In this document: positions 1 to 32,090 of the stretch, piece by piece
Layout of the letters: each line of letters starts with the position of its first letter
Numbering within the stretch: the first letter of the stretch is position 1
Source of the DNA: an uncultured Verrucomicrobiota bacterium
Lineage (GTDB): Bacteria > Verrucomicrobiota > Kiritimatiellia > RFP12 > UBA1067
Assembly: GCA_946610035.1 (NCBI GenBank)
Contig: CAMOCC010000025.1
Span: 1 to 32,090 of the forward strand
DNA length: 32,090 nt
Direction: 5' to 3'
Notes under the pieces: generated by a model
The model's input: the letters and a program-made list of their open reading frames with translations, nothing else
What the model was told of the DNA's origin: nothing
Database searches by the model: none
Translations under genes and position numbers: made by a program

Positions 1-107
1 GAAGCCGCGTCTCCATAATCCCGATTGACGCCGCTGGAAGCCGCGTCTCCATAATCCCGATTGACGCCGCTGGAAGCCGCGTCTCCATAATTCCAATTGA
101 CGCGGCT
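1..107. repeat. 36-bp tandem palindromic repeats
   Basis: Three head-to-tail units of 36 bp lie at 1-35 (cut by the window edge), 36-71 and 72-107. Each contains GGAAGCCGCGTCTCC followed by an AT-rich stretch and ATTGACGC(C/G)GCT. Adjacent units form the hairpin GACGCGGC-TGGAA-GCCGCGTC across their junction. The third unit differs from the second at three positions. There are no unique spacers. The same palindrome recurs several times at the other end of the window in inverted orientation, so this is a dispersed REP-like family. Confidence 0.9.
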
Positions 108-160
108 GGAAGCCGCGTTGCCAACGGGTCCGACAGGGGGTCCGTCGCTCCGCGACGGAC
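57..160. repeat. Left arm of a 104-bp inverted repeat
   Basis: These 104 bases are the reverse complement of 31586-31689 with about three mismatches; 99-160 is an exact 62-base match. The arm contains part of the 36-bp repeat array plus the hairpin GTCCGTCGC-TCC-GCGACGGAC at 140-160 (9-bp stem). The two arms lie about 31.4 kb apart near the two window ends. Confidence 0.9.
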
Positions 161-443
161 ATTCACAGCGCTCGCGCAGAATCAAACAAATCGGGAGCAC
201 GCGAGAAAGGCGAATGGTAAGTGACTGAGAAGTTGACTGCTCCACGACCGTTCTTGTTGCGTCGCGGGATTCGCCTGCGCCGAAGGCGTCAGGTTGGCCG
301 ACGAGCGAAGCGAGGAGCTTTGCGAAGCAAAGTCGCAAGAGCCCGAGCGACGCAACCCCCTGGAGGCCTCGCGCGAGAGCCCTGCTGCTCGGAGTTTATG
401 AATCCGCCCAGGGTAGAAGGAATTTTTGATGCGTCGGTGCCAC
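161..443. other. Non-coding, repeat-containing leader region
   Basis: No gene is supported here. The region has several short palindromes, for example CGCCTGCGCCGAAGGCG near 269-285. It also carries a 42-base stretch at 373-414 that is the exact reverse complement of 31472-31513. An open frame at 221-472 runs through these repeats and gives an Arg-rich product with no recognisable domain, so it was not called. Confidence 0.6.
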
Positions 444-473
444 TTGCGCTACACGGCCGAAAAATAGTATAAT
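444..473 (+). promoter_or_regulatory. Promoter for the pcnB-mla operon
   Basis: A perfect -10 box TATAAT (468-473) is preceded at 18 bp by TTGCGC (444-449). The ATG of pcnB starts at 482, only 8 bases after the -10 box. Transcription would start at or within a base or two of the start codon, and there is no room for a Shine-Dalgarno sequence. A leaderless mRNA is inferred. Confidence 0.7.
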
Positions 474-481
474 ATACGTCA

Positions 482-1681
482 ATGTTTGGTTTTTTGAGAA
501 AGAAGAAGGTTGAGCCGGTCGTCTACAAGCGACCGGAGCACTGCATTTCGCGCAAGAACATCGATCCGGACGCGCTCAAGGTTCTGTATCGCCTTTCCTC
601 CCTCGGCTACACGGCGTACCTCGTCGGCGGGGGCGTTCGCGACCTGTTGATGGGCAGGACGCCCAAGGACTTCGACGTGGGCACCTCGGCCAAGCCCAAC
701 GAGGTGAAGCGTGCGTTCCGCAACTGCTTCCTCGTCGGGCGGCGCTTCCGTCTCGCGCACGTCAGGTTCGGCGACAAGGTGATAGAGACGGCGACGTTCC
801 GCCGCAATTCGCAGACCGTCGGCGAGATAATCGAACACGCCGCGGAGGGTCCGCTGGAGGACAACAGCTTCGGGACGCCGGAGACGGACGCCTTCAGGCG
901 CGACTTCACCGTGAACGGGCTCTTCTACGACATCAAGGATTTCAGCGTCATCGACTGGGTCGGGGGGATGAAGGACATAGAAAGGAAGATCATCCGCTCC
1001 ATCGGCGACCCCGACATCAAGTTCCAGGAGGACCCCGTGCGCATGATGCGCGCGATCAAGTTCTCCTCGCGCCTCGGCTTCACGATCGAGCGCAAGACGG
1101 CGGCGGCGATGAAGCGCCACCACTCGTGCATCCTCACGGCGTCGGTCCCGCGCGTCTGCGAGGAGGTGTTCCGCCTCTTCACGTACGGACACAGCGCGGA
1201 GGCCTTCAGGCAGATGTGGGACTACGGGATGCTGGGCGACCTCCTCCCCGACCTCTCCGCGGCGATAGACCGCTCGGGCGGGCGAAGGAGCCCCGCGTGG
1301 AAGTACCTCTCCGTCCTCGACGAGTACGAGCGCATGATGTCCGAGAAGGGGCTGGAGGTCGTCAACGGGCTCCGTGCGGCCGTCCTCATGACGGTCCTCT
1401 TCCGCGAAAGCGCGAAGGACGGCGCGGGCCGCAAGGTGATGCAGACGATGTCCGACTCGCTCAAGATACCGAAGGCGACCTACTTCACGGCGGTTCTCCT
1501 CATGGAGAGCGGCAGGCGGCTTTCGTCCCCGCCGACGAAGGGGAAGAGCCGCTTCATCTACAACAGGGATTTTCTAGACGCACTAGACTACAACCGGATC
1601 GTGTGCCGGGCCGAGGGACGGGATGAAAGCGTCCTTGACGCCTGGGCGAACCTCTACGAAGAGAAAGGAAACAAGCAATGA
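482..1681 (+). CDS. pcnB: Poly(A) polymerase / tRNA nucleotidyltransferase-family protein (PcnB-like)
   Basis: This is a 399-residue class II nucleotidyltransferase-fold enzyme. Bacterial PcnB adds 3' poly(A) tails to RNA and promotes its decay; close relatives add CCA to tRNA. The nucleotide-binding motif GGGVRD is at residues 49-54, and the catalytic DxD pair D63/D65 lies in PKDFDVGTSA. The stretch NCFLVGRRFRLAHV after it is typical of PcnB rather than CCA-adding enzymes. RRDFTVNGLFYD (139-150) and a head-domain signature near EDPVRMMRAIKF follow. It is shorter than E. coli PcnB (about 465 residues), mainly at the basic C-terminus. It is first in an operon, and its stop overlaps the next start as ATGA. 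A CCA-adding role cannot be excluded by eye. Confidence 0.88.
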   Translation: MFGFLRKKKVEPVVYKRPEHCISRKNIDPDALKVLYRLSSLGYTAYLVGGGVRDLLMGRTPKDFDVGTSAKPNEVKRAFRNCFLVGRRFRLAHVRFGDKVIETATFRRNSQTVGEIIEHAAEGPLEDNSFGTPETDAFRRDFTVNGLFYDIKDFSVIDWVGGMKDIERKIIRSIGDPDIKFQEDPVRMMRAIKFSSRLGFTIERKTAAAMKRHHSCILTASVPRVCEEVFRLFTYGHSAEAFRQMWDYGMLGDLLPDLSAAIDRSGGRRSPAWKYLSVLDEYERMMSEKGLEVVNGLRAAVLMTVLFRESAKDGAGRKVMQTMSDSLKIPKATYFTAVLLMESGRRLSSPPTKGKSRFIYNRDFLDALDYNRIVCRAEGRDESVLDAWANLYEEKGNKQ

Positions 1682-2508
1682 AGATACCCGAAGAACTTCT
1701 CCCCGTCGTTGAATGGTGGGAGCAGAACGGCAAGCAGGCGATGGTAGTCGCCGCCGTCGCCGCCGTCGCAGGCCTCGTCTACTGGTCGTGGGACGCGCGC
1801 CGCATGCGCGCGCTCGACGCCGCGGACGATGCGCTCTCCGTCGCCGTGAACACGGCGCTCCAGACGCAGATCGACGCCAAGAGCGCCGCGGCCGTCCAGT
1901 CCATCGAGGACCTCAAGACTGCGGTTGCCGCCTCCGCGGACCAGAAGTGCGCGCCCGCGCTCAAGCTGATGCTCGCGGCCGCGACCTTCGCGAGGAAGGA
2001 AGCGGGCGACGTCGAGGGCGCGCTCGAAATCTACGACGGGATGATCGCCTCGGGCGAGACGCCGTCCGTCTACGCCGAAATCCCCGTCGTCGGACGCGCC
2101 CAGTGCCTTGAGGCCCTCGGCAGATTCGACGAGGCGAGGAAGGCGTTTGACGATTTCGCCGCCTCGAACACGAACAGCTACCTCCGCCTCACCGCGCAGC
2201 TCGGCTCCGCCCGCTGCATCGCGCAGTCCGGCGACAGGGACGGCGCCGTCAAGGCGCTCGAGGAGCTGAAGAAGGACGCCGGCGTCGATGCAGGCGCCGT
2301 CGAGTTCACGCTTTCGCTCGTCAAGCGCTGGGTCCCCGCCGACAAGCGCATCCCCGCGCCGGCCAAGCCCGCGGTCGAGGAGAAGAAGCCGGAGGCGGTA
2401 GCGCCCGAGGCCGCGCCTGCGGCTGACGCCGTGCCCGCCGCGGCCGAGGTCAAGCCCGCCGAGGCCGCTCCCGTCAAGCCGGCGGAGAAGCCCGCCGAGG
2501 CGCAATGA
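1678..2508 (+). CDS. Membrane-anchored TPR protein (YfgM-like layout)
   Basis: This 276-residue protein has a short cytoplasmic N-terminus, one hydrophobic segment at about 20-37 (AMVVAAVAAVAGLVYW) and then helical repeats. The segments GDVEGALEIYDGMIA and LGRFDEARKAFDDFAA look like tetratricopeptide repeats. The last 50 residues are rich in Ala, Pro, Lys and Glu and are probably a disordered tail. One anchor followed by TPRs resembles YfgM, an accessory protein of the Sec translocon, but this is similarity of layout only. It overlaps pcnB by ATGA upstream and mlaE by ATGA downstream, so all three are probably translationally coupled. Confidence 0.7.
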   Translation: MKIPEELLPVVEWWEQNGKQAMVVAAVAAVAGLVYWSWDARRMRALDAADDALSVAVNTALQTQIDAKSAAAVQSIEDLKTAVAASADQKCAPALKLMLAAATFARKEAGDVEGALEIYDGMIASGETPSVYAEIPVVGRAQCLEALGRFDEARKAFDDFAASNTNSYLRLTAQLGSARCIAQSGDRDGAVKALEELKKDAGVDAGAVEFTLSLVKRWVPADKRIPAPAKPAVEEKKPEAVAPEAAPAADAVPAAAEVKPAEAAPVKPAEKPAEAQ

Positions 2509-3323
2509 CGGTCGTCCGGGAGCCGGTGTGGGACGACGCTCCGCGTTCAAGGACGCAGGGCGTCGTCCGTCATTTGACGGAGTTCCTCTCGTCTCTCGGA
2601 TGGACGGCCAGGATAATGGCGGAGTCCGTCGCGGCGTTCCCGTCGGTCCTCTGCCGCCGCACGGGGCGTGCGGACCTCGTGCGCCAGCTGTACGTCACGG
2701 GAATCCGCACCCTTCCGGTCATCACGATCGTCTCGCTTTTCATAGGGATGATCCTCGCCCTCCAGGTAGGGCTTGAGCTTAGGCGCTTCAACCAGGAGAT
2801 ATACCTCGGCGCGGCGGTCATGATCTCGCTCGTCAGGGAGATGGGCCCGTTCGCCTGCGGCATGTGCCTCGCCGCCTGCGTGGGCTCGGCGATCGCCGCC
2901 GAACTGGGGACGATGAAGGTGAACGACGAAGTCGCCGCGCTCGAGATAATGTCCATCTCCCCGATACGTTTCCTCGCGGCCCCGCGCATGCTCGCGCTTG
3001 TCGTGATGGCCCCGATCCTCGCGTTCTACTGCTGCATCGTCGGCGCGATGGGCGGCGGGCTCGTCGGCGTCACGCAGCTCGGGGTCGACTTCCAGCAGTA
3101 CATGTCGAGCGCGATGAGCATAGTCGACTGCAAGGACCTCTACGTGGGGCTTCTCAAGGCGCTTCTCTTCGGGCTCACCATCGGCGCCGTGTCGGTGGGC
3201 GAGGGCTTCGCCACGACCCTCGGCGCCACGGGCGTCGGCAGGTCGACGCAGCGCAGCGTAATCGCAAGCTTCCTTTTGATTCTGATGTTCGGGTACATGG
3301 TGACCCGCGCATGCTACAGGTGA
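2505..3323 (+). CDS. mlaE: MlaE-family ABC transporter permease
   Basis: This 272-residue inner-membrane permease belongs to the MlaE/YrbE family, which with MlaF and MlaD moves phospholipids between membranes. Family features include the segment LPVITIVSLFIGMILALQVG, the motif LVREMGPFACGM, and EIMSISPIRFLAAPRMLAL in the cytoplasmic coupling region. Several hydrophobic segments are visible through the C-terminal half. The start overlaps the preceding stop (ATGA). The gap to mlaF is 14 bases. No MlaB (STAS) or MlaC (periplasmic carrier) gene lies in this operon. Confidence 0.93.
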   Translation: MTVVREPVWDDAPRSRTQGVVRHLTEFLSSLGWTARIMAESVAAFPSVLCRRTGRADLVRQLYVTGIRTLPVITIVSLFIGMILALQVGLELRRFNQEIYLGAAVMISLVREMGPFACGMCLAACVGSAIAAELGTMKVNDEVAALEIMSISPIRFLAAPRMLALVVMAPILAFYCCIVGAMGGGLVGVTQLGVDFQQYMSSAMSIVDCKDLYVGLLKALLFGLTIGAVSVGEGFATTLGATGVGRSTQRSVIASFLLILMFGYMVTRACYR

Positions 3324-3337
3324 GGGGGACGGGGGCC

Positions 3338-4081
3338 ATGCCGCTAATATCGTTCGAGAACGTGACGAAGAAGTTCGGCGGGACGAAGGTCCTGGACGGA
3401 CTCTCCTTCACCGTCGAGAAGGGGGAGGTCCTCTGCATCGTCGGGCCTTCCGGAACCGGCAAGTCGGTGACGCTCAAGCACCTCGTCCGCCTCCTCACCC
3501 CGACGTCCGGACGCGTCCTCTTCGACGGGGTGGACGTGGCCTTGTGCTCAGACAGGGAGCTCGCGTCCGTCCGCGACCGCATAGGCTACCTCTTCCAGGG
3601 CGGGGCGCTGCTCGCGTGGATGACCGTCGCGGAGAACGTCGCGCTGCCGCTCAGGGAGTGCACGGCGTTCCCGGACAGGGAGATCGACCGCCGCGTCATG
3701 GCCGCGCTCGAGGCGGTCGAGCTGAAGGACGCGGCGGAGAAGTACCCCGCCGAGATATCAGGCGGCATGCAGAAGCGCGCGGGGCTCGCCCGCGCCATAG
3801 TGCGCGAGTCGGACGTCGTGCTGTACGACGAGCCGACGAGCGGACTCGACCCGGTGACGTCCGTCACCATAAACAGGCTTATCCGCAAAATGAACAAGAA
3901 GCTCGGGATCACGTCCGTCGTCGTCACGCACGACCTGCTGGGCGCGCTCGCCCTGGCGGACCGCATACTCCTCTTGAAGGGCGGCCGCGCGGTGGAGTGC
4001 TCGACGCCCGCAGAGTTCGCGAAGTCGGCGAACCGCGACGTCCGTGAATTCCTTGCTGCAATGAGGGGGGAGACAATATGA
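3338..4081 (+). CDS. mlaF: MlaF-family ABC transporter ATPase
   Basis: This is the 247-residue ATPase that powers the MlaE permease. The Walker A motif GPSGTGKS is at 36-43, the Q-loop near YLFQGGAL, the signature ISGGMQKRAGLARA begins at about 140, and Walker B VVLYDEPTSGLDP is at 160-172. The GGMQKRA version of the signature is characteristic of MlaF-type ATPases. The ATG at 3338 was chosen because it gives the normal family N-terminus and follows the purine-rich GTGAGGGGGAC. An in-frame ATG at 3311 would overlap mlaE and add nine residues without family support. The stop overlaps mlaD as ATGA. Confidence 0.93.
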   Translation: MPLISFENVTKKFGGTKVLDGLSFTVEKGEVLCIVGPSGTGKSVTLKHLVRLLTPTSGRVLFDGVDVALCSDRELASVRDRIGYLFQGGALLAWMTVAENVALPLRECTAFPDREIDRRVMAALEAVELKDAAEKYPAEISGGMQKRAGLARAIVRESDVVLYDEPTSGLDPVTSVTINRLIRKMNKKLGITSVVVTHDLLGALALADRILLLKGGRAVECSTPAEFAKSANRDVREFLAAMRGETI

Positions 4082-5175
4082 GCGGTAAAAGGAGGGACGC
4101 CTTCTCGGAGGCCATCGTCGGCGCATTCATGCTCGCGGTCCTCGCGCTGCTGGTGTATTTCACGATCATCATCTCGGGGGTGGACGTGCTGCACGGACGC
4201 ACCAAGGTCTACGCGAACGTCACGTTCCGCGACGTCGGCGGGCTCAAGGACCACGACAACGTCATGTACCGGGGCATGAAGGTCGGCACGGTCGACCGCA
4301 TAGAGCTCGCGCAGGACGCCCTCAATGTCGTGATCGAGATCGACCGCGACGTTGTCCTCAGGGAGTCGTGCCGGATCTCCGTCTGCGACCTTTCGATGCT
4401 CGGCGGGCACTACCTCCTCCTCGAGGAGGGCGAGGGCGAGCCTCTGCCGCTTGAGACGACGGCGTTCACCGGCGACTCCCCGATCGACCTCGGGCGCACC
4501 ATCACGCACGCCGCCCGCAAGCTGGACGAGGTGTTCTCCGATCCGAAGCTCACCAACATCGTCTCCAAGATCGACTCGGCGGCGGACGACATCGCGTCCG
4601 TAGTCGCCTCCGTCAAGGAGGGGAAGGGCACGGTCGGCAGGCTCCTCTCCGAGGACGACACGGTCTACGACGACCTGAAGGCGGCGGTCGCGGACGCGAA
4701 GACGACGATGACGAACCTCGCCGTCGTCACGACGAACATCCGCGAGGGGAAGGGCACGGTCGGCAAGCTCCTGTCCGAGGACGACACCGTCTACGACGAC
4801 CTCCGGCGCACGCTCTCCAGCGCGGCGGACGTCGCCGAGCGCCTGAAGAACGGCGAGGGCCTCGCCGGACGCCTGCTCGCGGAGGACGACCCGATCTCCG
4901 GCGAGTTCGAGGAGGCCGTGAAGTCCTTCCGCAGGGCGTGCGACTCGTTCGACATGAAGTCGACCGTGGCGTCCGCCGAGAAGCTCCTCGACAATCTCAA
5001 CATCGTCGCCGAGCGCCTGAAGAACGGCGAGGGGACGATGGGCAGGCTGCTCGCCGACGAGGGCCTCTACAACGAAGTCGACGGACTCGCCAAGGACGTC
5101 CGCCAGGTGCTCGACAACTTCCGCGACACGACGCCGATCTCGACCTTCGGCTCGCTCATAATGGGAGGTCTGTGA
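4078..5175 (+). CDS. mlaD: MlaD-like MCE-domain lipid transport protein
   Basis: This 365-residue protein has a membrane anchor (about 13-33) followed by an MCE domain (about 40-118). The domain contains VTFRDVGGLKDHDNVMYRGMKVGTV, typical of MlaD-like substrate-binding subunits that form hexameric rings. The region after about residue 150 is helical and carries four copies of a loop motif of the form G(K/E)G(T/L)xGRLL(S/A)(E/D). Two of these copies are nearly identical at roughly 180 and 223. Such repeats also occur in other MCE proteins with extended C-termini. It is much longer than E. coli MlaD (about 180 residues), so the helical tail may span more of the periplasm. The stop overlaps the next start by one base (TGATG). 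Confidence 0.9.
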   Translation: MSGKRRDAFSEAIVGAFMLAVLALLVYFTIIISGVDVLHGRTKVYANVTFRDVGGLKDHDNVMYRGMKVGTVDRIELAQDALNVVIEIDRDVVLRESCRISVCDLSMLGGHYLLLEEGEGEPLPLETTAFTGDSPIDLGRTITHAARKLDEVFSDPKLTNIVSKIDSAADDIASVVASVKEGKGTVGRLLSEDDTVYDDLKAAVADAKTTMTNLAVVTTNIREGKGTVGKLLSEDDTVYDDLRRTLSSAADVAERLKNGEGLAGRLLAEDDPISGEFEEAVKSFRRACDSFDMKSTVASAEKLLDNLNIVAERLKNGEGTMGRLLADEGLYNEVDGLAKDVRQVLDNFRDTTPISTFGSLIMGGL

Positions 5176-6626
5176 TGTTCGTCCTCGCGGCGTTCCTCTG
5201 GTTCGCCGAACCCGCGCCGCTTGACATGCCGCGCGCGGAGTCGTACCTCGTCACGGGGACGAACGGGACGCAGCGCCTCGAGGACCGCTTCGACGAGCTG
5301 GACCTCTGGACGTCCCGCGCCGTGCTGGGACGGTGGAAGGACGAGTCCGGGCGGATGCTCACGCTCGCGAGGCTCGACGCGACGGCGCCCCTCTTTCCCG
5401 GCCCGACGATGACGCGCGGGAAGTTCCACCGGAACATCGAACCGCTCGACCCGAAGAAGGACGACCTTAGGGACACCGCCATTTCGCGCCTCTCCCCGTT
5501 CGACCTCCCCGAGGAGCCCTCAAAGCCGCGCCAGGGCGTCCGCGGAATGAAGGAGGTGCTCTACTACCAGGGGACGAACGAAACGTCGATAGTCTGCGCA
5601 TTCCTCCCCGAGAAGGCGCTTTCGTGGTATCTCGCCGTCTGGGACCTTGCGCTCGGCGACGACTTCGCCTTTGCGAAGGAGCAGTTCGAGGATGATTTCC
5701 TGGCAGAATGGGACGAGCGCGTGAAGGAGGGCGTGAGGTCCGAGCTGGAGACGCTGGACGGACGCCAGAAGCGGACCGAGGCAGCGGCCAACGCGCGCGC
5801 CGAGAGGTCCGCAAAGCGCAGGGTCCAGCCCTCCGAGCGCGAACTGCTGAGGGCGGACGCCGAGCACAGCGTGACGAACTTCCTCACGTGGCATGCGACA
5901 TCCGCCCCGGAGTTCGTCGTGCTGGACGACCTTCCCCGCGAGCTCGCATTCGTGACGACGCTGACGAACGAGTTCGCCACGATGCGCAGGCGATATGCGG
6001 AGACGGTCCCGACTTCGCTCGACGTCTCGAACGTCCTCGCCGTCGCGCGCATATTCAAGGACAGGTCCGAATACCTCGGCGCGCTCGAGGACAACGAAAT
6101 CGCGGGGATGGAGTGGAGCGCCGCGTACTGGAGCCCGAGGCGGCGCGAACTCGTCGCATACCTTCCGCAGGAGGGCGCGAAGGAGCTTCTGAAGACGATC
6201 CGCCACGAGGCGTTCCACCAGTACCTTTCATACGCGTGCTCGATGATGTCGGCGTCCCCCTGGTTCAACGAGGGCTACGCACAGTACTTCGAGGACGAGG
6301 AGGCGACGGACTGGGAGGTGGAGGTTGACCTCGACCAGCTCGCCGAGATGCTTCAGCCGGTGATGATGATGGACTACAAGCAGTTCTACGACGGATCGTC
6401 CGCCGAGCGCCAGCTCAAGTACAGGATGGCGTGGTCGATCGCGTATTTCCTCGAAAAGGGCGCTCCGAAGGTCCGCTTCCAGCCGTTCAAGGACGTGAAG
6501 CGCCGCTATGTCGACGCGCTCATCCGCACGCAGGACATGCGCCTTGCGACCGCCGAGGCGTTCGGCGGCAGGGAGCTGCTCGACAAGTTCACGTCCGAGT
6601 GGCTCAGGTTCTGGAAGAAGATGTAG
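5175..6626 (+). CDS. Secreted gluzincin-like metallopeptidase (HExxH, peptidase MA / DUF1570-like)
   Basis: This 483-residue protein begins with a short hydrophobic segment (1-15) that looks like a weak signal sequence. The zinc-binding motif HEAFH is at 344-348 in the context TIRHEAFHQYL. It is followed by SPWFNEGYAQYFEDEE, where E366 would be the third metal ligand. HExxH plus WFNEGxAxYFE is the pattern of DUF1570 and peptidase-MA-like gluzincins. The N-terminal 330 residues were not recognised; 175-230 is highly charged and probably helical. The ATG at 5175 overlaps the mlaD stop, which decides the start. Its position as last gene of the Mla operon suggests an envelope role, but the substrate is unknown. 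Confidence 0.65.
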   Translation: MFVLAAFLWFAEPAPLDMPRAESYLVTGTNGTQRLEDRFDELDLWTSRAVLGRWKDESGRMLTLARLDATAPLFPGPTMTRGKFHRNIEPLDPKKDDLRDTAISRLSPFDLPEEPSKPRQGVRGMKEVLYYQGTNETSIVCAFLPEKALSWYLAVWDLALGDDFAFAKEQFEDDFLAEWDERVKEGVRSELETLDGRQKRTEAAANARAERSAKRRVQPSERELLRADAEHSVTNFLTWHATSAPEFVVLDDLPRELAFVTTLTNEFATMRRRYAETVPTSLDVSNVLAVARIFKDRSEYLGALEDNEIAGMEWSAAYWSPRRRELVAYLPQEGAKELLKTIRHEAFHQYLSYACSMMSASPWFNEGYAQYFEDEEATDWEVEVDLDQLAEMLQPVMMMDYKQFYDGSSAERQLKYRMAWSIAYFLEKGAPKVRFQPFKDVKRRYVDALIRTQDMRLATAEAFGGRELLDKFTSEWLRFWKKM

Positions 6627-6709
6627 CGCCCTGCGGGTTCGGCTTCGCCGAATCTACCCTCCGCTTCGCTTCGGTGCATTCCCGCTTCACTGCTCCGCGC
6701 TTTTCAACC
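6626..6709. repeat. 84-bp dispersed palindromic element, copy 1
   Basis: This sequence is the reverse complement of 31691-31774 with 3 mismatches in 84. It begins at the last base of the metallopeptidase stop codon and contains the hairpin GGTTCGGC-TTC-GCCGAATC (6636-6654). At this site the hairpin could act as a terminator for the upstream operon, although no U-tract follows. Confidence 0.85.
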
Positions 6710-6907
6710 ACGGTCAAGTGACTCCATTCATAGTGTATATAGCGGCCTTCGGCCGATTTATGCGACGCAGTCGCATCCCAAAACACTTCTGCCGATACAT
6801 ATATAGTCGTTGTGAAGTGCGAAGCTGCGGAGCGGTAGCGAGCGCCCCAACGGGTACTTCCCGGAGGCCGGATGCACTGCGGCGTGGATTCGCGGGGCGG
6901 AGCTGTC
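6710..6907. other. Intergenic region with short hairpins between convergent genes
   Basis: There is no gene here. Two clear hairpins are present: CGGCC-TTC-GGCCG (6743-6755) and TGCGAC-GCA-GTCGCA (6761-6775). They lie between the convergent metallopeptidase and glf genes and are candidates for transcript ends, though neither has a following T-run. The region is more AT-rich than the flanking genes around 6720-6815. Confidence 0.5.
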
Positions 6908-7978
6908 CTAGCGAAGGCCGAGGTCGAGTTCGAGGGCGGCGAGCACCGCCTGGTCCATGTCGTAGTACTTGTACTGCCCGAGGCGCCCGCCGACGACTAG
7001 ATTGGGGACCTTCGCCGCCTCTTGCGCGTACCTGGCGAGGAGGGCGGAGGATTCCGGCGTGTTGACGGGGTAGTACGGCTCGTCCCCCGGCGCCCACGTC
7101 TTCGGGTATTCGCGGCAGATCACCGTCGCGGGCGCGGACATTGCGTCCTTCAGCTCTGGGTGGTAGTGCTTGAATTCGTGGATGCGCGTCCACGGGACGT
7201 CAGCCTCGGTGTAGTTCATGACGCTCGTCCCCTGGAAGTCGGCGACGTCGAGCTTCTCGGTCTCGAACCTCAGGCTGCGCCACGGGAGCGCGCCGAACCT
7301 GTAGTCGAAGAGCGAGTCGACGGGCCCGGAGTAGTAGACCTTTCGCGCGTCGGAGCGGACGATTTCGCCGAGCGTCACGGCGCGGTTGCATTCGACGGTT
7401 ATCGAGGGGTGGTCTAGAAGGCGGTCGAATAGCGCGTTGTAGCCGTCCGACGGGATTCCCTGCCAGTAGTCGTTGAAGTAGTTCGTGTCGTAGTTGCCGC
7501 GGACGGGTACGCGCTTGATGATGCCGGGGTCGATTGCCTCGGGCGGGCGCCCCCACTGCTTCGAGGTGTATCCTCGGAAGAATGCGTCGAAGATGGCGGT
7601 GGAGTGCGCCGGGTCGGACATGAAGGCGTCCACTTCGCCGGGCTTGAGCTCGACGCCGAAGAACTTGTTGATGAGCGTGAGCCCGAGCGGGAGGTGGTAG
7701 ACGGCCCCCTTGTACATGGCCAGGACCTTGTGCTGGTAGCCGTTGAAGTCCGTGAAGCGGCGTATGAAATCCCACACCTCGCGGCTGTGCGTGTGGAATA
7801 TGTGCGAACCGTAGACATGCACCTCGATGCCGGTCGAGCGGTCCGTCTCGCACCTCACGTTGCCGCCCGCGACGGGGCGCCTTTCGAGCACGAGTACCTT
7901 CCGCCCGGCCTCGGCGAGCCTCCTGGCCACGGTACACCCCCATATCCCCGCCCCGGCAACTATGTCTAAGTCTTTCAT
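6908..7978 (-). CDS. glf: UDP-galactopyranose mutase
   Basis: This 356-residue flavoenzyme interconverts UDP-galactopyranose and UDP-galactofuranose, the precursor of galactofuranose in surface glycans. The N-terminal FAD-binding motif is DIVAGAGIWGCTVARRL (about 5-21), with ERRPVAGGN completing the Rossmann region. The stretch YGSHIFHTHSREVWDFI is diagnostic of Glf, and the C-terminus has the expected GRLGQYKYYDMDQAV. The ATG at 7978 gives the normal N-terminus; a longer frame to 8035 adds 19 residues that precede the FAD motif without homology and include the promoter. It is a single-gene unit, divergent from the GH43 gene. Confidence 0.93.
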   Translation of the reverse strand: MKDLDIVAGAGIWGCTVARRLAEAGRKVLVLERRPVAGGNVRCETDRSTGIEVHVYGSHIFHTHSREVWDFIRRFTDFNGYQHKVLAMYKGAVYHLPLGLTLINKFFGVELKPGEVDAFMSDPAHSTAIFDAFFRGYTSKQWGRPPEAIDPGIIKRVPVRGNYDTNYFNDYWQGIPSDGYNALFDRLLDHPSITVECNRAVTLGEIVRSDARKVYYSGPVDSLFDYRFGALPWRSLRFETEKLDVADFQGTSVMNYTEADVPWTRIHEFKHYHPELKDAMSAPATVICREYPKTWAPGDEPYYPVNTPESSALLARYAQEAAKVPNLVVGGRLGQYKYYDMDQAVLAALELDLGLR

Positions 7979-7985
7979 TTGCCTT

Positions 7986-7991
7986 ATTATA
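7986..7991 (-). promoter_or_regulatory. -10 box of glf
   Basis: TATAAT on the minus strand ends 7 bases before the glf ATG, too close for a ribosome binding site after a normal transcription start. A leaderless transcript is inferred. No convincing -35 box is visible at 17-18 bp. Confidence 0.6.
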
Positions 7992-8042
7992 CCATATCCC
8001 CGCCGCCGCTGGCTATGCTGAATTTCTTGCAACACTATCCGT

Positions 8043-8097
8043 TTGGGTAATTACGCCGATGGGCCTAATATGCTAGAATCTGTGGTGTTAACTACAG
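8043..8097 (+). promoter_or_regulatory. Promoter and 5' stem-loop of the GH43 gene
   Basis: TTGGGT (8043-8048) and TAATAT (8066-8071) are 17 bp apart; TAGAAT (8074-8079) is an alternative -10. A stem-loop CTGTGGT-GTTA-ACTACAG (8080-8097, 7 bp with one G-U in RNA) would sit at the 5' end of the transcript. The ribosome-binding sequence GAAAGGCGG follows, 5 bases before the ATG at 8112. The segment TTTGGGTAATTA here resembles sequences near two other xylan genes. Confidence 0.5.
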
Positions 8098-8111
8098 AAA
8101 GGCGGCATGAC

Positions 8112-9077
8112 ATGAGCGAAGCTAGGTATCTTTGGCCCGAGGACTACATGGCGGATCCGTCCGCGCACGTTTTCAACGGCAAAATCACCATATACCCGTC
8201 CCACGACCGCGAAAGCGGCATTCCGGAGAGGGACAACGGGGACCATTTCGACATGAAGGACTACCACGCCTTCACGATAGACGGCGACCCGATGACGGGG
8301 AAGGTCACGGACCACGGCGTCGTCCTGGACATCGCCGACGTCCCGTGGGCGGGACGCCAGCTGTGGGACAACGACGTCGCCGAGATCGGCGGACGCTACC
8401 ACCTCTACTTCTGCGCGAAGGACAGGAGCGACGTCTTCCGCATCGGCGTTGCGACGTCAGACAGCCCCACCGGACCCTTCAAGCCCGAGCCCGAGCCGAT
8501 ACCGGGGAGCTACTCCATCGATCCGTGCGCGTTCAAGGACGACGACGGGTCCGTCTACCTCGTCTTCGGCGGACTCTGGGGCGGGCAGCTCCAGCGCTAC
8601 CGCGACAACAAGGCCGTCCACTCCGCCGAGGAGGACACTCTCCCAGTTGACGGAAGGGCGGCGCTCGAGCCGCAGCCGGACGAGGCCGCGCTCTGTCCGA
8701 AGATCGCGCGCCTGACGGCGGACGGCTTCGCGTTCGCGGAGGCGCCGCGCGACCTCGTGATCGTGGACGGCGACGGCGTCCCGCTCCGTGCGGGCGACCA
8801 CTCGCGCCGGTTCTTCGAGGCGAGCTGGCTCCACAAGGAGGGCGACACGTACGTCTTCACATACTCGACGGGCGACACCCACCTCCTCTGCCGCGCAACG
8901 TCGAAGAGCCTGTACGGTCCGTACACCTTCCAGAGCGAGATACTCGGTCCGCAGGTCGGCTGGACGACCCACCACTCCATCGCCTTCTGGAACGGGAGGC
9001 GCTACCTCTTCCACCACGACAGCGCGCCGTCCGGCGGCCGCACCTGGCTGAGGTCCATGAAGGTGAAGGAACTGTGA
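8112..9077 (+). CDS. Glycoside hydrolase family 43 (beta-xylosidase/arabinofuranosidase), cytosolic
   Basis: This is a 321-residue five-bladed propeller glycosidase. The N-terminus YLWPEDYMADPSAHVFNGK is typical of GH43 enzymes acting on xylan-derived oligosaccharides. The predicted catalytic set is base D15 (ADPSAH), the pKa-tuning D137 (SIDPCAF) and acid E236 (FFEASW). There is no signal peptide, so it probably hydrolyses imported xylo- or arabinoxylo-oligosaccharides in the cytoplasm. The ATG at 8112 is chosen for its Shine-Dalgarno sequence and family N-terminus; an upstream TTG at 8043 is part of the promoter. The GH10-GH43 gene follows after 52 bp with its own promoter. Confidence 0.9.
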   Translation: MSEARYLWPEDYMADPSAHVFNGKITIYPSHDRESGIPERDNGDHFDMKDYHAFTIDGDPMTGKVTDHGVVLDIADVPWAGRQLWDNDVAEIGGRYHLYFCAKDRSDVFRIGVATSDSPTGPFKPEPEPIPGSYSIDPCAFKDDDGSVYLVFGGLWGGQLQRYRDNKAVHSAEEDTLPVDGRAALEPQPDEAALCPKIARLTADGFAFAEAPRDLVIVDGDGVPLRAGDHSRRFFEASWLHKEGDTYVFTYSTGDTHLLCRATSKSLYGPYTFQSEILGPQVGWTTHHSIAFWNGRRYLFHHDSAPSGGRTWLRSMKVKEL

Positions 9078-9082
9078 AACAT

Positions 9083-9123
9083 CCTTTCGGGTAATTCATA
9101 ACCCCTATCGCTTTTGCTACAAT
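9083..9123 (+). promoter_or_regulatory. Promoter of the GH10-GH43 gene with possible operator
   Basis: TTCATA (9095-9100) and TACAAT (9118-9123) are 17 bp apart, and the ATG at 9130 follows after 6 bases, so a leaderless mRNA is predicted. The -35 box lies inside the inverted repeat GGGT-AATTCATA-ACCC (9090-9105). The block CCTTTCGGGTAATT (9083-9096) recurs with one change at 12789-12802 near the esterase gene. Confidence 0.55.
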
Positions 9124-9129
9124 AAACCC

Positions 9130-11916
9130 ATGAAAAACAAACACACCCTAGTAGCGCTGTGCCTCGCGGCGGCGGCCGCCGCCTTCGCGGGGGAGGTCGT
9201 CCCCCTCAAGGACGCGTATCCGTTCAAGATCGGCACCTGCCTCAACGCGCGGCAGACCGGGGGACGGTCCGCCGACCTCGTGAAGGCCGTCGCAGGCACG
9301 TTCAACACGGCGACGCCCGAGAACGAGCTCAAGCCGGGCATCGTCCAGCCGCGCGAAGGCGAATGGAACTTCGGCCCGGGCGACCGCTTCGTCGAGTTCT
9401 GCGAGGCGCACTCCATCGTGCCGATCGGACACTGCCTCGTGTGGCATTCGCAGGCGGCCGACTGGATGTTCACGGGCCCGGACGGAAAGCCGGCGAGCCG
9501 GGAGCTCCTCCTCGAGCGCATGCGCACCCACATCAAGACGGTGGTCGGGCGCTACAAGGGCCGCATCAAGGGATGGGACGTCGTCAACGAGGCGATTGAA
9601 GGCGACGGATCGCTCAGGAAGTCGAGGTGGCTGGAGATAATCGGACCCTCCTTCATCCCCGAGGCGTTCCGCGCCGCGCACGAGGCGGACCCTGACGCGG
9701 AGCTCTACTACAACGACTACGGCATGGAGTCCGAAAAGAAGCGCGAGACAGTCGTCCGCCTGGTGCGGAGCCTCAGGCGCCGCGACATCCGCATCGACGC
9801 CGTGGGCATGCAGACGCACCACAGGATCGACGGACCCGACCTCGGCGAGTACGAGAAGTCCCTCGTCGCCTTCGCCGCCGAGGGCGTGAAGGTCATGGCG
9901 ACGGAGGTGGACGTCTCGGTGCTGCCGGCGGCGTGGGGCCTCACTGCCGAGGTGACGACGCGCCACGACTACGCGGAGAAGTTCGACCCCTACCGCGCGG
10001 GGCTCCCGGAGGAGAAGGAGCGCGAGCTCGCCAAGAGGTACTGCGACCTCTTCGCCGTCTTCATGCGCCACAGGGACGTCGTCTCGCGCGTCACCTTCTG
10101 GGGCGTCTGCGACGCCGACAGCTGGCTCAACGGCTTCCCCGTGAGGGGCCGCACGGACTATCCGCTACTCTACGACAGGAACCTCAACCCGAAGGCCTGC
10201 CTCCGGGCGCTCTTCGCGGCTGCGGCGTCCGCGCCCAGGCGCGCCGTCTTCGACGACTTCGTCTACGAGGGACGCGACAGCCTGCCCGCGCTCGACGCGG
10301 AAAGGGAGTTCAGGAACCCGATCTTCTCCGGCATGGCGCCCGATCCCTCGATAACGAGGAAGGGCGACGACTACTTCCTCGCCCAGAGCTCCTTCTCGTA
10401 CTACCCCGGCATCCCGGTGTGGCACTCGAAGAACCTTGTGGACTGGGACTTCGCCGGCTACGTGGGCGACTCGCCCGAGAACCTCAACCTCAGGAAGGGC
10501 GTCGGCCTCTCCGCCGGCGTCTTCGCGCCGGACATCAAGTACAACAAGTACAACGACACGTTCTACCTCATCGTCACCGTGATCGGCGACCGCGGCAACG
10601 TCGTCTACAAGACCAAGGATCCGTACAAGGGGTGGGGCAGGCCGATTCCGGTGAGGGTGCCGGGCATCGACCCCGGCTTCTACTTCGAGGACGACAAGAC
10701 GGCGTGGATCGTGAACAACCAGGAGCCTTCGACGCCTGAGGAGTACCCGGGCCACCGCGCGGTGTGGCTGAGGAAGTACGACCTCGTCAACGACAGGCTC
10801 GTCGACGGATACGCCAGGGAGCTCATACAGAAGGGCATCCGCCCCGAGGAGAAGCCGATATGGTGCGAGGGTCCGCACATCTACAAGATCGGCGGACGCT
10901 ACTACCTCATGACCGCCGAGGGCGGGACGAGCGTCGGGCACAGCGAGGTCATCTGGACGGCCGATTCGGTGGAGGGCCCGTACACCCCGTGCAGGGGGCA
11001 GAACCCGATCCTCACGCAGAAGGACCTTCCGTGGGTCAGGGAGCGCCCCGTGACGGCGGCGGGGCATGCGGACCTCTTCTACACCGGGGCGAAGGACGTC
11101 TCGACCGCCGAGGGCTTCGACCCGGAGAACTGGTATGCGGTGTTCCTCGCGATGGTTCCGTACCAGGACGCGAAGGGCGGACTCTACACGATAACCGGGA
11201 GAAGCACGTTCCTCCTGCCCGTCAAGTGGGAGGGCGAGGGCGCGGAGAGGCGTCCCGTGATACTCAAGTCGGGCGAGAGGGTCCCGGAGGTGCTTCCCAA
11301 GGGCGCCCTGCAGCGGCGCGGGAGCCCTGGCGGCGCGCCGCGTTCGGGCAACATCGTCTACCGCGATTCGCTCAAGGACGGCAGGGTCGACCCCTCGTGG
11401 TTCCAGATGCGAACCCCCACCGAGAAGTGGTACGAGGCGGTTGAGGGACGCGGATTCGTCCTCGAGGCTTCGAGGGACAGCGCATACGACCAGTCCAACC
11501 GCGGCGTGCTCGCGCGCTGGGTGGGCAACAAGGACTTCACGACGTCCGTCGACGTGGACTTCGATCCCGGGACGTCCGCCGACCTCGCCGGACTCGTCCT
11601 CCAGCAGAACGAGAAGTGGAACTACGTCTACGGCGTCACGTGCGGGGTGGACGGCAGGCGCGCGGTCGCGCTCGTGAAGTGCGAGAACGGCGAAGTCTCC
11701 GAGGTCGCGGCGTCCGCGCTGCCGGAGAAGGGCGCCGTCCGCCTGCGCGTCGAATCCCGCATCCCGAACCTCGCCTTCGAGTTTTCGACGGACGGCGGCA
11801 GGACGTGGAGCAGGACCGGCGGCGACCAGGACGCGACGATCCTCTCCACCGAGAAGGCGGGCGGATTCGTCGCCTCGACGATCGGCCTCTACGTCACCTC
11901 CAACGCGCGGAAGTAG
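9130..11916 (+). CDS. Bifunctional secreted xylanase (GH10) - GH43 glycosidase
   Basis: This 928-residue enzyme has a signal peptide (1-20, cleavage near AFA-GE). A GH10 endo-1,4-beta-xylanase domain spans about 25-365: acid/base E154 in WDVVNEAI and nucleophile E259 in TEVDVSV. The GH10 motifs GHCLVWHSQ and TFWGVCDADSWL are also present. A GH43 propeller follows at about 392-715, with base D405 (APDPS), D515 (GIDPGFYF) and acid E581 (CEGPHIY). The last 180 residues (about 745-925) look like the beta-sandwich often attached to GH43 domains. The enzyme should cut the xylan backbone and release xylose or arabinose from the products. It is convergent with the esterase gene, with two bases between stop codons. 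Confidence 0.93.
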   Translation: MKNKHTLVALCLAAAAAAFAGEVVPLKDAYPFKIGTCLNARQTGGRSADLVKAVAGTFNTATPENELKPGIVQPREGEWNFGPGDRFVEFCEAHSIVPIGHCLVWHSQAADWMFTGPDGKPASRELLLERMRTHIKTVVGRYKGRIKGWDVVNEAIEGDGSLRKSRWLEIIGPSFIPEAFRAAHEADPDAELYYNDYGMESEKKRETVVRLVRSLRRRDIRIDAVGMQTHHRIDGPDLGEYEKSLVAFAAEGVKVMATEVDVSVLPAAWGLTAEVTTRHDYAEKFDPYRAGLPEEKERELAKRYCDLFAVFMRHRDVVSRVTFWGVCDADSWLNGFPVRGRTDYPLLYDRNLNPKACLRALFAAAASAPRRAVFDDFVYEGRDSLPALDAEREFRNPIFSGMAPDPSITRKGDDYFLAQSSFSYYPGIPVWHSKNLVDWDFAGYVGDSPENLNLRKGVGLSAGVFAPDIKYNKYNDTFYLIVTVIGDRGNVVYKTKDPYKGWGRPIPVRVPGIDPGFYFEDDKTAWIVNNQEPSTPEEYPGHRAVWLRKYDLVNDRLVDGYARELIQKGIRPEEKPIWCEGPHIYKIGGRYYLMTAEGGTSVGHSEVIWTADSVEGPYTPCRGQNPILTQKDLPWVRERPVTAAGHADLFYTGAKDVSTAEGFDPENWYAVFLAMVPYQDAKGGLYTITGRSTFLLPVKWEGEGAERRPVILKSGERVPEVLPKGALQRRGSPGGAPRSGNIVYRDSLKDGRVDPSWFQMRTPTEKWYEAVEGRGFVLEASRDSAYDQSNRGVLARWVGNKDFTTSVDVDFDPGTSADLAGLVLQQNEKWNYVYGVTCGVDGRRAVALVKCENGEVSEVAASALPEKGAVRLRVESRIPNLAFEFSTDGGRTWSRTGGDQDATILSTEKAGGFVASTIGLYVTSNARK

Positions 11917-11918
11917 CG

Positions 11919-12749
11919 CTACTTCCCGAGGGAATAGCGCTTGAAGAAGTTCCAGAGCTCGTGCGTCGTGCTGACGCTGTGGGCGGGGTCCTCTGAATGC
12001 CAATGCCCCTTGTCGTCGAGGGCCAGCAGGGCGATTGCGGCCTTCCCGTCCTTCTTGCGCCATAGCGTCAGCGTTGCGCGGGCGTCCTTTCGCGGATAGC
12101 GATCCTTGACCTTCTTTACGTCGAAGCCCTGGTGCTTCGCCCACTTCTCGACGTATTCCGCGATGGAGGGGTATCCGCCCGCGGGATGCTTCAGGTCGCC
12201 CTTCCACCAGAAGACGTTGTCGCCCGTGCCGTGGACGTGCATGAACGAGACGGGCTTCTTCGACTGCGGCGGACGGTTGTCGAAGCGGACGCCGCTGACT
12301 GGCCCGAAAGCGGCGATCTTGTCGCTCATGTGCTCCATGCACTGGTAGGTCATCATCGCGCCAAGCGAGAAGCCGGTGATGTAGATGCGCTTGCGGTCGA
12401 TCTTGTAACGCCTGTACATCTCCTCGATGACCGCATCGATGAACCGCAAGTCGCGCTCTCCGCCGACGTCCCAGAAGGTGTCGATTGCGTTGGGGTATAC
12501 GACGACGAACTTGTTCTCGTCCGCGCAGTCGTTCCAATGCGTCTGCCCGGCCTGGAAGTAGGCGTCCTGGCGGAATCCGTGCAGCGATATGACGAGCGGG
12601 GCGTCCTTCTTGGGGAGGCCCTTCGGGGCGTGGACGAGCATTGTCCTGTCCCTGCCGTCGACTCTGATTGTATCGAGGGCGGGACGTTCCTGGGCCGTGG
12701 CATGAACCGCGGCGAGGGCTATGGCGCAGGCTGTTAGTAGTGTTTTCAT
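11919..12749 (-). CDS. Secreted feruloyl/acetyl xylan esterase-like alpha/beta hydrolase (PHB depolymerase family)
   Basis: This 276-residue hydrolase has a signal peptide (1-19, AVHATA-QE). The family pattern includes PLVISLHGFRQDA, an oxyanion-region motif, and the nucleophile elbow GFSLG with S128. D177 (HGTGDNVFW) and H249 (KGHWHS) would complete the triad. LpqC/PHB-depolymerase-type esterases include feruloyl and acetyl xylan esterases. The position beside GH10 and GH43 genes supports removal of acyl groups from xylan, but the exact ester cannot be read from sequence. The gene has its own promoter and converges on the xylanase gene. Confidence 0.82.
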   Translation of the reverse strand: MKTLLTACAIALAAVHATAQERPALDTIRVDGRDRTMLVHAPKGLPKKDAPLVISLHGFRQDAYFQAGQTHWNDCADENKFVVVYPNAIDTFWDVGGERDLRFIDAVIEEMYRRYKIDRKRIYITGFSLGAMMTYQCMEHMSDKIAAFGPVSGVRFDNRPPQSKKPVSFMHVHGTGDNVFWWKGDLKHPAGGYPSIAEYVEKWAKHQGFDVKKVKDRYPRKDARATLTLWRKKDGKAAIALLALDDKGHWHSEDPAHSVSTTHELWNFFKRYSLGK

Positions 12750-12755
12750 GCCTAT

Positions 12756-12784
12756 ATGATACCATAATCCACGTTTCCGTGAAA
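12756..12784 (-). promoter_or_regulatory. Promoter of the esterase gene
   Basis: On the minus strand TTTCAC (12779-12784) and TATCAT (12756-12761) are separated by 17 bp. The -10 box ends 6 bases before the ATG at 12749, predicting a leaderless mRNA. The phased TTAGGGTC array begins just upstream. Confidence 0.55.
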
Positions 12785-12791
12785 TTCTCCT

Positions 12792-12855
12792 TTCGGGTCA
12801 TTTAGGGTCGGTTAGGGTCGAGGCTCCAAGACCCTAACTGACCCTACCACCCTAA
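12792..12855. repeat. Phased TTAGGGTC array with inverted copies (promoter-region copy)
   Basis: Forward motifs start at 12792 (TTCGGGTC), 12802 and 12812, exactly 10 bp apart. Inverted motifs start at 12830, 12840 and 12848 (the last as CACCCTAA). Bases 12803-12819 pair with 12830-12846 in a 17-bp stem with a single G-T, closing a 10-base loop. The element lies between divergent esterase and secretin promoters. A related but longer array sits inside mtaB at 20156-20284. Confidence 0.85.
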
Positions 12856-12887
12856 TTTTCCCATAGCCCTTCGGGGCCCTGTTTTGA

Positions 12888-12893
12888 TATAAT
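12888..12893 (+). promoter_or_regulatory. -10 box of the secretin operon
   Basis: TATAAT ends 7 bases before the ATG at 12901, so the transcript is predicted to be leaderless. No strong -35 hexamer is visible at 17-18 bp. The phased TTAGGGTC hairpin ends about 33 bp upstream. Confidence 0.6.
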
Positions 12894-12900
12894 ATGCTAC

Positions 12901-14556
12901 ATGCGTTTCCATACCTTAACATTGCCTATCATGGCGGTGGCGGCCTTCGTTGCGCCTTTTGCCGCCCATGCAGTCGCCGTCGAGGCGCCGAAGCCGGTGG
13001 AATCCGAGTCGGTGGATCTCATTGCGGAGGACCCGTCGGGAGAGGATGCCGTTCCGGCAGATCCCGTCGTCGAGGAGCCTGTCATCGACCACCAGAAGGT
13101 CGCCGAGGCTGCGGCCGCGGCGAAGGCGACGGAGGAGGCGCGGCTCGCCTTCACGGCGCAGGAGAAGGCCGAGGAGGAGCGCAAGGAGGAGGCGAAGCTC
13201 GCTACGCGCCGCATCTCGACGCGCGTCTTCCGCCTGGAGCACGCAAACGCAGAGGAGGTGGCGGAGCGCTTCAACGCGACGTGGAGCGGCGACTTCGGCG
13301 TAACCTGGAAGGTCTCCAAGATCGCGCAGGCGTTCCCCGAGGCGAACGCCGTCATGGTCACCGCGCCCGCGCTGATCCTTGACGCGTGCGCGGAGGCGAT
13401 CCGCCAGATCGACGTGGAGGTTCCGCAGGTCTACATCGAGGCGCGCTTCGTGGAGCTTTCGAACAACGCCTCGCACAAGCTCGGCATCGACTGGCAGATG
13501 CTGGACGGGATGAAGGGGTCCATTTCGCTCGACGCGGGGCTCAACGAGCGCAAGATGAAGGGCGTTTCGACGTACAACAGCGCGGACGGCACGTACACCA
13601 TGAGCGCCGAAGGGGGCGGACGCTCGACGGCGAACCTCTCGTATGTGAACGCGACGCTCGGGATGAGCGAGCTCTACGTGATACTCAGGGCGCTCGAGTC
13701 GTCCGAGGACGCGCGGACGTTCTCCAACCCGAAGATCATAGTCTCGTCGGGCAAGAAGGCGACGGTCGACATGACGACGAAGTACCCGAACGTCAAGATA
13801 TCCGCCAAGAGGACGACCAACTCCGGCGGCGACTCGCTCGACCTCGACATGCAGATGGCGGCGATACCGGGCGAGGACAAGCTGATGTTCGCGAAGGAGT
13901 CCTTCTTCAGCTGGGGAATCGCCCTTGACGTGACGCCGCGAATCAGCACGAACGGGCTCATCAACGTGCAGATCGTCCCGACGATCTCCTCGCGCTCCGG
14001 CTGGGTCGAGTCGGGGACCTCCGGCGACGATTCGGACGCCGGGACGATCTCCGCGCGCTATCCCGTCATCGACGTGCAGCGGCTTGTCACGGAGTTCAAC
14101 ATGGCGAGCGGCACGACGGCCGTCATCGGCGGGCTTTCGCTCACGGTGGAGACCCAGAAGGACAGCGGCATCCCTTGGCTCAGGGACTGGTGGTGGATCG
14201 GCCCCAGGCTCTTCGGCTCGAAGGTGCGCGTCAAGGAGCAGCGCGAGATCATCGTCTTCGTCACGGTCGGGCTCGTCGACCCGAACAGCATCAAGAAGGA
14301 TGCCGGGCTTCCCAAGAACGCCGTGCTCGGGCGGCAGTACACGGACGGCGTGAGGCGCGAGCCCGGCGACCGCATCCGCCAGCGCGCGGAGGGCGTCAAC
14401 TCTCTGGACTTGAGGCCCCTCGAGGAGCAGTACGCGGATCCTCGCAGGACGAACAGGGTCGTAAGGGCCGGCTTCGGCTTCGACAGGCTTCCCATCCCCT
14501 TCGTAAACGAAAACAACAACAATACAAACAAGGGAAACACCGAAAATGAAGACTAA
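12901..14556 (+). CDS. Secretin-family outer-membrane channel (type II/IV pilus secretin-like)
   Basis: This 551-residue protein has a signal peptide (about 1-24, AAHA-VA), then an acidic, Ala/Glu-rich helical stretch (25-100). A small N-domain-like fold (about 105-172) ends in the secretin-linked motif EAIRQIDVEVPQVYIEARFVEL. The secretin core (about 175-460) includes TFSNPKIIVSSGKKATV, GLINVQIVPTIS and GTTAVIGGLSLTVETQKDSGIPWL. The DWWWIGPRLFGS variant precedes the final strand EQREIIVFVTVGLV. The C-terminus (460-551) is polar and ends in an Asn-rich run. It has fewer N-domains than GspD or PilQ, and no other secretion or pilus gene lies in the window. It overlaps the next gene by 11 bases. 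Confidence 0.83.
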   Translation: MRFHTLTLPIMAVAAFVAPFAAHAVAVEAPKPVESESVDLIAEDPSGEDAVPADPVVEEPVIDHQKVAEAAAAAKATEEARLAFTAQEKAEEERKEEAKLATRRISTRVFRLEHANAEEVAERFNATWSGDFGVTWKVSKIAQAFPEANAVMVTAPALILDACAEAIRQIDVEVPQVYIEARFVELSNNASHKLGIDWQMLDGMKGSISLDAGLNERKMKGVSTYNSADGTYTMSAEGGGRSTANLSYVNATLGMSELYVILRALESSEDARTFSNPKIIVSSGKKATVDMTTKYPNVKISAKRTTNSGGDSLDLDMQMAAIPGEDKLMFAKESFFSWGIALDVTPRISTNGLINVQIVPTISSRSGWVESGTSGDDSDAGTISARYPVIDVQRLVTEFNMASGTTAVIGGLSLTVETQKDSGIPWLRDWWWIGPRLFGSKVRVKEQREIIVFVTVGLVDPNSIKKDAGLPKNAVLGRQYTDGVRREPGDRIRQRAEGVNSLDLRPLEEQYADPRRTNRVVRAGFGFDRLPIPFVNENNNNTNKGNTENED

Positions 14557-15571
14557 ACTGCTGGTGGCGGCGCTCGCCGCCGCCGTCGCGGCCTCCTCCG
14601 CAATGGCGGACAAGGTCACGCTGAAGTCCGGATCGTTCCTGACAGGCAAGGCCGGTACGATTGAGGGCGACGCCCTCAACTTCGCATCGGACGACCTCGG
14701 GGACCTCAAGATCAAGGTTGCGAACATCGCCTCGCTGGAGGCCGAAGGAACGCACGTGATCGAGTACACTGACAAGAAGCGCGAGGACAAGGCCCTCACC
14801 GTCAAGGACGGCGCGTACATCGTCGACGGCGCGAAGCTCGACATGTCCAAGGTCAAGGCCATCGACCCCGGCGTGGAGACGTGGCACGGGTCCGTCAACC
14901 TCGCCTACCAGTCCGCCCGCGGCAACACGTACAACAACTCCGCGACGCTCCTTGCGGACATCTCCCGCCGCTGGGAGGAGGACCGCGTGAAGGCGAACTT
15001 CGGCTACTACTACTCGGAGACCGGCGCCTCCAAGCAGTCGAAGGAGAAGTCGACGGACCGCTGGGACCTCGAGGGCCAGCACGACCACTTCTGGACCACG
15101 ACGCTCTACTCCTACGAGAACGCGCGGTATGAGAAGGACCGCATCGCCGGACTCGACTACCGCCTGAGGCTCGGCCTCGGCGGCGGCTACCAGTGGCTCG
15201 ACAAGTTCAACTCCGAGTCGACCGGCATCTGGAGCTTCAACCAGGAGGCCGGCGTCGCGTGGGTCCGCAACGAGTTCAGGGACAAGGATCCCGACGCGGA
15301 GGACAGCTTCGCGGCGCTCCGCTACGCCCACCACCTCAACTACCTCCCGAAGTGGACCTCCGGCGTCGAGATCTTCCACAATCTCGAGTACATGCCCCAG
15401 GTCGACGACTGGGAGAACTACCTCATGAAGGCGGACGTCGGCGTGACAACGAAGATCATCCTCGACTTCGACCTCCTCGCGAAGATCGAATGGGACTACA
15501 ACTCCCGTCCGAGCGAGGGCCGCAAGTCGAGCGACACGCGCTACATCGTCGGCCTCGGCTACAAGTGGTAA
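14546..15571 (+). CDS. DUF481 outer-membrane beta-barrel protein (YdiY-like)
   Basis: This 341-residue protein has a signal peptide (1-21, SSAMA-DK). The N-terminal 100 residues (VTLKSGSFLTGKAGTIEG and following) resemble the small beta domain often preceding DUF481. From about residue 110 it is built of alternating strands (WHGSVNLAYQSARGNTYNNS, ANFGYYYSETG, and so on) and ends YIVGLGYKW with a terminal aromatic residue, as expected of an outer-membrane barrel. Its start lies within the 3' end of the secretin gene, so the two are probably co-translated. Confidence 0.82.
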   Translation: MKTKLLVAALAAAVAASSAMADKVTLKSGSFLTGKAGTIEGDALNFASDDLGDLKIKVANIASLEAEGTHVIEYTDKKREDKALTVKDGAYIVDGAKLDMSKVKAIDPGVETWHGSVNLAYQSARGNTYNNSATLLADISRRWEEDRVKANFGYYYSETGASKQSKEKSTDRWDLEGQHDHFWTTTLYSYENARYEKDRIAGLDYRLRLGLGGGYQWLDKFNSESTGIWSFNQEAGVAWVRNEFRDKDPDAEDSFAALRYAHHLNYLPKWTSGVEIFHNLEYMPQVDDWENYLMKADVGVTTKIILDFDLLAKIEWDYNSRPSEGRKSSDTRYIVGLGYKW

Positions 15572-15583
15572 GGGGCTGACGGG

Positions 15584-17023
15584 GTGAGGATCGCGATCGC
15601 ATATCCGCCGTTGAAGAGCTGGAAGGGCGTTCCGCTCCTCACCCAGAACCGCCAGTTCCAGTGGTTCTCGCGGCCGACCTACATCTTCCCGGTCGTGCCC
15701 GCGACTGCGGCGACGATGCTCAAGAGGGCGGGGCACGAGGTGCTCTTCCTCGACGGCATCGCCGCCGAACTGTCTCCGGAGGAATTCGACGCAAGGCTCG
15801 GGGGTTTCAAGCCCGACCTCGTCGTGCTGGAGACGAAGACTCCTGTCGTGAAGCGCCATTGGGCGTGGATCGACGCGCATCCCGGCTACCGCACAATCCT
15901 CGTCGGCGACCACGTTACGGCACTTCCCGGCGAATCCATGGACGCCTGCCGCGTCGAGGCGATCCTCACGGGCGGCGACTGGGACTTCCTGCTTCTCAAC
16001 TACATCGACGCGGACGGCGACGTCGCCAGGTACGAGCCCGGCATCTGGTACCGCAGGGACGGACGGGTGGAGTCGACGGGGCGCTTCCGCCTCGACCACG
16101 ACCTCAACTCCGCCCCGTGGATCGACAGGGACCTCGTCCACTGGGAGCTCTACGCGAAGAGGAACGGAAACTTCAAGCGCACGCCGGGGACGTACATAAT
16201 GTCCGGTCGCGACTGCTGGCATGCGAAATGCACCTTCTGCAGCTGGACGACCCTGTATCCGACGTATCGCACGAGGGATCCGATAGACGTCGTGGACGAG
16301 ATCGAGATGCTCGTCGGAAAGTACGGCATACGCGAGCTGATGGACGACTCTGGCTCTCTTCCCGTCGGCGGCTGGCTTACTTCATTTTGCAACGAAATCA
16401 TCAGGCGCGGACTGAACAAGAAGCTCCGCATCGACTGCAACATGCGCTTCGGACGCCTTGCGTTCGAGGACTACAAGCTGATGAGGAAGGCCGGATTCAG
16501 GCTCGTGCTCTTCGGCGTGGAGTCCGCAAACCAGGCGACGCTGGACCGCTTCTGCAAGGCACTCAAGGTCGAGGACGTCGAGAAGGGCGCCGAATGGGCG
16601 TCCAGGGCGGGCCTTGACGTGCACCTGACCTTCATGTTCGGCCACGCCTGGGAGGGTCCGGCCGAAATGGAGAACACCGTCCGCCTCGCCCGCAAGCTGC
16701 TTGCGAACGGACACGCCGCGACGCTGCAGTGCACCTTGACGATCCCTTACCCCGGTACGCCGCTCTTCCGCGAATTGAAGGAGAAGGACGGGCTTGCGAC
16801 GCTCGACTGGGACGAATACGACCAGCGCAAGGCCGTCACGAAGACGCCGCTTGCGACGGAGGAGGAGATAAAGTGCGCCATCCGCCGCGTCTACAGGGGC
16901 TTCCTCCAGCCGCGCGCGCTTTGGCACGTCTTCAGGCGCAACCTCTTCGACTTCTCGTTCTACTACAGGGGGGTGCGCTATTTGATCGGCCACCTCATGG
17001 ACTTCCGGGGGAAGTCCGCCTGA
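15584..17023 (+). CDS. Radical SAM protein with B12-binding-like N-terminal domain
   Basis: This 479-residue protein starts with GTG at 15584, 12 bases after the DUF481 stop and preceded by an AAGGGG-type ribosome binding site. The N-terminal 140 residues look like a cobalamin-binding fold (IAYPPL, TILVGDHVTALPGE) but lack the DxHxxG cobalamin-ligand motif. The radical SAM cluster cysteines are C211, C216 and C219, spaced CX4CX2C rather than the common CX3CX2C. FGVESANQATLDRFCK and LTFMFGHAWEG are typical later parts of the barrel. Such COG1032-type enzymes include methyltransferases and cyclases; the substrate is not evident. The transcript probably ends at the hairpin at 17049-17084. Confidence 0.8.
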   Translation: MRIAIAYPPLKSWKGVPLLTQNRQFQWFSRPTYIFPVVPATAATMLKRAGHEVLFLDGIAAELSPEEFDARLGGFKPDLVVLETKTPVVKRHWAWIDAHPGYRTILVGDHVTALPGESMDACRVEAILTGGDWDFLLLNYIDADGDVARYEPGIWYRRDGRVESTGRFRLDHDLNSAPWIDRDLVHWELYAKRNGNFKRTPGTYIMSGRDCWHAKCTFCSWTTLYPTYRTRDPIDVVDEIEMLVGKYGIRELMDDSGSLPVGGWLTSFCNEIIRRGLNKKLRIDCNMRFGRLAFEDYKLMRKAGFRLVLFGVESANQATLDRFCKALKVEDVEKGAEWASRAGLDVHLTFMFGHAWEGPAEMENTVRLARKLLANGHAATLQCTLTIPYPGTPLFRELKEKDGLATLDWDEYDQRKAVTKTPLATEEEIKCAIRRVYRGFLQPRALWHVFRRNLFDFSFYYRGVRYLIGHLMDFRGKSA

Positions 17024-17043
17024 TTCCAGCAGATTGAAGGGCG

Positions 17044-17084
17044 AAAAAAAACAGGCACCCGGCGTGATGGGCGGGTGCCTGTTT
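17044..17084. terminator. Bidirectional rho-independent terminator
   Basis: A perfect 13-bp stem pairs AAACAGGCACCCG (17049-17061) with CGGGTGCCTGTTT (17072-17084) around a 10-base loop. On the minus strand the stem is followed by seven U residues (17050-17044), a strong terminator for the small basic protein gene. On the plus strand it is followed by TTTC, a weaker stop for the radical SAM gene. Confidence 0.92.
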
Positions 17085-17109
17085 CTTGCGTTGAGACGAC
17101 TCGGAGCTG

Positions 17110-17265
17110 TCAGGCTTCGGGTTTGGTCTTCTTGAGACCGAGTCCACGGTTGCCTTCCTTCCACTCTCCGCGCTTCTGGAGAAGGTCGACGCGCTCGAAA
17201 CGCTTCAGTACGTTGCGCTTGGAGGTAATCTTACCGGAACCCTTAAGAGATGCATGCTGGCTCAT
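17110..17265 (-). CDS. Small basic protein of the PVC group (TIGR04137-like)
   Basis: This gene encodes 51 residues starting MSQHASLKGSGKITSKRNVL and ending in KKTKPEA. About a quarter of the residues are Lys or Arg. The start MSxHxSLKG and the stretch KRNVLKRFERVDLL resemble the small basic protein family described from Chlamydiae, Verrucomicrobia and Lentisphaerae, whose function is unknown. A ribosome or RNA association has been suggested from its composition. The ribosome-binding sequence GAAAGGAAG lies 5 bases before the ATG, and a good promoter and strong terminator bracket the gene, so it is probably highly expressed. Confidence 0.82.
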   Translation of the reverse strand: MSQHASLKGSGKITSKRNVLKRFERVDLLQKRGEWKEGNRGLGLKKTKPEA

Positions 17266-17295
17266 TTTTTCTTCCTTTCAAGTCAAGTGAGGGAT

Positions 17296-17324
17296 AGTAT
17301 ACCATTTTCGGACGGTGAATTCAA
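17296..17324 (-). promoter_or_regulatory. Promoter of the small basic protein gene
   Basis: On the minus strand TTGAAT (17319-17324) and TATACT (17296-17301) are separated by 17 bp. Unlike most promoters in the window, it leaves a normal leader of about 25 bases with a Shine-Dalgarno sequence. Confidence 0.7.
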
Positions 17325-17334
17325 CCCCGGAGAC

Positions 17335-18555
17335 TCACTTTTCGGAAGTTTCCTCCGCGGCGGCCGCCGGGGCGGTCTCTGCGGGCTTGGCTTCGTCTGC
17401 CGCGGCGGGCGCCTCCTCCGGGGGGAGGATTGCGCTGAAGTCGGCCGCTGTGACGGCCCCGGCGCTATTGATGGCGTTTTTGACGAAGTCGGCGACGCTC
17501 TTGCGGCTGGCGTTGCGCTTGAGGACCTTGACGACCTGCTCGACGGACGGGACCTCCTCGGGTTCGCCGACCTTGAGGAGGATGTGGCTCGCAGCGACCT
17601 TCTCGCCGCTCGTCTCCTTGCCGTCGGCGTCCTTGACGGCGGGCGTCTTGGCGGTCGTGAGGATGAGGTGGTAGCCGAAGGAGGTCTTCACCGGGTCGGA
17701 GATCTGGCCGACGTCAAGCTCGAAGGCCGCCTTGTCGAACTCGGGGACCATCTGCCCGTGGCCGAATTCGCCCAGGCTGCCGTTGTCGCGCTTGCCGGAG
17801 GGGCAGGCGGAGAACTCGTTGGCGAGCTTGCCGAAGAGCTCGGCCTTGCCTTCCGCGGGCGCTGCGTCGAGCTGGGCCTTGAGCTCCTTGATCCTGGCGA
17901 GGGCGGCCTCTTCCGTAAAGACGGACTTGTTGCGCTCGGCGATGCCGTCGATGATTTCCTTGGCTTCGGCGGCGAAATCCTGGGTGTTCTTGTCGATCAC
18001 CTCCGCAGTGAGCATCTTGTCGATGAGGATTCCCGTCTTGAACTGCTCGAGGGCGCGCTCGCGTCCGTTCGGGTTCTTGTCGAGCACCTCGTCGAAGGTC
18101 TTGGGTCCGTTCGGGGACTTGGAGGCGCGCTCCATGATCTTGTCCTGCTCCGCCTTGATCTCCTCTTCCGTGATGGTGTAGCCGAGCTCCTTCGCCTTCT
18201 GGGCGAGGGCGGACTCCGCGAGGAACTGCTGGGCCATCTGCATGATGGCATTCGGCTTCTGCTGCGCCAGCTGTTCGGCGGACATGTTGGCGGCGTACAT
18301 GGCGGCCATGGCATCGAACTGCTTGTCCAGGTCTCCGCGCGTGAGCTTCCTCTCTCCGACGGCGACGACGACCTCGTTCGGATCCTTCGCCTCGGCGGCC
18401 TTGACGGCGGCGGGGGCCTCTGCTGCGGCCGGTGCGGACTCGACGGCGGGCTTCGCCCCCACGGCCTTCTCCGTGCACGTGTCGGAATTCTTGTCGCAGC
18501 AGCCTGTGAACGCGGCGGCCACGAGGGCGGCGCACGCGAGATTCATCTTGCTCAT
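17335..18555 (-). CDS. Parvulin-type peptidyl-prolyl isomerase lipoprotein with permuted domain order
   Basis: This 406-residue protein has a lipoprotein signal (FTGC, C19) followed by an Ala/Pro-rich linker. A SurA/PrsA-like N-terminal chaperone region runs from about 62 (VVVAVGERKLTRGDLD) to 190. Parvulin core motifs lie at 223-303: FGKLANEFSACPSGKRDNGS, GEFGHGQMVPEF and SFGYHLILTTA. The first parvulin strand, normally an ASHIL motif before this core, is absent there. Instead ASHILLKV occurs at 322-329, after the last core strand, as in a circular permutation. The C-terminus is an Ala/Glu-rich tail. It probably folds exported proteins at the envelope. Its start overlaps the recO stop (ATGA). 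Confidence 0.82.
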   Translation of the reverse strand: MSKMNLACAALVAAAFTGCCDKNSDTCTEKAVGAKPAVESAPAAAEAPAAVKAAEAKDPNEVVVAVGERKLTRGDLDKQFDAMAAMYAANMSAEQLAQQKPNAIMQMAQQFLAESALAQKAKELGYTITEEEIKAEQDKIMERASKSPNGPKTFDEVLDKNPNGRERALEQFKTGILIDKMLTAEVIDKNTQDFAAEAKEIIDGIAERNKSVFTEEAALARIKELKAQLDAAPAEGKAELFGKLANEFSACPSGKRDNGSLGEFGHGQMVPEFDKAAFELDVGQISDPVKTSFGYHLILTTAKTPAVKDADGKETSGEKVAASHILLKVGEPEEVPSVEQVVKVLKRNASRKSVADFVKNAINSAGAVTAADFSAILPPEEAPAAADEAKPAETAPAAAAEETSEK

Positions 18556-19244
18556 TCTTGTGTTCCTCTTTTTTCTGTTGTTGAAATCGCCTGCAGGACG
18601 GCCCGCCTCGTCTCGGGGACGCTTTCCAGGTGGAAGGCCCAGAAGACCCCGATCGCGCGGACGGCATCCGGCAGTGTTTCAGAATAGTTTACCAAATAAG
18701 GGTTGCGGAGGCAACGGGCAACATCCTTCGAGACGGGTATGCTCCTCTCGCCGCGGAGCGCGAAAACCCCGTTCTCCGCGTCCATTTCGGGGTCGAGGCC
18801 CGCAAGGCGCAGGGCGTCCAGCTCGAAGGCGAGGAGTTCGGCCAAAAGTCGCGGCGAGGGTTCGCAGAGCCTTGCGAGGTAGCGCGAGAGGAGGTCGAAC
18901 CAGTCCGCCGCGTCGGGTCCGGACGGGGCGATGTCGTATACAGCACGCCTGAAATGCTCGGCCAGGAGGAGTGCGCGGTAGTTGGTCCTGAGCGCCTCGC
19001 GCATCTCCACCGGCACGCAGTCCCTCAACGCATGGAGCTCGCCCTTTGCGCGCGCGTAGTAGACGATTTCGCACGTGTAGTTGAGGTCGTACTGCCCGAG
19101 GAAGAAGCTCTTGGGGCGGACCGCGCCCTTTACGACGGTGGAGAGGCGTCCGGACGGCGTGAACCATGTGACGATGTGGCTCGTCCTGGACCACGGGACG
19201 ATCCTGAGGCAGATCGCCTCCGTCTTGGCGGTCTCGCCCGCCAT
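18552..19244 (-). CDS. recO: DNA repair protein RecO
   Basis: This 230-residue protein matches RecO, which loads RecA on SSB-coated DNA in the RecFOR pathway. The N-terminal OB-fold begins KTEAICLRIVPWSRTSHIV, with FTPSGRLSTVVKGAVRPKS, the usual RecO start pattern. The helical C-terminal half contains LLAELLAFELDALRLAGLDPEM, and no CxxC zinc motif is present. The ATG at 19244 overlaps the mtaB stop by one base (TGATG), which fixes the start. It is fourth in the aspS operon. Confidence 0.9.
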   Translation of the reverse strand: MAGETAKTEAICLRIVPWSRTSHIVTWFTPSGRLSTVVKGAVRPKSFFLGQYDLNYTCEIVYYARAKGELHALRDCVPVEMREALRTNYRALLLAEHFRRAVYDIAPSGPDAADWFDLLSRYLARLCEPSPRLLAELLAFELDALRLAGLDPEMDAENGVFALRGERSIPVSKDVARCLRNPYLVNYSETLPDAVRAIGVFWAFHLESVPETRRAVLQAISTTEKRGTQE

Positions 19245-20551
19245 CAGACCGGGTCCCCTGTGAGCATGTGGCCGTCGGATTCCTTGACGCGGATTCGCAC
19301 GAGGTCCTTGCGCTTCAGCTTTCTGCCGTTCCTCCCGAAGGCGAATGCGCCGGGCTTCTCCTCGCCTACGCGGCACCAGAGGTACTCGGACGTCCATCCC
19401 GCAATCGACTTCTCGTCCTCGACGACGACCTCCACGTCGTGTCCGCGGAAGCGCTTCGCGTAGAGCGTCCGCTTCTCGTCCATGAGATTCGCGATCTCGT
19501 GTGCGCGCGCCGACCGGACGGGCTTCGGCACCACGCCAGGGAGGGCGGCGGCGACGGTTCCGGGGCGTTCCGAGTAGGGGAAGACGTGCGCCTTGGTGAA
19601 GGGGTGGCGGCGGAGAAAGCCGAGCGTCGCCAGCTGGTCGTTGTCCGTCTCGTCCGGAAACCCCGTCATCATGTCGCAGCCGAGCCCGAGGTTTGGCATC
19701 GCCTTCGTCGCGGCGTGGATCAGCTCGTCCACCTGGTGGACGGAGTATGGCCGCCGCATTGCCGCGAGGATGCGCGCCGAGCCGGTCTGGACGGGGATGT
19801 GGAGGAATCGGCACACGTTCGCGTGCTGCGCCATCGCCGGCACCACGTCCAGCGCGACGGGTCCGGGTTCGACGGAACTGAGTCGTATGCGGCAGTCGGG
19901 GGAGAGCGAGGCGAGCGCGTCCACGAGTTCGGGGAGGCGCCTTCCGTCGGCGTTGTACTGCGCGAGGTTGCAGCCGGTCACCACGATCTCGTGGTAGCCC
20001 GCGTCTATGAAGCGCTTCGAGGTGTCGAGGACCTCGTCCCATGCGACGGACCTGGAACTGCCGCGGAATTGAGGCACGATGCAGAAGGCGCAGCGCGAAG
20101 CGCAGCCGTCCTGGACCTTGAGGTACGCCCGCGCAGTCCTGGTGGGGATAGGGCCTTTTAGGGTCGAGTTAGGGTCTTTTAGGGTCGGGTTAGGGTCTTT
20201 TAGGGTCGGGTTAGGGTCTTTTAGGGTCGAGCTTGAGTTGACATTGACCCTAGTTGACCCTAAACTGACCCTAGAAGACCCTACTCCCTTGAGGAAATAT
20301 CCCTTGTCCGCCGAGGGCAGGCAGCCTGTCACAATGACGCGCTTCGTCGGATATTTCCGCCTGATGTGGTCTATGAGGTGTTCGCAGTCCCGCTGGGCGC
20401 GGGCCGTCACGGAGCATCCGCGCACGACTACGAGCTGCGCGTCGGCGTGCGACTCGGTGCGCTCCCATCCGCGGGCGAGGTACTGTGCCTCCTCCGCAAG
20501 GGCCTCCGCGCGGTTGAGCCGGCAGCCGAACGTCTCGAAGCAGACCTTCAC
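19244..20551 (-). CDS. mtaB: tRNA t6A37 methylthiotransferase MtaB-like, with repeat-encoded linker
   Basis: This 435-residue radical SAM enzyme probably converts t6A37 to ms2t6A37 in tRNA. The N-terminal domain carries cluster cysteines C10 (FGCRLNRAE), C46 and C77. The radical SAM motif CASRCAFC has C150, C154 and C157, followed by IVPQFRG. Further family motifs are VTGCNL, RLSSVEP and HIPVQTGSARILAAMRRPY; a TRAM-like region ends the protein. Residues of about 90-137 form an odd linker between the two catalytic domains: a tandem 7-residue repeat TLKDPNP preceded by a low-complexity SRVSLGSTRVNVNSSS. It is encoded by the TTAGGGTC repeat element at 20156-20284. The frame is intact, so the enzyme may still be active. 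Confidence 0.88.
   Translation of the reverse strand: MKVCFETFGCRLNRAEALAEEAQYLARGWERTESHADAQLVVVRGCSVTARAQRDCEHLIDHIRRKYPTKRVIVTGCLPSADKGYFLKGVGSSRVSLGSTRVNVNSSSTLKDPNPTLKDPNPTLKDPNSTLKGPIPTRTARAYLKVQDGCASRCAFCIVPQFRGSSRSVAWDEVLDTSKRFIDAGYHEIVVTGCNLAQYNADGRRLPELVDALASLSPDCRIRLSSVEPGPVALDVVPAMAQHANVCRFLHIPVQTGSARILAAMRRPYSVHQVDELIHAATKAMPNLGLGCDMMTGFPDETDNDQLATLGFLRRHPFTKAHVFPYSERPGTVAAALPGVVPKPVRSARAHEIANLMDEKRTLYAKRFRGHDVEVVVEDEKSIAGWTSEYLWCRVGEEKPGAFAFGRNGRKLKRKDLVRIRVKESDGHMLTGDPV
20156..20284. repeat. Phased TTAGGGTC array with inverted copies inside mtaB
   Basis: Seven plus-strand TTAGGGTC motifs start at 20158, 20169, 20179, 20190, 20200, 20211 and 20221, alternating 11 and 10 bp (mean 10.5 bp). 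They form a 21-bp tandem unit that preserves the reading frame as seven codons. Four inverted GACCCTA motifs follow at 20246, 20256, 20267 and 20277. Bases 20190-20228 can pair with 20246-20284 at about 32 of 39 positions around a 17-base loop. The plus strand carries nine GGG runs, so G-quadruplex formation is also possible. Confidence 0.92.
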
Positions 20552-21075
20552 TTGAAAACGAAAAGGAGGACGAGGTTAACCGCGTTGAAGAGTCCGTGGT
20601 TGAGCATCGGGCACCACAGGGAGTCCGTCTTCCTGTACAGCCAGCATTGCGCCATGCCGAAGAAGAAGAGCGCCATGAACGCATTGTTCGGCCAGGGCAT
20701 CTGGATGTAGTGCGCGGCGGAGAAGAGGGCGGACGACGTGATCGCCGAGACTAGCGGCAGCCCCGGATTCGGAAGCCGCCAGAGAACCCAGCGGAAGATC
20801 ACCTCCTCGACGACCGGCGTCAGCACGGTCAGGAACAGGATTATATACAGGAGCGACAGGATGTCCCTGAAGAAGAACCAGTGGTACCCCGCCCCTCCGC
20901 AGATGCGCTTCACGAGCGCGACGATCATGGAGCGGACCTGTTCCAGGCTCTCCTGGTCGTCGAGATGCACGCCGAACAGGACGTCCGCCAGCAGGGTGGT
21001 AAGATAGCATATCCCGATCGTCACCGCAGTGACGACCGGGAATGCCTTGAGCGTGGCGATCAGCTTCTCCTTCAC
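20548..21075 (-). CDS. CPBP-family intramembrane metalloprotease
   Basis: This 175-residue, multi-pass membrane protein begins with GTG, overlapping the aspS stop (GTGA). The CPBP (CAAX protease/bacteriocin-processing) motifs are all present: EExxxR at E90-E91-R95 ([12 protein letters not shown]), FxxxH ending at H122 (FSAAHYI) and HxxxN at H160 (LNHGLFN). In other organisms these proteases act in prenyl-protein processing, bacteriocin immunity or scaffold functions. No bacteriocin or peptide gene is nearby, so its role here is unknown. It overlaps mtaB by four bases. Confidence 0.88.
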
Positions 21076-22880
21076 TTGACCGCCTTGATGTCGCCTTCGT
21101 TAGTGCCGCGGATCTTGATGTGGAGTTCGCGCAGCTGCTGCTCGGTCACGTAGTTGGGCGCGCCCATCAGGAGGTCCTGCGCCTTCTGGTTCATCGGGAA
21201 GGCGATCACCTCGCGGATGTTGGGCGTGTCGGTGAGGAGCATGACCATGCGGTCCACGCCGGGGGCGATTCCGCCGTGCGGCGGCGCGCCGAACTGGAAC
21301 GCGCGGTGGAGCGCGCCGAACTTCTTCACGACGTCGTCCTTCGTGTAGCCCGCGATCTCGAACGCCTTGTACATCACCTCGACCTGGTGGTTGCGGATCG
21401 CTCCCGACGAGAGCTCGATGCCGTTGCAGACGACGTCGTACTGGTAGGCCTCGATCGTCAGCGGATCCTTGGTGTTGAGCGCCTCGAGCCCGCCCTGCGG
21501 CATCGAGAACGGGTTGTGCGAGAAGATGATCTTGCCTGTCTCGGGGTCCTTTTCGAAGAACGGGAAGTCGACGATCCAGCAGAAGCGGTAGACGCCGTGT
21601 TCGCGGACGTCGTTCGTCATGTGGTCCGCGATGTCAGTGCGGACGAGGCCCGAGAGCCTGTGGCACTCGTCGACCGGCGCGGCCATGAAGAAGAGCGCGT
21701 CGCCCGGCTCCATGCCGGAGATCTTCTTCATCTCCTCGAGCTGGTCGGCCGAGAGGAACTTCGCGATCGGCCCCTTGAGCTCGCCCTCCTTCGTCCAGGA
21801 GATGTAGCCGAGCCCCTTGCCTCCGTTCTCCTTGACGAACGCCTCGCGCTTGTCGAACCACGTGCGCGTCTCGACGCCGACGATGCCCTTGACGAGAAGG
21901 CCCTTGACGAGCCCGCCGTTCGCGACGCACGCCGCGAACGCCTTGAAGTCGGCCTTGGCGAAGAAGTTGGACATGTTGATCCACTTTAGCGGGTTGCGGA
22001 GGTCGGGCTTGTCGGAGCCGTAGTCCATCATCGCGTCGCGGTACTTGATCCTGGGCCACGGCGCGGGCGTGCACTCCCACTTGGAGAACTTCTCGAACGT
22101 CTTGCCGACGACGTCCTCGACGACGGCGAATATCTCGTCCTGCGTCGCGTAGCTCATCTCGATGTCGAGCTGGTAGAACTCGCCGGGCGAGCGGTCGGCG
22201 CGCGCGGCCTCGTCGCGGAAGCACGGCGCGATCTGGAAGTACCTGTCGAAGCCCGAGACCATCAGCAGCTGCTTGAACATCTGCGGCGCCTGCGGGAGGG
22301 CGTAGAACATGCCGCGGTGGACGCGGCTCGGTACGAGGTAGTCGCGCGCGCCCTCGGGCGAGGAGGCCGTGAGGATCGGCGTCTGGAACTCGTTGAAGCC
22401 CTTCGCCCACATCTGCTCGCGGAGGAAGCGGATCACCTGCGACCTGAGGATGATGTTGTTGTGGAGCTTTTCGCGGCGGAGGTCGAGGAAGCGGTACTCG
22501 AGGCGCATCTCCTCGCTCTCGTCCGCCTTCTCGTCCGGGACGTAGAGGGGCGTCACCTGCGAGGCGGACTCCATGACGAGCTCGTTGGCCTCGATTTCGA
22601 CCTCGCCCGTCGGCAGGTCGGGGTTGATCGTGTCGGGCGTCCTGAGCTTCACCTCGCCCGTCACTGTGATGACGCTTTCGAGGTGGGCCTTCTCGACGAG
22701 GCCGAAGAAGCTGCGCGACGGGTGGACGACCACCTGGGTGAGGCCGTAGTGGTCGCGGAGGTCCACGAAGAGGATGCCGCCGTGGTCGCGAAGGCGGAAC
22801 ATCCAGCCAGAGAGTCTAACGGTCTTGCCCGCGTCGGAGGCGCGGAGTTCGTTGCATGTATGCGTGCGATATGGATGCAT
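21072..22880 (-). CDS. aspS: Aspartyl-tRNA synthetase
   Basis: This 602-residue class II synthetase has the bacterial layout. An OB-fold anticodon-binding domain (1-105, [24 protein letters not shown]) is followed by the catalytic core. The core has the QAPQ motif [14 protein letters not shown], motif 2 [19 protein letters not shown] and motif 3 [19 protein letters not shown]-type insertion lies at about 290-415. It charges tRNA-Asp; whether it also serves tRNA-Asn cannot be told by eye. It is the first gene of a five-gene overlapping operon and has a normal leader with the ribosome-binding sequence GAGGAG. Confidence 0.96.
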
Positions 22881-22891
22881 GATGTCTGTTT

Positions 22892-22915
22892 CTCCTCGAA
22901 TTTCCGCGTATTATA
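22892..22915 (-). promoter_or_regulatory. -10 box and ribosome binding site of aspS
   Basis: On the minus strand TATAAT (22910-22915) precedes a leader of 29 bases that contains GAGGAG (22892-22897), 11 bases before the ATG. This is one of the few genes here with a conventional leader. Confidence 0.65.
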
Positions 22916-22958
22916 TCATATTATCGGCTGGAAGTGGGGGTTAAAATGCAAGTTGGCG

Positions 22959-23564
22959 TTAGAATTCGGGAATGTACGTCCTTATGAAGGGGAAGAGGAC
23001 GGAATTGACGAGGTCGGCGTTCATGCGGTGGCCTCCTTCGAATTCGTGGTCCATCCCCGGATAGTGCGCGGCGAAGACGGGGCGGGACTCCTTGCCGATC
23101 GGGTCGGCGGTGCCGAAGAGCCCGAAGCAGAGCGTCCGGTCGTAGTCGTCGAGTCCGTCGAACTGGCGGGCCTCCATCTCCGCGAAGTGCCGGACCGTCT
23201 CCTTGTAGACGTGGAAGTCGACGGACCCGTCCCTGCGCTCGTTGAGCCACTTGTGCTTGCCGACGGACAGTATGCTGTAGCATTTCGACAGCGAAAAGCA
23301 CGGATTTATGCAGATGCGCTTGATTCCGCGCAGCTGCTGCGCGTACATCGCGCCCATGGAGGTGCCGATCACGAGGTCCGGGCGCTCCCTCTCGGCGAGC
23401 GCCTTGAGCATCGGCAGCGCCTCGGCCGCGTCCACCGGGATGTCCGGAGCTACAACCGCGCACTTGTTGTACGACCTGCGGTCGAAGTATTCGCGCCTCA
23501 GCAGGGCGACGGTCCCGCTCGCCCCCGATGAGGCGAACCCGTGCAGATATAGGATCTTCTTCAT
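22959..23564 (-). CDS. YqiA/UPF0227-like alpha/beta-hydrolase
   Basis: This 201-residue cytoplasmic protein opens with KKILYLHGFASSGASGTV, the usual start of YqiA-type esterases. It has the nucleophile elbow GTSMG with S69. LFGTADPIG probably carries the acid and GMDHEFEGGHRM the catalytic His. E. coli YqiA hydrolyses acyl-CoA and simple esters, but the natural substrate is not settled. It is a monocistronic gene between aspS and the divergent histidine kinase. The stretch 22883-22958 downstream holds only the aspS promoter and a short imperfect 18-bp duplication. Confidence 0.8.
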   Translation of the reverse strand: MKKILYLHGFASSGASGTVALLRREYFDRRSYNKCAVVAPDIPVDAAEALPMLKALAERERPDLVIGTSMGAMYAQQLRGIKRICINPCFSLSKCYSILSVGKHKWLNERRDGSVDFHVYKETVRHFAEMEARQFDGLDDYDRTLCFGLFGTADPIGKESRPVFAAHYPGMDHEFEGGHRMNADLVNSVLFPFIRTYIPEF

Positions 23565-23573
23565 GACCCCCGA

Positions 23574-23603
23574 ATTTTACCACACCGCGTCCGTTCAGGT
23601 CAA
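23574..23603 (-). promoter_or_regulatory. Promoter of the YqiA-like gene
   Basis: On the minus strand TTGACC (23598-23603) and TAAAAT (23574-23579) are 18 bp apart. The ATG follows the -10 box after 9 bases, giving a leader of at most a few bases. Confidence 0.6.
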
Positions 23604-23624
23604 CGCCGAACCTCGTACGGGTAG

Positions 23625-23653
23625 TTCACAGTCTGACGTATTTTTGGTAAAAT
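23625..23653 (+). promoter_or_regulatory. Promoter of the histidine kinase operon
   Basis: TTCACA (23625-23630) and TAAAAT (23648-23653) are 17 bp apart. The ATG at 23660 follows after 6 bases, so the mRNA is predicted to be leaderless. It is divergent from the YqiA-like promoter, with their -35 boxes about 21 bp apart. Confidence 0.6.
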
Positions 23654-23659
23654 ATCGCC

Positions 23660-25090
23660 ATGCTCTTGAAACTGCCACATATCGCCGTCCTCGTCGCCGT
23701 GGCTTCGGCGGGCGCGAATGCGCCCGGCGACACGGTCGCGGGCGAGACTGAGCCGCTTGCGCCGAAGACCATTTTCGCGCTTCCGCGCGAGGAGGCGGTC
23801 GGGATGGGCGAGTGCCAGATGCGCGGCCTCGTGACCCACGTCTCCCGCCTCGACGAGCCGTGGTTCGCCGTGGCGCCGGAGGGGAACCCCAGGCAGCCCG
23901 GCGTTGTCGTGCGCGTGGACGCCTTCGACAGGCTTCCCCTGGACGGGGCCCTCGTCCTCGTCACGGGGCGCGTCAACTGGGGCGGCGACAGGGCCGTCGT
24001 CGACGCGGAGGCGGTGGACGTGATACGCCAGGTCGGGCTCCCCCCGGCCCCCGGCATAAAGCAGGCGGACTTCCGGCGCGGCATCCTCGCCAACAGGCGC
24101 GTCACGGTGCACGGGACGGTTACGGACGTCAAGCTCGGCCTCTCCCCGTCCGACCGGCCGATGACGACGCTCGCCCTCTTCATCGACGACTACACGGGGT
24201 GCGTGAAGGTCCCGGGGCACATGGACCCCGACGGACTCCTCGACGAGCCAATACGCCTGACGGGGTTCGTCAGGAACATCTACGGCGGGAACGGCGTCTT
24301 CCTGGACGCCGAGCTGGAGCTCGAGGGCCCCGAGGCGATAACGCTCATGCGCGACGAACAGGTCCCGCAGGTCCTCCTGGTGCTGGCGATTGTGTGCGGG
24401 GCCGTGCTGCTCGTCTTCGTCGCGGTCTTCTTCACGCTGTGGATGCGGACGCTTCGCGAGCGGCGCGAACTCGCCGTCATCGCCGCCGAGCGCCGCAGGA
24501 TGGCGGCGGACCTCCACGACACGATAGAACAGCATCTCGCGGGCGCGAACCTGATCGTGGCCGGCGTGCTCGCGCTCAAGAACGTCCCGCCGGACGTCGT
24601 GGAGGCCATGAAGTCGCTGACCGGCATCCTCGCGAACGCCAAGGCGGAGGTGAAGAGCGCGGTGCTCGACCTGCGCAGCTCCGGGATGGAACCGCGGTCG
24701 CTTGCGGACGCGATAGCGGCCGCCGAGGCGTCGCTTGCGAAGTCCGGCGTCAAGTCGAAGCGCTGCCTGAGGGGGCTTCCCGACGAACTTCCCGAGGCGC
24801 TCTACCACGACCTCCTGCTCATCATCCGCGAGGCGACGACGAACGCCGTGAAGCACGGCAGGGCGAAGAGCGTCGTCTTCACGTCCGACCCGCTCGGAAA
24901 CGGCGGCTTCGTCCTACGCGTGCTGAACGACGGCGCGCCATTCGACGCGGGGCGCGCGCTGGGTCCGGATACGGGGCACTACGGCCTCAGCGGAATGCGC
25001 GAGCGCGCCATGAGGCACCACGTCTCCATAAAGTGGGGCGCGGAGGGGAAGTGGACTTACGTTGAACTCAAAGTTGGAGGGATTCAATGA
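23660..25090 (+). CDS. NarL-type sensor histidine kinase with OB-fold-like sensor region
   Basis: This 476-residue kinase has an N-terminal signal-like segment (1-20), an extracytoplasmic region (about 21-232) and one membrane segment (about 235-262). A HisKA_3 dimerisation domain follows, with phospho-acceptor H286 in AADLHDTIEQHLAG. The ATPase domain has N395 in EATTNAVKHG and GLSGMRER at 443-450. The sensor region does not resemble PAS, CHASE or 7TMR domains. It has two successive beta-rich blocks, about 52-124 (RGLVTHV ... LVTGRV) and 147-230 (VTVHGTVTDV ... IRLTGFVRN), that look like OB-folds. It is coupled to its response regulator by an ATGA overlap. Confidence 0.87.
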   Translation: MLLKLPHIAVLVAVASAGANAPGDTVAGETEPLAPKTIFALPREEAVGMGECQMRGLVTHVSRLDEPWFAVAPEGNPRQPGVVVRVDAFDRLPLDGALVLVTGRVNWGGDRAVVDAEAVDVIRQVGLPPAPGIKQADFRRGILANRRVTVHGTVTDVKLGLSPSDRPMTTLALFIDDYTGCVKVPGHMDPDGLLDEPIRLTGFVRNIYGGNGVFLDAELELEGPEAITLMRDEQVPQVLLVLAIVCGAVLLVFVAVFFTLWMRTLRERRELAVIAAERRRMAADLHDTIEQHLAGANLIVAGVLALKNVPPDVVEAMKSLTGILANAKAEVKSAVLDLRSSGMEPRSLADAIAAAEASLAKSGVKSKRCLRGLPDELPEALYHDLLLIIREATTNAVKHGRAKSVVFTSDPLGNGGFVLRVLNDGAPFDAGRALGPDTGHYGLSGMRERAMRHHVSIKWGAEGKWTYVELKVGGIQ

Positions 25091-25701
25091 TACGTGTCGT
25101 GATAATCGACGACCACGCCGTTGTCAGGATGGGGCTCAAGTACGTTCTCGGCGTAAAGCGCGACGAGTTCGAGTTCGCGGGCGAGTGGCCGGGCGGGGAA
25201 GGGGCCGTGGACTTCGTGAAGCGGACCGACCCGGACGTGGTCCTGCTCGACATCCGCATGCCGGACAGGGACGGCCTCGCGGTCCTCAAGGACATCCGCG
25301 CCGCGCGCCCCGCGCAGAAGGTCATCATGCTGACGACGAGCGATGCGGACAACGACATCTACACCGCGCTCAAGCTCGGGGCGAAGGGCTACCTCCTCAA
25401 GGACCGCGACGCGACAGAGATAACGAAGGCGCTCAACACGGTCATGCAGGGCGGCAAGTTCGTCCCGCCGGCGGTGATGGAGCAGTTCCGCAGGCGGCAG
25501 ATGACGCCCGACCTCACGCCGCGCGAACTCGAGGTCATGACGCACCTGAAGGACGGACGCACCAACGAGGCGATCGCGGACCGCATGGGCGTCACGAAGG
25601 ACGCCGTGAAGCTGCACCTGAAGAACATCTTCAACAAGCTGGACGTCAACGACCGCGTGTCCGCCGTCCGCGAGGCGATAACACGCGGCTTCATGCGCTG
25701 A
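25087..25701 (+). CDS. NarL/FixJ-family response regulator
   Basis: This 204-residue regulator has a receiver domain (1-120) with acidic pocket D8/D9, phospho-acceptor D55 (LLDIRMPD), T83 or T84 and K105 (GYLLKD). A LuxR-type helix-turn-helix follows at about 142-200 (LTPRELEVMTHLKDGRTNEAIADRMGVTKDAVKLHLKNIF). It is the cognate partner of the upstream kinase. Targets are not known, and no repeated operator next to this gene suggests autoregulation. Confidence 0.94.
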   Translation: MIRVVIIDDHAVVRMGLKYVLGVKRDEFEFAGEWPGGEGAVDFVKRTDPDVVLLDIRMPDRDGLAVLKDIRAARPAQKVIMLTTSDADNDIYTALKLGAKGYLLKDRDATEITKALNTVMQGGKFVPPAVMEQFRRRQMTPDLTPRELEVMTHLKDGRTNEAIADRMGVTKDAVKLHLKNIFNKLDVNDRVSAVREAITRGFMR

Positions 25702-25755
25702 ACGCCGCCGACAGCCATTTCACAGCACACAAAACACAAAAAGGAACAATTCAGA

Positions 25756-27369
25756 ATGAAGCTTTCGCTTGAATCGATATCAAGGGAGATGGAGTCGTGG
25801 GAGAAGGCCGGCGTCAAGCTGCCGTCGTTCGACGTCGCGGCAATGCGCGCGGCGACGGAGGAGTCGCCCGAATGGGTCCACTTCGGCGCGGGCAACATCT
25901 TCCGCGGGTTCATCGGCTCAATCAGCCAGCGCCTCCTCGACGCGGGCCTCGCCAAGACCGGCATAGTCGCCTGCGACACGTTCGACTTCGACATCATCGA
26001 CAAAATCTACACCGACCAGGACAACCTGACGCTCAACGTCCTCCTGAACCCGGACGGCACGGTCTCGAAGGAGGTCCTCGCCGGCGTCGCGAAGGGCGTC
26101 AAGGCGAACTTCGCCGACCCCGCCGCCAAGGCGGAGCTAAAGCGCATCTTCCGACTTCCCTCCCTCAAGATGCTCTCCTTCACCATCACCGAGAAGGGCT
26201 ACCAGCTCAGGCGTCCCGACGGCTCGTTCATGCCGGTCGTCGAGGCGGACATGAAGGAGGGCCCCGAGGCGAGCCGCCATGCGATGTCCGTCGTCGCCGC
26301 GCTCCTCCTCGAGCGCTTCAGCGCAGGCGCCCTCCCGATGGCCGTCGTCTCCATGGACAACTGCTCGCACAACGGCGAGAAGCTCAAGGCGTCCGTCGTC
26401 GAGATGGCGAAGGCCTGGGTCGCGAACGGCTTCGCCCCCGCCGGGTTCCTCGCGTACGTCGAGGACGAGTCGACGGTCTCCTTCCCGTGGTCCATGATCG
26501 ACAAGATAACGCCCCGCCCCCACCCGCGCGTCGTCGAGATGCTCGCCGGGGACGGCATCGAGGGCATGGAGCCGATCGTCACCTCCAAGAAGACGTTCAT
26601 CGCCCCGTTCGTCAATGCCGAGAAGCCGCAGTACCTCGTCGTCGAGGACCGCTTCCCGAACGGCAGGCCCGCGCTCGAGAAGGCGGGCGTGTACATGACC
26701 GACCGCGACACCGTTAACAAGACGGAGAAGATGAAGGTCACCACGTGCCTCAATCCTCTCCACACCGCGATGTCCATGTACGGGTGCCTCCTGGGCTACA
26801 CGCTCATCTGCGAGGAGATGAAGGATGCGGACATCGTGAAGCTCGTCAAACGCCTCGGATACGTCGAGGGCCTGCCCGTCGTCGTCGACCCGAAGATACT
26901 CTCCCCGAAGGCGTTCATCGACGAGGTCGTGAACGATCGCCTTCCGAACGTCTTCATGCCGGACGACCCGCGCCGCATCGCGACCGACACGTCGCAGAAG
27001 GTCGGCATCCGCTTCGGCGAGACGGTGAAGAGCTACATCGCCACCGGACGCGACCTGGACTCCCTCGTCTCCATTCCGCTCGCGCTCGCGGGCTGGATGC
27101 GCTACCTCCTCGCCGTCGACGACAGGGGCGAGGCGATGGAGGTCTCCGCCGATCCTCTCAAGGACGAGCTCCAGGCGAAGCTCAAGGGCATCGTCTGGAA
27201 CGATCCGAAGTCCTATTCGGGGCAGCTGAGGCCCATACTCGCGAACGCGTCCATCTTCGGCACGGACCTTACGGCGACGCCGCTTGCGGACAAGGTGGAG
27301 GGCTACTTCGTCCGCCTCCTGGAGGGTCCCGGTTCCGCCCGCAGGCTGCTTGAGGCGGAGCTGAAATGA
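25756..27369 (+). CDS. Mannitol dehydrogenase-family polyol/uronate oxidoreductase
   Basis: This 537-residue enzyme is of the long-chain mannitol dehydrogenase family, which includes mannitol 2-dehydrogenase and fructuronate reductase (UxuB). The nucleotide-binding start is WVHFGAGNIFRGFI (about 40-53), and VVSMDNCSHNGEKL is a conserved family segment. The catalytic Lys-Asn-His set is probably K327, N333 and H336 in KMKVTTCLNPLHTAM. Because the window also degrades xylan, fructuronate reduction in glucuronate catabolism is an attractive role, but mannitol or another ketose is equally possible. AAAGGAAC gives a plausible ribosome binding site 11 bases before the ATG. The stop overlaps hslO (ATGA). 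Confidence 0.83.
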   Translation: MKLSLESISREMESWEKAGVKLPSFDVAAMRAATEESPEWVHFGAGNIFRGFIGSISQRLLDAGLAKTGIVACDTFDFDIIDKIYTDQDNLTLNVLLNPDGTVSKEVLAGVAKGVKANFADPAAKAELKRIFRLPSLKMLSFTITEKGYQLRRPDGSFMPVVEADMKEGPEASRHAMSVVAALLLERFSAGALPMAVVSMDNCSHNGEKLKASVVEMAKAWVANGFAPAGFLAYVEDESTVSFPWSMIDKITPRPHPRVVEMLAGDGIEGMEPIVTSKKTFIAPFVNAEKPQYLVVEDRFPNGRPALEKAGVYMTDRDTVNKTEKMKVTTCLNPLHTAMSMYGCLLGYTLICEEMKDADIVKLVKRLGYVEGLPVVVDPKILSPKAFIDEVVNDRLPNVFMPDDPRRIATDTSQKVGIRFGETVKSYIATGRDLDSLVSIPLALAGWMRYLLAVDDRGEAMEVSADPLKDELQAKLKGIVWNDPKSYSGQLRPILANASIFGTDLTATPLADKVEGYFVRLLEGPGSARRLLEAELK

Positions 27370-28142
27370 GCCTGAAGGACGCAAGGGAGGAGTGGTACGA
27401 CGCCGAGCGCAGGGTCTCGGTCGTCTTCGCGGACGCGACCACAGCCGCGCAGGAGCTCGCCCGCGGACACCTTGCCGGTCCGACGAGCGCGCACTTCCTC
27501 GCGAAGGCGCTCGCGTCCGTCGCCGTCCTCGGCGCGGAGATGGAGGAGCCCGACGAGACCGTCATCCTCCAGATGAAGTGCAAGGGGCCCCTGGGAGGAC
27601 TGACCGTCGAATGCACCGCCGAGGGGACGCTCCGCGGCTACACCGAGAAGAAGATTCTCGACGACTTCGACGGGACGGGCGTCACCGACCCGAAGAGGAT
27701 CGTCGGCGAGCGCCAGATCCAGGTCACGAGGTCCGTCCCCGGACGCATCCTCTCCCAGGGCATATCCACGTCGCTTGACGGCTACCTCGCCGGATCCCTC
27801 CAGCGCAAGGCCGTCATGTTCGCCGAGGCCTCGGTGACGGACGAGGTGGAGGTCCTCTCCGCGCGCGCCGTTATGATCGAGGCCCTGCCAGACTCCGCAT
27901 GGCGCGACTTCCCGCTGAAGCTCAAGCTTGGCGCATCGCAGCGGAACGTCCTCAACCGGCTCGGACTCTCCGGTGCCGAGCTCAGGAAGTCGACCCCGCT
28001 CTCCTTCAAGTGCCGCTGCTCGCCCGAAAGGGCCGTCGCGATGCTCTCCGCCCTCGGCGAGAGGGAGCGGGCCGAGCTTCCACCTACAATAGACATCACC
28101 TGCCACATGTGCGGGCGTACATTCACTGTAAAGACGAAATGA
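27366..28142 (+). CDS. hslO: Redox-regulated chaperone Hsp33
   Basis: This 258-residue protein matches Hsp33, a holdase switched on by oxidation and unfolding. The N-terminal core includes ALASVAVLGAEM and the substrate-binding region through VTRSVPGRILSQG. The C-terminal zinc switch has C216-x-C218 and C246-x2-C249, the CxC-x27-CxxC spacing expected for the family. It overlaps the dehydrogenase gene by ATGA and is followed by alr after 7 bases. Confidence 0.92.
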   Translation: MSLKDAREEWYDAERRVSVVFADATTAAQELARGHLAGPTSAHFLAKALASVAVLGAEMEEPDETVILQMKCKGPLGGLTVECTAEGTLRGYTEKKILDDFDGTGVTDPKRIVGERQIQVTRSVPGRILSQGISTSLDGYLAGSLQRKAVMFAEASVTDEVEVLSARAVMIEALPDSAWRDFPLKLKLGASQRNVLNRLGLSGAELRKSTPLSFKCRCSPERAVAMLSALGERERAELPPTIDITCHMCGRTFTVKTK

Positions 28143-28149
28143 ACATAAA

Positions 28150-29307
28150 ATGAACATAAAGAGAAGGGTGACAGTCGAGATCGATCTCGACGCGCTTGTA
28201 CGCAACTATCGCAGGATTGTCGCCCATGTGCGACCCATGAAGGTCCTCTGCGTCCTCAAGGCGAACGCCTACGGGCTCGGCGTGGGCGCGTACGCCAAGG
28301 CGCTGGCCGACGCCGGGTGCCGCGAGTTCGGCGTCGCGGAGCCGTACGAGGCGCTTGAACTCATGAAGGTGCTGGGCGTCGGCCGCCCGCGCCGCGGGAA
28401 GGCGCCGGCGGATGGCGTGTCCGTCCAGATCCTCTCGTCGGTTCTGCCGGACGAGATCGCGCCCATGGTGAAGGCCGGCGTCGTCCTCCCCATCACCGAC
28501 TTCGAGGAGGCGAAGCTCGTGAGCGACGCCGCAGTCAAGGCGAAGACGACTGCGCGAGTCCACTTCAAGCTCGACACTGGCATGGGCAGGCTCGGCATAC
28601 TCGCGCGTGACGCCCTCGAGACGATCCGCGCCGTGAAGCGCCTCCCCGCCCTCGACTGCGAGGGGATATTCTCGCACTGTCCGATGGCCTACGAGCCGAA
28701 GGACCCCTTCACCCCGCGCCAGATCGAGCTGTTCAAGTCGATCCTCTCCGCCGCCGAAAGGGAGGGCATCCGCTTCAAGAAGGTCCACATGGCCGCGAGC
28801 GACGCCATCAACAACTTCCCCGAGACGGCGAAGAAGCCGTTCACGATGGTGAGGACCGGCATCAACCTGCACGGAAGCTTCGATCCGAACGGACGCCGTG
28901 CGCTGAAGGTCGAGCCGGTCCTGACGCTCAGGACGCGCGTCGCGCAGGTGCGCGAACTGCCCGCAGGGACTACCCTCGGGTACGGACGCACATGGTGCCT
29001 CGCCGAGAGGGCGAAGATCGCCACGATCTCCGCCGGATATGCGGACGGACTGCCCCTCGCGCTCACCAACCGCGGCTTCGTCTTCATCGGCGGCCGCCGC
29101 TGCAGGATCGTCGGACGCATCTCAATGGACTACACGACCGTCGACGTCACCGACGTGCCGTCCGTCAAGCCCGGCGACGAGGTGATCTGCTTCGGCAGGT
29201 GCGGCAAGGACTCCATCACGCCGGACGACTGGGCGGCGCTGAAGGGGACCCACGCCTACGATATAATCTGCTCGCTCGGCACGCGGGTGCAGCGGGTCGT
29301 CCGATGA
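28150..29307 (+). CDS. alr: Alanine racemase
   Basis: This 385-residue PLP enzyme makes D-alanine for peptidoglycan. PLP Lys is K37 in VLKANAYGLG, and the opposite-face catalytic Tyr is Y297 in ISAGYADGLP. KLDTGMGRLG, GYGRTW and GRISMDYTTVDVTDV are further family motifs. The usual RPG and MDQ segments are RTG and MDY here. The ATG used lies in the second copy of an 11-bp tandem duplication (28139-28160); the first copy opens only a four-codon frame. The stop overlaps the ABC gene (ATGA). Confidence 0.93.
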   Translation: MNIKRRVTVEIDLDALVRNYRRIVAHVRPMKVLCVLKANAYGLGVGAYAKALADAGCREFGVAEPYEALELMKVLGVGRPRRGKAPADGVSVQILSSVLPDEIAPMVKAGVVLPITDFEEAKLVSDAAVKAKTTARVHFKLDTGMGRLGILARDALETIRAVKRLPALDCEGIFSHCPMAYEPKDPFTPRQIELFKSILSAAEREGIRFKKVHMAASDAINNFPETAKKPFTMVRTGINLHGSFDPNGRRALKVEPVLTLRTRVAQVRELPAGTTLGYGRTWCLAERAKIATISAGYADGLPLALTNRGFVFIGGRRCRIVGRISMDYTTVDVTDVPSVKPGDEVICFGRCGKDSITPDDWAALKGTHAYDIICSLGTRVQRVVR

Positions 29308-30539
29308 AGGACCGGCCGATCGCGATTGCGCCCGGGCTGGAGATCCGCCCCGGCGAGATATGGTCGCTCACAGGCCCTGACGGGAGGGCTGTCGGCGCAT
29401 GGTGCGCCGCGCTCGCGCGCGACGAGGAGCTGGAGGACTCGACCTCGCTCCTCAGCTTCGCCCAGCAGGAGGAGAACTCCATGAAGACGGGCTGGCCGCA
29501 GGCGAGGTACTATGCGGACGACGGGGAGAGCGTCCGCGAGTTCCTCTCGTACAACCGCGTGTGGGACGTGAACCCCTTTGAAGTCGGCGCAAGGCGTCCC
29601 GAGACGCGCGCGGCGTTCAGGGCGCGGATGGAGCGGATCGTCCGCCTCCTGGACCTCCGGCGCTTCTACGACAGCCCCGTCATCGCGCTTTCCAACGGAG
29701 AGACGAGGAGGCTCCTCTTTGCAAGGGCGCTCGCAAAGGGTCCGAGGCTCCTGATCCTCGACGACCCCGCCGCGGGGCTCGACGCCGTCCGCCGGGCGAA
29801 GCTCAAGGACGCCGTCGCCGCGCTTGCGAAGCGCGGCGTCGCGATCGTCTTCGCATACAGGCATGCGGACGAGGCCCCGGAATGCTCCTCAAGGTGGCTG
29901 ACGCTCTCGCGCGGCGGCAGGCTCTCTCCTTCGCGCCCGCCGTCCGTCAAGACGCCAAAGTCCGGCGATTCCGCATCGCGTCCGGCCAAACGCAGGGACG
30001 CTCTCCCGTCCTCCTCCCGCGCCCCCGCCGTCGTCGAGATTCGCGACCTGAACCTCGCCTTCGGCAAGCGGGTGCTCTTCAGGGACTTCTCATGGACCGT
30101 CCGCAGGGGCGAGAGGTGGGTGCTGCGCGGCGAGAACGGCAGCGGCAAGACGACGCTCATGGCGCTGGTGACGGGGGACAGTCCCCTCGCCTACGCGTCG
30201 GACATCAGCGTCTTCGGACAGCGCCGCGAAGTCGGGATGGACCTGGGGAGGGTGCGCCGCCGGATGGGGCTCGTCAGCCCCGAGATGCAGGCGTACCTAG
30301 GGAAGGGGGCCGAGGAGCTTGTTGCGGACGCCCTCTCGCGCAGGCCGGAGCTCCTCATCCTCGACGAGCCTTTCCTCAATATGGACGTCCGCACGGCGCG
30401 CCGCGCCTCGCGCCGGATATCGGCGTACCTGCGCGGCAATCCACGCGCGACGGCGATTCTGATCTGCCATCGCTCGGACGAGGCGCCACGACTTTTCAAC
30501 CACGCAATGGACCTGGGCGAAGCTGCGCAGAAGGTCTGA
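29304..30539 (+). CDS. ModF-like tandem ABC ATPase with complementary degenerate halves
   Basis: This is a 411-residue soluble protein with two ABC ATPase halves and no membrane segment, like ModF. Half 1 (1-205) has a P-loop with no Lys/Thr (LTGPDGRAVGA, 23-32), an intact signature LSNGETRRLLFARAL (129-143), and Walker B LLILDDP in which the catalytic Glu is Asp. A Ser/Arg/Pro-rich linker spans about 205-240. Half 2 (241-411) has a perfect P-loop GENGSGKTT, Walker B LLILDEP and H-loop H389. The helical subdomain and signature between Q-loop (about 323-330) and Walker B are missing. One composite ATP site would remain complete. The ATG overlaps the alr stop; a longer upstream frame inside alr was not used. 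Confidence 0.82.
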   Translation: MKDRPIAIAPGLEIRPGEIWSLTGPDGRAVGAWCAALARDEELEDSTSLLSFAQQEENSMKTGWPQARYYADDGESVREFLSYNRVWDVNPFEVGARRPETRAAFRARMERIVRLLDLRRFYDSPVIALSNGETRRLLFARALAKGPRLLILDDPAAGLDAVRRAKLKDAVAALAKRGVAIVFAYRHADEAPECSSRWLTLSRGGRLSPSRPPSVKTPKSGDSASRPAKRRDALPSSSRAPAVVEIRDLNLAFGKRVLFRDFSWTVRRGERWVLRGENGSGKTTLMALVTGDSPLAYASDISVFGQRREVGMDLGRVRRRMGLVSPEMQAYLGKGAEELVADALSRRPELLILDEPFLNMDVRTARRASRRISAYLRGNPRATAILICHRSDEAPRLFNHAMDLGEAAQKV

Positions 30540-30554
30540 CACAAGGAGGTTCCC

Positions 30555-31376
30555 ATGACGGTAGACGCACATCATCATCTTTGGAAATACACCGCCGAGG
30601 AGTTCGGCTGGATTGCGGACGACGCATTGCGCCGTGACTTCAGTCCGTCCGACCTGAAGCGCGAACTCGACGCGGCCGGGGTGGACCGCACCGTCGTCTG
30701 CGAGGCGAGGCAGTCCGTCGCCGAGACGGACATGCTGCTTGCGGCGGCGGAGAAAAGCGAATGCATCGCCGGGGTCGTCGGCTGGCTTCCGATTGCGGAT
30801 GCGGAGGCGTTCCCGGCATTGCTTGAGCGCTACGCGGCGAACCCGAAGCTAGTGGGGCTCCGGCACGTAGTCCAGGACGAACCGGACGACGCCTTCATCC
30901 TGCGGGAGGACTTTGGGAGGGGCGTCGCCGCCATGCGCGGGACTGGCCTCGTCTACGACATACTCGTATTCCAGCGGCAGCTTGCGAACGCGATTCGCTT
31001 CGTCGACGCGCAGGCGGACGACCAGGTGTTCGTCCTGGACCATGTCGCGAAGCCCCGTCCGGACGCGATGGGGGAGTGGGCCGGGCTCGTACGCGAGATG
31101 GCGCGCCGTCCGAACGTCGTCTGCAAGTTCAGCGGCGTGGTGACCGAGGTCGGGACGGATCCGGACGTTGTCCGCCGCGTCTTCGACACGGTCCTGGAGG
31201 CCTTCGGTCCGGACCGCCTCATGTGGGGCAGCGACTGGCCGGTCGTGACTGCCCGCCTCTCCTACGTCGACTGGTTCGCCCGCGTCCGCGCTCTCGTCTC
31301 GTCCCTTTCCGCCGCGGAGCGCGCCTCGATCCTCGGCGAAACCGCATCCCGCATCTACCGCATTAGAGTCGTTTAG
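30555..31376 (+). CDS. Amidohydrolase-2 / sugar lactonase-like TIM-barrel hydrolase
   Basis: This 273-residue protein belongs to the amidohydrolase 2 group that includes L-fucono- and L-rhamnono-lactonases (COG3618-type). The metal-binding start is TVDAHHHLW with H6 and H8. VFVLDHVAKP and MWGSDWPV near the C-terminus carry other active-site residues. The start is preceded by a textbook AAGGAGG 7 bases upstream. A lactonase role would fit sugar-acid metabolism, but other decarboxylases and hydrolases share this fold. The TAG stop lies inside a TTTAGGGTC motif that begins a phased repeat array. Confidence 0.8.
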   Translation: MTVDAHHHLWKYTAEEFGWIADDALRRDFSPSDLKRELDAAGVDRTVVCEARQSVAETDMLLAAAEKSECIAGVVGWLPIADAEAFPALLERYAANPKLVGLRHVVQDEPDDAFILREDFGRGVAAMRGTGLVYDILVFQRQLANAIRFVDAQADDQVFVLDHVAKPRPDAMGEWAGLVREMARRPNVVCKFSGVVTEVGTDPDVVRRVFDTVLEAFGPDRLMWGSDWPVVTARLSYVDWFARVRALVSSLSAAERASILGETASRIYRIRVV

Positions 31377-31400
31377 GGTCTATTAGTGACATTTAGGGAC
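31373..31400. repeat. Half-array of TTAGGGTC-like motifs over a stop codon
   Basis: TTAGGGTC (31373), TTAGTGAC (31383) and TTAGGGAC (31393) start exactly 10 bp apart. The first includes the TAG stop of the amidohydrolase gene. No inverted half follows. A short hairpin CCCGC-GAAT-GCGGG (31405-31418) with TTTT at 31427 comes next and might weakly terminate transcription. Confidence 0.7.
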
Positions 31401-31471
31401 GTGTCCCGCGAATGCGGGTCTCCGTGTTTTCCGTGGTAGATATCTTACGAAAATTGCTCACACCCTACCCC

Positions 31472-31525
31472 ACCCTGGGCGGATTCATAAACTCCGAGCA
31501 GCAGGGCTCTCGCTCAGAGTTTATA
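31472..31525. repeat. 42-bp inverted copy of the left-end repeat, with hairpin
   Basis: Bases 31472-31513 are the exact reverse complement of 373-414. Within and just beyond it, ATAAACTC near 31487 pairs with GAGTTTAT (31518-31525), making a larger imperfect hairpin. The rest of 31419-31585 shows no gene. Confidence 0.8.
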
Positions 31526-31585
31526 TTACTTAGATGCATGCTGTTCCACTAACTTCTTCGAAGAACCTTATATTTGCTTCACATA

Positions 31586-31689
31586 GTCCGTCGCGGAGCG
31601 ACGGACCCCCTGTCGGACCCGTTGGCAACGCGGCTTCCAGCCGCGTCAATCGGGATTATGGAGACGCGGCTTCCAGCCGCGTCAATCGG
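31586..31689. repeat. Right arm of the 104-bp inverted repeat
   Basis: This is the reverse complement of 57-160 with about three mismatches, including an exact 62-base match at 31586-31647. It carries the hairpin GTCCGTCGC-GGA-GCGACGGAC and two copies of the GACGCGGC palindrome. Confidence 0.9.
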
Positions 31690-31690
31690 A

Positions 31691-31774
31691 GGTTGAAACG
31701 CGCGGAGCAGTGAATCGGGAATGCACCGAAGCGACGCGGAGGGTAGATTCGGCGAAGCCGAACCCGCAGGGCGC
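31691..31774. repeat. 84-bp dispersed palindromic element, copy 2
   Basis: This is the inverted copy of 6626-6709, matching 81 of 84 bases and retaining the GATTCGGC-GAA-GCCGAACC hairpin. It directly follows the right arm of the 104-bp inverted repeat, so several repeat families are nested here. Confidence 0.85.
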
Positions 31775-31825
31775 GCAAGCGTCTGCGCGAGAACCCCAAC
31801 CATCGGAGTTTTTACTCAGGCAGAG

Positions 31826-31932
31826 GGGGACAGTCCCCGTGGGGGTTGGAGACGCGGCTTCCAGCCGCGTCAAGTACGCTAAAGTAGTTGTATACCAATC
31901 ACTCGATTGACGCGGCTGGAAGCCGCGTCTCC
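31826..31932. mobile_element. Composite palindromic element (REP/MITE-like), copy 1
   Basis: The element starts with the palindrome GGGGAC-A-GTCCCC (31826-31838). A 26-bp arm follows (31848-31873), then a 33-bp core and the exact inverted arm (31907-31932). Each arm is itself the GACGCGGC hairpin. It has no coding capacity. The design resembles non-autonomous elements mobilised by REP-associated Y1 transposases, but no such transposase is in the window, so mobility is inference. Confidence 0.55.
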
Positions 31933-31984
31933 AAATATTCCCCCCTGTTGCCTATTGCCCTACGTCTACCGGGTTAACCGCAAT

Positions 31985-32090
31985 TGGGAGACAGTCCCCG
32001 TGGGGTTTTGGAGACGCGGCTTCCAGCCGCGTCATGTGCGCTAAATGTAGTCGCAGGCCAATCGCTTGATTGACGCGGCTGGAAGCCGCG
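31985..32090. mobile_element. Composite palindromic element, copy 2 (cut by the window end)
   Basis: It has the same order as 31826-31932: a degenerate GGGAGACAGTCCCCGTGGGG, the left arm (32010-32034), a core sharing CGCTAAA, GTAGT and CCAATC with copy 1, then the inverted arm from 32070 to the window end. Two related cores between matching arms show that these are copies of one element rather than chance palindromes. Confidence 0.55.

Follow-up and report, generated by a model that had tools for sequence, protein, structure and literature searches.

The element at positions 12792–12855 probably represents a lone member of a palindromic repeat family that is dispersed in the genome of this species and specific to it, a piece of selfish or tolerated DNA that came to lie between two promoters incidentally. 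Arrays of the same unit occur at many other sites in the genome, both between genes and, in frame, within them. It is the unit and its orientation that are kept in these arrays, rather than the hairpin that the two arms can form. In other genomes, arrays of this kind are associated with genes for four-helix-bundle proteins of the S23/IVP type.

Architecture of the element

The element was studied in a stretch of 32,090 nucleotides (the window) from an uncultured Verrucomicrobiota bacterium. It consists of three forward units resembling TTAGGGTC, followed by two to three inverted ones, and lies between a gene for a PHB-depolymerase-type esterase and a secretin gene (Table 1). The original prediction, which was made from the letters of the window, described forward and then inverted units at a spacing of 10 bp, a 17-bp stem with one G-T pair, and ends lying within about 35 bp of each −10 region. 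The units and the pairing arms were located as described, and the distance from the ends of the element to both −10-like hexamers is 31–33 bp. The same prediction gave the array in mtaB an identical spacing, which needs correction, as the mtaB array alternates between 10 and 11 bp whereas the element at 12792–12855 is strictly of 10 bp.

Table 1. Features of the element, its flanking genes and the related arrays in the window.
Feature	Position	Strand	Remark
Unit 1, TTCGGGTC	12792–12799	+	1 mismatch to TTAGGGTC
Unit 2, TTAGGGTC	12802–12809	+	Exact; 10 bp from unit 1
Unit 3, TTAGGGTC	12812–12819	+	Exact; 10 bp from unit 2
10-nt loop separating the arms	12820–12829		
Inverted unit 4, TTAGGGTC	12830–12837	-	Exact
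Inverted unit 5, GTAGGGTC	12840–12847	-	1 mismatch; 10 bp from unit 4
Degenerate inverted unit, TTAGGGTG	12848–12855	-	8 bp on, out of phase
Inverted repeat I1	12803–12819 / 12830–12846		17-nt arms, 94% complementary, one G-T pair
-10-like hexamer TATCAT, upstream of the esterase gene	12756–12761	-	Consensus match only
-10-like hexamer TATAAT, upstream of the secretin gene	12888–12893	+	
PHB-depolymerase-type esterase gene (PF10503)	11919–12749	-	Flanking gene
Secretin gene (PF00263, PF03958)	12901–14556	+	Flanking gene
Sister array, 8 forward and 4 inverted units	20148–20284		Alternating 10/11; in frame in mtaB (19244–20551, -)
Third array, degenerate: TTAGAGTC, TTAGGGTC, TTAGTGAC, TTAGGGAC	31363–31400	+	10-bp spacing; at the 3' end of ORF 30555–31376

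A family of arrays in the genome

That the element belongs to a family, as had been proposed from its likeness to the mtaB array, was borne out more strongly than the window could have revealed. The entire 3.03 Mb assembly (191 contigs, 88% complete) contains 71 exact pairs of the form TTAGGGTC-N1-4-TTAGGGTC, against none for the reversed control; with up to two mismatches allowed the counts are 161 and 2, respectively. In the array-bearing stretches of the genome that were fetched, 44 arrays of 18–222 bp each were found, 20 of them within coding sequence according to gene calls and 24 outside. The arrays vary in length and in their spacers, and are not uniform in the way that copies of one fixed element would be. 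The solitary heptamer TAGGGTC is not enriched outside arrays (16 occurrences versus 30 for the reversed word) in a 400 kb background of contigs without listed arrays, which served only for this count; the unit thus resides in arrays. No TTAGGGTC arrays were present in 39 relatives, comprising 23 congeners and 16 genomes of the same order. Among viral contigs, 30 stretches with TTAGGGTC pairs were seen, a number judged to be near chance for a pattern of that length.

Three arrays (L037:3993–4123, L062:3928–4058 and L066:4027–4054) occupy an equivalent spot upstream of very large ORFs. The three regions are apparently paralogous and have a spacer of about 80 bp in common, and should be useful for tracing how arrays grow. 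At a further locus (L048:1187–1250), a repeat of a second type, GCGACTAGCGACTAACGACTAGCGAC, immediately follows a TTAGGGTC array.

Arrays inside genes

The 20 intragenic arrays are in frame, and most of their hosts were verified with Pfam: histidinol dehydrogenase (hisD), altronate dehydratase, threonine synthase, PriA, DnaG, MutS, DnaX, MnmE, UvrA, TatD, IspH, a methionine-synthase-type enzyme, MtaB, two SNF2 helicases, a glycosyltransferase, a peptidase U32 and a radical SAM protein. Pfam gave no informative domain for two array-spanning ORFs. The translated insert reads as LGS.RV repeats followed by TL.DPNP repeats. At all seven genes checked the orthologous position is empty in relatives: the array is missing from mtaB in 22 of 22 congener sequences, and from dnaG, mutS, ispH, mnmE, uvrA and the metH-like gene in one congener each. 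The comparison was made between orthologous proteins with diverged linkers, in which boundaries cannot be set. It gave neither a target-site duplication, as expected of a MITE, nor an empty site within the species, and mobility of the arrays is thus a supposition. The arrays translated in mutS, uvrA, dnaG, priA and mnmE amount to a natural test of repetitive DNA entering essential proteins.

The spacing of the units depends on the setting. On either strand, TTAGGGTC encodes a stop in one of the three frames. Steps of 10 bp run through all three frames, whereas alternating steps of 10 and 11 bp use only two and avoid the stop frame. Inside genes, 75 of the 76 successive steps alternate between 10 and 11 bp and one is repeated; outside genes, by contrast, 63 of 70 are repeated (mostly 10-10) and 7 alternate. 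The in-gene pattern is partly automatic, because no ORF could run through a long 10-10 array. That the steps alternate, that they hardly ever do so outside genes, and that the hosts are domain-verified is not explained in this way.

The arrays also bear traces of their growth. In genes, spacers two steps apart are identical in 17 of 52 cases, which suggests a 21-bp duplication as a growth route of intragenic arrays, and the longer arrays contain 21-bp or 10-bp duplications. Local tandem duplication, as judged from the repeated spacers, is thus also a contributor to the arrays. It could be supposed that such growth is the entire explanation, with each array originating locally by slippage and then lengthening by tandem duplication without any mobility. 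The repeated spacers and the duplications would both follow from this, but slippage should copy spacers as faithfully as units, and it does not yield two convergent arms, which 18 arrays possess. Moreover, 44 unrelated sites share the same 8-mer, and there is no pool of solitary units from which they could have started. Purely local growth is therefore improbable.

Units rather than a stem are conserved

Positions 2–4, 6 and 8 of the unit are 97–99% conserved, inside and outside genes alike, and the spacers are variable. The conserved unit comprises 7–8 bp, (T)TAGGGTC, and occurs once per helical turn. The two-armed arrays all have the forward arm first and the inverted arm second, in convergent order (18 of 18, with none in the opposite order). 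On the TTAGGGTC strand, C is almost missing from the spacers (11 of 475), in genic and non-genic arrays alike.

An alternative is that the family is maintained as a nucleic-acid hairpin, either an RNA structure or a DNA cruciform, serving as a terminator, an RNase III site or a REP-like stem. The element at 12792–12855 does fold strongly on both strands, with z-scores relative to shuffled sequence of −5.8 for the RNA of the + strand, −3.7 for the RNA of the − strand and −4.9 for the DNA. However, 26 of the 44 arrays are single-armed, and in the two-armed ones the spacers of the two arms are no better matched than when arms of different arrays are compared (p 0.27 to 0.86), whether or not G-T pairs are allowed. 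The hairpin was rejected on this ground as the selected feature. An intrinsic terminator was also rejected, the element having no GC stem followed by a run of T, as was a known structured RNA, with no Rfam match at the gathering score. Of the explanations considered, a functional hairpin is accordingly the one that we regard as barely credible. The convergent order, the conservation of the unit and the unmatched arm spacers together fit recognition of an oriented unit better than a selected stem: the units, not the stem, are what is kept.

Position relative to promoters

The original prediction went on to suggest that the element could control both of its neighbours, which would make it a two-way cis-regulator dedicated to the esterase and secretin promoters. 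Its placement 31–33 bp from both −10-like hexamers is in keeping with this, but the rest of the family is not. Listing the arrays relative to genes, as the prediction had proposed, places 20 of the 44 inside coding sequence, so that they are scattered regardless of genes. Divergent gaps are not favoured either: about 18 intergenic arrays have a called gene on either side, and two to three of these lie between divergent genes; the corresponding figure for the gaps in this DNA is 12 of 133. In the congener loci with a readable region upstream of secretin, neither the array nor the esterase is present there, and a promoter role argued from synteny was rejected for the same reason. As intergenic arrays show no bias towards divergent promoters and the readable congener loci have no array at secretin, control of both promoters is unsupported, and we regard a dedicated two-way regulator as very unlikely. 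Simple insertion may nevertheless influence one promoter or both locally.

The conservation of the units could also reflect a host function, in which phased units on one face of the helix are read in the DNA, irrespective of location, by a repetitive DNA-binding protein such as a nucleoid organiser or a regulator, and selection keeps the sites. The high conservation of the core positions beside variable spacers, the single unit per turn and the fixed convergent order are all consistent with such binding-site arrays, and the 10/11 alternation in genes holds the phase at 10.5 bp. Binding by a protein of the element itself would, however, yield equal conservation of the unit. In addition, an ancient role is contradicted by the lack of TTAGGGTC arrays in every congener and order-level relative tested, divergent promoters are not enriched, and there are no solitary sites outside arrays. 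A host binding-site array is therefore unlikely, though it is slightly less so than purely local growth. A dispersed repeat that is selfish or tolerated is the reading that we prefer.

Association with four-helix-bundle genes

The S23/IVP four-helix-bundle genes, which encode a widespread orphan family, are known chiefly from intervening sequences of rRNA. A scan of the collection found TTAGGGTC arrays in other rumen genomes as well. In two of these, Kiritimatiellae RGIG2266 (L076) and RUG12612 (L082), the arrays flank both sides of a gene encoding a four-helix-bundle suffix protein (TIGR04258, 48 bits; TIGR02436, 32 bits). A 49% identical suffix gene in a member of the Bacteroidaceae (L262) adjoins arrays of TTAGNGTC, which brings to three the other genomes where such a gene has arrays of this unit next to it. 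Congeners have arrays of a different unit, TCTAGNNNN, in 14 of 58 genomes (controls 0), and these flank a suffix gene on both sides in G001, G004 and G010 and adjoin one in G021. In another congener, G200, 72 TCTAGNNNN matches are dispersed, many of them in ORFs (e.g. L410–L417, L424 and L425); this dispersal parallels the expansion of TTAGGGTC.

The association extends across the class. Arrays of four units with a period of 9 were found at 8 of 30 suffix-gene loci (0 for periods 10 to 13), and none of 51 control mtaB and secretin loci had four-unit arrays of periods 9 to 11. Plain four-helix-bundle genes lie between inverted flanks at 14 of 22 loci, versus 0 of 47 control loci (p 2e-9), and the flanks are often heptamers or octamers. 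At plasmid loci of these genes (cyanobacteria, Gemmatirosa), inverted flanks occur in 8 of 12 at a score of at least 20, and several such loci sit between genes of an operon. The similarity of the units correlates with the identity of the four-helix-bundle proteins (Mantel r 0.55; 0.24, p 0.001, for pairs below 70% identity), a correlation that is partly due to the shared descent of whole loci.

Several further observations were made at these loci. Plain (S23) genes were seen between inverted heptamer or octamer arrays in many genomes, among relatives (L200–L225) and on plasmids (L426–L437). On cyanobacterial plasmids such genes are lodged within gene pairs, among them those for the ribonucleotide reductase subunits, cas10-cmr3 and cas6-cas4. 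At the mtaB locus of G025 (L250), inverted arrays of period 9–10 (CTCTGTG.../CACAGAG...) lie on both sides of mtaB.

No four-helix-bundle gene lies between the repeats at 12792–12855, and searches with PF05635, TIGR02436, TIGR04258 and a protein query detected neither type in this genome (G000), whose assembly is 88% complete. An S23 or four-helix-bundle gene was present in 32 of the 40 genomes of the relatives search, yet none was found in G000. Genomes that bear the gene tend to have few arrays elsewhere, and G000, where no gene was found, is rich in dispersed arrays. The suffix protein has no relative in the viral contigs and no sequence relative in the PDB. The open-licence literature yielded no connection between four-helix-bundle genes and short tandem arrays, a scope that limits any claim of novelty.

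Based on these data, copies of the array would arise at many unrelated sites (at least 44 in this genome), would lengthen or shorten by whole units, and would persist in intergenic DNA, or in genes when the spacing keeps the frame open. An intragenic array would then amount to an extra linker peptide (LGSDRV...TLKDPNP), and the place of the present element between the esterase and secretin promoters would be incidental. The copies presumably spread because some process recognises or copies the unit, and that process may derive from four-helix-bundle (S23/IVP) elements; the TTAGGGTC arrays may be the ends, or the solitary leftovers, of S23-type elements. More tentatively, and as a proposal that may well not hold, the S23/IVP genes could form the coding core of a widespread class of elements that end in convergent arrays of units of 7–11 bp, each unit being specific to a protein lineage and recognised by its protein. 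Short tandem repeats found dispersed in many genomes, such as the cyanobacterial STRRs, the GGGAATC sites of Xanthomonas and the TTAGGGTC arrays, would then be coreless copies, colonising housekeeping genes when their spacing avoids stops. If the link holds, it would explain what a large orphan protein family does and where the short tandem repeats described long ago in cyanobacteria and xanthomonads come from.

Comparison with known systems

REP sequences, which are associated with RAYT proteins, are short dispersed palindromes, as are the TTAGGGTC arrays, but the latter also occur inside genes. Mobilisation by a RAYT was rejected, as the two Y1-transposase loci of the genome are without an array (none at L071 and one lone unit at L072). 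Borg tandem repeats (aaTRs) keep the frame within ORFs and need not do so between genes; in the part of the Borg study drawn upon here, unit lengths are divisible by three and palindromes are not reported (PMC9879509), unlike in the TTAGGGTC arrays.

In the heptameric tandem-repeat families, short imperfect arrays number in the hundreds. Xanthomonas has about 70 pairs of GGGAATC sites, which are always convergent (PMC4692102), and the TAACTGA arrays of Beggiatoaceae have been discussed as possibly mobile and, by virtue of their frame, tolerated in coding sequence (PMC4679880). The words 'four helix', 'S23' and '23S' do not appear in either paper. The TTAGGGTC arrays resemble these families and the cyanobacterial STRRs in being imperfect arrays of a short unit with paired sites in convergent order (18 of 18 here). 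They differ from the 7-bp unit of the heptameric families in having a unit of 10–11 bp with 10/11 alternation, and from the GGGAATC and TAACTGA arrays in that the two-armed copies are mostly intragenic.

In the intervening sequences of 23S rRNA, an S23p (four-helix-bundle) ORF lies within complementary ends, and the whole is regarded as a selfish element (PMC4990558). Similarly, in L076 and L082 complementary sequences, here TTAGGGTC arrays, enclose a gene of the same family. In the known cases the site is an rRNA helix and the ends form a plain stem, whereas the gene-bearing array copies lie between protein genes and have repeat arrays as their ends.

The closest parallel in behaviour is with the palindromic elements of Rickettsia (RPE) and their Wolbachia counterparts, which are dispersed, with about half in frame within unrelated conserved genes and others intergenic (PMC10969869, PMC2229807). 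Like RPE, the TTAGGGTC arrays are present in many copies, both intergenic and in frame in unrelated conserved genes (20 of 44), and are missing from orthologous positions in relatives (7 of 7 genes). RPE are of 105–150 bp with a fixed family sequence; the TTAGGGTC arrays, in contrast, are of 18–222 bp, with variable spacers, a helical phase and a spacing that depends on the frame. The TTAGGGTC family works like RPE, but is not classed as one.
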